Source: Suttonella sp. R2A3 | GTDB lineage: Bacteria > Pseudomonadota > Gammaproteobacteria > Cardiobacteriales > Cardiobacteriaceae | Direction: 5' to 3' | NCBI RefSeq assembly: GCF_021513215.1 | Contig: NZ_CP090975.1 | Span: forward strand, 489,501-553,500 | DNA: 64,000 nucleotides | Shown: one piece after another, positions 1 to 64,000 of the stretch | Layout: each line of letters opens with the position of its first letter | Numbering within the stretch: position 1 is the first letter of the stretch | Notes under the pieces: model-generated | The model's input: only the letters and a program-made list of their open reading frames with translations | What the model was told of the DNA's origin: nothing | The model's database searches: none | Position numbers and translations under genes: made by a program

Positions 1-586
1 GATCAAAGAAATAATGCTCGCTATCGCGCAGCTCAGGTGATGCACCAGAGAGTACAGAATAGGGCTCAAGCAGCTCCGTTGGTGCGTAAGTCGCCCCACA
101 CACCTCACAGTTATCCCCATACTGATCTTTGCTTTTGCATTTAGGACACGTCCCTTTGATAAAGCGATCGGGTAAAAACATCTGTTTTTCCACATCATAG
201 GCTTGCTCGATCACCTTGGTAAGAATGTAGCCTTGCTCGTCTAACGACTGATAAATTTTACCCGTGTAATGCTGGTTTTCAGCGCTGTGCGTAGTATGAA
301 ACTGATGATGGTTAACTAAAAAGCCCTGAAAATCGGCCTGATGCTCGGCATGGCTCTTATCGATCAGCGTCTGTGGGGTTAAGCCCTCTTTTTCAGCGCG
401 CAACATAATCGGCGTTCCGTGCGCATCATCAGCACAAACATAATGGCATTCATGCCCGCGCAGTTGCTGAAAACGCACCCAGATATCGGTTTGAATATAC
501 TCAACCAAATGCCCGATATGAATCGGCCCATTGGCATAAGGCAACGCGCTGGTCACCAAAATACGGCGTGGTGCTGTGGTGTTCAT
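1..586 (-). CDS. metG: methionyl-tRNA synthetase, N-terminal part (runs off the left edge)
   Basis: Charges tRNA-Met with methionine in the cytoplasm. Reading the minus strand from an ATG at 586-584 gives a protein starting [20 protein letters not shown], with the class I signature HIGH at residues 23-26. Further on is the zinc-knuckle pattern CPKC...CEVC that marks the MetG1 connective-peptide type. About 195 codons are present; the rest lies outside the window. An upstream ATG four bases earlier is out of frame and hits a stop at once, so 586 is the likely start. The gene is divergent from the cas operon, and this core gene marks the left border of the CRISPR-Cas insertion. Confidence 0.96.
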
Positions 587-739
587 GAACTCATCTTGTG
601 TTAAAAAAGTCTCGATATTGTAGCAAATACCCTTGCTATATGAGGGGTAAATTCCTACCAGACTTCGCATAAAATAACTAATGATTTTAAATAACGCTTA
701 CTGTTATGATAGGTATTATGGTTTCATGCGAGAGACAGG
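587..739 (+). promoter_or_regulatory. metG/cas1 divergent intergenic region with a weak cas promoter candidate
   Basis: This 153-base stretch between the metG and cas1 starts must hold promoters for both directions. A TATGAT at 705-710 is a fair -10 for the cas operon, but the -35 about 17 bases upstream (TGATTT near 682-687) is poor, so the assignment is weak. A ribosome binding site (AGAGACAGG) lies directly before the cas1 ATG at 740. No coding sequence is seen here. Confidence 0.35.
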
Positions 740-1711
740 ATGAATCAAGCAATTACCAGTGCTGATCTCAAAACCATTCTTCATTCTAAACGCGCCAATA
801 TTTATTACTTGGAGCACTGCCGCGTAATGCAAAAAGATGGCCGTGTGCTCTATCTCACCGAAGCTGAAAAAGAAAACCACTACTACAATATCCCCATTGC
901 CAATACCACCTGCATTTTACTCGCCACAGGTACGTCTATCACCCAAGCTGCTATGCGCATGCTCGCCAGCGCTGGTGTTTTGGTTGGTTTCTGCGGTGGT
1001 GGCGGTACACCGCTTTTGATGGCCACCGAAATTCAGTGGCTTTGCCCACAAAGCGAATATCGCCCCACTGAATACGTACAAGGCTGGTTAAGCTGGTGGT
1101 TTAATGATAGCAAACGCCTGCAAGCAGCCAAACTGTTTCAACACGCACGCCTAGATTTTTTAACCCACGTGTGGCAAAAAGACCGTGAACTCAAAGCTGA
1201 AGGGTTTAACATCGCACATCTTACATCATCATTAGACGAACAGCGCGCGCAAATCTCTCTGCAAAACAGCACGATGAACCTGCTACAACTCGAAGCTCGA
1301 CTCACCAAACAACTATACAAATTTGCCGCCACCCAAACCAAACAAATGGGCTTTAGCCGTAACCATGAAGGTCTGGACAAAGCTAATGCTTTCTTGAACC
1401 ACGGTAACTATTTAGCCTATGGATTAGGTGCAACCACTGCCTGGGTATTAGGCATTCCTCACGGTTTCGCCGTCATGCATGGCAAAACGCGACGCGGCGC
1501 ACTCGTATTTGACATCGCCGATTTGATTAAAGACGCACTGGTTCTGCCCACAGCATTTATCTGTGCTAAAGAAAACGCCAGCGAACAAGCGTTTCGCCAA
1601 CAATGCTTGCAAATATTCACCAAGCACAACGTATTGGATTATATGTTCGATGTCGTCAAAGCCGTCGCGCTCAAAACCGATTGGACAGGCGATAAGGATG
1701 TACCAACATGA
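740..1711 (+). CDS. cas1: CRISPR-associated endonuclease Cas1, type I-F
   Basis: Cas1 is the metal-dependent integrase that, with Cas2, inserts new spacers at the leader end of the array. The 323-residue length is typical of subtype I-F. Likely metal ligands are E185, H247 (in AVMHGKT) and D258/D261 (in FDIADLIKD), closely matching the spacing of E190, H254, D265 and D268 in the Pseudomonas aeruginosa protein. It is the first gene of the operon and its stop overlaps the next start by 4 bases (ATGA), so the two are probably translationally coupled. Base composition looks closer to the flanking chromosome than that of the more AT-rich csy genes downstream. Confidence 0.97.
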   Translation: MNQAITSADLKTILHSKRANIYYLEHCRVMQKDGRVLYLTEAEKENHYYNIPIANTTCILLATGTSITQAAMRMLASAGVLVGFCGGGGTPLLMATEIQWLCPQSEYRPTEYVQGWLSWWFNDSKRLQAAKLFQHARLDFLTHVWQKDRELKAEGFNIAHLTSSLDEQRAQISLQNSTMNLLQLEARLTKQLYKFAATQTKQMGFSRNHEGLDKANAFLNHGNYLAYGLGATTAWVLGIPHGFAVMHGKTRRGALVFDIADLIKDALVLPTAFICAKENASEQAFRQQCLQIFTKHNVLDYMFDVVKAVALKTDWTGDKDVPT

Positions 1712-4700
1712 TGGTCATCTTTGTCAGCCAGTGTGAGAAAAAAGCCCTCAAACGCACCCGTCGTGTGCTGGACGCTTTTGCTGACCGTATTGGTGATAAC
1801 ACATGGCAAACTGTGATTACTGAAGAAGGACTACAAACAGTCAAAAATTTACTGCGCAAAACCGCCAGCAAAAACACCGCAGTGAGCTGCCACTGGATAC
1901 GCACACGCGCAAGGTCTGACTTGCTGTGGGTGGTAGGACAAAAAAATATCTTTGATTATCGTGGCATGGTGGCGGTGAATCGTACTAAACGAAATATATT
2001 GCATTCAGAATGGGAAAATAATTGGCACTACATCAGCAGCATTCAAACAATAGCGACACTTGCTGCTCTGTTACATGACATCGGGAAATCTACGCTTGGC
2101 TTCCAAAATAAGCTTCATGAATACACAGGTAAAGGTGACCCATACCGGCATGAGTGGATTTCACTCAAATTATTTGAAGCATTAATAAAAGACTGTGACA
2201 CAGACGAGCAATGGCTCAGCAGGTTTCAAAAGATTGATACATGGCTTAAACATAATCAATCTGACAATTTTTTAAAAAACTGCAATCAAGATAACGTTGA
2301 TATTTCAACAATGCCGCCGTTAGCTCAATGGGTAGCATGGTTGATAGCAACCCACCACCGGCTACCACCTTTCAAAAAAGTCTATTACACACCAAAAGCA
2401 AAAGAAAAACTTAGAGGTCAAACCAAAGAAATCAAACCAACGCTTTTAAGGTATTACGAAAAGTATTTTCAGGCTTTTGATTATTGGGTGAAAAACCCCA
2501 AAACATTGGATGAATCCACAGAATCATTTTGTAAAAACTTCTGGCAATATGAAACGCTCGTCATCCACAGCCCTGAATGGCAAAAGCATTTAGCAAGATG
2601 GAGTAAAAAAGCCTTGCAAGATAGCACGTTAAACCAACTGGCATTGGATGCAAGTAATGATAATGCATGTATCAGTGACGCGTTTCTGATGTATCTCTCA
2701 CGGCTTTGCCTGATGGTGGGAGACCATAACTATTCAAGCTTACCAATCCAGCACAAGCGCTGTGCAACAGGCTCTCGTGAATTTAGCAAAATTATTGCCA
2801 ATACAACCAAAAATGTGGATGGGGAAAATCAGGCTAAGCAAGCGCTAGATGAACACTTAATTGGAGTAGCAAATTTTTCTGCACAATTTGCACACCGTTT
2901 ACCCATCATAGCTAATGAACTGCCAAGCTTAAAAAATCAATCATCCTTATCAAACCCCACTACATCTAAACGTTTTGGCTGGCAAAATAAAGCATTCGAA
3001 TTGGCAAAAAATATTCAACAAGAATCCCAAAAAAATGGCTTTTTTGGCGTTAATATGGCGTCTACGGGGTGCGGCAAAACCATTGGCAATGCACGAATCA
3101 TGTATGGTTTGGCAGACCCTAAAAAAGGCGCTCGATTTATCATTGCGCTTGGTTTGCGTGTATTGACATTGCAAACCGGGCAAAGCCTCCGCAAAGATTT
3201 ACGCCTTAATGAATCACAACTAGCTATATTGGTCGGTGGTCAAGCGCAAAAACAATTGTTTGAATTTAACCAAGAAAGCACAGCTGAAAAACAAGAAATC
3301 ACTGGAGAAAAGCAGTTAGCATATGGCAGCACATGGGGCAGTGAGTCGAGTGATGAACTAATTGATGAAATGGTGCATAGTGACATTGACTATAGTGACT
3401 ATGATGCTCTCAATCTTGGCACGATCATTGAAAACTCTAAGATGCGTGATTTACTTTTTGCGCCCGTAATTACATGTACTATTGATCATATTATCCAAGC
3501 TAGCGAATGTAAACGTGGCGGTAAATATATTGCCCCAATGCTGCGCTTACTCAGTGGTGACCTCGTTTTAGATGAGCCAGATGACTTTGACCAAGATGAT
3601 TTGCCAGCACTGTCACGACTGGTTCATTTGGCAGGATTATTTGGGTCACGAGTCTTGCTCTCATCAGCAACGCTTACCCCCGACCTAGTAACAGGCCTGT
3701 TCTCTGCTTATCAGGCTGGGCGAAAGCAATTTAACAAGTCTCAAAACACACCTGAGCCACAAGTGGTTTGCGCTTGGTTTGATGAAAACAGTAAAAATAT
3801 CTCTTCTGTTAATTGTAATAATAATGACGATTTTTCCAAGCAGCACCAAAACTTTGTAAAAAAGCGTGCAGACTTCTTAGCTGAGCAACCTGTTAGAAGA
3901 AAAGCGGAGATAATGCCACTCTCCTTGGATTATATTAAAGAAAATGCTGAGCTATTTTATAGCAAACTAGGGCAAGAGATTTTATACGGTGCTGAACGTC
4001 TTCATAGTTATTACCATCAAGTCGAACCTAACAGCCAAAAACAAGTCAGTATAGGATTGGTTCGAATTGCTAATATTAAGAACATCATTGGTCTTGCAAA
4101 GCAGCTGTTTGAAACAGTTAAAGTATCTGACGATACGCATATTCATTTAAGCTGCTATCACGCGAAACAATTATTGATTTTGAGAAATGCACTGGAAGTT
4201 AAACTAGACCGCATTTTGCATCGTGAAGAAGATAGTTTGGATGCTCTATTTAGTCATAAAGAAATAAATAATGCATTGAATAAAAGTGACGCACGCAAAC
4301 ATATTTTTATCGTGTTGGCGACATCAGTTGCAGAAGTGGGAAGAGATCATGACTATGATTGGGCGATTGTAGAGCCATCATCCATGCGCTCAATTATTCA
4401 ATTAGCTGGACGCATATGGCGTCACCGACAAACAAAAATAGCTAATGAAATCAATATGTTGGTTATGCAGCACAACATTAGGTACTTTACGCGTCGCATG
4501 AACCAGCCAGTGTTTACTAAACCAGGGTTTGAAAGTAAATACTTCAAACCTACAAACTATGATGTGCATAAACTTGTACCTGAGAATCAGTTAGAACACA
4601 TAGATGCCAGACCGCGTATTGAAAAGCCGACGACTGAAAACCCATCACAAAAAACTGAAATTGATAGCTTATGCAAACTTGAGCATGAAGTCATGGGGAC

Positions 4701-5145
4701 ATTGCTCAATAGCCCTAACCTGAATTTTGTCAATGCATACTGGGATACTCAAGCCACCGCAAATAGAGCGCATACTCACTTGCAGCAAATAAGCGAGTTT
4801 CGCGTAGGAACACCTCAAGAAGATTTTTTACTCTTACCTGACACAGATGCGACATACCCTGAAAGCATTAGAGAGTTTCTTCCTTTTTATACTGAGGATG
4901 TGTTTGAAAAAAAACATGAAGCCACACCACAATCACAGTACATCAGACCTCTTGACTATACGTTCAATCATCCACAAATTTCACCATGGTTGATAACGTC
5001 TTTAGTGGATGCGCTTAACCAATTAAAAGAAAAAGAATCTGACAAAAGTCTGAAAAGTTTGTCGATGAGTTATAACAGTGTGTCGCTAGAGAGCAACCAA
5101 AATGGTTGGTGCTTTCATGAGTTTTTTGGATTTATGCGAAATTAA
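1708..5145 (+). CDS. cas3: Cas2-Cas3 fusion helicase-nuclease, type I-F
   Basis: An 1145-residue protein joining three parts in the I-F arrangement: an N-terminal Cas2 domain (about 1-95), an HD nuclease domain and a superfamily 2 helicase. The HD motif is LLHDIGKS with H123/D124, followed by YRHEW and ATHHRLP as further metal ligands. The helicase shows Walker A STGCGKT near residue 452, DEPD at 622-625, SSAT as motif III and QLAGRIWRH (motif VI) near 898. It degrades DNA bound by the Csy surveillance complex, and its Cas2 part joins Cas1 in spacer capture. Start could be the ATG at 1708 or the next one at 1711. No frameshift or lost catalytic motif was seen, so the effector looks functional. 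Confidence 0.97.
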   Translation: MMVIFVSQCEKKALKRTRRVLDAFADRIGDNTWQTVITEEGLQTVKNLLRKTASKNTAVSCHWIRTRARSDLLWVVGQKNIFDYRGMVAVNRTKRNILHSEWENNWHYISSIQTIATLAALLHDIGKSTLGFQNKLHEYTGKGDPYRHEWISLKLFEALIKDCDTDEQWLSRFQKIDTWLKHNQSDNFLKNCNQDNVDISTMPPLAQWVAWLIATHHRLPPFKKVYYTPKAKEKLRGQTKEIKPTLLRYYEKYFQAFDYWVKNPKTLDESTESFCKNFWQYETLVIHSPEWQKHLARWSKKALQDSTLNQLALDASNDNACISDAFLMYLSRLCLMVGDHNYSSLPIQHKRCATGSREFSKIIANTTKNVDGENQAKQALDEHLIGVANFSAQFAHRLPIIANELPSLKNQSSLSNPTTSKRFGWQNKAFELAKNIQQESQKNGFFGVNMASTGCGKTIGNARIMYGLADPKKGARFIIALGLRVLTLQTGQSLRKDLRLNESQLAILVGGQAQKQLFEFNQESTAEKQEITGEKQLAYGSTWGSESSDELIDEMVHSDIDYSDYDALNLGTIIENSKMRDLLFAPVITCTIDHIIQASECKRGGKYIAPMLRLLSGDLVLDEPDDFDQDDLPALSRLVHLAGLFGSRVLLSSATLTPDLVTGLFSAYQAGRKQFNKSQNTPEPQVVCAWFDENSKNISSVNCNNNDDFSKQHQNFVKKRADFLAEQPVRRKAEIMPLSLDYIKENAELFYSKLGQEILYGAERLHSYYHQVEPNSQKQVSIGLVRIANIKNIIGLAKQLFETVKVSDDTHIHLSCYHAKQLLILRNALEVKLDRILHREEDSLDALFSHKEINNALNKSDARKHIFIVLATSVAEVGRDHDYDWAIVEPSSMRSIIQLAGRIWRHRQTKIANEINMLVMQHNIRYFTRRMNQPVFTKPGFESKYFKPTNYDVHKLVPENQLEHIDARPRIEKPTTENPSQKTEIDSLCKLEHEVMGTLLNSPNLNFVNAYWDTQATANRAHTHLQQISEFRVGTPQEDFLLLPDTDATYPESIREFLPFYTEDVFEKKHEATPQSQYIRPLDYTFNHPQISPWLITSLVDALNQLKEKESDKSLKSLSMSYNSVSLESNQNGWCFHEFFGFMRN

Positions 5146-5207
5146 ATGGCAAGACTGTATTTTATTTAGCCAATTGAAAACAGTAACATTTTACAAAGGA
5201 GATATAT

Positions 5208-6563
5208 ATGAAAAAAATTACGCCAGAATTGGCAAGATCAACTATTCTGGGTTTCCTCGATAATCAACTAAATAAAAAAACAGAAAAAGAAATTAAGAGT
5301 TTAGCGAAAGCAATCAAAAACAAGGAAACGGAAAAGATATTAGAAATTGAAAACAAAATTGAAAGAATAAAAAATGACTATGAACTCGAAGTTTGGATGG
5401 ATAGAGCTGCTAATTGGATGGCAAATCAAATCGGCTTTGGAAGCCATATATCAAAAGGAATACATCCTAGCTCCAAGGGAGACAATATCAACTTTGTTCC
5501 AAGCACTCAGTTACCAAAAAACCTCGTAGGACACCAGTCAGTTAAAACACACAAACTAGACGCTAGCGGTAATGCAGCTGCATTACCTCTTTTTTCCCTG
5601 TTTGACTGTTCAGTTATTGACAACAAAAAGATAAAGCATTTCATTATTGATAATGATGACAATTTTAAAGCCGCTTTTTCAAATGATAAAAAGCTTTCTT
5701 TACAATACTTCAATATTTTCAGAAATTTGTTGCTTGCTCAACCTACTCAGCCAAAAACAAGTAAGTATAACAAACAGATTCTCTGGAGCACTGGAGATAA
5801 CTCATATACTTGCTTAATACCCTTATACCCTTCGTCTTTCACAAATTACATCTTTGAACGTGTAAACCACGTTAAATATTCTGATGAAATCAGCCAGAAA
5901 AGAAAAAATAGATTTTCTAATACTGGCGAAATGAGTTCATATCCTACATTAGAAAACTTAGCCGTAACTTTAATTGGTGGCAGCAATCCCCAAGGGGTAA
6001 GTCAGTTAATGAGTAAGCAACGTGGAAGAAATTACCTATTGCCTTCCATGCCTCCCAAACTAAAACCGAACGATAGTTTTAATGTATCAAAGTTTTCAAG
6101 CAGCATCTTTCAAAGTAAATCACTGCGATACCGTGCTAATCATCATATTGATGAAATATTAAAGGTGGTTAAATCCAACAAAAACAATGTGGACTGGCGT
6201 GATAATAGAAAAGACGCTATTGACGGCGTGCTTCACACATTGTTTTCAATTGCAAACGCAGTACGTACAGAAAAACCCGCAGGCTGGTCTAAAGGTTTTG
6301 ATTTAGATATAGAAGAAAAGTTCTGGTTAGATCCAAATAGAGCTCAGCTCGAAGGCGAAGAGGAATTTAAAGAGAAAAGAGAGTCTACCGACTGGAATAA
6401 AATCATTATTACTCGTTTTGCCAACTGGATAAACGCATTACTCAAGGAAGCGTTTAAAGACATTAAACACGAATTTGCCAATCCCGAACACAATGAGTGG
6501 GAACGAGAAATAGAGGAGATGCTAAAACGCTATGAGCGCGCAGGTAAAGGAGTGTTTCTATGA
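5208..6563 (+). CDS. csy1: type I-F Cascade large subunit Csy1 (Cas8f)
   Basis: Csy1 pairs with Csy2 at the 5' handle end of the crRNA and reads the PAM of invading DNA. The 451-residue protein follows cas2-3 after a 62-base gap and has a very strong ribosome binding site (AAAGGAGATATAT) before its ATG. The N-terminal 60 residues are rich in Lys and Glu and look helical. Identification rests on length, position in the fixed I-F gene order and fit to the family; the family is poorly conserved and no single catalytic motif is expected. The gene is clearly AT-richer than the flanking chromosome. It overlaps csy2 by 4 bases. Confidence 0.93.
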   Translation: MKKITPELARSTILGFLDNQLNKKTEKEIKSLAKAIKNKETEKILEIENKIERIKNDYELEVWMDRAANWMANQIGFGSHISKGIHPSSKGDNINFVPSTQLPKNLVGHQSVKTHKLDASGNAAALPLFSLFDCSVIDNKKIKHFIIDNDDNFKAAFSNDKKLSLQYFNIFRNLLLAQPTQPKTSKYNKQILWSTGDNSYTCLIPLYPSSFTNYIFERVNHVKYSDEISQKRKNRFSNTGEMSSYPTLENLAVTLIGGSNPQGVSQLMSKQRGRNYLLPSMPPKLKPNDSFNVSKFSSSIFQSKSLRYRANHHIDEILKVVKSNKNNVDWRDNRKDAIDGVLHTLFSIANAVRTEKPAGWSKGFDLDIEEKFWLDPNRAQLEGEEEFKEKRESTDWNKIIITRFANWINALLKEAFKDIKHEFANPEHNEWEREIEEMLKRYERAGKGVFL

Positions 6564-7534
6564 ACAACAGTATAAACCCCAAAGAGGTTGTAGGTTACAT
6601 TCTCTTTAAGAGAGTGCAGATTATCAATGCCAATAGCATATCAAGCCCCATTACTTATGGTTTTCCGGCAATTACGGGATTCTTAGGAGCATTTCATGCG
6701 CTGTCTCGAAAAATGAGCACTAATGAAGCAGTAAACCCTTATAGCTTAGGAGGCGTGTTGTTAGCTTGCCATGACTGCCAACCTCAAGTATACCGTTCTA
6801 GCAAATACAGCAACTATACATTCAACCAAACACGCAATCCGATTAAAAAAGATGGCAAAACTGCATCCATCATCGAAGAGGGAAAATGCCATTTAACCAT
6901 GAGCTTTGTGGTAGAAGTGTTAGGTGATGAAGCGCCAAGCTCAGAAGAAATAGAGATATTGATACAGCTGTGCAAACACTTGATACAGCAACAACGCATT
7001 GCAGGAGGCAGCGTTCATGGTTTGGACTCAAGCCTGCCCGTGTCATTTATTGAAGAGGAAGAAATTGACACACTAGCACCACTGCTGATGCCTGCTTTTG
7101 TACTCATGGATGCACAAGACACTTTTGCTGAGATTATTGAAGAACAGCAAAGTGAAAACCCTGAAAAAACAGCGTTAGATGCTTTGCTAGATGTCTGTAC
7201 CTTACATCACATAACTGAACCTAGATTTAAAAACGGTGAACCCACGGGGGAATATACGTGGACAACCACATCCGTAAAATCAGGTCGCAGCTCAGGCTCA
7301 GGTTGGCTAGTTCCCATACCCATTGGCTATCAAGGTATATCCGATGTATTTGAACCAGAGTTAATGCAACATGCACGTAACCCTGAATATCCTAGCCAGT
7401 ATGTAGAAGCTATTTACAGCCTAGGCAGATGGATTTATCCGCAACGTTTAACGGATGAATTTGAAAATGCGTTTTGGCGTTACAGCCATGATGCCAAACG
7501 TTCACTCTACCTTGTCACACAAGACAACCCATAA
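6560..7534 (+). CDS. csy2: type I-F Cascade subunit Csy2 (Cas5f)
   Basis: Csy2 is the Cas5-type RAMP protein that caps the crRNA 5' handle together with Csy1. The 324-residue length fits, as do the N-terminal pattern (SSPITYGFPAITGFLGAFHA) and the fixed position between csy1 and csy3. Its ATG overlaps the csy1 stop, suggesting coupled translation. An acidic stretch at about residues 115-125 and the C-terminal YSLGRWIYP segment agree with the family as I know it. No truncation is visible. Confidence 0.93.
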   Translation: MNNSINPKEVVGYILFKRVQIINANSISSPITYGFPAITGFLGAFHALSRKMSTNEAVNPYSLGGVLLACHDCQPQVYRSSKYSNYTFNQTRNPIKKDGKTASIIEEGKCHLTMSFVVEVLGDEAPSSEEIEILIQLCKHLIQQQRIAGGSVHGLDSSLPVSFIEEEEIDTLAPLLMPAFVLMDAQDTFAEIIEEQQSENPEKTALDALLDVCTLHHITEPRFKNGEPTGEYTWTTTSVKSGRSSGSGWLVPIPIGYQGISDVFEPELMQHARNPEYPSQYVEAIYSLGRWIYPQRLTDEFENAFWRYSHDAKRSLYLVTQDNP

Positions 7535-7578
7535 ACCAAAACTTAACCAATACAGCATTTAAAATACGGAGATAAATT

Positions 7579-8580
7579 ATGAGTAATTTACAAACAGCAA
7601 GCGTATTAGCATTTGAACGCAACCTTGATATTTCAGATGCATTTTTCTGGCAAACCAGTAGCCGCGATGAAAAAGGCAATGCTACACCTGTAACTATCAA
7701 TGAAAAATCAGTACGTGGCACCATTAGTAATCGTTTGAAAAACGCGATTACTAATGACCCTGCCAAGTTGGATGCTGAGATAGAGAAAGCAAACCTACAA
7801 CGTGTTGATGCAGCCGCACTTAATGAAAACTGTGACACCCTAATTGCCAAGTGGAGCTGTAAAGTTTTACCGTTTACTGGCCAGCCAAATGTCTGCAACA
7901 ACCAAAACTACCAAAAAGCACTAATGGGTATTGTACAAGAATATCTAGCTGAATACGGCGTGAGTGAATTAGCGAAACGTTATGCAACAAATATCGCAAA
8001 TGCCCGCTGGTTATGGCGCAATCGTGTGGGTGCTGAACGCATCGATGTGGTTGTAACCTGCAACAATGAGAGTCTTGAATTTGATGCTTTAAAAATCAAT
8101 TTGAAAGGCTTCGATAGCAGTGATAACAATATAACGCAACTAGCTAAATTAATAGAGCAAGGGCTTACAGGTGAGAAATTTATTATTCTTTATGTTGAAG
8201 CTAAGGCTCACATGGGCTTTGGACAAGAGGTGTATCCCTCACAAGAGCTAATTTTAGATACAGGAAAAGCCAAGAGCAAAGTCCTTTACGAAATAAATGG
8301 CAAAGCAGGCATGCATTCACAAAAAGTCAGCAATGCTATTCGGACCATTGATACTTGGTATCCTGATTATCAAGACAACGGTTTTCCGATAGCTATTGAG
8401 CCTTATGGTGCTGTAACCACCTTGGGCAGCGCGTTTCGACAACCTAAACAAAAAATGGATTTTTATAGCTTATTTGATGCTTGGGTTTTAAAGGGCGAAA
8501 AACCCGAAGAAGAACAACAGCATTTTGTTATGGGTGTACTAATTCGCGGCGGTGTCTTTGGTGCCAGCGGTAAGGAGTAG
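7579..8580 (+). CDS. csy3: type I-F Cascade backbone subunit Csy3 (Cas7f)
   Basis: Csy3 forms the six-copy filament along the spacer part of the crRNA. This 333-residue protein begins MSNLQTASVLAFERNLDISD and contains NRVGAERIDVVV and AKAHMGFGQEVYPSQELIL, all characteristic of the family. It follows csy2 after 44 bases with its own ribosome binding site (ACGGAGATAAATT), which suits a subunit made in excess. It is followed closely by csy4 (3-base gap). Confidence 0.95.
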   Translation: MSNLQTASVLAFERNLDISDAFFWQTSSRDEKGNATPVTINEKSVRGTISNRLKNAITNDPAKLDAEIEKANLQRVDAAALNENCDTLIAKWSCKVLPFTGQPNVCNNQNYQKALMGIVQEYLAEYGVSELAKRYATNIANARWLWRNRVGAERIDVVVTCNNESLEFDALKINLKGFDSSDNNITQLAKLIEQGLTGEKFIILYVEAKAHMGFGQEVYPSQELILDTGKAKSKVLYEINGKAGMHSQKVSNAIRTIDTWYPDYQDNGFPIAIEPYGAVTTLGSAFRQPKQKMDFYSLFDAWVLKGEKPEEEQQHFVMGVLIRGGVFGASGKE

Positions 8581-8583
8581 TTT

Positions 8584-9183
8584 ATGAATTATTACCAAGA
8601 ACTAATCCTACTCTCCGACCCTGGCATATCACCATACTTTATATGGGGTAAGCTATACAAACAGCTCCACATTGCCTTGGCAAATATACATAACAACTAC
8701 GGTATAAATAATATTGGCGTGAGTTTTCCTAACTATCGTTTTGAGCAAGGTGATGAAAAAACTTTTGCAACCTTAGGCAATAAACTACGTATATTTGCAA
8801 AACACGAGCATGATCTTCAAACACTAAACATAGCCAAATGGCTTGAGCGACTGACTGATTATGTACAAAATGAAAGTATTGAGTATGTACCAGATAATAC
8901 TGGTCATATAATTGTTCAACGTTATCGGCACTATAACGAACAAAAACAAGCTGAAAAATTCGCGGCATTTAAAGACATCCCATATAAAGATGCACTAGAA
9001 CACTGCAAAAAATATAAACGAGACAACCAAAGTTATCCATTTATCAACTTAAAAAGCGAGGGAAACAATCATTTTTATAAGTTAGCCATCAAACAAGAAA
9101 AGGCAGACAAGCCAGTACAAGGAACGTTTAACACATATGGAATAAATAACCTATCAAATAAAGTGACCGTTCCACACTGGTAA
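8584..9183 (+). CDS. csy4: crRNA endoribonuclease Csy4 (Cas6f)
   Basis: Cuts the precursor CRISPR RNA at the 3' base of each repeat hairpin and stays bound to the product. The catalytic histidine of the family, H29, is present at exactly residue 29 (in KQLHIAL), followed by the conserved GVSFPNY; the C-terminus FNTYGINN...VTVPHW is typical. At 199 residues it is slightly longer than the approximately 187-residue P. aeruginosa enzyme. The helix that grips the stem is Lys-rich here (around residues 118-150: KQAEKF, KKYKRD) rather than Arg-rich. It is the last cas gene and its stop lies 157 bases before the first repeat. Confidence 0.95.
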   Translation: MNYYQELILLSDPGISPYFIWGKLYKQLHIALANIHNNYGINNIGVSFPNYRFEQGDEKTFATLGNKLRIFAKHEHDLQTLNIAKWLERLTDYVQNESIEYVPDNTGHIIVQRYRHYNEQKQAEKFAAFKDIPYKDALEHCKKYKRDNQSYPFINLKSEGNNHFYKLAIKQEKADKPVQGTFNTYGINNLSNKVTVPHW

Positions 9184-9340
9184 TAACCCATAACAAAAAG
9201 GCAAAAATACCCTTTTGATACGCTCTTTAAAAACTTAATTAAAAATCATATAGTTGCAGTAAGTTAAAAAACAATTGGTGAATATTTGGTTTTTGTCACT
9301 AAACGCTTGCCACAACTATATTGTTCACCTTAAAATTCTA
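9184..9340 (+). promoter_or_regulatory. CRISPR leader with promoter and IHF-like sites
   Basis: AT-rich leader between csy4 and repeat 1. A good sigma70-type promoter is TTGTCA at 9293-9298 and TATATT at 9317-9322 with an 18-base spacer, which would start the precursor crRNA about 12 bases before repeat 1. Two 12-of-13 matches to the IHF consensus are seen: 9244-9256 on the plus strand and 9208-9220 on the minus strand. I-F adaptation is known to need IHF bending of the leader, so these are plausible integration sites. GTTCACCTT at 9323-9331 echoes the first seven bases of the repeat. Confidence 0.8.
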
Positions 9341-11950
9341 GTTCACCGCCGCACAGGCGGCTTAGAAATTGGGGATAAGCAATGTTGCTTCATACTTACC
9401 GTTCACCGCCGCACAGGCGGCTTAGAAAAGGTGAAGGTCATGGACCGAATACGAGGGCAAGTTCACCGCCGCACAGGCGGCTTAGAAATTAGACTCTCGA
9501 ATTGATTGCATCTTTGTACTGTTCACCGCCGCACAGGCGGCTTAGAAAACAAGATCCACATGCCCAAGACGAATGGTTGGGTTCACCGCCGCACAGGCGG
9601 CTTAGAAAATACTTAACACCATACGGCAAATGAGTGATTAGTTCACCGCCGCACAGGCGGCTTAGAAATCATCAGTGATTCTTTGATCGCGTGATTTAGC
9701 GTTCACCGCCGCACAGGCGGCTTAGAAAACTGTATTGTTGCCGTGTTGTAATGTTTATTAGTTCACCGCCGCACAGGCGGCTTAGAAAAATTATACTTAA
9801 GAAGCCTTGCTGCAACAAAAGTTCACCGCCGCACAGGCGGCTTAGAAATTATGATTTTTACTTTGAATTGTACAAATTGCGTTCACCGCCGCACAGGCGG
9901 CTTAGAAAAAATCGCACGGATCGATTCCTTGATTTCTTGATGTTCACCGCCGCACAGGCGGCTTAGAAAATGTGGCGAATGAGCAGCTCAGAATCGCTGG
10001 TGTTCACCGCCGCACAGGCGGCTTAGAAAATGGACGTTCGCTATGGTTTGCGAATGAAACTGTTCACCGCCGCACAGGCGGCTTAGAAAATTGCCTGCGC
10101 AGCACCGTCGCTATCTTTTAGGTTCACCGCCGCACAGGCGGCTTAGAAAGTGTCTCCAGAGTGATAATGTGCCTTGATAAGGTTCACCGCCGCACAGGCG
10201 GCTTAGAAAGTCGTCTGTTTTTCCAAGTTCTTTGAGCATAGGTTCACCGCCGCACAGGCGGCTTAGAAAATTGGATTTACCACCTTTTTAGCGAGGCGTG
10301 AGTTCACCGCCGCACAGGCGGCTTAGAAAGACAAGCAAGATGCAAAGCTTATTGCTAATTAGTTCACCGCCGCACAGGCGGCTTAGAAAGCTATTTTCTG
10401 AAGATCCAGAGCCATTACCTGGTTCACCGCCGCACAGGCGGCTTAGAAATATTAACGTAGCGATTTGGCAAGCGTAACGGTGTTCACCGCCGCACAGGCG
10501 GCTTAGAAATTTGTGATCTCTAAAGAATCGTTGAATCGCTTGTTCACCGCCGCACAGGCGGCTTAGAAAGCTATGACGATGTTTAGCGAACCGCATAATA
10601 TGTTCACCGCCGCACAGGCGGCTTAGAAATTCATGATAAGCGTTAAGCGCTTGATCAACTGGTTCACCGCCGCACAGGCGGCTTAGAAAATTTAGTGGCG
10701 GCAGGTCTATTTACTTTAATAGTTCACCGCCGCACAGGCGGCTTAGAAAAGATCTTTATTTAAAATCGACGCACCATCATCGTTCACCGCCGCACAGGCG
10801 GCTTAGAAATAACGGTCGGGCTTACGCCGTAAAGAAATTACGTTAGCCGCCGCACAGGCGGCTTAGAAAAACTTGAGACATAGACAATTTTTCACTCATA
10901 AGTTAGCCGCCGCACAGGCGGCTTAGAAATCTCGTCCGTCTATGTTCAATGTGGCAAAATCGTTAGCCGCCGCACAGGCGGCTTAGAAATCAATAATAAA
11001 CTGCCAGAGCATGCCATCAATGTTAGCCGCCGCACAGGCGGCTTAGAAATTAAATGCTGGTGAAAATATCGGCGGTGATTTGTTAGCCGCCGCACAGGCG
11101 GCTTAGAAATCAAAAAAATCGAGGATATGCTCTTTAAACTCGTTAGCCGCCGCACAGGCGGCTTAGAAAGATTTTGTATGCAGAGTACACAAACAGCCGA
11201 GGTTAGCCGCCGCACAGGCGGCTTAGAAACAAACAATCTCACTTGAAACGATCATCCTTTCGTTAGCCGCCGCACAGGCGGCTTAGAAAAGCTAGTAGCT
11301 GAAGATCCGCTGACTGGTTATGTTAGCCGCCGCACAGGCGGCTTAGAAACTCAATATAAAGCTTGCTACCTTTGCGGCAATGTTAGCCGCCGCACAGGCG
11401 GCTTAGAAAATACATTGGCCACTTAAAAAACCCTGTTCAGGGTTAGCCGCCGCACAGGCGGCTTAGAAATATATCAGCGCGTTGGCGAGACAGATCAATA
11501 CGTTAGCCGCCGCACAGGCGGCTTAGAAACATTTCTTCGAAAATGCCCGTTGAGTATTTAGGTTAGCCGCCGCACAGGCGGCTTAGAAACAAGACGATAT
11601 CGCTGATCTATTCGGTGTATCGTTCGCCGCCGCACAGGCGGCTTAGAAATGTATTCGTCGCTTCTGGCGGCAACGTAGGCAGTTCGCCGCCGCACAGGCG
11701 GCTTAGAAATTTCGGCAACAGAATCGCTTCACCATCTTTGAGTTAGCCGCCGCACAGGCGGCTTAGAAAGTTTTAGCGCGTGCGTTATATCTAAATACAC
11801 CGTTAGCCGCCGCACAGGCGGCTTAGAAATCTTGTAATGGGATAATCCCCCCATCCTTGTCGTTAGCCGCCGCACAGGCGGCTTAGAAACACCAGAAGCA
11901 GAACGTAAAAAACTAGACACACGTTAGCCGCCGCACAGGCGGCTTAGAAA
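9341..11950 (+). CRISPR. type I-F CRISPR array, 44 repeats and 43 spacers
   Basis: 28-base repeats alternate with 32-base spacers; spacer 10 (9909-9941) and spacer 43 (11890-11922) are 33 bases. Repeats share a CCGCC/GGCGG stem with GCACA loop and the I-F 3' end CTTAGAAA, which becomes the crRNA 5' handle. Three variants occur. Repeats 1-25 (9341-10809) begin GTTCACC; repeats 26-38 (10842-11589) begin GTTAGCC; repeats 39-40 (11622-11709) begin GTTCGCC; repeats 41-44 (11742-11950) begin GTTAGCC. Apart from positions 4-5 every repeat is identical, including the last. Transcription is rightward from the leader, so the right end is oldest. No two spacers are identical and none was seen to match another part of the window by eye. 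Confidence 0.99.
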
Positions 11951-12070
11951 ATCAAATATCCCTGCAATGCACATCATCACCAGCTCTAGGTTTTCTAATT
12001 AGACAGATAACTCGTTAAGTTTATCGATGAGCGTTGTGGTAGTTAGGTGATCGATGTGTTCTTTGCTATC

Positions 12071-12099
12071 TTGATTTCCTGTGGTTTTTTACTTATAGT
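12071..12099 (+). promoter_or_regulatory. promoter of putative sRNA copy A
   Basis: TTGATT at 12071-12076 and TATAGT at 12094-12099 are spaced exactly 17 bases, a good sigma70 match. The predicted start is near 12106. It lies 120 bases beyond the last CRISPR repeat. In copy B the -35 block is identical but the -10 position reads AAAATC, or CAAAAT with 16-base spacing, which is much weaker. Confidence 0.7.
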
Positions 12100-12105
12100 T
12101 GGCGT

Positions 12106-12215
12106 GCAGATCGTGTAAAGATCTTGCTCCCCCCGCGCCGGAGAATGTAGGCATATCTGCAAGCGTGCGAAGCCGGGTTCAACATCGCAATCCCCCTTAT
12201 TCAGGGGGATTTTTT
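12106..12215 (+). ncRNA. putative small RNA, copy A
   Basis: An approximately 110-nt transcript is predicted between the promoter at 12071-12099 and the terminator ending at 12215. Three hairpins can be drawn. A 5' hairpin pairs GCA-GATC with GATC-T-TGC near 12106-12127. A middle hairpin has a TGCGA/TCGCA stem at 12166-12170 and 12185-12189 with a 14-base loop. The terminator follows. The middle hairpin is kept in copy B with the same stem and loop length, although the loop differs at several bases. I do not recognise the family; it is not tRNA, 6S, tmRNA or SRP RNA. As no terminator lies between the array and this unit, its terminator may also end read-through CRISPR transcripts (inference). 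Confidence 0.6.
12190..12215 (+). terminator. Rho-independent terminator of sRNA copy A
   Basis: Stem ATCCCCC (12190-12196) and GGGGGAT (12204-12210), loop TTATTCA, followed by a run of six T ending at 12215. Strong on the plus strand only. Confidence 0.9.
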
Positions 12216-12405
12216 GTACAACAAAATACCCTTACGTTTAGTATCGATTTGGTGCAGCAATTGTTCTTTGTTATCTGCACACTTAGATAACTGGAATATT
12301 ATCGAGCTATACCACGTGCTTTTTTGCCTAGTAGCCACCGCCTCCTAATTCAGCCAGATTTTGTCAGGGTTGCTAAACACTTCTAGCAGCAGCGGCAGAT
12401 GCAGC

Positions 12406-12434
12406 CTTATCGACTTTTAGATAAGACTTTTTTT
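12406..12434 (+). terminator. terminator-like hairpin between the two sRNA copies
   Basis: CTTATC (12406-12411) pairs with GATAAG (12420-12425) over an 8-base loop and is followed by AC and seven T. The stem is short and AT-rich, so it would be a weak terminator. I found no convincing promoter upstream of it; a third transcript is possible but unproven. Confidence 0.4.
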
Positions 12435-12596
12435 CGTGGATAAATAGATATCACTGGTTCGTAAAAATGCTTTCAACTTCTGCTTCGAGGATGTCCTCAA
12501 TTTATTAAACTTGGCGATGATAAGGTCGATTTATAAGTTAATGGGTGGTTCTTAGCCATACTTGATTTCCTGTATTTTCTTACCAAAATCAACCTG

Positions 12597-12708
12597 AAGG
12601 CAGTTGTTGTGGGAAGTTCTCTCCCGGGTCAGAGGCTTGAATGGCACAGCCTGCCGCGTGCGAAGCCAAGTTCTAGATCGCAGCCCCTGATTATTCAGGG
12701 GCTTTTTT
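12597..12708 (+). ncRNA. putative small RNA, copy B
   Basis: Paralogue of the RNA at 12106-12215. The 5' end is uncertain because the -10 is degenerate. Predicted hairpins are GGGA/TCCC near 12611-12624, AGGCT/AGCCT near 12633-12652, then the conserved TGCGA/TCGCA hairpin (12659-12663 and 12678-12682, again a 14-base loop) and the terminator. In both copies the conserved loop has the form AGCC..GTTC....; the 5' half is unlike copy A, as expected if the two RNAs have different targets or if copy B is decaying. Family unknown. Confidence 0.5.
12683..12708 (+). terminator. Rho-independent terminator of sRNA copy B
   Basis: Stem GCCCCTGA (12683-12690) and TCAGGGGC (12695-12702) with loop TTAT, followed by six T ending at 12708. 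An 8-base-pair, GC-rich stem; strong. Confidence 0.9.
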
Positions 12709-12857
12709 ATACCACAAAATACCCTTGCAGCATTTGTTCAGATCGCGCAATAGACCTTCTCTATCCATTTGTTACTATAACCATCACACAAGCAGCTTAA
12801 CTTGCGCCATTCATTGAATGGAATATTCTGGTGTTTATCTGTTATAGGTAAAAATTG

Positions 12858-13853
12858 CTAGGTCATCGCTTGGATGATTGAATAATGGTCTTCAAAGCAT
12901 TGGCTACGTTTGAGTTCAGCTAGCGGTATCCAGCGCGCTTCTGCAGCATCGTCAGCGGCTTGAACTTCTGGGCATACATCATCGTCTAATGAATAGCTAT
13001 GAACATGAGTGATGGTGCGTCCACGTGCGCTGCGATCCGGTCGATCGAATACGCTTACTGCTAGTGCATCTTGCTCAAGGGCGAGGCCGGTTTCTTCATA
13101 GAGTTCGCGGCGTGCGCCATCAGCTAGCGTTTCTTCCTTTTCGACAAATCCACCGGGTAGCGCCCAGAGCCCCGCACCAAGTGGGCCTTTGCGTTGCACC
13201 ATCAATACGCATTGCTGACAGAGCACCAACGCATCAACGGTGACGAAAATTGGTGGGAATGGCGCGTTAGTCCACGCTTCTTTATGCGCTTGTAAGTGAG
13301 CATATTCAGCTTGTAAGCGCGAAAAATCCTCACTGTGGCGAAATGCCTCGAGCGTTTGATTAATTGCCGGATGTAAATCCGGGTGATGGAAGGTTTGTGA
13401 GTCAGGTAAAGAAAAGAGCTGTTTGCGCAAATCAGTGGCGTTAATTTGATCAATATTATCCACGGATACCATCGCCCAATCGGGAAAAAGCCCAAGATAA
13501 TACGATGAGCTGTCTTTCATGTGTCCAATCAAACCAATGGCACGATCAGGTCCGCTAATCTCATTGACTGTACGCACAACATTGCGTTGCCAAGCGACAT
13601 CATCGTGTGGATGGTCAACGATACCACGTATAAAAATACGTTGATTATCCTCTTCGCTGTATGTACTACGAATCATAGCTTCACGTTCAGCAACCGTCCA
13701 AGGATTGCTCACCGTGCGCGGACTATCGGCCGAACCAAGCAGCAAAATCACGTTGTCCGCTAAGGCTAATGCTTGAGCAATAACGCCTTGGTGGGCGCGA
13801 TGAAACGGTTGAAAGCGCCCGATAAATACTAAATAATCGTAGGCTTTACTCAT
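12858..13853 (-). CDS. bifunctional nicotinamide-nucleotide adenylyltransferase / Nudix hydrolase
   Basis: The N-terminal half (1-165) is a NadM-type nucleotidyltransferase making NAD from NMN and ATP. It has GRFQPFHRAH at residues 12-21 (the HxxH class signature) and INATDLR at 137-143 for the second nucleotide-binding motif. The C-terminal half carries a full Nudix box at 235-257 (GFVEKEE...RRELYEETGL), expected to hydrolyse a nucleoside diphosphate-linked substrate such as ADP-ribose. The frame is open further upstream to 13952, but that would overlap recR by about 90 bases; the ATG at 13853 gives the family N-terminus MSKAYDYLVF. It follows recR by 7 bases. Probable role: NAD synthesis or salvage plus clean-up of NAD breakdown products. 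Confidence 0.92.
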   Translation of the reverse strand: MSKAYDYLVFIGRFQPFHRAHQGVIAQALALADNVILLLGSADSPRTVSNPWTVAEREAMIRSTYSEEDNQRIFIRGIVDHPHDDVAWQRNVVRTVNEISGPDRAIGLIGHMKDSSSYYLGLFPDWAMVSVDNIDQINATDLRKQLFSLPDSQTFHHPDLHPAINQTLEAFRHSEDFSRLQAEYAHLQAHKEAWTNAPFPPIFVTVDALVLCQQCVLMVQRKGPLGAGLWALPGGFVEKEETLADGARRELYEETGLALEQDALAVSVFDRPDRSARGRTITHVHSYSLDDDVCPEVQAADDAAEARWIPLAELKRSQCFEDHYSIIQAMT

Positions 13854-13860
13854 CAGCAAG

Positions 13861-14466
13861 TTATTCGCTTTGGTAACGCTGGCGTGCGTTAAAGGCAAGC
13901 GATAGTGTGCCGCGATCGATATACGATAGCTCGCCACCCATTGGTACACCACTCGCTAACCGCGTGGCTTCTACACCATGTTTTGCCGCAAGCTCGCCAA
14001 GAAAGTATGCGGTGGTTTCTCCTTCCATCGTACTGTTGGTCGCAAGCACCAATTCGTTTACACCACCTTCTGCGAGGCGTTTATCGAGTGTGTCTAGGCC
14101 GAGCGCTTCCGGTCCGATTCCATCGAGTGGCGAGATATGGCCCATCAGCACAAAATACTGCCCACGATAATCAGTTGATTGTTCGATCGCGAGCACATCG
14201 TCAGGCGCTTCGACCACGCACAGTGTGCCAGTATCACGCTGCTCGTTCGCGCAAATCAAACACACCTCTTCATCGCTTAAGTTGCGACACACCCGACAAC
14301 GCGTGGCGGTGTGTAAGGCTTGTTCGATCGCTTGCGCGAGCTGATGCGCTTTGTCTTGCTTGTGTAGCAATAATTGTAGCGCCATACGTTGCGCGGATTT
14401 AGCGCCCACACCAGGTAAACAGGTGAGCGCAGAAACCAAGTGGTCAAAGGAAGGAGAAAAGGACAT
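13861..14466 (-). CDS. recR: recombination mediator protein RecR
   Basis: RecR forms a ring with RecO that helps load RecA at gaps in single-stranded DNA. The 201-residue protein has the helix-hairpin-helix start (LPGVGAKSAQRMA, about 17-29), a four-cysteine zinc motif with C57, C60, C69 and C72, and a Toprim domain from about residue 82. Length is normal. The start ATG overlaps the stop of ybaB by one base (TAATG), in the widely conserved dnaX-ybaB-recR order. Confidence 0.98.
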   Translation of the reverse strand: MSFSPSFDHLVSALTCLPGVGAKSAQRMALQLLLHKQDKAHQLAQAIEQALHTATRCRVCRNLSDEEVCLICANEQRDTGTLCVVEAPDDVLAIEQSTDYRGQYFVLMGHISPLDGIGPEALGLDTLDKRLAEGGVNELVLATNSTMEGETTAYFLGELAAKHGVEATRLASGVPMGGELSYIDRGTLSLAFNARQRYQSE

Positions 14467-14792
14467 TAGAACGGCATCTTAAAGCCGGGTGGTAAATTCA
14501 TACCGCCAGTAATCGCGGCCATTTCTTTCTGACTCATCGCTTGCGCTTTTTTCGCTGCATCGCTAACTGCTGCGGCGATCAACGCTTCGATCATCTCTTT
14601 ATCTTCGCTGAGTAGCTCGTCGCTAAAAATCACGCGTTCACAGCCAAAGTGACCATTCATCACCACTTCAACCGCGCCAGCGCCGGCTTGTCCTGTGACG
14701 GTCTTATTGCCCAATTCTTCTTGGATGCGTTGCATATTTTCCTGCATTTCCTGGGCTTTTTTCATCATACTGCCCAATCCGCCTTTTAACAT
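14466..14792 (-). CDS. ybaB: nucleoid-associated protein of the YbaB/EbfC family
   Basis: Small DNA-binding dimer of 108 residues, starting MLKGGLGSMMKKAQEMQENM and containing a helical, charged N-terminus and the conserved INPxxLPPGFKMPF-like tail (GGMNLPPGFKMPF). It lies 2 bases after dnaX and overlaps recR by one base, the usual operon in gammaproteobacteria. Confidence 0.97.
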   Translation of the reverse strand: MLKGGLGSMMKKAQEMQENMQRIQEELGNKTVTGQAGAGAVEVVMNGHFGCERVIFSDELLSEDKEMIEALIAAAVSDAAKKAQAMSQKEMAAITGGMNLPPGFKMPF

Positions 14793-14794
14793 CG

Positions 14795-16783
14795 TTACTC
14801 CTGATTTTTGTTCAATGAAGAAATACTGCCCGGGGTGACGACCGCATCTAGCTCATTGTGTAAGCGGTGCACCACTGGATGATCATGAAACGCTTGCTCA
14901 GCGCGCGCCTGTTCATTTTTCGCATCGGCTTCACGACGTCGCGCCGGTGTGTCTTGTTCTTGCCTACATTCATGCACCGCTATCTGGCAAGGCGCTTGAG
15001 TGGACACCGCAAACTGTTCGCCCATCTGCGCCAGTGATTCATCGCTGATCATAAACCACGCACCACTATCAACAGACAGCGTTAATTCTGGCGGTTGCCA
15101 TTGTGCCACAGTGCTATGATCAGCAATCACGCGCAGTTCATCAGCAAGCTGGCATTCGCGCAAAAAGGCGCCCCATTGCCGAACATTGCCAACACAATCG
15201 TGTAAATCGATCGACGCTTTGACTGGTGGCGTGGGTTGGGCAACATCAGCAGTTGGTGCTTGCGCAGATTGCTCATTGGCATCAACTTGCTTTGCTGGTT
15301 GTGCAGGTGTTTGCGCATCAATAGCTGCTGCCTGTGGGTAATATTCGTTGCCAGCAGGCGCTGCTTCTTCCCATGGTGGCGATAGTGTGTGATCCGCAAC
15401 GGGCGACTGTTCAACCTCAGCAGCTTGCTCGACCGCTACAGGTTCTTCCTGAGCAGCAGGCTGTTCTACAACTGTTTCCACGGGCACTTGATCCTGTGGC
15501 GGGTGTTCTGCATCTGACGCCACTGGTTGTGCTGGTTCTACGCTCGATGCTTCAGGCGCTTGTGCACTATGATCAGGTTCTGTTGACTGCTGAGAATCCG
15601 CTGATTGCTCAGCCTGCATTTTCTCGATAATCTCGGTCGTTTCGTCTTTTTGTGGCGCTGAAGGTTCGCTGATTGGCTTAATCTTACCCACATCCATAGT
15701 CGGCAAAATAGGACGCAGAGCAATCATGCGTAATAAAATCATCTCAATCGCTGAGCGGCTATCGGGCTGATACGGCAGGCTTTGCCAGCCATCGGTAGCG
15801 ATTTGATACCAAAGTTGTACCAACTCAACCGGTAAACGCTCAGCAATCCCGATCATTTCTCGATCCACTTCGCCTGCATAGCGCTGTGCATGGAGTTGCG
15901 CGATGGTGATGTTTTGCAGCTCCAGCAATAAACGGCGCAATAGTTCGTGATAATCAGGGGCGAATTCATCTAACTCAGACAAAATACGCCGCACCGCTGG
16001 CGCATCACCATCACATAATCCGTGAATGATCGCACGCAATTGCGTTTGCGGAATTGCGCCAAGCAGTTGCGCAACTTCTGCACTACGCACCGCGCCCTGC
16101 CCATAAGCAATCGCTTGATCAAGCAAGCTCAGGCTATCGCGCATACTCCCTGAGCCCGCTTCGGCCAGCATAGCCAACGCATCTTCGTCATAAACGACTT
16201 GGTCTTGTTTGAGGATCGCGCGCAGATGTCCGCTGATCTGGGTTTGGGTCATATTTTTTAGATGGAACTGCAAACAGCGCGATAATACTGTTGCCGGCAT
16301 TTTTTGCGGATCAGTGGTTGCGAGAATAAACTTCACATGCGCCGGGGGTTCTTCTAAGGTTTTTAGCAGTGCGTTGAAGCTGCTCTTAGAAAACATATGC
16401 ACTTCGTCAATCAGATAAACCTTAAACCGCCCTTTAACTGGCGCATACGGCACATTATCAAGCAGCTCACGCGTATCATCGACCCCAGTACGCGACGCCG
16501 CATCGACTTCAATCAAATCAGGAAAACGTCCACCATCGATTTCTCGACAATGCGTACATTCGCCGCAAGGCTCTGCGCTGACGCCGTTAGTTAGGCAATT
16601 TAAGGATTTGGCAAAAATACGCGCAATCGTCGTTTTGCCGACGCCGCGTGTGCCGGTAAAGAGATAGGCATGGTGAATACGATCATGATCTAGCGCATAA
16701 GTGAGCGCTTGCGTAACATGTTGTTGACCGACCAGCTCATGAAAATTTTTAGGTCGCCATTTGCGTGCTAATACTTGATACAT
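14795..16783 (-). CDS. dnaX: DNA polymerase III subunits gamma/tau
   Basis: Clamp-loader ATPase that also couples core polymerases through the tau C-terminus. 662 residues: Walker A GTRGVGKT (44-51), zinc cysteines near 64-79 (CGECTHC), Walker B DEVH (126-129), and the usual LLKTLEEPP segment. A long low-complexity linker rich in Gln, Pro, Ala and Glu (about 380-540) precedes the C-terminal tau domain. I did not see a canonical in-frame A AAA AAG slippery site, so a separate gamma product by frameshifting is not supported here. First gene of the dnaX-ybaB-recR-nadM run; preceded directly by ffs. Confidence 0.97.
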   Translation of the reverse strand: MYQVLARKWRPKNFHELVGQQHVTQALTYALDHDRIHHAYLFTGTRGVGKTTIARIFAKSLNCLTNGVSAEPCGECTHCREIDGGRFPDLIEVDAASRTGVDDTRELLDNVPYAPVKGRFKVYLIDEVHMFSKSSFNALLKTLEEPPAHVKFILATTDPQKMPATVLSRCLQFHLKNMTQTQISGHLRAILKQDQVVYDEDALAMLAEAGSGSMRDSLSLLDQAIAYGQGAVRSAEVAQLLGAIPQTQLRAIIHGLCDGDAPAVRRILSELDEFAPDYHELLRRLLLELQNITIAQLHAQRYAGEVDREMIGIAERLPVELVQLWYQIATDGWQSLPYQPDSRSAIEMILLRMIALRPILPTMDVGKIKPISEPSAPQKDETTEIIEKMQAEQSADSQQSTEPDHSAQAPEASSVEPAQPVASDAEHPPQDQVPVETVVEQPAAQEEPVAVEQAAEVEQSPVADHTLSPPWEEAAPAGNEYYPQAAAIDAQTPAQPAKQVDANEQSAQAPTADVAQPTPPVKASIDLHDCVGNVRQWGAFLRECQLADELRVIADHSTVAQWQPPELTLSVDSGAWFMISDESLAQMGEQFAVSTQAPCQIAVHECRQEQDTPARRREADAKNEQARAEQAFHDHPVVHRLHNELDAVVTPGSISSLNKNQE

Positions 16784-16805
16784 CGCGCTTTGCTCTAAAA
16801 AGGAA

Positions 16806-16912
16806 GGCCTGCACCAGCATTCTCCGGCGCCCAGTTTAGCCGCGACCGTTGCTTCCTTCCGGACCTGGCGGGGTTAACGGCGCACCGTCGCGAAGCGCCA
16901 ATGCAGACCAGA
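16806..16912 (-). ncRNA. ffs: signal recognition particle RNA (4.5S RNA)
   Basis: The minus strand carries the invariant SRP RNA tetraloop region CCAGGTCCGGAAGGAAGCA (about 16849-16867), flanked by arms that pair with each other. The 5' arm (TCTGCATTGGCGC) complements the 3' arm (GCGCC...AATGCTGGTGCAGG), giving one long rod of about 107 nt. It works with Ffh to target nascent membrane proteins. The 5' end is set from the promoter and could be up to three bases further out. A run TTCCTTTTT just after the 3' arm can serve as terminator. Placement just upstream of dnaX is common in gammaproteobacteria. Confidence 0.96.
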
Positions 16913-16917
16913 GGCGA

Positions 16918-16945
16918 ATTATAAAATAACTGTGTCAGAAGTCAA
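16918..16945 (-). promoter_or_regulatory. ffs promoter
   Basis: On the minus strand TTGACT (16945-16940) and TATAAT (16923-16918) are separated by 16 bases, near consensus, as expected for a strongly expressed stable RNA. The start would be at about 16911-16912. Confidence 0.85.
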
Positions 16946-16982
16946 TCTATGCCACACTAACACACTCTTTTCACACCCCTTA

Positions 16983-18392
16983 TTATTGTGCGTATAGCTC
17001 AAGGTAGCGCTGCGCGGCATTTGCCCAAGCGAAATCCTCTGCCATCGCTTGGCGCTGTGCATATTGCCAGCTACGTGGTTTGTCCCAACGTGTACGTACG
17101 CGTTGATACGCTTCAAATAAATCCTCAGCGTTCGCTTGATGAAACACAAACCCAGTTTGTCCATCACGCACACTATCGCCTAAGCCACCCACATGACGTA
17201 CCAATGGCAGTGTGCCATAGGCCATACCGTATAGTTGGGTCAGTCCACAAGGCTCAAAACGACTCGGCACGACAATCACATCCCCGCCAGCAATGAGTTG
17301 ATGTGCCAGCGCTTCATCATAACCAATATGCACACCGACTTGCTGGGGATAATCTGCTGCCAAGCGCGCAAATGCTTCGCTTAAAGAAGGCTCTCCGCTA
17401 CCAAGCAACACAAACTGAACGTCTTGATCGGACAAAATTCTCGGTAGCGCTTCGAGCAAAATATCAGCACCTTTTTGCTCGGTTAGACGGCTGACCATCA
17501 CCAAAAGTAGTTTATTCGCGTCTTCACTAAGCCCGAATCGTTGCTGTAAGGCGTATTTACTCTCTGTTTTATGCTTGAGCGTTTTTACCCGCGAATAATT
17601 CTGAGCGATATAAGGGTCCGTTTCCGGCGCCCAAATCTTTGGGTCAATGCCGTTTAAGATGCCGTGCAAACGCCCTTGTGCCGCACGGTGTTGAAGCAAT
17701 CCATGGAGCCCGTAACCATACATCTTATCGGTGATTTCCTGAGCATACGACTGACTAACTGTGGTAATTTCATCAGCGTAATACAACCCGGCTTTGAGCA
17801 TTGATAGCTGACCGTGAAACTCTAAGCCTTCGATCGCAAACATCGAGCTGGGTAAATCCAACTCGGTCAAATGCCAAGCAGCAAAAAGCCCTTGGTAGGC
17901 GAGGTTATGTACGGTGAATACCGTTTTTAATCGCACGCGCCAATGGCTGATATACGCACAAGCCAGCCCTGCCTGCCAATCGTGGGCATGCAACACATCG
18001 GCGCGCCCCCAACGCTGATCAAGCCCGGCAGCTAATGACGCGCCCACCCAAGCGAGCGCTGCAAAGCGGTACACATTATCAGGATAATCTTGATAATCGG
18101 CATTGTGATAGGGGTTACCATGGCGCGCAAATAAATGCGCCGCGTCGAGTAAATAAAGACTCAGCCCTTGATAGCTGGCTTCGCGCAGAATGATCGTTCC
18201 GGCAAAGGTGTGTAATTCATCAATCGGTTGAGCTTTGGGCAGAAGCTCGGCCACTGCCGGATAATACGGCAACACGACGCGCACATCCGCGCCACTTTGC
18301 GCCTGCGCCCAAGGTAGCGCACCGAGCACATCGGCCAGCCCACCAGTTTTAATCAGCGGATAACATTCTGAGGCAATATGAAGTACCTTCAT
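16983..18392 (-). CDS. glgA: glycogen synthase (ADP-glucose dependent)
   Basis: Transfers glucose from ADP-glucose to the growing alpha-1,4-glucan. 469 residues, the normal length for GT5 enzymes, with the ADP-glucose signature KTGGLADV at 15-22, a middle NGIDPKIWAPETD segment and the C-terminal catalytic region PSRFEPCGLTQLYGMAYGT. Last gene of the glycogen run, starting 4 bases after glgC; no clear Shine-Dalgarno, so translation may be coupled to glgC. Confidence 0.97.
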   Translation of the reverse strand: MKVLHIASECYPLIKTGGLADVLGALPWAQAQSGADVRVVLPYYPAVAELLPKAQPIDELHTFAGTIILREASYQGLSLYLLDAAHLFARHGNPYHNADYQDYPDNVYRFAALAWVGASLAAGLDQRWGRADVLHAHDWQAGLACAYISHWRVRLKTVFTVHNLAYQGLFAAWHLTELDLPSSMFAIEGLEFHGQLSMLKAGLYYADEITTVSQSYAQEITDKMYGYGLHGLLQHRAAQGRLHGILNGIDPKIWAPETDPYIAQNYSRVKTLKHKTESKYALQQRFGLSEDANKLLLVMVSRLTEQKGADILLEALPRILSDQDVQFVLLGSGEPSLSEAFARLAADYPQQVGVHIGYDEALAHQLIAGGDVIVVPSRFEPCGLTQLYGMAYGTLPLVRHVGGLGDSVRDGQTGFVFHQANAEDLFEAYQRVRTRWDKPRSWQYAQRQAMAEDFAWANAAQRYLELYAQ

Positions 18393-18396
18393 CGCG

Positions 18397-19662
18397 TTAA
18401 CTGAGCTTACGTAGCATCGGTTCGGTCACAAGGACGATTTTCCCGGTACTACTCACTCGAAAACGGGCACGATCGGTTTCGATATCGACACCAATTTCCA
18501 TCCCGTCAGGAATCACACAATCGCGGTCGATAATGCAGCGTTTCAACACACAATTTTTGCCAATACGAATATTCGGCAAAATCACGCTTTCTTCAATATA
18601 GCTGTGTTCGCCAACTGTGATGTCGTTAAATAACACCGAATGAAAAATGGTTGCATCGTGGATGATATTGCCGCCAGCAATCATTGAACTATTGATTTTC
18701 GCGTTACTTTTTTCGTTAAAAAAATAGCGTGTTGGGGTGTTTTGCGAGAGAATCGAGCGAATCGGCCACTGCGTATCAAACAAATCCAGCTGTGGCTCTT
18801 CGTGAATCAAATCCATATTGGCCTGCCAGTAGCTATCAAGCGTCCCGACATCGCGCCAATAAATAGGCTCATCGGATTCGTGCACACACGAGCGCGTAAA
18901 TGGATGCGCAAACAAGCCTCCTGCGGCCAGTGCCTGCGGGATAATGTCTTTACCAAAATCGTGCTGTGTGCTGCCGTCTTTAAGGTTATCACGCAGCAGG
19001 TTGTTCAAGTGATCCGCGTCAAACACATAAATCCCCATTGAAGCAAGCGACACATCATCTCTACCCGGCATCGCCGGTGGATCTTCGGGTTTTTCGAGGA
19101 AATCGGTTATCCGGTAGTTCTCATCAACCGCCATCACGCCTAATTGATGCGCCTCATCGCGCGGCACTTCAATACACGCCACCGTGCAGCGCGCATCATT
19201 ATCGATATGATCAAGCAGCATCTGCATATAATTCATTTTATAAATATGATCCCCGGCTAGTATCACCACATACTTCGAACGGTAGTGATCCTGCATCACT
19301 GAAGCATTTTGATACACCGCATCGGCTGTACCGCGATACCATGTTTGATCATCAAGTTGCTGGCGCGCGGGCAACATATCGATAAACTGATTGCGCTCAT
19401 ACGGCAAAAAAGACCAGCCGCGCTGCAAATGACGCAGTAAAGAATGCGCAGCATATTGCGTAATCACGCCAATTTTGAGTAAATTAGAATTAATACAATT
19501 AGATAAAGGGAAATCAATAATCCGCCAACTGCCGCCAAAATAGACGGCGGGCTTAGCGCGTTTATCGGTAAATTCATGTAACCGTGAACCGCGCCCGCCC
19601 GCCAAAATCAAAACCAACGTATCCTCTGAGATTTGCTGCATTTGTTGGGCTGAACGCATCAT
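18397..19662 (-). CDS. glgC: glucose-1-phosphate adenylyltransferase (ADP-glucose pyrophosphorylase)
   Basis: Makes ADP-glucose from glucose-1-phosphate and ATP, the committed and usually allosteric step of glycogen synthesis. 421 residues: nucleotide-binding loop GGRGSRLHEFTDKRAKPAV near 22-40, catalytic region LAGDHIYKMNY, and a C-terminal left-handed beta-helix. A good ribosome binding site (AAGGAGAAGATC) precedes the ATG. A small inverted repeat AACGC/GCGTT at 19703-19717 sits between glgX and glgC but lacks a T-run. Confidence 0.97.
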   Translation of the reverse strand: MMRSAQQMQQISEDTLVLILAGGRGSRLHEFTDKRAKPAVYFGGSWRIIDFPLSNCINSNLLKIGVITQYAAHSLLRHLQRGWSFLPYERNQFIDMLPARQQLDDQTWYRGTADAVYQNASVMQDHYRSKYVVILAGDHIYKMNYMQMLLDHIDNDARCTVACIEVPRDEAHQLGVMAVDENYRITDFLEKPEDPPAMPGRDDVSLASMGIYVFDADHLNNLLRDNLKDGSTQHDFGKDIIPQALAAGGLFAHPFTRSCVHESDEPIYWRDVGTLDSYWQANMDLIHEEPQLDLFDTQWPIRSILSQNTPTRYFFNEKSNAKINSSMIAGGNIIHDATIFHSVLFNDITVGEHSYIEESVILPNIRIGKNCVLKRCIIDRDCVIPDGMEIGVDIETDRARFRVSSTGKIVLVTEPMLRKLS

Positions 19663-19720
19663 GATCTTCTCCTTAAATTCACCAGCATCCTTTTTCTTCT
19701 ATATTAACGCATTTAGCGTT

Positions 19721-21658
19721 TTAAATAAGTAAATTATGGCGAAAAACGCTAATCCCCGAGCCATAACACAGCGCTCTACGATCATCCTCAAGCGTACAGC
19801 GCTGACCATACACTGCTTGCCAATCACCTTCAGGCAAATTCAGGCTTTGCTCATTCGATACGCGATGAATCACCACCAACCAGCGATTTTTGAGCACAAG
19901 CTGCAACACACCATCGTGGCTGCGCCAATCTTCTTCAACCATCGCCGCACCCACACCGTTAAACCATTGCGCGTCCTCATCCCACCACGAACCCAGCACA
20001 CCATCAGCCACTAGTTTTTTGCGTAGAGCAAGCAGCGCTTGTACTTTCTCATGCAGTAATTCATCGGCCTCTAACCAAGCCAGCCACGTCAACGCATTAT
20101 CCTGACAGTACGCGTTATTATTGCCCTGCTGCGAATGCCCTATGTCATCACCGGCAAGCAGCATCGGTGTACCATTAGCAAGCAGTAGCGTGGCAAGCAG
20201 CGCTTCTGCGCTTTGCGCACGTGCTTCAAGTACTTGCAGATTATCGCTGGGGCCTTCTACACCATGGTTGTTGCTGAAGTTCTCATCATGCCCATCGTGG
20301 TTATCCTCACCATTGGCCTCATTATGCTTGTGTTGATAGCTAAGCAAATCAGCTAAGGTAAACCCATCATGCGCGGTGATAAAGTTAACGCTACGCCATA
20401 CCGACTGGTGCTGGTGACGAAACACATCCGCAGAGCCAGCAAAACGCATAGCAAAATCGCCTAAAGACAGGTCCCCTCGCAACCAAAAACGTCGCATATC
20501 ATCACGAAAACGATCATTCCACTGCGCAAAAGGTGGTGGAAAGGCGCCAAGTTGGTAGGTATCTAAATCCCACGGCTCAACAATCATTTTACGTGTGGCG
20601 AGCAGTGGATCTTGCGCCATCGCTTGCAGTAATGCAGCCCGGTTATCAAAGTGCGGCGTGCGCGCCAACACAGTGCCTAAATCAAAACGAAAGCCATCGA
20701 CATGACACGCTTCTGCCCAATAGCGCAGGCTGTCTAACACCCAACGCATCACCATCGGCTCATCGAGCTTGAGTGTATTGCCACAGCCGCTCCAGTTTGC
20801 GTAGTTTCCTTGACCGTCGTTCCAATAGTAGCTGGCGTTATCTATCCCTCGTGCGCCGAGCATCGGTCCGTCTAGTTCACCTTCCGCGCTGTGGTTGAAC
20901 ACCACATCGAGAATCACTTCAATCCCTGTCTGATGCAGCGCTTTAACCAGGGTTTTAAATTCAAGCAAAGGATCGTTTACCGCAAAGCGCGGATCAAGCG
21001 CAAACGCGCCAAGCACGTTATACCCCCAATAGTTGCTTAAGCCCAAACGCTGCAAATGCGGTTCATCAAGACCAAAGGTGACAGGTTGTAACTCAACAGC
21101 GGTTATCCCTAATGCTTTGAGATGCGCCAGCGAAGCTGGATGCGCCAAGCCTAAAAAGGTGCCACGTTGCTCGTGCGGTACTTCAGGTCGCTCAGCACTA
21201 AAGCCTTTAACATTCACTTCATAAAGTACCGTTTGTGCCCAAGGTGTTTGTAGTAATACATCGTCATCCCAAGCAAAGCGCTCATCAATAACTATTGACT
21301 GTACTGCTCGCTCAGCGTTATCACGTGGATCTTTATAGTGAAACCATGCGGCTTCTTCTGCCGACCCATAACGCGGTTTGCCACATAACGCTTTCGCATA
21401 GGGGTCTATCAGCAGCTTTTGTGGGTTAAAGCATTTCCCCTCACCAGCCACGCGAAACCCATAGCGCTGCCCCACTTTAATATCAGGTATAAAATCAAAA
21501 AAAACATCGTCTTCACGGTAAGCCAGTTCATGACGCGTTTCTTTGCCCGCATCATCAAATAAACACAGCCAGACCTGGCTGGCATTGCGACTAAACAAAG
21601 CGACATTTGCGCCACCCTCACGCAAGGTCACGCCCAGTGGATACGCTCTAGCCTTCAT
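19721..21658 (-). CDS. glgX: glycogen debranching enzyme GlgX (isoamylase type)
   Basis: Hydrolyses alpha-1,6 branches of limit dextrins. A GH13 protein with an N-terminal CBM48-like region and the motifs [10 protein letters not shown] (region I), [10 protein letters not shown] (nucleophile Asp), the acid/base Glu in MIVEPWDLD, and [16 protein letters not shown]. The frame opens earlier at 21679, but [12 protein letters not shown] at 21658 matches the family N-terminus and begins inside the last codons of glgB (11-base overlap), giving coupled translation. That leaves 645 residues. Confidence 0.94.
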
Positions 21659-24600
21659 GATATAAAAACAGCGCGCCAAGCGGTGGTAAAGTCAGGTTAA
21701 GCGATTGCTCAGCACCATGAGCAAACAGCGCGTCCGTTGTCACCTCACCAGCGTTACCTACGCCACTGCCGCCATACTCTAAGGCATCAGAATTGAGCAT
21801 CTCACGATAACGCCCCGCCGCGCCAACCCCAATACGGTAATTCTCACGCACAACTGGGGTAAAATTCACCACCACCAATACACGCTCACCAGCATGAAGG
21901 CGCTCAAAAGCAAACACCGACTGTCCGACATCATCCACCACTCGCCACGTAAACCCTTGCTCGTTATCATCGCCAGCAAAAAACGCCGAATGATGCCGAT
22001 AGACATGATTTAAATCACGTACCCAGCGTTGCACCCCACGATGCCATGGGCCATTGGCTTCATCAAGCAAAAACCAATCCAAACTGTTGTCTTCTCTCCA
22101 TTCACGGCCTTGGGCGAATTCCCCACCCATAAACAGCAATTTCTTCCCGGGATGCCCCCACATAAAGGCAAAATAGGCGCGCAAATTGGCAAACTGTTGC
22201 CAGCAGTCGCCGGGCATGCGTGCCAGTAACGATCCTTTACCATGGACCACCTCATCATGGGAGAGCGGCAAAACAAACGATTCGCTGTATTGGTACATCA
22301 TCGCAAAGCTCATCAGCTGATGATGGTAACGACGATGTACCGGATCATGGCGCATATAACGCAAAGAGTCGTTCATCCAGCCCATATTCCATTTAAAGGT
22401 AAAACCCAGACCGCCATGCTCGACTGCTTGTGTCACCCCCGGAAATGAGGTCGATTCTTCGGCAACAATCATCGCCTGTGGACATTCACGTGCTAAAATT
22501 GCATTGCTGCGGCGCAAAAATTCGATCGCTTCGAGATTCTCAGCGCCACCGTATTGATTGGCAATCCACTGCCCCTCTTCACGGCTGTAATTACGATAAA
22601 TCATTGAAGCGACCGCATCGACGCGCAAGCCGTCAAAACCATAACGCTCAATCCAGTACAAAGCATTGCCGACTAAGAAATTGCGCACCTCATGGCGGGC
22701 GAAATTGTAAATCAGCGTATTCCAGTCTTGATGATAGCCTTCTCGCGGATCGGCGTATTCATAAAGTGGCGTCCCATCAAAATGGCGCAAGCCGTGTTCA
22801 TCAGTCGGGAAATGCCCAACCACCCAATCGAGCAACACACCAATACCTGCCTCATGAGCACGCGCAATCAAGCGCCGCAATCCATCCGGATCACCAAAGC
22901 GCGCGGTTGGTGCATACAAACCAGTGGCTTGATAGCCCCACGAGCCATCAAAGGGAAATTCAGCCACCGGCAGCAATTCAATATGGGTGAACCCCATCTC
23001 AACCACATAATCGATCAGCTCATCAGCAACTCTGTCGTAGTCCAGCCAATAATGGTTGTCCAAACGGCGGCGCCATGAACCTAAATGAACTTCATAAATG
23101 CTGATTGGTGCTTCTCGGGCGTTCGCTTTTTGACGCACAGTCGACACACACACCTTATCCGGTAAACCATGCACGACAGACGCATTATCTGGGCGTAGTT
23201 CTGCGGCAAAAGCATAAGGATCAGCCTTAAGGCGAACCTGATTTTCGGCGTCTAACAATTCAAATTTATATTTTGCCCCACGCGCCACACCCGGAATAAA
23301 TATATCCCAGATACCACTTCCTGGATGAAAACGCATGCTGTGGAGGCGCCCGTCCCATTGATTAAAATCGCCAATCACAGAGATCCGCTGCGCATTGGGC
23401 GCCCATAGCGCAAACCGCACCCCTGCAGTGCCCTGATGATTCATCGGATGCGCGCCGAGCTGCTCGTAAGGACGCAGGTGTTCCCCTTCTGCAAGCAACC
23501 ATAAATCATAATTGCTTAAAGCACTGGTATAGCGATACGCATCATCCACGCGTTGTTCTTGTCCATCACGCAACACCCGCAAAGTATACTCATCGCTCCA
23601 ATACGGCAGCTCGCCGACAAACAAACCTCGGTCATCGACCAATTCAAGGGCGTAAGCTTTACCATCAGCAAGGACCGCTTGAACCGCCTGTGCATCAGGT
23701 TGTACGACGCGCAGCAACGTTCGACCGTCACACTCGTGCACCCCGAGCCAAGCAAAAGGATTGTGCAAACGTGCAACGAAGACATCATCGATATTCTGGC
23801 GATCCTCTTCACTTACTAACGCTGTCATGGTTTTCTCCTGTCGCGCTTTGGTCACAGTGTGCCACAAATCGGCATCATTCAAGCTGCTAATTGCTGCCGG
23901 CATTTTCAGCCGCCAATTAGGATAAGCTTCCGCCACACCAGGGATATTGCACGGCATTGCTAACTGAAAGAGATTCTCCAGCTGTAAGGCGAGTAACTGA
24001 CCGGGGGAGCGTGCCAAATCTTGGAGTAACGCATCATGTAAAGTTTCTGCACCAGCGTTTGTCACATAACCCGATAAGGAAAAACGCATCATTTTAAGTA
24101 CTTGCGCTCGCTGCGCATGTAACGCTTGTTTGTCTGTCGCATCAATAACGTCCAGATCGTGCAATAGATCAATATCTTTACCTTGAGTATAACCAACAAA
24201 CGGCGCGGCATCATGCGTACCTAAAGTGGTGAGAGCACGTGCTGGGAACTGTTGAGTATCTTCAGAAAAATAGCGCACACGATACGTATAAACACCATAT
24301 TGAGCCAGCAAGCTGCGCAGTTCATCAGGCACAACGCCCAGATCCTCACCGATAACCAAACAACGCTGCCGCGTACTTTCCAAAGCTAAAATCGCCAACA
24401 GTACCTCAAGCGGATAACGCACGTACGCACCATGTTGTGCACCTTCCCCAAATGCGACCCACCATAGGCGCATCAGCGCCATCACATGATCAATCCGCAG
24501 TACACCATAATGGCGCATATTCGCACGCAACAGCGCTATCCATGCTGCACAACCCTGGGTCAACAACACCTGTGGATTTAACGGCGACAACTGCCAATTT

Positions 24601-25778
24601 TGTCCCTGTGGATTAAAAACATCCGGCGGTGCACCGATTGACCCGTCAAGCGCATAACGTTCACGATTTACCCAAACATCCGCACTCCCACGCGCCGCAC
24701 CAACCGCTAAATCACCGTATAACCCTAAGCGAAGACCGGCTTCGTGCGCGTATTCGTTCAATGAACACAACCGTTGATCCAGCCGCCATTGCAGCCAACG
24801 GTGGTAGTCTATTTCGTGTGAATGTGCCGCAGAAAACGCCTGTACCGCTTCACTATTTACCATGTGATATTCTGGCGCCCAGCCTAGCCAGCCTTGCGTT
24901 GAGGCAAAATGCTCATCAAGCACTTGAAAACAGGCAAACTGGGTGAGTGATGCACCGTGTTGGTCACAAAAAGCTCTAAATGCCTCACGCTCAGCAGTAA
25001 AAGCAGTATCTTCATAAAAATGGGCAAACGCAAAGTGCAATGCCTGATCTTTCAGCTGCCACACCGACTGATAATCCACCCACTCACTGGCGCGCACTGC
25101 AGCAAGTTGCGTTTGCGTTTGCTCGCTGTGCCACCAGTCTTGCGCCTCGCTGCTCGCTAAAAACGCCGGTTCATGATCGACATCAAGATAAATCGGGTTC
25201 AACCAATAGCGCGATGATGGACTATAAGGGCTGGCCGCTTTAGGGTTAGCAGCGAATAAGGCATGCAAAGGATTGATACCAATAAAATCCGCACCGCGCG
25301 CCGCAAAATGATCAATCGCTTCGCCTAAATCCGCACAATCGCCAATCCCCCAATTATGCGCACTGCGCAAACTGTAAAGCTGCAAGGTGATTCCGCTCAA
25401 TTTAGCGCCCTGCTCGAGCACTGGTGGCTGATAAACTTGCCGAGGAGCGACAACCAAACGTACTTGCTGCGCTTGATGATCGCGCACTGTGTAATAGCCT
25501 GCATCGAGTGCTGGCAAAGCCACTTCACCATGTACTGAACTGATCAACTCCGCACACAGCGTGTTGTATTCATCATAAAGCTCTAGAGAGGCGCCCGTGG
25601 CAAATGGCATCTCAAGCGTCTGCGCCGCATCTGCTTCAACGCACAGCGTGGTTAGAAAAGACCCTTGGTGGCTGCCCTCGAGCATAGCAGATAACGCATC
25701 GATCACCTCATCAGAGGCATTAACCAAAGTGCCATCTAAGGCGTAATACGTTCGCATGATCCACTGATCTGCTTCCAT
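21648..25778 (-). CDS. malQ-glgB: fused 4-alpha-glucanotransferase (MalQ) / 1,4-alpha-glucan branching enzyme (GlgB)
   Basis: A single 1376-codon frame holds two complete enzymes. Residues 1-650 are a GH77 amylomaltase: [14 protein letters not shown], nucleophile in [14 protein letters not shown], acid/base in GEDLGVVP and transition-state Asp in LGTHDAAP. Residues 651-1376 are a full-length (726-residue) GH13 branching enzyme: CBM48 ([28 protein letters not shown]), nucleophile in [14 protein letters not shown], acid/base in [10 protein letters not shown] and [10 protein letters not shown]. Codon 651 is an ATG at 23828-23826, preceded by AGGAGAAAACC, a near-perfect ribosome binding site. So GlgB is probably also made alone, and the long form arises because no stop ends malQ. 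First gene of the glycogen run; start at 25778 has AGGTGA before it, an alternative ATG lies seven codons in. Confidence 0.93.
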
Positions 25779-25858
25779 CGATCACCTGCCACTTTTGTCA
25801 GTATCTTTTATATGTCAGCGTATCACAAGCGGTCATTTAAGGTTATTTTGCTGCTGAT

Positions 25859-28800
25859 TTATTGTGCCTCATCAAAGCTCACCGCGACCAAGCGCGATAT
25901 ACCGGGTTCGCTCATCGTTACCCCGATCAAATGGTCACACGCTTGCATGGTGGTTTTGTGGTGGGTGATCACCACAAACTGGGTGTGCTGCGCCATATCA
26001 CGCAACAGCGCGGTCAATCGCCCGACGTTGCCATCATCGAGCGGTGCATCGACTTCATCAAGCAAACAAAATGGCGCCGGATTTAGGCGGAATAAGGCAA
26101 ACACTAAAGCGATCGCCGTGAGCGCTTTTTCACCACCGGATAACGCGCTTAAGTTTTTAATCGTTTTCCCTGGTGGGCGCACGCGGATATTTACGCCCGC
26201 GCTTAACACATCGTCTTCTGACCATTCGAGCGCCGCCTCACCGCCGCGAAACAGGCGTGGGAACAGCGCCGCAAAATGGTGGTTAATCACCCCCATCGTT
26301 TCGTGTAAACGTTGTCGGGTTTCTTCATCGAGCTCACGAATCGCCTCATTAAGCTGATCCAAGCTTTGGCGCAGGTCTTCACACTGCTGATTAAGCGTTT
26401 GGTATTCTTCATCGACGCTGCGAAACGTTTCTATCGCACTGAGATTCACCGCACCAAGCTCTGTCAACGCTCGTTGTGAGGATTTCAAGCTACGCTGAAG
26501 TGAGCGTTCATCAAGCGTCATATCCTCTGGAAAGATAATCGCTTTGCGGTCGCTATCGAGAAAATGGGCTTGCAATTGTGCGATTGATTCGTCAATCGTT
26601 GCACTGCGGTCTTGGTACTGCGCCATCTGATGCTGCGCTAAATCTATCTCATGCTGTCGGCGATCGAGTGTACGTTCTAACCGTTGCACGTTTTGGGTGG
26701 CTTCATGCTCACGCACTTCTGCATCTTGCATCCCCGTTTCGGCTTCAAGCAGTGATTCATTAGCTGCTATCAGCTCCTCTTCTAAGGTTTCTAACGCTAA
26801 ACTGAGCGTTTCTTGCTCGCTGGTTAAGTACTGCTGTTGTACCTTAATCTCGTCTTGCTCGGCCTCATTACGTGCCTCGCGCTCGATATACGCCTGAATA
26901 TGCGCACGCAGTGTGGTTAGGCGTGTTTCGTTAGTCTGCTTTTCCTGACTAAGCTGGTTCAGCGCTTGACGAGCGCTGTGCCACTCATCTCGCACACGCG
27001 TTAATGCTTGCTCATCCACCGCGCTATCATCCGCGTCATCAGGTAGCGTATTGAGTTGTGCCTGCGCCTGATTGAGCGCTTGCTGCGTACTCTCGCGCTC
27101 TTGTTGCCAGCTATGCAATACGGCACGTTGCTCAGCCGCCAAACGCTCAGCATACTGCTGGGCGTTGCGCTTTATAATCAGTGTATTAGCGCTTTGTTGA
27201 TGCGCCTCACGCTGGCTCGCCAAGGCTTGTTGCGCTTGAGTGATCTCTATTTTCAAGCGTTGATGGTTGATTTTTGCTTGCTCGTGAGCGCGGATTTTAT
27301 CTTGCCAAGCGGCTTCGAGCGCTGGTAGCTCTTCAGCCAGCGTTCGTCGCTGTGCACTACGCGCTAATGCGCCTGATTGATCCCCATCACGCAGCGGTAC
27401 AATGCTATGCGCAGTAATCAATGTCCCATCCAGCGTGAGATAATGTTTGTTTTTATCAAGCAATTTCAGATCGATATCAACATCATGCTCAGCCAACGGC
27501 CAAACATCGGCCAGCCAATCAGACAAAGCAGCCTCAGACTGCACAATCTCTTGCCAAGGCAGCGGTACATCGCCTGCGCTAACCAGCGCCTGTTGTTGTG
27601 CTAACGCGTTTTGATGATTCCCTTTTGCTTGATATACCGCCTGCAAGCGCTTACCCAAAAATCGCTCCAAAGCAGTTCGCCAGAGTGGATCAACGCGAAG
27701 CGCATCAAGCAATAATGGCGCCTCACTACTTGGTACCTCTTGCGCTTCTTCGCCCCACTGCTGCAACGTTTGGTACTGATGATTGGCGTGTTGGAACGCG
27801 TCTCTGGCAGCTTGTTCGTCTTGCTGGGCAGTATTGAGCGCCGCTTCAGTTGTTTGAAGGTTCGCTTCAATGCGCGCAAGCTCTACTTCGGCGTCTTCTA
27901 CGGCGAGCGCCTGGGTTTCTTGGGCGAGTGCAGCTTCCTCAACCGCCAGCGCATGATCTTCATGTGCTTGTTGTTCTTGCGTGCGCTCAGCGATCCGTTG
28001 ATCTAGCGCCTCTAAACGATTTGTGGCTTGATCAAAGGTGCTTTGTGCTTGCGCGCGTTCAGCATCGCGTTGTGCGCGTTGCTTAGTAAAAGTATCATAC
28101 GCTGCCTGCTGCGCGTGGTAGGTTTGTTCTTTATTTTGATAATCGGCTTGTTGCTGGTGATAGCTGGCGTCATAGTTTTGTTGCGCGCGTTCTACCTGTT
28201 GCACTTCTTCTTGCATCGTACGCAACTGCGCACCATCGGCCGCATTTTGTTTGTCCAACCGCGCTTGTCGCTCGTTGAGTTGGTTAAGCTGAGCGGACGT
28301 ATGACGCAGTGCTTGGTTTTGCGAGAGCTGCTGCTGATTAATCAGCTGTTCGTGTTGCTGCGCTTTGCGCCAGTTAGCCGCGGCTTGACGCTTGGTGTTC
28401 AGCGCGTCTTCTGCTTGTTGTACCACTTCAGGTAATTGCGTTTGTTCACGATTAAGCACCGCCATCATCTCGATCAACTGCGTTTCATACTCTGTGCTTT
28501 CTTTGTTGAGCGTTGCCTGTTGGATCTGCAGGCGGTGGTATTGCCAACTATTTAAGCGATGTTGTTGATCGCTAATCTGGCGCTGTATTTCGCGGTATTG
28601 TTGGGCGATCTCCGCCTCTTGTTCTAACCGGCTGCGCTGTCGGGTGAGATCATAAAGTCGGTCATCGTGGCGAGTAAGGTGTTCATTAACGCGCGCCATC
28701 CGTCGCTCACTTTCTTTACGACGGCTTTGATAAACCGCAATCCCCGAGGCTTCTTCGATAAAGCTGCGCAACTCTTCAGGCTTCGCCTCAATCACACGAC

Positions 28801-29248
28801 TGATCATCCCTTGCTCGATCACCGCATAACTGCGCGCACCCACGCCACTGCCTTGCAATAAATCGATAATATCGCGACGTCGACAGCGTTTTTTATTGAT
28901 CAAATAGCGCGACTGCCCTTCACTATCGATTTCACGACGAATCACCAATTCGGCAAAATCGGCAAACGCGCCGCCGGCTTGCTGATCGCTGTTATCAAAA
29001 TGAAGCTCAACCGAGGCTTGACGGCTTGGCGCGCGACTTTGACAGCCAGCAAATATGACATCGCTCATCGCCTGACCGCGCAGCTGTTTGGCCGCACTTT
29101 CACCAAGCACCCAGCGCACCGCATCGATGATATTCGATTTACCACAGCCATTGGGCCCGAGGATCGCGGTTAGCGGTGCATCGACAGGAAACACCGTACG
29201 CTCGGGGAACGATTTAAAACCGTGTAAATGAATCGCGGTTAGGCGCAT
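25859..29248 (-). CDS. smc: chromosome partition ATPase SMC
   Basis: Condensin that entraps DNA loops and aids chromosome segregation. 1129 residues, a little shorter than the usual 1160-1190. N-terminal Walker A GPNGCGKS (31-38), long coiled coils rich in Gln/Glu/Ala, a central hinge (about 500-600), and the C-terminal ABC signature LSGGEKALTAIALVFALF and Walker B CLLDEVDAPLDD. Last gene of the parE-parC-acyltransferase-smc run, 7 bases after the acyltransferase. Gammaproteobacteria often use MukBEF instead, so SMC places this organism outside the enteric/Vibrio/Haemophilus group. Confidence 0.97.
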   Translation of the reverse strand: MRLTAIHLHGFKSFPERTVFPVDAPLTAILGPNGCGKSNIIDAVRWVLGESAAKQLRGQAMSDVIFAGCQSRAPSRQASVELHFDNSDQQAGGAFADFAELVIRREIDSEGQSRYLINKKRCRRRDIIDLLQGSGVGARSYAVIEQGMISRVIEAKPEELRSFIEEASGIAVYQSRRKESERRMARVNEHLTRHDDRLYDLTRQRSRLEQEAEIAQQYREIQRQISDQQHRLNSWQYHRLQIQQATLNKESTEYETQLIEMMAVLNREQTQLPEVVQQAEDALNTKRQAAANWRKAQQHEQLINQQQLSQNQALRHTSAQLNQLNERQARLDKQNAADGAQLRTMQEEVQQVERAQQNYDASYHQQQADYQNKEQTYHAQQAAYDTFTKQRAQRDAERAQAQSTFDQATNRLEALDQRIAERTQEQQAHEDHALAVEEAALAQETQALAVEDAEVELARIEANLQTTEAALNTAQQDEQAARDAFQHANHQYQTLQQWGEEAQEVPSSEAPLLLDALRVDPLWRTALERFLGKRLQAVYQAKGNHQNALAQQQALVSAGDVPLPWQEIVQSEAALSDWLADVWPLAEHDVDIDLKLLDKNKHYLTLDGTLITAHSIVPLRDGDQSGALARSAQRRTLAEELPALEAAWQDKIRAHEQAKINHQRLKIEITQAQQALASQREAHQQSANTLIIKRNAQQYAERLAAEQRAVLHSWQQERESTQQALNQAQAQLNTLPDDADDSAVDEQALTRVRDEWHSARQALNQLSQEKQTNETRLTTLRAHIQAYIEREARNEAEQDEIKVQQQYLTSEQETLSLALETLEEELIAANESLLEAETGMQDAEVREHEATQNVQRLERTLDRRQHEIDLAQHQMAQYQDRSATIDESIAQLQAHFLDSDRKAIIFPEDMTLDERSLQRSLKSSQRALTELGAVNLSAIETFRSVDEEYQTLNQQCEDLRQSLDQLNEAIRELDEETRQRLHETMGVINHHFAALFPRLFRGGEAALEWSEDDVLSAGVNIRVRPPGKTIKNLSALSGGEKALTAIALVFALFRLNPAPFCLLDEVDAPLDDGNVGRLTALLRDMAQHTQFVVITHHKTTMQACDHLIGVTMSEPGISRLVAVSFDEAQ

Positions 29249-29255
29249 TCGTCGG

Positions 29256-30961
29256 TTAACTTCTCAACAGCAATAACAAACGTTTTAAGCCGTTTTCTAG
29301 CTCTGCCATAAACGTTTTTACCGCAGCGCCCTGCTGGCGGCGGAAAATAACCATAAAGTTCAGATGATTGCGGTTGGCAGAATAATTAACGCCTAAGCCT
29401 TCAGCATGTGTTGGCGCAAAAGCGACATTGCCGATGGTATGGTGTGGGCCGAGCGAGGAAGACGATAAGAAATCTTCACTGAGCAAACGTAAGCCCTCAT
29501 CTTTAAAAAACGCCACGTCTTCATCGCCTTGTTCGGCCATGATCTGCAAGCCTAATAAATGACGGTGCACACCCTCGCCGCGTTTACACGCCTTAATCCG
29601 CGCTTTATGCTCATCATTAAACGCTTCAAGCTGGGCAAGGGTGGCTTTGCTGTTCGCCATTGCACGCACTAAGGCAAGCGACTGCTCAGATACCGGGCGT
29701 AAGCATTCGGTGCGCCCTTGAATATAATGACGCATATCAACGGCTTCATAGGTTGAGCGCACACGGTCAAAGGTGGCGTATTGCGCATATTGCAATATCA
29801 GCTGACAGATCCCATCGAGACTATAGTCTTGTAAGAGATTTTGGTCTTCTTCGTTAAGGGTTAGCTCGTTGTGCCACACACGCAAGCTTTCCGCGCGACG
29901 GCTATATTCTGCCAACGCTTCTTTGAGCAATAAACGGGTTTGTTCGTCAATCGACCACTCCAGCGATTGCATCCCGAGATGTTCACCAAGTAAATTTTTG
30001 CGCGGGCAGTCTTGGGCGTCATAGTGTGCCTGTGCACGCTTGATAATCTCTTCGAGTACTGCCGCATCGTTCCAAGTATGCTCAAAATGCACATAATAGC
30101 GATCGTCTTTCAAATAACAGCAATAATTGAGCGGTTTGTACGCCCACACATTACCACCATCGCCAAAAATTACATCAGCAATCGTACTATCGGCATCGGT
30201 AAAATGCTCATTATTCAAGCTAAGCACAAATAACGCACGCTCCACACACTGCCAGATTCGACTGTTATCGTCACGACAAATCAATTGCGCGCGAATTTCA
30301 GTGGCGGTTTCTGCTGGAAGCACTGAAGGTGCGGTAAAGGCAATTTCTGCTTGTTGATCGTGTTTTTCCAATATCTCGTGGATGACGTTATCGATTTGCG
30401 CCGGCGTTGCCACATTGCCCTGTTCATCGAGCACTTCCACCCGCCAAGCATAGCCTAAATACAAGACAACAATATGCCGTGAAGGCTCATCGCTATCGTT
30501 AAAAACGTAGCGATCAATATCTTTGCCCGGACGCCGTGAAGCGCCTTTTAAAATAGCCATCTGCGACATACACAGCTTTTCACCGCGTGGACTTTTGCTC
30601 GGCTCAATATTTTCTAATTGAAAATCCGCATGCACTTGCACCAGCGCGCTAATAAAGTGCGCTGCACGTTTGAGTCCATTTTGTGTTGCCTTCCAAGCGA
30701 TTTCCATCGCGACATTGGTTGATAACGGCAAACTGTCGCGATTGCGTAAGTTATTTTCACGCCAACGCTCAATCAGCCACGAATTCGGCGCACAACCGGC
30801 AGAAAAATGCTGTAATGCTTCCTGTAGACGCGGCCCAGCATCACTTTTAAACGTTTCCACCGCAACCACTGATTGCTTATAAGTTTTCTCATCAACAAGT
30901 GGCTTTAGCCATCGGAGATACCGCTCTAACGTGTCGTTTAAAGCCGGAATCGGTAAAGGGG

Positions 30962-30965
<4 letters not shown>
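29256..30965 (-). CDS. choline/carnitine O-acyltransferase family protein (CPT2/CrAT-like)
   Basis: Family members swap acyl groups between CoA and carnitine or choline. The 569-residue protein covers the whole fold: N-terminal [30 protein letters not shown] and [19 protein letters not shown], all collinear with CPT2; catalytic His296 in FEHTWND; RTE at 418-420 in QGRTECLRP; CoA-site region [20 protein letters not shown] (453-472); SSSS at 501-504 for the STS motif; GLGVNY at 523-528. No targeting peptide or membrane segment. This is mainly a eukaryotic enzyme family and rare in bacteria. It overlaps parC by 4 bases and precedes smc by 7, so it is co-expressed with replication and segregation genes. 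Substrate and acyl length cannot be told from sequence. Confidence 0.88.
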
Positions 30966-35124
<4,159 letters not shown>

Positions 35125-35167
35125 TTAAGGGTTAAAAATACGATAAACATGCCATTATAGTCAGCTA

Positions 35168-36385
35168 TTATTTTCCTTGCGAGCGTTGACGTTCAGCAAG
35201 GCGTCTTCTAAGCATTTCGTGTTCCAGACTTTCATCACTTTGGATCTTAAATGACATTTTTGACTGCATCGCCTGTGCCATAGGTCGTTCAGATTCATTA
35301 CGTACACGCACACGAAAATCATTCGGTGAATCAACAAACATTTCTGCGTCTTCAAAGCTAATTAGGTCTTTTTCGTAGAGATCAAAAATACACTGATCAA
35401 AGGTAAAAACACCATCATCGATATTCGCACGTTCCATAGCGTCATGGATTTTTTCTAATTCACCTTCATGAATCAATTTTTCAATATACGGCGTTAAACA
35501 CATCATCTCCATCGCCACAATACGCCCTTCCTGATTAGACCGCGGTAACAACCGTTGCACTAAAATACATTCTAGATGTGTTGCCAATTCTTCTAACAGC
35601 ATTTTACGCTGATCTCTTGGGAAAAAATTTACGATACGATCAAGGGCGTGTACAGCATTGGTTGCGTGCAAAGTCGCCAAGCAAAGATGACCTGTTTCTG
35701 CGAAATGAATCGCGTATTCCATCGTTTCTTGGTCTCGAATCTCCCCAATCAAAATCACATTCGGCGCTTGACGCAGAGAGTTTTTTAGTGCCGTACCAAA
35801 CGATTCCGTATCAATACCGATCTCTCGTTGAATCACCACCGATTTTTTCGATTGATACATGAACTCAATCGGATCTTCCACGGTAATAATATGACCCCGT
35901 CTTTGTTCATTACGCCGGTCAATCATCGCCGCCAGCGTCGTCGATTTCCCGGTTCCGGTAGCACCACAGACAATCACCAACCCTCGTTTGAGCATCGCAA
36001 GGTCTTTAATTTTTTGCTCCCCCGGTAAATGTAGATCCTCAATTTTAGGAATGACTGATGGGATTAAACGCAAAACAATTCCAGGCTTACTGCGCTGCAT
36101 ATAGGCATTCAAACGAAATAAAGAAAGATTCGGGATATCCACCATCACATTCATTTCGTTGGTTTTTAAATATTGCTCATAAGCTTCTGGGCGAACGATA
36201 GTTTTAAGCAGATTGTAGACATCCTTGCTTTCAAACCACAGATTCTTCATATAGTGCATTAAGCCATTGATTTTAATCGCTACATGGTTTTCAGCATTAA
36301 TAAAAATATCGGAGGCTTCGCGCTCTACCGCAGTCGCTGCAATTTTTTCAAAAATCGCTCTAATTTTGTCTTGCTCAATGACCAT
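35168..36385 (-). CDS. pilU: type IV pilus retraction ATPase PilU
   Basis: PilT paralogue of 405 residues that assists pilus retraction at the inner membrane base. Walker A CGATGTGKST near 139, the Asp box TVEDPIEFMYQ, LIGEIRDQET as Walker B and HLCLATLHATNAVHALDRI as the His box. The C-terminal extension of about 50 charged residues beyond PilT is typical for PilU. It follows pilT by 8 bases on the same strand. Confidence 0.95.
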   Translation of the reverse strand: MVIEQDKIRAIFEKIAATAVEREASDIFINAENHVAIKINGLMHYMKNLWFESKDVYNLLKTIVRPEAYEQYLKTNEMNVMVDIPNLSLFRLNAYMQRSKPGIVLRLIPSVIPKIEDLHLPGEQKIKDLAMLKRGLVIVCGATGTGKSTTLAAMIDRRNEQRRGHIITVEDPIEFMYQSKKSVVIQREIGIDTESFGTALKNSLRQAPNVILIGEIRDQETMEYAIHFAETGHLCLATLHATNAVHALDRIVNFFPRDQRKMLLEELATHLECILVQRLLPRSNQEGRIVAMEMMCLTPYIEKLIHEGELEKIHDAMERANIDDGVFTFDQCIFDLYEKDLISFEDAEMFVDSPNDFRVRVRNESERPMAQAMQSKMSFKIQSDESLEHEMLRRRLAERQRSQGK

Positions 36386-36393
36386 AACGTTCC

Positions 36394-37440
36394 TTAGAAT
36401 GAGTATTTATCTTGGGCTTTAGTGCGCGCATGCTCTGAATCGACAACCCCTTTCATCACCAAATCCTGCAACGATTGGTCTAAGGTTTGCATACCGTGCT
36501 GCGCACCGGTTTGAATCATCGAATAGATTTGTGCAACCTTATCCTCACGAATCAAGTTTTTCACTGCAGGCGTACCGACTAACACTTCATGCGCTGCAAC
36601 ACGCCCACCAGTTTGTTTTTTGAGTAAGGTTTGTGCGATAACCGCGCGAAGTGACTCAGAAAGCATCGAACGAACCAATTGCTTTTCTTCGCCAGGGAAC
36701 ACATCGATAATCCGATCGATGGTTTTGGCCGCTGAACTGGTATGCAGTGTACCAAAGACTAAATGGCCTGTTTCGGCAGCAGTGAGCGCTAAACGAATCG
36801 TTTCTAAATCACGCAGCTCACCAACCAGAATAATATCCGGGTCCTCACGAAGCGCCGCGCGCAAGGCGTTATTAAAACTTTGCGTATGACGATAAACTTC
36901 ACGCTGGTTAATCAAAGACTTATTGCTTTGATGGACGAATTCAATCGGATCTTCGATGGTGAGGATATGTTCGTGTTTGGTGTTATTAATATGATCGAGC
37001 ATCGCCGCCAAAGTGGTTGACTTACCCGAACCCGTCGGACCAGTAACCAGCACCAATCCACGCGGCACATCGATGATATCAACAAATTTCTCCGGCGCAC
37101 CAAGCTCCCGTAAGGAAAGTACTTTGCTAGGAATAATCCGGAAAACAACGGCGATCCCACGGTTTTGATTAAACACATTGACACGAAAACGCGAAATACC
37201 GCGAATTTCGGTGGAAAAATCCGCTTCCCACGTTTCCTCAAAATCACGCACCATCGAATTGGCCATAATGTCATAAACCATATTGCGCAGCTCTTGCGCA
37301 TCAAGCTCAGGCATGTTAAGACGCTTGATATCCCCATCAACACGCACTATTGGCGGTAAGCCGGAGCTTAAATGCAAATCTGAGGCATTATTTTGATGGG
37401 CAAAACGCAATAAATCATCTAACAAAGTTTTGCTGGCCAT
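36394..37440 (-). CDS. pilT: type IV pilus twitching motility ATPase PilT
   Basis: Hexameric motor that retracts type IV pili, giving twitching, DNA uptake and phage sensitivity. 348 residues from the ATG at 37440; Walker A GPTGSGKS at 134-141, TIEDPIEFVH, LVGELRDLET, and the AIRNLIRE-like retraction motif (AVKNLIRED). The open frame reaches 37521, but MASKTLLDDLLRFA at 37440 fits the family and is preceded by AGAGGGTAACC. Divergent from proC. Confidence 0.96.
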   Translation of the reverse strand: MASKTLLDDLLRFAHQNNASDLHLSSGLPPIVRVDGDIKRLNMPELDAQELRNMVYDIMANSMVRDFEETWEADFSTEIRGISRFRVNVFNQNRGIAVVFRIIPSKVLSLRELGAPEKFVDIIDVPRGLVLVTGPTGSGKSTTLAAMLDHINNTKHEHILTIEDPIEFVHQSNKSLINQREVYRHTQSFNNALRAALREDPDIILVGELRDLETIRLALTAAETGHLVFGTLHTSSAAKTIDRIIDVFPGEEKQLVRSMLSESLRAVIAQTLLKKQTGGRVAAHEVLVGTPAVKNLIREDKVAQIYSMIQTGAQHGMQTLDQSLQDLVMKGVVDSEHARTKAQDKYSF

Positions 37441-37552
37441 GGTTACCCTCTTTGTGATTTTTCGGTAACATTCTAACCTAAATAAGACCATCCTGACCAA
37501 ATAAAGAAATCGTGGTACCATTTCCCATCATTTCACCTACTTAGAAGGCATT

Positions 37553-38398
37553 ATGACCCAATCGATTATTGGCTTTATCGGCGCCGGACACATGAGCCAG
37601 GCCGTGATCGCCGGCATGCTCAGCGAAGAAGAGCGCGCATTTCAACCCTCGCAAGTGATCGCCACTTGTCACACCAAACCAAGCGCAAAGGCGGTGAGTG
37701 AGCGCTTTGCGATTGATTGTCGCACGGATAATCAATGGTTATGCGAACAAGCTGATGTCATCATCTTAGGGGTCAAACCCCAAGATATGCACGCGCTGCT
37801 TAAAGAAATCACCAAATATGACCTCAACGACAAAATCATCATCACCCTAGCCGCTGGGATTGATACCGCTTCGTATCGCAAACTGCTCGGTGATGAGCTG
37901 CCGATTGTACGCACCATGCCGAATATCGCTGCCGAAGTTCAAGCCTCTGTCACTGGCATTTACAGCGATCTTGATTTGGACGACGCTGATACGGCGCTGA
38001 TTGAGCAGATCATCAGCAGCTGTGGAGATAGCCTGTGGCTCGACGATGAAACGCAAATTGATGGTGTAATGGCGATGGCTGGTAGTGGCATTGCGTATTT
38101 CTTCCGCTTTATGCAGGCGATGGCTCAATCAGGCGAGCGTTACGGTTTTGAACGTGATGAAGCTTATGACATTGTAACGTTGACCGCGCTTGGTGCAGCC
38201 AGTCTCGCGTTAGAAAATGCTGATAACAACACATCTTTTGCCAAACTCTGCCAACAAGTCGCGGTTAAAGGCGGCACCACCGCCGAAGGTATCAATGTGC
38301 TTGATGGACGAGATATCGACAGCACACTGCGTGAGACCATGGATGCGGTTATCGATCGAGCCCGTGCCTTACGCGACGACTTAACCGGAGACTGGTAA
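37553..38398 (+). CDS. proC: pyrroline-5-carboxylate reductase
   Basis: Last step of proline synthesis, NAD(P)H-dependent. 281 residues with the Rossmann motif GFIGAGHMSQA at 7-17 and the C-terminal signature VAVKGGTTAEGINVL. Ribosome binding site AGAAGG. In many gammaproteobacteria yggS lies between pilT and proC; here it is missing. Followed by yggT with a one-base gap. Confidence 0.97.
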   Translation: MTQSIIGFIGAGHMSQAVIAGMLSEEERAFQPSQVIATCHTKPSAKAVSERFAIDCRTDNQWLCEQADVIILGVKPQDMHALLKEITKYDLNDKIIITLAAGIDTASYRKLLGDELPIVRTMPNIAAEVQASVTGIYSDLDLDDADTALIEQIISSCGDSLWLDDETQIDGVMAMAGSGIAYFFRFMQAMAQSGERYGFERDEAYDIVTLTALGAASLALENADNNTSFAKLCQQVAVKGGTTAEGINVLDGRDIDSTLRETMDAVIDRARALRDDLTGDW

Positions 38399-38399
38399 G

Positions 38400-38918
38400 A
38401 TGATGCATCTCATTGGTTTTATCATTCAACTGGCGATTGCGGTCTTTATTATCCGTTTTCACGCTAATGCTTATTACCTTGGTGACAATCCAGTGGTAGC
38501 CAAGCTCAACGAATTCACCAATCCGTTGGTATTGCCCTTCCAACGACTCATACCGAGCAAACGCTTTGATATTGCTTCGCTAATACCGGCGTTGATTATC
38601 GCGGTATTAGCCGCTTTTATTACCGCACGTGTCGCTTATCATGCGCTCATTATCGGGGTGAACATTTTCTTACTCGGCACCTGGTTACAGGTCGTGTTTT
38701 ATGCGATGTTAATTGTGGTGATTGGCTCGTGGTTACAGGCAGATTCACGTCAACCGGTGATGCAAATCGCCTTAGCGTGTTGTGAATGGTTGCTCGCGCC
38801 AATCCGTCAGATTATCCCATCACTGGGTGGGCTTGATTTTTCACCAATTGCTGCGCTGTTTGCGATTCAATTCGCGCGCCAAGGCCTTAATTGGCTCACC
38901 TCACAACTACTTTTTTAA
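38400..38918 (+). CDS. yggT: YggT family integral membrane protein
   Basis: 172 residues with about four hydrophobic segments arranged as two repeats (near 5-28, 65-85, 85-110, 145-165) and the family pattern [10 protein letters not shown] and [20 protein letters not shown]. Function is not settled; in other bacteria it is linked to osmotic shock tolerance and cell-envelope organisation. Conserved next to proC, as here. Confidence 0.93.
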
Positions 38919-38920
38919 CC

Positions 38921-40786
38921 ATGATGCGCTACCCACAAACTTATGATGTAATCGTTGTTGGCGGTGGTCATGCCGGCGTTGAAGCCGCCTGTGCCGCAGC
39001 ACGGATGGGGGTTCGCACCCTTCTGCTGACGCATAACATTGAAACCATTGGACAAATGAGCTGTAATCCTGCGATTGGCGGGATTGGTAAAGGGCATTTG
39101 GTGAAAGAAGTCGATGCGCTTGGCGGATTGATGGCGCGTGCCGCTGATCATGCAGGCATCCAATGGCGCACGCTCAACAGCCGCAAAGGCCCAGCAGTAC
39201 GCGCCACCCGCGCCCAAGCTGACCGGATTTTATACAAAGCTGCCATTCGCCAGCTGGTTGAAACCCAACAACATCTCGATATCTTCCAATCACCAGTCAC
39301 TGATGTGATTGTTGAAGGTGCGCGTGTGACAGGGGTTAAAACCAAGCACCAAATCGATTTTTACGCACAAACGGTTGTCCTGACTGCGGGCACGTTTTTA
39401 GGCGGTAAGATCCATGTTGGGCTGAATAATTTCTCTGGTGGTCGCGCTGGTGACCCACCTTCCATAGAGCTCTCACAACGTTTACGTGATCTGCCGTTTG
39501 ATGTGGCACGCTTAAAAACCGGCACCCCACCACGTATTGATGCGCGCACGGTTGATTTTGCCATGCTCACTGAACAACCCGGCGATGATCCACGACCGGT
39601 GTTTTCATTTATGGGGAACCGCGCGCAACATCCAGCGCAAGTATCTTGCTATATCGCGCACACCAACGAACAAGCCCACGATGTTATTCGTCGCTACCTC
39701 GACCAATCGCCGATGTATACAGGGGTAATCAACGCCAGTGGCCCGCGTTATTGCCCCTCGATTGAAGATAAGGTGATGCGTTTTGCTGATAAAACCAGCC
39801 ATCAAGTTTTTATCGAGCCGGAAAGCTTAACCACTAACGAGCTCTACCCTAACGGCGTTTCAACCAGTTTACCGTTTGAAGCACAAATCCAATACATCCA
39901 CGCGATGAAGGGTCTAGAGCAAGCCTTCATTACCCGACCCGGTTATGCAATCGAATACGATTTCTTTAACCCGCAAGGCCTACACCATCACCTAGAAACC
40001 AAAACGATCAGCAACCTCTTTTTCGCCGGGCAAATCAACGGTACCACCGGCTACGAAGAAGCCGCCGCCCAAGGTTTATTGGCCGGAATCAACGCCGCAC
40101 GACGCGTGCAGGAACGCGAACCATGGTATCCCACTCGAGAACAAGCCTATATTGGCGTTTTGGTCGATGATTTAATCACCCAAGGTACATCCGAACCCTA
40201 CCGCATGTTCACCTCACGCGCTGAATACCGCCTGCTGTTACGCGAAGACAACGCTGATGCGCGCTTAACCGAGACCGGCTATCAACTCGGTGTGGTGGAT
40301 GAAGCGCGCTATCAAGTGTTCAGCGAAAAAATGGAAGCGATTGCACAGGAACAATCGCGCCTGACCACAACCTTGGTTCGCCCGGCACAATTACCCGAAC
40401 TCAAGCAACCGACCCATGCTGCAGAGTTACTCAAGCGCCCGGAAATCACCTACGAAACCTTAGCTGCCTTGCCTGAATTCAGCGCACCTGAGCTCAGTGA
40501 TGAAGTCATCGAGCAAATCAACATTCATGCTAAATACGATGGTTATATTGCGCGGCAACAGGCAGAGGTGGTCAAAATGCGTGGTCAGCGTGAACAGCGC
40601 CTGCCGGTGCCCTTTGATTATGCCAAAGTGCGTGGATTATCGGCTGAAGTTGCCGAAAAATTACAGCGTGTGCAACCGGTGAATATCGACCAAGCGGCAA
40701 GAATCCCGGGGGTGACCCCTGCTGCGTTATCACTACTGCATATCTATCTTAAAAAACAGTCTCATTCACAGGAACACCGTTTATGA
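38921..40786 (+). CDS. mnmG: tRNA uridine-5-carboxymethylaminomethyl modification enzyme MnmG (GidA)
   Basis: FAD protein that with MnmE modifies the wobble uridine of several tRNAs. About 621 residues: FAD motif [19 protein letters not shown], the signature [23 protein letters not shown] (split here: [18 protein letters not shown]), GGRAGDPPS and the C-terminal helical domain with RLTTLVRP-like linker. The frame is open to 38891, inside yggT; the ATG at 38921 (or 38924) just after the yggT stop gives the expected [15 protein letters not shown] start. Usually followed by rsmG; here by a small unknown ORF. Confidence 0.95.
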
Positions 40787-40983
40787 AATTCTTTGGTTCA
40801 AAAGCGCCAAAAATCCGTTGGCAGACCCTCAGCAGCGACCAGAAAAAAATTGCCTCACTGTACCGCAGCCCAGTGCCGGGCGGCTGGCTGATTAGCAGCG
40901 GTGAAGATGGCGGGGTCACCTTCATTCCTGATGCTGAGCACCAATGGGATGGCTATAGCTTAGAGAATATTCTGCCCAAATAG
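40783..40983 (+). CDS. small hypothetical protein (66 residues)
   Basis: Its ATG overlaps the mnmG stop by 4 bases, the arrangement of a real downstream cistron. The product is soluble-looking, with many Ser/Gly/Trp, KIRWQTLSS near the N-terminus and a [10 protein letters not shown] end. It has no signal peptide or membrane segment. I recognise no family. The region behind it up to ppsA has no coding potential. Confidence 0.65.
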
Positions 40984-41044
40984 GCCGATTCTAGCGATAA
41001 ACAGAGACATGCTCTATTCCTTGCGCTTAATCGCCGAGTAAGGA

Positions 41045-41073
41045 TTGACTGTTTTGCTTATCGCGGTAATATT
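41045..41073 (+). promoter_or_regulatory. ppsA promoter candidate
   Basis: TTGACT (41045-41050) and AATATT (41068-41073), 17 bases apart, about 35 bases before the ppsA ATG. The -35 is good and the -10 mediocre. Confidence 0.45.
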
Positions 41074-41105
41074 CACCGTTTTACATTCGCTTATTAGGAC
41101 TCTCC

Positions 41106-43475
41106 ATGTCATACGTTCTCCCTTTTTCTCAGCTTGGTAAAAATGATATTGACTGCGTTGGTGGTAAAAACGCCTCTCTTGGTGAGATGATCAGCCATTT
41201 AAGCAATCTTGGCGTATCCGTACCGAACGGTTTTGCAACCACAGCCGAAGCGTTTCGCCTGTTTTTACAAGAAAACGATCTGGTCGAGGAAATCAATAGC
41301 ACGTTAGCCGCACTCGATGTCGATGATATTCACGCACTTACTGCGGCCGGTAAAAAGATTCGCCAAGCAATGATTGACGCGCCCTTCCCTGAGGTGCTAG
41401 AAAGCCAAATTCGCGACTATTATCAAAATTTTGCTGATGAAGTCGGTGACGGTGTGTCGTTTGCGGTGCGCTCATCAGCGACGGCCGAAGACTTACCTGA
41501 CGCCTCTTTTGCCGGGCAACAGGAAACGTTTTTAAACGTTCAGGGCATTGAAGCAATTCTGCACGCGATTAAAGAAGTGTTTGCTTCGCTGTATAACGAT
41601 CGAGCGATTGCCTATCGTGTCCACCAGGGCTTTGCCCATGAAAACGTCGCCTTATCTGCAGGTATTCAGCGCATGGTGCGCTCGGATTTAGCATCGAGCG
41701 GTGTGATGTTTACCTTAGACACCGAATCCGGTTTTCGCGATGTGATTTTCATCACCGCTTCTTATGGTCTTGGTGAGATGGTCGTACAAGGCGCGGTTAA
41801 CCCGGATGAATTCCACGTCCATAAAGCCACCTTGGAGGCTGGTCGTCCAGCGGTTATCCGTCGCACACTCGGCTCGAAAGCGCAGAAAATGGTGTATGCC
41901 AGCAAAGAAGCGAAAGAAACCGTGACCACCGAAGCGGTTGATGAAGCCGATAGCTTACGCTACGCGCTAAGCGATCAAGACATTGAAACGTTGGCACAAC
42001 AGGCGATGACCATTGAAGCCCATTACGGCTGCCCGATGGATATCGAATGGGGTAAAGACGGCCTTGATGGCAAGTTATATATTCTCCAGGCGCGTCCAGA
42101 AACAGTAAAAAGCCGCGACAATACGCATACTTTAGAGCGCTGGCAGCTCAATCAGCGTGGTGAGGTATTAGTCAGCGGTCGTGCGATTGGTCAGCGCATT
42201 GGCAGCGGCGTTGTGCGCGTGGTGAATAGTCTTGATCAAATGCATCTCGTTGAAGACGGCGATGTATTGGTGTCTGATATGACTGATCCGGATTGGGAGC
42301 CAGTGATGAAACGCGCGAGTGCGATTGTCACTAATCGTGGTGGCCGCACCTGTCACGCAGCAATTATCGCGCGCGAACTTGGCGTGCCAGCAGTCGTTGG
42401 CTGTGGGGATGCCACCGAATGCCTGCAAGACGGCCAACAAGTCACCGTATCTTGTGCTGAAGGCGATACCGGCTATATCTATAAAGGTGTGCTTGATTAC
42501 GCGGTGGAGCGCCACGAACTCGATAATATGCCCGATATCGGCTTTAACATCATGATGAACGTTGGCAACCCTGATCGTGCCTTTGATTTTGCCAGCTTGC
42601 CGAATGCTGGCGTTGGTCTGGCGCGCTTAGAATTTATCATCAACCGTATGATCGGCATTCACCCACGCGCTTTGCTCGAATACGAACAACTCGATACGTC
42701 GTTAAAAGCCGAAATCGCGCCATTGATTGCCGCTTATGACAGCCCGGTAGATTTTTATGTGCAACGACTCGTTGAAGGCATTTCTACAATTGCTGCAAGT
42801 TTTGCCGGCAAGCCAGTGATTGTGCGCATGTCGGATTTTAAATCCAACGAATACGCAAACTTACTTGGTGGTGAGAACTACGAACCCCACGAAGAAAACC
42901 CGATGCTCGGCTGGCGTGGTGCATCGCGCTATACCTCAGACGATTTCCGTGCCTGCTTTGAACTCGAATGTCGTGCGTTAAAAATCGTGCGGGATGACAT
43001 GGGACTGAGCAATGTTCAAATCATGATCCCATTTGTCCGCACACCGGATGAGGCCGCACAAGTGATCGAGATTTTGCGTGAGCAAGGGTTAGAGCGTGGC
43101 AAGAACGGCCTTAAGCTGATTATGATGTGTGAACTCCCTTCTAATGCTGTATTGGCTGAAGCATTTTTAGAGCATTTTGATGGTTTTTCGATCGGCTCAA
43201 ACGATATGACCCAGCTCTCGCTCGGTTCAGATCGCGACAGTGGTTTAATTTCCCACCTATTCGATGAGCGTAACCCAGCAGTTAAGGCGATGATGGCGAT
43301 GGCGATTGCTGCCTGTCGTAAACACGGCAAATACATTGGCATCTGCGGACAAGGCCCATCAGATCACCCAGATCTTGCCCATTGGCTGCGCGAACAGGGT
43401 ATCAGCAGTATCTCGCTCAACCCAGATTCGGTGGTACCAACTTGGTTATATCTCAGCCAACAGCTTAAAAGCTAA
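41106..43475 (+). CDS. ppsA: phosphoenolpyruvate synthase
   Basis: Makes PEP from pyruvate and ATP for gluconeogenesis. 789 residues in the standard order: N-terminal ATP-grasp ([20 protein letters not shown]), swivelling phosphohistidine domain with His417 in [14 protein letters not shown], and the C-terminal PEP/pyruvate barrel ending with [14 protein letters not shown]. Stands alone between promoter-bearing gaps. It would feed the glycogen genes on non-sugar carbon sources (inference). Confidence 0.97.
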
Positions 43476-43498
43476 GCGCGGTTAACACCCGTTGTATC

Positions 43499-43520
43499 GC
43501 GGCTATCGATCGATAGCCGC
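43499..43520. repeat. perfect 22-base palindrome at the ppsA/cutC convergent junction
   Basis: GCGGCTATCGATCGATAGCC plus GC reads the same on both strands and covers the last codons and stop of cutC. Outer arms add imperfect pairing (CGTTG with CAACG), giving a rod of about 40 bases. There is no T-run on either side, so it is not a classic terminator; it could still act as a transcript-stabilising or Rho-dependent boundary. Confidence 0.7.
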
Positions 43521-44183
43521 ACGCAACGCTTGCACCGCCTGAAAATCTACCCGCACTTGATCAGCCGGCAATCCAGACTGCCGACACGATGCGTGTAATT
43601 CACTGGCTCCGGTTTCGCGTAATAATGCGCTGGCGTGTTCTGCACGCACGCCGACGCCGGGCAAAATGGTGAGTCGGTCACCCGCTTGTTTGACCATCGC
43701 GGCTAACTGCTCACGCCCCACCCAGGCTGACGCCGCGCCACCAGCGCTCAAAATACGGCTAAAGCCTAATTCAATCGCCGTCTCTAGCGCGGCAAATGGG
43801 TCTTCTAATGCGTCAAAAGCGCGATGCAACGTGACCGGCAAGCCTTCTGCCGCTGCCAGCAACTCTTTTAATGCCGCAATATCCAGCTCGTTATCGACAT
43901 TCAGCGCACCAAACACCAATCCTGCCGCACCAGCAAGTTTCGCCGCAGTGATTTCTGCATGCATTTGTTTGAGTGCTGCGGCGTCATAGACGAAATCACC
44001 TGCACGCGGGCGGATCATTACCATACACGGCGCATCAATCGATGAGATTTCGGTGAGCATATCAGCAGTCGGCGTCAAACCGTCTTCGCTTAATTGCGCG
44101 CATAGCTCAATACGATCAGCGCCATGTGCCACTGCGAGCTTGGCATCGGCAATCGTTTCTACACAAACTTCCAATAGAGCCAT
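43503..44183 (-). CDS. cutC: CutC family protein (PF03932)
   Basis: TIM-barrel protein first linked to copper handling, later questioned; true function unknown. 226 residues: MALLEVCVETIADAKLAVAH, GADRIELCAQLSEDGLTPT, MIRPRAGDFVY and the LHASCRQSG segment are conserved in the family. The frame is open to 44225, but the ATG at 44183 (or the adjacent one at 44186) has AAAGGAACG in front and matches the family start. Divergent from kdsA. Confidence 0.92.
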   Translation of the reverse strand: MALLEVCVETIADAKLAVAHGADRIELCAQLSEDGLTPTADMLTEISSIDAPCMVMIRPRAGDFVYDAAALKQMHAEITAAKLAGAAGLVFGALNVDNELDIAALKELLAAAEGLPVTLHRAFDALEDPFAALETAIELGFSRILSAGGAASAWVGREQLAAMVKQAGDRLTILPGVGVRAEHASALLRETGASELHASCRQSGLPADQVRVDFQAVQALRAAIDR

Positions 44184-44253
44184 CATCGTTCCTTTTGCTA
44201 CATTGCCCTTCATTTTACGCGACAAACAAATCTAGACGTTAAAACCTGCATAA

Positions 44254-48997
<4,744 letters not shown>

Positions 48998-49021
48998 GCG
49001 TCATCTACACATTTGAGCTTA

Positions 49022-49049
49022 ACGGCGCATAAACACATGCGCTGTTTTT
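49022..49049 (+). terminator. gyrB terminator
   Basis: ACGGCGCAT (49022-49030) pairs with ATGCGCTGT (49037-49045) over a 6-base loop with one G-U pair, followed by T-rich sequence (TTTTT to 49049). Lies 25 bases after the gyrB stop. Confidence 0.75.
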
Positions 49050-49132
49050 GTACTTTTTAGCCACTATTTATCTGTTTTGCTGATCTTTTTATCATTGATA
49101 AATCTGAAGGTAGTAACAAAGCATAAAAATTG

Positions 49133-49161
49133 TTGCGCTTATATTAGCTGCAGGTTACAAT
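49133..49161 (+). promoter_or_regulatory. fadL promoter
   Basis: TTGCGC (49133-49138) and TACAAT (49156-49161), 17 bases apart, in an otherwise non-coding 230-base gap. A good ribosome binding site (TAGGAGAACACC) follows before the fadL ATG. No operator was recognised. Confidence 0.6.
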
Positions 49162-49227
49162 CTGTTATAACCAAACATCAAACGTTCGCTTGAATGTGGG
49201 TTAAATAGCAACAAATAGGAGAACACC

Positions 49228-50538
49228 ATGCAGCAATTTCGTCTCAGCGCCCTATCGCTGATTGTTATGTCTACCATCGCTGGCCAGGCTGCTTTTGCTT
49301 CGGGCTATCATTTTGGTACGCAAAGCATTGCCGCGCAAAGCACCTCAAACGCCTCATCTGCTGAAGCAGATTCACCGGCAACCATTTTCTATAACCCAGC
49401 CGGTTTGAGCCACTTAAAAGGCACCCAAGTTACCGCGAATGTCGTTTCAGTCTTCCCAAGTGTGAAATATAGCAATGCCAAAGGCAAGGCTTCAGGTTCA
49501 GCAATTCCACCAACTGAGCGTAGCGAAGGTAAAATTACTGATCCACCGGTGATTGTGCCGCATATTTATGCCAGCCATGAAATCACCCCGCAACTCACTG
49601 CAGGTTTGGGTATCTACGTTCCATTTGGTACCAGCTCTTCATACGAAGACAATTCTGTGATGCGCTACAGCATTAAAAGCACCGATTTAGCGACCATCGA
49701 CATCAACCCAACGATTGCGTATGATTTTGGCAATGGCCATAGCGTGGCGGTCGGCGTCATTGGTCAGTATATGGATGCTGAATTACAGAAAAATACCAAT
49801 ATTGCAGGAATGCTTGGCGCACCAGTTGGTTCAGCCGATATCGGCACAACCATCTCTGGTGATGATTGGGGTATCGGTTATAACCTCGGCTGGATGTGGG
49901 ATATCAACGACAGCGCACGTATTGGTTTGAGCTACCGCTCAAAAATTAAACACACCTTAGAAGGTAGCGCAACTAAAGAAGCTATTGGTCCAGCCTTTGC
50001 AGGTGGAGTACCAGCTCCACTTCAACCACTTTTAGCCAAAGAAAAGGCCTCAGTAGATATCGTCACTCCCGAGTCACTTTCTTTACACGGCATGGTTAAA
50101 GTTGATCCTCAGCTGGACTTATTTGCTGATGTCACTTGGACCAAGCACTCACGCTTTGATAATTTAGATATCGAACTCGAAAGTGGCAAAAAAGTTAGCT
50201 TTAAACCAAACTGGCGTGATACCTATAAAGTGGCTCTTGGCGCGGCTTACCAGCTAAACGATCAATGGCAATTACGTGGTGGGGTTGCTTACGATAAATC
50301 ACCAGTCCGTGGCCCTGAAGATCGTCTCGCCACGATGCCAGATAACGATCGCATCTGGTTGTCTTTGGGTGCTAAATACGATATCAGCGAACAGCATAGC
50401 TTGAACTTCGCTTATAGCTACCTGCACATCAAAGATGCTTCGGTTGATTATAATGATGCCAGCACACATACTACCGCAAAAGCGGATTATAATAGCAGCG
50501 CCCACATCCTTGGCTTGCAGTACACTTATCGCTTCTAA
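49228..50538 (+). CDS. fadL: FadL/OmpP1 family outer membrane transporter
   Basis: A 14-strand outer membrane beta-barrel for long-chain fatty acids or other hydrophobic compounds. 436 residues with a signal peptide cleaved near Ala24 (AAFA|SG), the conserved plug start GYHFGTQSIAAQSTSNASSAE (first part), FYNPAGLSHLKG, and a terminal Phe (YTYRF) for barrel insertion. Own promoter and own terminator. Confidence 0.95.
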   Translation: MQQFRLSALSLIVMSTIAGQAAFASGYHFGTQSIAAQSTSNASSAEADSPATIFYNPAGLSHLKGTQVTANVVSVFPSVKYSNAKGKASGSAIPPTERSEGKITDPPVIVPHIYASHEITPQLTAGLGIYVPFGTSSSYEDNSVMRYSIKSTDLATIDINPTIAYDFGNGHSVAVGVIGQYMDAELQKNTNIAGMLGAPVGSADIGTTISGDDWGIGYNLGWMWDINDSARIGLSYRSKIKHTLEGSATKEAIGPAFAGGVPAPLQPLLAKEKASVDIVTPESLSLHGMVKVDPQLDLFADVTWTKHSRFDNLDIELESGKKVSFKPNWRDTYKVALGAAYQLNDQWQLRGGVAYDKSPVRGPEDRLATMPDNDRIWLSLGAKYDISEQHSLNFAYSYLHIKDASVDYNDASTHTTAKADYNSSAHILGLQYTYRF

Positions 50539-50552
50539 TCTGAACGATAAGC

Positions 50553-50588
50553 CCATAAAAAACGCCGCAAATGCGGCGTTTTTTATGG
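50553..50588. terminator. bidirectional terminator between fadL and speB
   Basis: Core stem AACGCCGC (50561-50568) and GCGGCGTT (50573-50580) with loop AAAT, extended by A-run and T-run so that both strands end in a U-tract. Serves the convergent fadL and speB genes. Confidence 0.93.
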
Positions 50589-50603
50589 ATGAGTTTGATA
50601 GTG

Positions 50604-51473
50604 TCAGTCTCGTGCGCGCGACACCAACCCCATCATTTTATACACCACTTCTGCTGTGGTGTAGTCATAAACATGAAAGCCATCAATCGGTGCTAATTCA
50701 ACCACATCCATACCAACCACCTGACGTTGCCCAATCACTGATTCAAGCAGATCAATCATTTGCCAATAGCTTAACCCCCCAGGCACCGGCGTTCCGGTTG
50801 CTGGCATAATCGCCCCATCAAGGCCATCAATATCGACCGTAATGTAAATGAGCTCCGGGAAGTCCTCAGGTAAGGTCATGCTATGAGTTGGGTTTTGCCG
50901 ACAGAGGCACCGCGCATCCAAATAATGAATACGATCGCTATGCGCATCACGGACTGCTTGTTCTTCAACGCTCATCGCGCGCACGCCAAGCTGGAATAAA
51001 GACATTCCTTCATCGACCAAGCGTTTCATCACACTGGCGTGACTCCATTTACTACCTTCATAGCTATCACGTAAATCCGCATGCGCATCAAATTGCACGA
51101 TGCCAATTTTTTGCTCCGGATACGCATCCGCCACCCCCATCACAGCACCATAACTCACCGTATGCTCGCCACCAAGCACTACTGGGATCTGCTTGCGCGC
51201 AGCGATTTTGCCATTCACGCTACGGATCCGCTGCATGATCGCTTCAGGATCACCAGAGCAATCAATCGCCGGATGAGTATAAATCCCCTCATTACACGGC
51301 TCGCTAACCCCATCGGTGGTCTCAAGCTGATCTGAAGCCTCAATGATCGCTGCGGGGCCTAACGACGTCCCGCTACCATAGCTCACGCTGTGTTCATACG
51401 GCACAGGCACAATATGAAACAGCGCTTGGTCTTCTTGGGGTTGCTCAATTTCTGAGCCGAGAAAAATACCCAT
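50604..51473 (-). CDS. speB: agmatinase
   Basis: Ureohydrolase turning agmatine into putrescine and urea. 289 residues with the dinuclear manganese ligands in GGEHTVSYG, DAHADLRD and TVDIDGLDG; the AdoMet-independent polyamine neighbours (nspC, the dehydrogenase at 54985, speA) support agmatine rather than arginine or guanidinobutyrate as substrate. Last of three closely packed minus-strand genes. Confidence 0.93.
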   Translation of the reverse strand: MGIFLGSEIEQPQEDQALFHIVPVPYEHSVSYGSGTSLGPAAIIEASDQLETTDGVSEPCNEGIYTHPAIDCSGDPEAIMQRIRSVNGKIAARKQIPVVLGGEHTVSYGAVMGVADAYPEQKIGIVQFDAHADLRDSYEGSKWSHASVMKRLVDEGMSLFQLGVRAMSVEEQAVRDAHSDRIHYLDARCLCRQNPTHSMTLPEDFPELIYITVDIDGLDGAIMPATGTPVPGGLSYWQMIDLLESVIGQRQVVGMDVVELAPIDGFHVYDYTTAEVVYKMMGLVSRARD

Positions 51474-51475
51474 TC

Positions 51476-52249
51476 TTACTCCTCTAAATTGATTAAATAA
51501 TCGCCTCGATAACCATTGTTTTCATGGCCATTGAGGGTTTTGCTGTAGCCGCGTTGGTTGCTGATAAAACGACAACCGCCATGAGTGAGCTCAATATTGC
51601 TGTGGCTATGGCCATAAATCCACGTATCGGCTAGTTCGTATAATTCGGGCAATTCGCTCGTCCAATACGCCGAGCGAACCAAGCCACCAGGTACTTTGGC
51701 ATGTTGTTCCGCAACCAGACACCGACTCGGCAAAAAATGGCTCACCACCAATTTATGCGTCGCATCATGGGCAAGCGCGTCTGCTAAAAACGCGACCGCG
51801 CGCTGATGTTCGGCAACTAAATCATCAGTGGTGAACACCCCTTTAGCATAGCGGATATATTTGAAATCCGGTAACGTCTTCTGCGCCCAGTCCATCGAAG
51901 CTTGAGTGTCCCCGGCTAACTGAAAATTGCTCCATAGCGTCGTCCCAGCTATCAACAGATCACCAAAACGCACCGCCTCATCATCAAGCAGGCGTACGTC
52001 ATAATCAGCAGCTAGCTGGCGATACGTTTCTTTGGCCTGATGAAAGTCATGACCGTAATATTCATGATTACCCAACACATAGAGCGTTGGCAGATCAGGC
52101 GCGGCACGACGCAGAAGATTAAAAAAGATTGGTAGTGTATCTTGATCACCAATATCCCCAGCGAGCACTAACAAATCAGCTTCTTGCAAGCGATCTAGCC
52201 AACAAAGGCTGACCTCGGTATGCAGGTCGCTATGTACGGCAATCTTCAT
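51476..52249 (-). CDS. calcineurin-like metallophosphoesterase
   Basis: 257 residues with the full metallophosphatase set: SDLHTE, AGDIGDQ, GNHEYYGHD, VVSHFLPS and GHSHSNIE. It lies 2 bases from speB and 3 from nspC on the same strand, so it is part of the polyamine operon. The natural substrate is unknown; nothing in the sequence says whether it acts on a nucleotide, a sugar phosphate or a phosphodiester. No signal peptide, so cytoplasmic. Confidence 0.88.
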   Translation of the reverse strand: MKIAVHSDLHTEVSLCWLDRLQEADLLVLAGDIGDQDTLPIFFNLLRRAAPDLPTLYVLGNHEYYGHDFHQAKETYRQLAADYDVRLLDDEAVRFGDLLIAGTTLWSNFQLAGDTQASMDWAQKTLPDFKYIRYAKGVFTTDDLVAEHQRAVAFLADALAHDATHKLVVSHFLPSRCLVAEQHAKVPGGLVRSAYWTSELPELYELADTWIYGHSHSNIELTHGGCRFISNQRGYSKTLNGHENNGYRGDYLINLEE

Positions 52250-52252
52250 CGC

Positions 52253-53467
52253 TTAAGAAAGCCGCATTTTGAAATCATCATAACCAAATTCACGCACCAC
52301 CTTAAGCGAATCATCACGACTGTCCCAAACCACGATACTCGGCAATTTCACCCCGTTAAAGGTGTTGGTTTTGACCATCGTATAATGGCTCATATCCATA
52401 AACATCAAACGCTGGCCGACTGTTAGCGGCTCGTCAAAGCTGTAATCACCAATCACATCCCCTGCCAAACACGTCAAACCACCGATACGATAGGTATGCG
52501 CTTTTGCCTGTGGCAAACCCGCACCATAGAGTTCGGCACGATACGGCATCTCGAGTACATCAGGCAAATGTGCAGTACACGAGCCATCAATAATCGCTAA
52601 GTGCATCGCATTTTCTTTAATATCGAGTACCTCTGTGACATACACGCCTGTGCCAAGCGCAATCGCCTCACCCGGCTCGATGATCACCTCAACGTCCCAC
52701 CGCGCACGAAACGCTTGAATCAACTCAATCAATTCGTCAACCTGATAATCCTCACGGGTAATATGATGCCCACCACCCATATTGACCCAACGCATTTGTG
52801 GTAAAAACTCGCCAAATTGTGCCTCAACAGCCGCCAAAGTGCGTTTTAAAGGCGCGACATCTTGCTCACACAGATTATGCACGTGCAGGCCACTAATACC
52901 GTCTAGTGACGCACCGTTAAAATCCTCACGAATAATCCCTAAACGCGAACCTGGTGCACTGGGGTCATAAATCTCCACCGTGCCTTCTGATTGCTGCGGA
53001 TTCACCCGTAAGCCAAATTCCAGGTTCGGTCGCGCCATTTTTGCCGCCTTGATTTGCGGTTGAAAGCGTTGCCACTGCGAAAAAGAATTAAAAATCACAT
53101 GATCTGACAGCGCGAGCACTTCTTCGATATCGCTTGGGGGAAATGCTGCTGAAAAGGTATGCACTTCGCCACTAAAGAACTCACGCCCCAATTTCGCTTC
53201 GTGCAACCCGCTAGCGCACACGCCGGATAAATACTGATCGATCAGCGGGGCAAAATGGTGCATGGCAAAGCCTTTAAGCGCCAGTAATACCTTCGCGCCA
53301 CTTTCTTGTTGCACTCGGGCTAATAAGCGCAGGTTGCGCTCAAGCAGCGCCTGATCAACCACATAACATGGCGTGGGAAGTCGTGCGGTATCTAGCTGAG
53401 AAAAAGTATCCAAATCATGAGCCTCTGTCAGTAATCTTGCGGTTATTCCGCTCACATAAATGCGCAT
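52253..53467 (-). CDS. nspC: carboxynorspermidine/carboxyspermidine decarboxylase
   Basis: PLP enzyme of the alanine-racemase fold that decarboxylates carboxy(nor)spermidine to (nor)spermidine. PTPCYVVDQALLERN, the PLP lysine in LLALKGFAMH, GLHVHNLCEQ, VNMGGGHHIT, VIIEPGEA and CTAHLPDVLEMPYR are present. The frame starts at ATG 53467 (404 residues), but TATAAT overlaps that ATG on the minus strand. If this is the -10, translation must start later, for example at TTG 53413 with GAGG in front, just before the conserved core. Confidence 0.9.
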   Translation of the reverse strand: MRIYVSGITARLLTEAHDLDTFSQLDTARLPTPCYVVDQALLERNLRLLARVQQESGAKVLLALKGFAMHHFAPLIDQYLSGVCASGLHEAKLGREFFSGEVHTFSAAFPPSDIEEVLALSDHVIFNSFSQWQRFQPQIKAAKMARPNLEFGLRVNPQQSEGTVEIYDPSAPGSRLGIIREDFNGASLDGISGLHVHNLCEQDVAPLKRTLAAVEAQFGEFLPQMRWVNMGGGHHITREDYQVDELIELIQAFRARWDVEVIIEPGEAIALGTGVYVTEVLDIKENAMHLAIIDGSCTAHLPDVLEMPYRAELYGAGLPQAKAHTYRIGGLTCLAGDVIGDYSFDEPLTVGQRLMFMDMSHYTMVKTNTFNGVKLPSIVVWDSRDDSLKVVREFGYDDFKMRLS

Positions 53468-53581
53468 TATAGTGTGTATAAACCGCCGTTACCGAGATAT
53501 TTATGTGTTATATTTTGATTCTTTGATTTCATATAACTGCTCGTAGCGCCTGTCGCTAAAGCACACTAACCAAGGATACCT

Positions 53582-54925
53582 ATGCTGCCAGTTCTCCAAA
53601 GTGTTATCAACGACCTTCGCAAACGCGACCCAATGCAATACGAATTTCACCAAGCGGTGGAAGAAGTCTGGCATGCCGTGAACACCTTTTTAGAGCACAA
53701 CCCGCGCTATTGCGATCAATCACTCTTAGAAAGCCTGGTTGAGCCTGAGCGGATTATTATCTTCCGGATTCCCTGGGTTGATGATAACGGTCGCCTACAG
53801 GTTAATCGCGGCTACCGCGTGCAAATGAACTCGGCGATTGGACCGTATAAAGGGGGCTTACGTTTTCATCCGAGCGTTAATCTAAGTGTATTGAAGTTTT
53901 TAGCGTTTGAGCAAACCTTTAAAAATGCCCTGACCACCCTTCCTTTAGGCAGTGCAAAAGGCGGTGCCGATTTTGATCCTAAAGGTAAATCAGATAATGA
54001 AGTACGGCGCTTTTGCCAATCGATGATGAACGAGCTCTATCGCCACATTGGCCCAACCACTGACATTCCCGCGGGCGATATCGGCGTTGGTGCGCGCGAA
54101 ATCGGTTATCTCTATGGGCAATACCGCCGCCTGAATAACCTGGTTGAACAAGGTGTAATCACTGGTAAAGGACTGGCCTACGGCGGTAGCCGAATGCGCA
54201 CCGAGGCCACAGGCTATGGTTTGATCTATTTTATCGCAGAAATGCTCGCCCATATTGGTGATGGGCTTAAAGGCAAAACAGTATGTATTTCTGGTTCTGG
54301 CAATGTTGCGCAATACGCGGCTGAAAAGCTGCTCAATGAAGGCGCCAAAGTGCTAAGCTTATCGGATTCTGGCGGCACGCTATACGTTAAAGACGGTTTG
54401 ACACGTGAGATGCTTGAGACGATTAAACAACTGAAAAATGAAGAACGTGGTCGACTTGAACAATGGGCAGAACAACACAATCTAACCTTTTATTCTGACC
54501 AACGTCCTTGGCAGATTGCCTGTGATATCGCCCTGCCTTGTGCCACCCAAAACGAACTCGAGCTTGACGACGCTAAAGCGCTGATTACTAATGACTGTCA
54601 ATTGGTCGCAGAAGGCGCGAATATGCCGTGTTCGAATGATGCGATTATCGCCTTGCAAAAACACCAAGTCCTTTATGCGCCGGGTAAGGCGAGTAACGCA
54701 GGTGGTGTCGCCACTTCAGGGTTAGAGATGACGCAGAACCGTCAAGGCTATTTCTGGCCAGCCGAGCAAGTGGATGCAAAACTGCGTGAAATCATGCAGC
54801 AAATTCATGCTGATTGCCTGACGTATTCACCAGCAATCAAAGGTACGGTTGATTACCAATGTGGCGCCAATGTTGCGGGCTTTGTTAAAGTCGCTGACGC
54901 GATGATCGCTCAAGGCTATTTATAA
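53582..54925 (+). CDS. gdhA: glutamate dehydrogenase, NADP-type
   Basis: Makes glutamate from 2-oxoglutarate and ammonia. 447 residues: GPYKGGLRFHPSVNLSVLKF, catalytic Lys in LPLGSAKGGADFDPKG, and the nucleotide motif GSGNVAQYAAEKL. Length and motifs match the hexameric bacterial NADP form. It sits alone on the plus strand between the two halves of the polyamine gene set. Confidence 0.97.
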   Translation: MLPVLQSVINDLRKRDPMQYEFHQAVEEVWHAVNTFLEHNPRYCDQSLLESLVEPERIIIFRIPWVDDNGRLQVNRGYRVQMNSAIGPYKGGLRFHPSVNLSVLKFLAFEQTFKNALTTLPLGSAKGGADFDPKGKSDNEVRRFCQSMMNELYRHIGPTTDIPAGDIGVGAREIGYLYGQYRRLNNLVEQGVITGKGLAYGGSRMRTEATGYGLIYFIAEMLAHIGDGLKGKTVCISGSGNVAQYAAEKLLNEGAKVLSLSDSGGTLYVKDGLTREMLETIKQLKNEERGRLEQWAEQHNLTFYSDQRPWQIACDIALPCATQNELELDDAKALITNDCQLVAEGANMPCSNDAIIALQKHQVLYAPGKASNAGGVATSGLEMTQNRQGYFWPAEQVDAKLREIMQQIHADCLTYSPAIKGTVDYQCGANVAGFVKVADAMIAQGYL

Positions 54926-54953
54926 CAGCCTCGAGCGTCCATTACTTTATTGA

Positions 54954-54986
54954 CTGCCAGAGGGATAACCTCTGGCAGTGTGTTTT
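54954..54986. terminator. gdhA terminator
   Basis: CTGCCAGAGG (54954-54963) and CCTCTGGCAG (54969-54978) form a 10-pair stem over GATAA, followed by TGTGTTTT. The end touches the stop of the minus-strand dehydrogenase gene, and the strong stem may serve both convergent genes. Confidence 0.85.
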
Positions 54987-56175
54987 AAAGCTCGGTTGCT
55001 TGCCAAGGCAAGCCGTATGCAGACAACGCTTCTAAGAATGGATCAGGGTCAAATTGTTCCATATTGAACACACCATCGCCCTGCCAAGTCTCTTCGAGCA
55101 TCATTTTTGCCCCAACCATTGCTGGCACACCGGTTGTGTAGGAAATCGCCTGTGAGCCAACTTCCGCGTAACACGCTTCATGATCACAAATGTTATAGAC
55201 ATAAACGGTTTTTTCCTGACCATCTTTAACGCCTTTAGCGACACAGCCAATACACGTTTTACCTTTCGTGCGTGGGCCAAGCGAGGCTGGATCAGGCAGA
55301 ACAGCCCTTAAGAACTGAATCGGGATAATTTCTTTACCCTCATACATTACTGGCTCAATCCCAGTCATGCCAACATTTTCCAGTACCTTCAAATGGTTGA
55401 GGTAATTATCAGAAAAGGTCATCCAAAAACGTGCTTGTTTGATTTCCGGAAAGTGCTTGACTAAAGATTCAAGCTCTTCGTGATACATCATATAAATGTT
55501 CTTCTCACCAATACCAGCAGGGAAATCAAAGCTGCGTTTATTCGATAGCGCAGGCGTAACCACCCAGTCACCATCTTCCCAATGCCTCGCTTCGGCGGTC
55601 ACTTCGCGAATATTAATTTCTGGATTGAAGTTAGTGGCAAACGGTAGACCATGATCGCCGGCATTGGCATCAATAATATCGAGCTCATGGATCTCATCGA
55701 GCAAATGCTTCTTAATATAGGCGGTAAACACATTGGTCACCCCAGGGTCAAAACCGCTGCCTAACAGCGCCATAATCCCTTTTTCCTTAAAGCGCTCTTG
55801 ATACGCCCACTGCCATTTATATTCGAACTTCGCTTCTTCTGGCGGCTCGTAGTTGGCGGTATCCAGATAATCGACACCGGTCGCCAAACACGCATCCATA
55901 ATATGCAGATCCTGATACGGCAGTGCGATATTCATCACCAAATCGGGCTTAATCTCTTCGATCAGCTCGATCATCGCACCAACGTTATCGGCGTCAATTT
56001 CGCGCGTTTTTACCGTCACACCGTATTTTTTCTTCACCGCTTGCGCGATGTCGTTACATTTTTTCAGCGTTCTACTGGCCAGCGTAATCTCTTGGAACGT
56101 CTCGCTCGCCTCAGCACATTTATGCACCACCACATTACTCACGCCACCGGCGCCAATAATCAATACATGAGCCAT
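54985..56175 (-). CDS. carboxynorspermidine/carboxyspermidine dehydrogenase (saccharopine dehydrogenase family)
   Basis: Couples aspartate semialdehyde to putrescine (or diaminopropane) by reductive amination, giving carboxyspermidine (or carboxynorspermidine). 396 residues: Rossmann start MAHVLIIGAGGVSNVVVHKC, GVDYLDTANYEPPEEAKF, GSGFDPGVTNVFTAY and a TTGVPAMVGAKMML segment, as in this branch of the family. Neighbours nspC, speA and speB make the polyamine role much more likely than lysine metabolism. With speB giving putrescine, spermidine is the expected end product. Starts 12 bases after speA. Confidence 0.92.
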   Translation of the reverse strand: MAHVLIIGAGGVSNVVVHKCAEASETFQEITLASRTLKKCNDIAQAVKKKYGVTVKTREIDADNVGAMIELIEEIKPDLVMNIALPYQDLHIMDACLATGVDYLDTANYEPPEEAKFEYKWQWAYQERFKEKGIMALLGSGFDPGVTNVFTAYIKKHLLDEIHELDIIDANAGDHGLPFATNFNPEINIREVTAEARHWEDGDWVVTPALSNKRSFDFPAGIGEKNIYMMYHEELESLVKHFPEIKQARFWMTFSDNYLNHLKVLENVGMTGIEPVMYEGKEIIPIQFLRAVLPDPASLGPRTKGKTCIGCVAKGVKDGQEKTVYVYNICDHEACYAEVGSQAISYTTGVPAMVGAKMMLEETWQGDGVFNMEQFDPDPFLEALSAYGLPWQATEL

Positions 56176-56187
56176 TTTGCTCTCCTT

Positions 56188-58092
56188 CTATTGTTCATAA
56201 TACGTATAACCGCGCAGCCCGGCTTCAAAAGCCCCGACCAAGCGCTGACGCTCAGCGGCGCTAATCGTGCCATCACGCACCGCTTTTTCAGCAGTTTTAC
56301 GAAAGTTTTTCAGCAAATGCTGCGGATGATATTCCACATAACTCAGTACATCAGCCACTGAGTCGCCTTCAACCTCATTGACAAATTCATAACTGCCGTC
56401 TTCGTCGATATACACCGAAACCACATGGGTATCGCCCAATAGGTTGTGTAAATCACCAAGCGTTTCTTGATATGCGCCCACCAAAAAAGCGCCCAAATAA
56501 TACTCTTCATCCGATTTCAGCGCATGCAGGGGTAACACACGCGACATCTCGCCCTGTTCGGGGAAACGGTCGATTTTGCCATCGCTATCACAAGTCATAT
56601 CGGCAATAATCGTCGTCCGCGTTGGACGTTCTGCTAAACGATGCAAAGGCGAGACCGGGAATACCTGATCAATAGCCCACGCATCCGGCAATGATTGAAA
56701 CACCGAGAAATTGCCGTAATAAATATCGGCAAGCATCGTTTTGAGCACTTCCGGCTCTGAAAGCGCATCGGGATTACGCTCAGCGATCTTGCGCACTTCC
56801 GCCATAATCACCATAAAGATCTGCTCAACTTCTGAGCGGGTGCGTAAATCGAGCAAACCGCGCATAAACGAATCGCGCGCTTCATCACGAAAATACACCG
56901 CATCGTTAAAACATTCTTGAACGGTTTTTTCACTCAAGGTGTCATAGCTATAATATAAATTGCGCAGCATACGGTTGGGCTCGTCGTCGCGTTTTGGCGG
57001 CAACTGTGCATCGCTAAAGCCGGTTTGATCGAGAATATTAAACAATAAAATACTCGAATACGCCACCGTTGCACGCCCGGATTCTGTAACGATCGTTGGG
57101 TGTTCAATCCCTTGCTCATCAAGCACCGACTGAATTGTTTCCACGACATCGACACAATATTCTTCCAGGCCGTAGTTGCGGCTATGAATTGCACTACTGC
57201 GACTGCCGTCATAATCGACCGCCAAACCACCGCCCAGATCGAGATAACACATCGGTGCGCCCTCTTCGACCAATTCAACGTAATAGCGACACGCCTCACG
57301 CACACCGGTACGGATATCGCGAATATTAGGAATCTGCGAGCCGAGGTGATAATGCAAAAACTGCAGGCAGTCGAGCATACCAGCCGCTTTCAAGCCATCG
57401 ATGACCCCAACCAGCTGACTGGCATTCAAACCAAACATCGAACGATCACCACTGGTATCGTTCCAGTGCCCAGAAACGTGCGAAAAGAGCTTAGTGCGCA
57501 CACCAATGATCGGCTTGATGCCCATCGCCTTTGAGCTTTCGACAATAATCGGTAACTCCGAAGGCGTCTCAATCACAAAAATCACTTTAAAGCCCAGTTT
57601 GAGCATCCCCAAACCCAGCTCAACAAATTCTCGGTCTTTATAGCCATTACAAACAATCAGCGGCCCTGGCGTTTTCAGCATACTGAGCGCGATCATTAAT
57701 TCCGCTTTTGAGCCTGCTTCCAGCCCATGCTGATACGGCTCACCAAAGCGGACAATGTCTTCAACGACTTGTGCTTGTTGGTTCACCTTGATCGGGAAGA
57801 CACCACGATACACCCCGCGGTAATTGCTATCTTCGATAGCCTTAGCAAACGTTTCATTAATCAGGCGAATTTGATTTTCGAGTAAGTTTTGTACGCGCAA
57901 TAGCACCGGCATCATATGGCCTCGCGCTTCCATACCTTCAATTAAATCCACTAACGGTACAGACACTTCTTCTGCTTGCGGCACACGCACCGCCAGCTGT
58001 CCTGCATCATTGATATGAAAATAGCCTGATCCCCAACCGCTGACACGGTAAAGATCATCCGCATCCTGTATTGTCCAATCTTCTTGACTCAC
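56188..58092 (-). CDS. speA: biosynthetic arginine decarboxylase
   Basis: PLP enzyme turning arginine into agmatine. 634 residues, fold III: PLP Lys in YRGVFPIKVNQQ, YLDLGGGLAVDYDGS, VTESGRATVAYSS and the second-subunit MTCDSDGKIDRF. Translation starts at GTG (58092-58090), encoding MSQEDWTIQD, with GAGGG nine bases before it. First gene of the speA-dehydrogenase pair. The 165-base gap upstream holds a CACTGT/ACAGTG hairpin at 58208-58223 without a T-run. Confidence 0.96.
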   Translation of the reverse strand: MSQEDWTIQDADDLYRVSGWGSGYFHINDAGQLAVRVPQAEEVSVPLVDLIEGMEARGHMMPVLLRVQNLLENQIRLINETFAKAIEDSNYRGVYRGVFPIKVNQQAQVVEDIVRFGEPYQHGLEAGSKAELMIALSMLKTPGPLIVCNGYKDREFVELGLGMLKLGFKVIFVIETPSELPIIVESSKAMGIKPIIGVRTKLFSHVSGHWNDTSGDRSMFGLNASQLVGVIDGLKAAGMLDCLQFLHYHLGSQIPNIRDIRTGVREACRYYVELVEEGAPMCYLDLGGGLAVDYDGSRSSAIHSRNYGLEEYCVDVVETIQSVLDEQGIEHPTIVTESGRATVAYSSILLFNILDQTGFSDAQLPPKRDDEPNRMLRNLYYSYDTLSEKTVQECFNDAVYFRDEARDSFMRGLLDLRTRSEVEQIFMVIMAEVRKIAERNPDALSEPEVLKTMLADIYYGNFSVFQSLPDAWAIDQVFPVSPLHRLAERPTRTTIIADMTCDSDGKIDRFPEQGEMSRVLPLHALKSDEEYYLGAFLVGAYQETLGDLHNLLGDTHVVSVYIDEDGSYEFVNEVEGDSVADVLSYVEYHPQHLLKNFRKTAEKAVRDGTISAAERQRLVGAFEAGLRGYTYYEQ

Positions 58093-58257
58093 CGCAAACC
58101 CTCAAGTTAAATCTTGCGCAAGTGTATGCACCTTATTCGCTAATAACAAGCATCCCTGCAGTATTTTAACATTGCCGCACCTCGCAAACATCCTTATCAA
58201 CCGCGCACACTGTTTTTACAGTGATTCATTGAATCTGTCGGAGAAAATTCAGCGTGT

Positions 58258-58683
58258 TTAATGCTGAGAAAATTTATTGATTACCTGGCGCTGCGCGTCG
58301 ATGAGTTGCTCAATCAACGCATGCGGGCTTGGCGCGTCAAAATCATGCATCAGCCTGTGGAGTTGGTCTTGATGTTCAATCAATAAGGCAAAACACTGCT
58401 CTAAATAAACGCCTACCATCCCCGCGAGCAAAGGGTCGTCATAGCGCAGTAAATCACCAAGCATTTGCTGGCTAAGGATGGTTTTTGTGCCTTCTTGGTC
58501 GGATTCCGCGAGGAGGTTTAAAAGCACGGCGCGCGTAATGTCGTTGCCGCTACGTGAATCAATAATACTAAGCGTTTCACCATCTTCAAGCATGGCGCGG
58601 ATATCACTGCTCGAAATATATTGACTGTCCTGACTATCGTAAAGCCGCCGGTTGGCGTACTTTTTGATTTCGCGTGCACTCAC
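58258..58683 (-). CDS. phaR: PhaR-type regulator (PHB/PHA accumulation regulator)
   Basis: 141 residues starting at a GTG. The N-terminal half is the DNA-binding domain typical of the family: EIKKYANRRLYDSQDSQYIS, followed by IDSRSGNDITRAVLLNLLAE. In PHA producers it represses phasin genes and is titrated by polymer granules. No PHA synthase or phasin is in this window, so its target here is unknown. Five bases after the lipoprotein gene. Confidence 0.9.
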   Translation of the reverse strand: MSAREIKKYANRRLYDSQDSQYISSSDIRAMLEDGETLSIIDSRSGNDITRAVLLNLLAESDQEGTKTILSQQMLGDLLRYDDPLLAGMVGVYLEQCFALLIEHQDQLHRLMHDFDAPSPHALIEQLIDAQRQVINKFSQH

Positions 58684-58688
58684 GATCT

Positions 58689-58925
58689 TTAGAGCCAGCC
58701 GCTATCGTGGTTCGCTGGGGTAAATGTGCCGCCAACCATCTCGCAATGATTTTGGGTCATCGTGTCTTTACGCACACGGCAATCGCTTTGCCCTTGCTCG
58801 CAGATGCTGATGTTTTCGCAGGTTCCGCGTGAGAGATTGTGCGAGCCCGCACCACGTCCATCGATCACCCCACAAGCGCTTATGGTTAATGCAACCGCTG
58901 TCGTCAATACAATTTTATGAAACAT
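58689..58925 (-). CDS. small cysteine-rich lipoprotein, function unknown
   Basis: 78 residues with a signal peptide and lipobox ISAC ending at Cys18, so a lipid-anchored envelope protein. The mature part has four further Cys (CENISICE, SDCRV, NHCEM), which could form two disulfides in the periplasm. The start ATG at 58925 overlaps the last 11 bases of rarD and has AAAGGCAAAAC before it; the open frame extends further but that part is out-of-frame rarD sequence. No family recognised. Confidence 0.78.
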   Translation of the reverse strand: MFHKIVLTTAVALTISACGVIDGRGAGSHNLSRGTCENISICEQGQSDCRVRKDTMTQNHCEMVGGTFTPANHDSGWL

Positions 58926-59805
58926 GTTTTGCCTTTTTGAAGGTGCTAAAAAGATGCACACTATATAGCGCCAGACCAATCCAAATCAAAATAAAACTCA
59001 CCAAACGGTGGATACCAAACGGTTCTGTAAATAAAAATACCGCGATAAGGAACTGGATGGTTGGCGTCACATATTGTGTCATACCCACTGTGGTCATCGA
59101 TAACTGGCTCACGCCGTATAAAAATAGCAGCAAGGGCACCAAAGTGGTCAAGCCCGATAATAGCATACCAATGAGTAAACCCATATGACCATGATAATTA
59201 AAGCCTTGTCCGTCCGCATAGATTAACGCCCAGCCAAGTAGCGCCAGCGGCAATAAAATCAACAGTTCGGTGAATAAGCCAGTTACCGGTGCGATGCCGA
59301 ATTTCTTACGCAGACCGCCATAAATTGCCCACGCCACACCAATACCAAATGATGCCCATGGCACAACCCCAAGCATCACGATTTGATAAATCACTCCGAG
59401 AAAAACCAGTGCTACCGCCATCCATTGCAAGCGCCCCATACGCTCACCAAACAGCCAAAAACCAAACAACACATTAAAAATCGGGGTAATAAAATAGCCT
59501 AAACTGGCTTCTATAGTTTGATTATTTTGGATCGCCCAAATATAAACATACCAATTACAGGCGAGAAACAATGAAGTCATGGCGCAGCGCACCAGCATCG
59601 TTGGACGCAATATTTCTACCCAGATCTTGCGTAGTCGACCTTGATAGATAAAGTAGCCAATTAAACACACCACAGAAGTCACAATCCGCGCATATAAGAA
59701 CTCATCACTGCGTATGGCATCCATCGCACGAAAATAAATAGGGAACAGCCCCCAAACCAAAAAACAGCACCAAATGGCGGCGATTGCTGGCCAGCGGGTA
59801 TTCAT
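58915..59805 (-). CDS. rarD: EamA-family transporter RarD
   Basis: Inner membrane permease of 296 residues with ten hydrophobic segments in two EamA repeats, beginning WPAIAAIWCCFLVWGLFPIYF and with the RarD-typical ACNWYVYIWAIQNNQ segment. Substrate not established; the E. coli namesake is linked to chloramphenicol sensitivity. ATGA overlap with metA upstream. Confidence 0.92.
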   Translation of the reverse strand: MNTRWPAIAAIWCCFLVWGLFPIYFRAMDAIRSDEFLYARIVTSVVCLIGYFIYQGRLRKIWVEILRPTMLVRCAMTSLFLACNWYVYIWAIQNNQTIEASLGYFITPIFNVLFGFWLFGERMGRLQWMAVALVFLGVIYQIVMLGVVPWASFGIGVAWAIYGGLRKKFGIAPVTGLFTELLILLPLALLGWALIYADGQGFNYHGHMGLLIGMLLSGLTTLVPLLLFLYGVSQLSMTTVGMTQYVTPTIQFLIAVFLFTEPFGIHRLVSFILIWIGLALYSVHLFSTFKKAKHVS

Positions 59806-60860
59806 TTGTGCCCCGCTAAATTTAGTGGATCATTCGGATCAACACCATCCATAAATTGAATCGTCCGTTCGCGGTGAGTCAACTGATACACAAAGCCCAG
59901 CCAGTTAGCAAAAATCGCTTTCGCGGTATCGCGCCAGGTAATATCGATTTCCTCAGCCAATGCTTCAAGCGGAAAACTGCGCATATCGCTGTTTACATCA
60001 TTGATAAAGCCATCGAGAATCTCTAATCCGCGTGGTGAGAAATAATTCAGCGGCGGTTGCGGCAGGTCCTCACGTTCGCCGTCAAAATACAGCTGTACAT
60101 CGCGACAATATTCTTTCAGCAAGCTTTGCTCGTCATATTCGGGATGACCTTGTAAATAAATACGCTTAAACCCATCAGATGACGTAGATAAAGCAACACC
60201 GGCTGCCTCACTAGCCACCAACACAGGCACACTTTTACTCTCCAGCGCTGCTTGGCTGACATCATTACGCCGCGAATGCGGCATATCAAAGCGGGTATTA
60301 ATATTCGAGAGTAAAGGATGCGTGCGATTTAATACCCGGTGGCTATACACCCCAAAGAGTTTTTCTGCCAGCGGTTCTCGCTTGAGGCCATAAAAATGTT
60401 CAAAGGCAGCATGCGATGCCAAGCATGAACAGAGCACTGAGGAAACATGCAGATCTGCCCACGCCAACACGTCTCGAGTGTGTGGCCAAAACGGCTCATC
60501 AGCAAAATCATCGTGCACCGGGTTTGTGCCGGTGACAATTAGCGCATCAAGCCCTTCCGCTTTAATCGTATCAAACGATTCATAGTTCTGATCAATATAG
60601 GCCTGCATCTCTTCACTACGCGGCACACCAGGGACAGTAAAGATATGCACATAAAACTGCGCAATGCGGTTACAGTTGCCAATGAGGCGTAAAAACTGTC
60701 GTTCAGTGGCTTTTAGCGCGCCATCAGGCATGATATTGAGCAAGCCAATATGGAGTTCGCGAATATCCTGATGCAAGGCGCGCTCAACGTCGAGCACTTC
60801 CTGCCCTTCAGCGCGAATTCGCGCCAAGGATTCCAAATCACGATGCGCTACTAAAGGCAT
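59802..60860 (-). CDS. metA: homoserine O-acyltransferase of the MetA family
   Basis: Activates homoserine for methionine synthesis. 352 residues from ATG 60860, which follows AGGGAGGAGCC; the frame extends seven codons further but those overlap the upstream gene. Glutamine-amidotransferase-like fold with the catalytic Cys about 146 in CSCLASHAAFEHFYG and His/Glu in LQGHPEYD. The substrate-pocket segment reads NIMPDGALKATERQF, a variant of the classic NLMPKKIETE, so succinyl versus acetyl donor is not certain. Confidence 0.9.
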   Translation of the reverse strand: MPLVAHRDLESLARIRAEGQEVLDVERALHQDIRELHIGLLNIMPDGALKATERQFLRLIGNCNRIAQFYVHIFTVPGVPRSEEMQAYIDQNYESFDTIKAEGLDALIVTGTNPVHDDFADEPFWPHTRDVLAWADLHVSSVLCSCLASHAAFEHFYGLKREPLAEKLFGVYSHRVLNRTHPLLSNINTRFDMPHSRRNDVSQAALESKSVPVLVASEAAGVALSTSSDGFKRIYLQGHPEYDEQSLLKEYCRDVQLYFDGEREDLPQPPLNYFSPRGLEILDGFINDVNSDMRSFPLEALAEEIDITWRDTAKAIFANWLGFVYQLTHRERTIQFMDGVDPNDPLNLAGHK

Positions 60861-61671
60861 GGCTCCTCCCTTGTTCGGCACAGGCGCGCGCTAACAGTTC
60901 GTCAAAATCCGCGCCATCGCGCACCAACCAAACCTCTCGCGCTTCCAGCTGCACGCCAGCACGCGCTAATAATTGGTTAAAGCGCTGTTGGCGGTGTTGC
61001 AGCATTTGTGGGGTGACAAAGCGCAAAAATGCATCCGCCTCAAAATCATTAGCCTCAGCCATGCCTGATTCGCTTTTAAAACCCTCAATCATCTGCTCTA
61101 AAAACTGTGGGTCGTAGCACATCGGCTTAGGATAAGCGATCGCGCGGTCTTTAAGCTCTTCACTTAAGCTATCATCGGCGTGAATATACACCGGCAGCGT
61201 TTGGCTACAGATAAAATCCATCAAAGGTTCATCATCAATATATTCCACCAAGCTGCCGCCGGCATCATTGATAAAGCCACAATAATCACCTTGCTCAGCG
61301 GCCTGGGCGCGCAAGGTCGCAAAATCGAGCATCGCTCGCTTTTCTGCTGCCGCAAAAAGTCTTTGTCGCGCGGTAAAGGTCGTATAATCATGGCCATCTT
61401 TGCCTAATTTACCGATAAACGCCGACAAAGCGCGCAAATTATCAGCAGTGATGTGCGCTTGCATCGTGAGCGCTTGCGCGTTAAAAAGTGAGGCGAGCAG
61501 CGGTTGCTGTCGCGCCACCTCTTCAAGCCAATGATTGATTTCATCGTATAAATACTGCGTGGCGATACGGTAATCACCAGAATAATGAAACCAACCACTA
61601 TCGATAAGGGTATGACTTAGCGTGGTTTTACCCACTCCAGAAGTCCCAAGCAGTGTGATTGAGCGATGCAC
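60838..61671 (-). CDS. P-loop ATP-binding protein of unknown role
   Basis: 277 residues starting at GTG 61671, two bases after the bcp stop, with AAGGTGG in front; the frame is open to 61866 but that part lies over bcp. N-terminal Walker A GTSGVGKTT (9-17), then WFHYSGDYRIATQYL, which looks like a conserved substrate segment. The fold looks like a small kinase or GTPase-like NTPase, but I cannot name the substrate. It overlaps metA by 23 bases, so it sits in a bcp-NTPase-metA-rarD run. Confidence 0.8.
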   Translation of the reverse strand: MHRSITLLGTSGVGKTTLSHTLIDSGWFHYSGDYRIATQYLYDEINHWLEEVARQQPLLASLFNAQALTMQAHITADNLRALSAFIGKLGKDGHDYTTFTARQRLFAAAEKRAMLDFATLRAQAAEQGDYCGFINDAGGSLVEYIDDEPLMDFICSQTLPVYIHADDSLSEELKDRAIAYPKPMCYDPQFLEQMIEGFKSESGMAEANDFEADAFLRFVTPQMLQHRQQRFNQLLARAGVQLEAREVWLVRDGADFDELLARACAEQGRSHAFSSAS

Positions 61672-61672
61672 G

Positions 61673-62152
61673 TCAACCACCTTGCTGTGCAAGCTTGAGT
61701 GCTTCGGCGACGGCATCCACGTGCCCGGCCACTTTAACTTTTCGCCACGCGCGCACCACCTGGCCTTGTGAGTTGAGTAAAAAGGTCGAGCGCTCGATAC
61801 CAAAACCTTTTTTGCCAAACAGCGTTTTTTCTTTGATGACGTCAAACGCGCGGCATAAGGTTTCATCGGGGTCGCTAATCAGCGCAAACGGAAAATCTTG
61901 TTTCGCTTTAAAGCGCTCGTGTGAGGCGATTGAATCGCGTGACACGCCAAAAACCTGTGCATCGAGCACCGTAAAATCGGGGTAACGGTCGCGAAAATCG
62001 CAACCTTGCGTGGTGCATCCCGGCGTGGCGTCTTTAGGATAAAAATACAGCACTGTCCACTGCCCGGATAAATCAGCCACGCTAAAGCTGCTTTCACCGG
62101 TACATGACCACTGTTTCCCTGCTAAAGCTTCGAGATTAACGTGTTCTGCCAT
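61673..62152 (-). CDS. bcp: thioredoxin-dependent peroxiredoxin (Bcp/PrxQ)
   Basis: Reduces hydroperoxides. 159 residues from ATG 62152, with GAGGAA seven bases before it; a TTG five codons upstream is also in frame but would swallow the ribosome site. Peroxidatic Cys46 and resolving Cys51 in ATPGCTTQGC, the PrxQ spacing, and VLYFYPKDATPG before it. Confidence 0.95.
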   Translation of the reverse strand: MAEHVNLEALAGKQWSCTGESSFSVADLSGQWTVLYFYPKDATPGCTTQGCDFRDRYPDFTVLDAQVFGVSRDSIASHERFKAKQDFPFALISDPDETLCRAFDVIKEKTLFGKKGFGIERSTFLLNSQGQVVRAWRKVKVAGHVDAVAEALKLAQQGG

Positions 62153-62198
62153 AACTGAGTTCCTCAACGTTTTTTGCCATTGTGCCTTAAAGCGTTAG

Positions 62199-62531
62199 TT
62201 AAGCCAATACGCTTTGTCCGGCCACATACACGGCCAAACCAACTCCAATACTAAGCAACGGTTGTCGCGTGCGGTGTTCAACCAACACCACCAATAATAG
62301 TGCCAGCGCGCTGATCGAACCTTGCGCTGGCTGCGACCATTTAAGCGATAGCGCCGCATAGAGCGCTAAAATCACCATCATCCCCGGCGGCATGACTTGT
62401 CCGAGAAAGCGAAAGATACCGTCGTAGCGTTTAGCCACACGCATCAAGGCAAAGGGAAAGGCGCGCAAAACAAAGGTGAGCGATGCTGAGATAACAATAC
62501 CGGCGAGTAAATACAGCGAAGATTCAGACAT
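62199..62531 (-). CDS. azlD: AzlD-type branched-chain amino acid export subunit
   Basis: 110 residues, three to four hydrophobic segments, with FVLRAFPFALM and VMPPGMMVILALYAAL typical of the family. Small partner of AzlC; together they export branched-chain amino acids or analogues. Overlaps azlC by 8 bases. Confidence 0.92.
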   Translation of the reverse strand: MSESSLYLLAGIVISASLTFVLRAFPFALMRVAKRYDGIFRFLGQVMPPGMMVILALYAALSLKWSQPAQGSISALALLLVVLVEHRTRQPLLSIGVGLAVYVAGQSVLA

Positions 62532-63195
62532 AACGCGCCCTCGGATGCCAGATCAGCAACACAAGAAAACCCACGATCGCCATACTCAACATTTGATCGT
62601 CAAATAAGGCAAAGGCGAAAATCATCGCCACTAACCCCATCAACATCGCCAAGCGTCGATTGTGGTGATAGAAATGCGCCTGCGCCAGTACGACAAACAG
62701 CGCGGACAAGGCAAAATCAAAGCCAATGACTGACGGCGGAATGAGCATCCCCAGCCCTAAGCCTAAAGCACTGCCGAGCACCCAATAAGACTGACACAAC
62801 AGCTGAATGCGCAACAACAATGCCCCATCAGCGTCCTCACCCTGCTGCGCAACCAGAGAATACGCTTCATCGGTAAGCGAAAACATCGCGTAATATCGTG
62901 CCCAACGATAAGACAATAATGCCGCAACCGGATACGACAGGCCATAAAATACATGGCGCACATTCACCGCCAAAGTCACTAAAGCAATCTGCGCCAAGTC
63001 TGCACCAGCTGCAAAGAGACCAACCAATAAAAACTGCATCGCCCCGGCATAGAGCAACACACTGGCAAGCAGCCCATACGCCCAGGGTAAATCTGCCTTA
63101 ACCCATAATACGGCGTAGGCCATACCAAGCGGCAAATACCCCATCATCACCGGCAGCGACAACACCAAGGCCTGCCGCCAAAGATTGTGTTTCAT
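62524..63195 (-). CDS. azlC: AzlC-type branched-chain amino acid permease
   Basis: 223 residues with about six membrane segments. LPVMMGYLPLGMAYAVL at the N-terminus, GAMQFLLVGLFAAGA, NVRHVFYGLSY and FSLTDEAYSLV are characteristic of AzlC. First gene of the azlCD pair, divergent from the transporter permease at the right edge. Confidence 0.94.
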   Translation of the reverse strand: MKHNLWRQALVLSLPVMMGYLPLGMAYAVLWVKADLPWAYGLLASVLLYAGAMQFLLVGLFAAGADLAQIALVTLAVNVRHVFYGLSYPVAALLSYRWARYYAMFSLTDEAYSLVAQQGEDADGALLLRIQLLCQSYWVLGSALGLGLGMLIPPSVIGFDFALSALFVVLAQAHFYHHNRRLAMLMGLVAMIFAFALFDDQMLSMAIVGFLVLLIWHPRARYV

Positions 63196-63352
63196 CTTTT
63201 CAGCCTAAAAAACAGGCAGTATAGCCAAAAGGCTCGTCAAGACACAGCCCACCATTGCTTAACGTTCATCAATAGTCTATTTATTGGTAATAATTTGCCG
63301 CAAAGCGCATGAGCATGCTTTAATAGAAACTTGCTTAACACGATATTAATCC

Positions 63353-64000
63353 ATGCAGCATACTCGCCTACCATTGCGCGCCCACCTTTTCCAACTTGCT
63401 TTAGCAGCAATGGTGATTGTTTTTGTCGTGTGGATCGGTAGTAATGTGCAGGGCAATTTAAGCCGTATCGGGCAACACATCAGCTTTGATTTCCTCTCAG
63501 ATCCAGCGAACTTTCCGGTCAGCCAATCACTCATTCGCTATGACAGCAGCGACTCTTATCTACGCGTATTTTGGGTGGGTCTACTTAACACCTTACTCAT
63601 CTCCGCCTTATCGGTCATCACCGCCACGTTGATTGGCGTTGTGATTGGCATCATTCGTATCTCACCTAACTGGTTACTGCGCAAACTCGCCGCAGTCTTT
63701 GTTGAGGTTTTTCGCAACGTCCCTTTATTGCTACAGCTGTTTTTTTGGTATTTCGCCGTCCTCGCGGTCCTACCTTCACCACGCACGAGCGATTGGGTGT
63801 TAGGTTGTGATGCCGAAAACAGCTGTCTCGCCGCATTAACCAATCGAGGACTTGATCTCGCCAAACCACTATGGACGCAAACCACATTAATTGCCGTGCT
63901 TCTCGCGCTGGTCAGTGTCGGCGTGATGGTCATTTTATGGTGGCTAGCGAAACGCCACCAACAGCAAAGCGGCAAACGCTGGCGCCTATGGCCATGGTTT
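63353..64000 (+). CDS. amino-acid ABC transporter permease, AapQ-like, N-terminal part (runs off the right edge)
   Basis: 216 codons from ATG 63353: a short N-terminus, a first membrane helix (LAAMVIVFVVWIGS), a large periplasmic loop with FPVSQSLIRYDSSDSYLRVF, then VGLLNTLLISALSVITATLIG and the EVFRNVPLLLQLFFWYF segment of polar amino acid permeases. The loop length and FPVSQSLI pattern match the general L-amino acid system (AapJQMP). The rest is outside the window. No clear ribosome site; a TTGCCG/TTTAAT pair, 18 bases apart, near 63294-63323 may be its promoter. Confidence 0.88.
   Translation, partial: MQHTRLPLRAHLFQLALAAMVIVFVVWIGSNVQGNLSRIGQHISFDFLSDPANFPVSQSLIRYDSSDSYLRVFWVGLLNTLLISALSVITATLIGVVIGIIRISPNWLLRKLAAVFVEVFRNVPLLLQLFFWYFAVLAVLPSPRTSDWVLGCDAENSCLAALTNRGLDLAKPLWTQTTLIAVLLALVSVGVMVILWWLAKRHQQQSGKRWRLWPWF

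Follow-up and report, generated by a model that had tools for sequence, protein, structure and literature searches.

The stretch of about 900 bases between the end of a type I-F CRISPR array (position 11950) and nadM contains a tandem duplication of a promoter-to-terminator unit of about 110 bases. The two copies are best explained as sibling small RNA (sRNA) genes of about 110 nt each that would stem from one duplication in this species' own lineage, a reading that we give an even chance of being right. The window analyzed here is a stretch of 64,000 bases (positions 489501-553500) of a single 1.99-Mb contig, and its left end carries, in order, metG (minus strand, its start being our own reading after a comparison with relatives), cas1, cas3, csy1-4, the leader, the type I-F array with 44 repeats (9341-11950), the gap that holds both units, nadM and recR. 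The gap contains no convincing gene, nadM and recR are encoded on the minus strand, and no plus-strand gene lies downstream of the units. According to the sibling sRNA reading, each copy would be transcribed independently on the plus strand and end at its own terminator. The common 3′ segment (GCGUGCGAAGCC..GUUC) and the terminator would serve to stabilize the RNA or to bind a chaperone and might also provide a pairing region common to both copies; target specificity would differ between the two RNAs by virtue of their diverged 5′ ends, as in siblings of the OmrA/OmrB type.

The tandem duplication is real. A preliminary description of the locus had named two diverged copies, and when the halves of the stretch are aligned locally, 12058-12233 pairs with 12548-12726 at a score of 80, a value reached by none of 300 dinucleotide shuffles (mean 20, maximum 29). 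The copies lie about 492 bases apart and share the blocks listed in table 1. Conservation along the unit is uneven, with 83% identity in the promoter block (12057-12093 in copy 1), 40% in the transcribed 5′ half, 85% in a 27-base 3′ segment, 56% in the terminator (a one-base shift not being allowed for) and 94% in the 17 bases past the terminator. Both the promoter block (Fisher P = 4e-5) and the 3′ segment (23 of 27 bases identical, P = 1.3e-4) are more conserved than the 5′ half. The 5′ halves are unlike each other, as previously described, with a local score at the shuffle mean, and the upstream flanks score at or below it. Overall, the kept parts are the −35 block, the 27-base GCGTGCGAAGCC..GTTC.A.ATCGCA segment and the intrinsic terminator, and this pattern (83% and 85% against 40%) is not expected from a simple drift of the copies. 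The retention of promoter block, 3′ segment and terminator around a diverged transcribed 5′ half argues for sibling sRNAs, as do the nearly equal predicted lengths, the two same-strand 9-bp terminators with T runs and matched arm changes, and the lack of a plus-strand gene downstream for the terminators to regulate. The earlier statement that no protein frame is conserved also holds: a frame of 63 codons crosses each terminator, but the two lie in different reading frames.

Table 1. Features of the duplicated units and of related sites, in window coordinates.
Feature	Position	Strand	Remarks
AAATACCCTT between metG and cas1	625..634		left island junction; end of the metG upstream sequence conserved in the family
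AAATACCCTT in type I-F leader	9205..9214		about 136 bases before the first repeat
Copy 1 promoter block	12058..12099	+	GTTCTTTGCTATCTTGATTTCCTGT; −35 TTGATT 12071-12076, −10 TATAGT 12094-12099; 83% identical to copy 2
Predicted sRNA 1	12106..12216	+	about 111 nt; putative, with the start placed by the −10 and the end by the terminator
Copy 1 conserved 3′ segment	12163..12189	+	GCGTGCGAAGCCGGGTTCAACATCGCA; 23/27 identical to copy 2
Intrinsic terminator 1	12189..12216	+	9-bp stem and T run; terminator scan, fold
Conserved DNA block after terminator 1	12217..12233		TACAACAAAATACCCTT; 16/17 identical to copy 2; AAATACCCTT at 12224-12233
Inverted repeat after copy 1	12270..12291		GTTATCT/AGATAAC; from the preliminary description; correspondence to that of copy 2 not shown
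Copy 2 promoter block	12548..12589	+	−35 TTGATT 12562-12567; weak −10 candidate CAAAAT 12584-12589
Predicted sRNA 2	12596..12709	+	about 114 nt; putative, from fold and promoter/terminator scans
Copy 2 conserved 3′ segment	12656..12682	+	GCGTGCGAAGCCAAGTTCTAGATCGCA; alignment with copy 1
Intrinsic terminator 2	12682..12709	+	9-bp stem and T run; terminator scan, fold
Conserved DNA block after terminator 2	12710..12726		TACCACAAAATACCCTT; AAATACCCTT at 12717-12726
Inverted repeat after copy 2	12807..12821		CCATTCA/TGAATGG; from the preliminary description

The −35 block CTTGATTTCCTGT is present in both copies, as reported earlier (at 12070 and 12561), and copy 1 combines it with a −10 in the arrangement TTGATT-17-TATAGT. 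A promoter scan of the region returned one site, that of copy 1, against 2.1 expected from shuffles, and did not report a copy 2 site; with the scan at chance level, the promoter claim rests on conservation rather than on consensus. The poor −10 of copy 2 and the lack of enrichment of promoter-like sites count against the sibling sRNA reading. A role of the −35 block as a regulon box was rejected, since elsewhere in the genome the near matches to it lie within long reading frames.

Terminator hairpins were found in both copies (12189-12211 and 12682-12703), as the preliminary description had it. They share the TTATTCAGGGG side, and on direct reading the opposite arms are matched by change (AATCCCCC vs AGCCCC), so that the arm differences between the copies amount to one paired exchange and one paired indel. 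The terminator is the only element for which the earlier proposal that structure rather than sequence is conserved can be upheld, whereas the second proposed hairpin is kept in sequence and the inverted repeats in the 3′ flanks are not shown to correspond. The arms of that second hairpin, TGCGA/TCGCA with 14 bases between them, do occur in both copies (12166-12189 and 12659-12682), but the structure, though possible, is not the minimum-energy fold, and ViennaRNA prefers GCG..CGC closed over GAA/TTC. Both arms are invariant, so covariation cannot decide on the hairpin with the 14-base loop. Hairpin and terminator together fold somewhat better than shuffled sequences (z = −2.0 and −3.1); the whole predicted RNAs fold little better (z = −1.6 and −1.2), a weakness that again speaks against sRNAs. 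Plain duplex energies were uninformative for a prediction of sRNA targets because they scale with length and G+C content.

The inverted repeats in the 3′ flanks exist, but the claim that they keep their place is not supported, since they begin 36 bases (copy 1) and 80 bases (copy 2) past the ACAAAATACCCTT block. The similarity of the flanks is also modest: their longest common word, TGGAATATT, which the preliminary description had listed as part of the unit, was matched by 22 of 300 shuffles, and their best alignment score of 21 was equalled by 18 of 300. A 7-bp inverted repeat occurs in both flanks together in 0.6% of the shuffles, but this feature was chosen post hoc.

The main rival explanation, which we regard as rather unlikely, is that the stretch is decaying leftover DNA, the tail of an island between the array and nadM in which the promoter and attenuator-like terminator of a lost gene were duplicated. 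The restriction of the units to this genome, the weak −10 of copy 2 and the lack of a plus-strand gene downstream all agree with decay; as the sequence stands, this last point excludes a role of the units as leader or attenuator of a neighboring gene. Direct reading also revealed a mini-frame of 10 codons, resembling a leader peptide, that precedes the conserved segment behind a purine-rich stretch in copy 2 and is absent from copy 1. Against decay stand the conservation, which is uneven in the manner expected of function, and the two terminators, which are still perfect, with their arm changes matched.

No relatives of the units were found outside their own genome. A screening of the region against Rfam gave no match at gathering score (the best hit below threshold reached 16.1 bits of the 49.5 needed, E = 0.62), and a DNA search of the genus and family returned only the two copies in the window plus short matches to terminators or coding sequence. 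A covariance model of the 71-base core, built from both copies as the preliminary description had suggested, gives the two copies 100 and 96 bits and matches nothing else convincingly: other hits in 32 genomes of the order and 369 of the class stayed at or below 32 bits, and those inspected were terminators behind unrelated genes, or chance. A covariance scan of 61 loci, 54 of them stretches that carry a type I-F locus (among these Dichelobacter nodosus, a member of the family, figures twice), likewise gave nothing convincing; the I-F locus of the sister species also lacks the units. Phages and plasmids yielded only short terminator matches, and the exact degenerate pattern was absent from viral contigs and from 84,980 species genomes (one each, the window's own record possibly being left out). 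Weak matches proved, where inspected, to be ordinary terminators, coding sequence or chance, and the 5′ halves had no match elsewhere in their own genome. As far as could be seen, the unit pair thus appears specific to this lineage, so that purifying selection between species cannot be invoked, and the missing relatives count against the sibling sRNA reading. No known Rfam family or mobile element matched, either of which would have spoken against a new sRNA pair. As to the proposal of an undescribed family, the units match no Rfam family, but "family" is an overstatement for two copies that are the only ones in everything searched. The proposed pair of sRNA genes itself remains the best reading, with parts that seem selectively kept, qualified by the poor promoter of copy 2.

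The best-conserved block of the unit (16 of 17 bases) lies beyond the terminator and hence outside the predicted RNA, a further point against sibling sRNAs. It includes the ACAAAATACCCTT block, named in the preliminary description and confirmed in both copies (at 12221 and 12714), and the word AAATACCCTT, which, as the block cannot be conserved for the sake of the RNA, is the most interesting loose end of the analysis. The genome contains AAATACCCTT 12 times in 1.99 Mb, and four of these occurrences are intergenic within the CRISPR locus and on the plus strand (625, 9205, 12224, and 12717), while seven of the remaining eight fall in long reading frames. At a frequency of 12 per 2 Mb, about 0.008 occurrences are expected in the approximately 1.2 kb of intergenic DNA of the locus. 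Two of the four copies go back to one duplication event, leaving three independent ones, and the word was noticed post hoc, which makes the finding less significant than these figures suggest, yet still notable.

The copy in the leader stands where I-F systems have the ACCCTT motif, and the D. nodosus leader carries the same word at nearly the same distance from the first repeat (about 137 bases). Many I-F leaders carry ACCCTTTTTT or its inverse, and published structures place Cas2 contacts on inverted-repeat motifs of the I-F leader (PMC12259127), which we infer to be motifs of the ACCCTTTTTT type. At the left junction (608-634), the family-conserved metG upstream sequence TTnTAGCAAAT stops exactly at the start of TACCCTT and the island sequence; the copy at 625 lies right at this boundary and so owes part of its match to metG. 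The same stretch contains a perfect 6-bp inverted repeat, TAGCAAATACCCTTGCTA. Between the last copy (12717) and the nadM stop lie 132 bases. The copies are thus found at the joints of the island, marking off the cas operon; the leader, array, and sRNA 1; and sRNA 2, an arrangement that may reflect a binding site, an assembly through recombination, or chance with a leader motif as its basis. An improbable explanation starts from here, namely that the DNA is what matters, with TACnACAAAATACCCTT serving the island as a site of protein binding or recombination and the sRNA-like part carried along as a passenger between such sites. The strong conservation past the terminator, the four same-strand copies, and their presence in the leader, with an identical counterpart in D. 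nodosus, and at the left island junction are in its favor. However, only 10-11 bases are common with the leader (9 of 300 shuffles score as high in the pairwise comparison) and no other part of the leader is present, the leader of the sister species has a different form (ACCCAAAAA), metG accounts for part of the copy at 625, and this explanation does not say why promoter block, 3′ segment, and terminator are conserved.

The proposed tie to the CRISPR locus is supported by position and by the common AAATACCCTT motif, but in the sister species no units of this kind lie between the I-F array and the rlmL-like gene that follows it. A CRISPR connection is therefore unproven, and apart from AAATACCCTT nothing ties the units to CRISPR function. 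Very improbably, both RNAs might form part of the I-F island as regulators or guards of the system, with AAATACCCTT subjecting them, the cas operon and the array to common control. The end of each of the two units has ATACCCTT in common with the type I-F leader (ACCCTT-type inverted-repeat motif, PMC12259127); unlike the leader, these ends have no second arm and no CTCTTTAA stretch, do not show the leader spacing, and are not followed by a repeat. A decayed second leader or array was rejected because only AAAATACCCTT matches the leader and the best CRISPR repeat match in the region was reached by 50 of 200 shuffles.

The location at an I-F locus also evokes type VIII toxin-antitoxin systems, in which a unit would encode a CreT-type toxin RNA under CRISPR control, normally held in check by the Csy effector, which would use a crRNA-like guide. 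The mini-frame of copy 2 behind its purine-rich stretch, as in Acinetobacter creT genes (PMC10097628), and a CC dinucleotide in the conserved −35 block are compatible with this explanation, which we nevertheless consider extremely improbable. Published I-F CreTA modules have two repeat-like elements and a guide with 17 of 20 bases paired to the target (PMC10097628). Here, no repeat-like sequence rises above chance, the sole hairpin resembling a Csy4 site is rich in wobble pairs and lies within the copy 2 promoter, and none of the array spacers matches a CC-flanked site of the locus at as many as 9 of the 10 informative positions, so the defining features of CreTA are missing. The resemblance to I-F CreTA (PMC10097628) is limited to small RNA-like genes at the locus and a mini-frame in one copy; besides the missing degenerate repeats and guide match beside CC, the present units are two similar copies instead of a toxin and an antitoxin guide, copy 1 has no mini-frame, and they occupy another place in the locus, the cas3-csy1 gap that is home to the known I-F modules being only 62 bases long in the window.

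The suggested tie to nadM was rejected on present evidence. nadM is present in 11 of 12 genomes of the family, and among the nadM loci compared the units occur only at the window's own; in the sister species, nadM has a peptide transporter as its neighbor and lacks the units. A terminator scan found no intrinsic terminator for nadM on the minus strand (12234-12857), and the nadM transcript may therefore run antisense through sRNA 2.

Sibling sRNAs encoded in tandem are known from OmrA/OmrB, PrrF1/PrrF2, and AbcR1/AbcR2 (review PMC4211561). Like these, the present units are two adjacent same-strand copies, each with its own predicted terminator, a conserved −35 block (a full promoter being predicted for copy 1) and a length of about 80-115 nt, and their sequences are partly common and partly diverged, as expected after duplication. 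They differ in that no sequence relation to the known siblings was detected (no Rfam hit) and in that known siblings are conserved across genera, whereas this pair occurs in one genome and is predicted from sequence. OmrA and OmrB, furthermore, have both ends in common and differ in the middle, while here the transcribed 5′ half has diverged. The kind of system is thus known and this pair is new; its support is structural and comes from one genome. If expressed, the pair would be a clean case of lineage-specific sRNA duplication outside known families, in which the 3′ half is retained and the 5′ half is free to vary, and if the AAATACCCTT site is functional, one DNA element would link small RNAs, the cas operon, and the leader of a I-F system.

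Several minor observations concern the I-F loci themselves. The leader sequence CGCTCTTTAAAAA (9217-9229), also found in other I-F leaders, resembles the boxA antitermination element; boxA is known in CRISPR leaders. Two I-F loci in the family look damaged, that of D. nodosus with stops inside its csy3 match and that of a further member with csy3 in two pieces. Within the 44-repeat array of the window, repeat variants are grouped in blocks, GTTCACCG being proximal and GTTAGCCG distal to the leader with two GTTCGCCG repeats between them, and the array thus records at least two changes of the repeat 5′ end.
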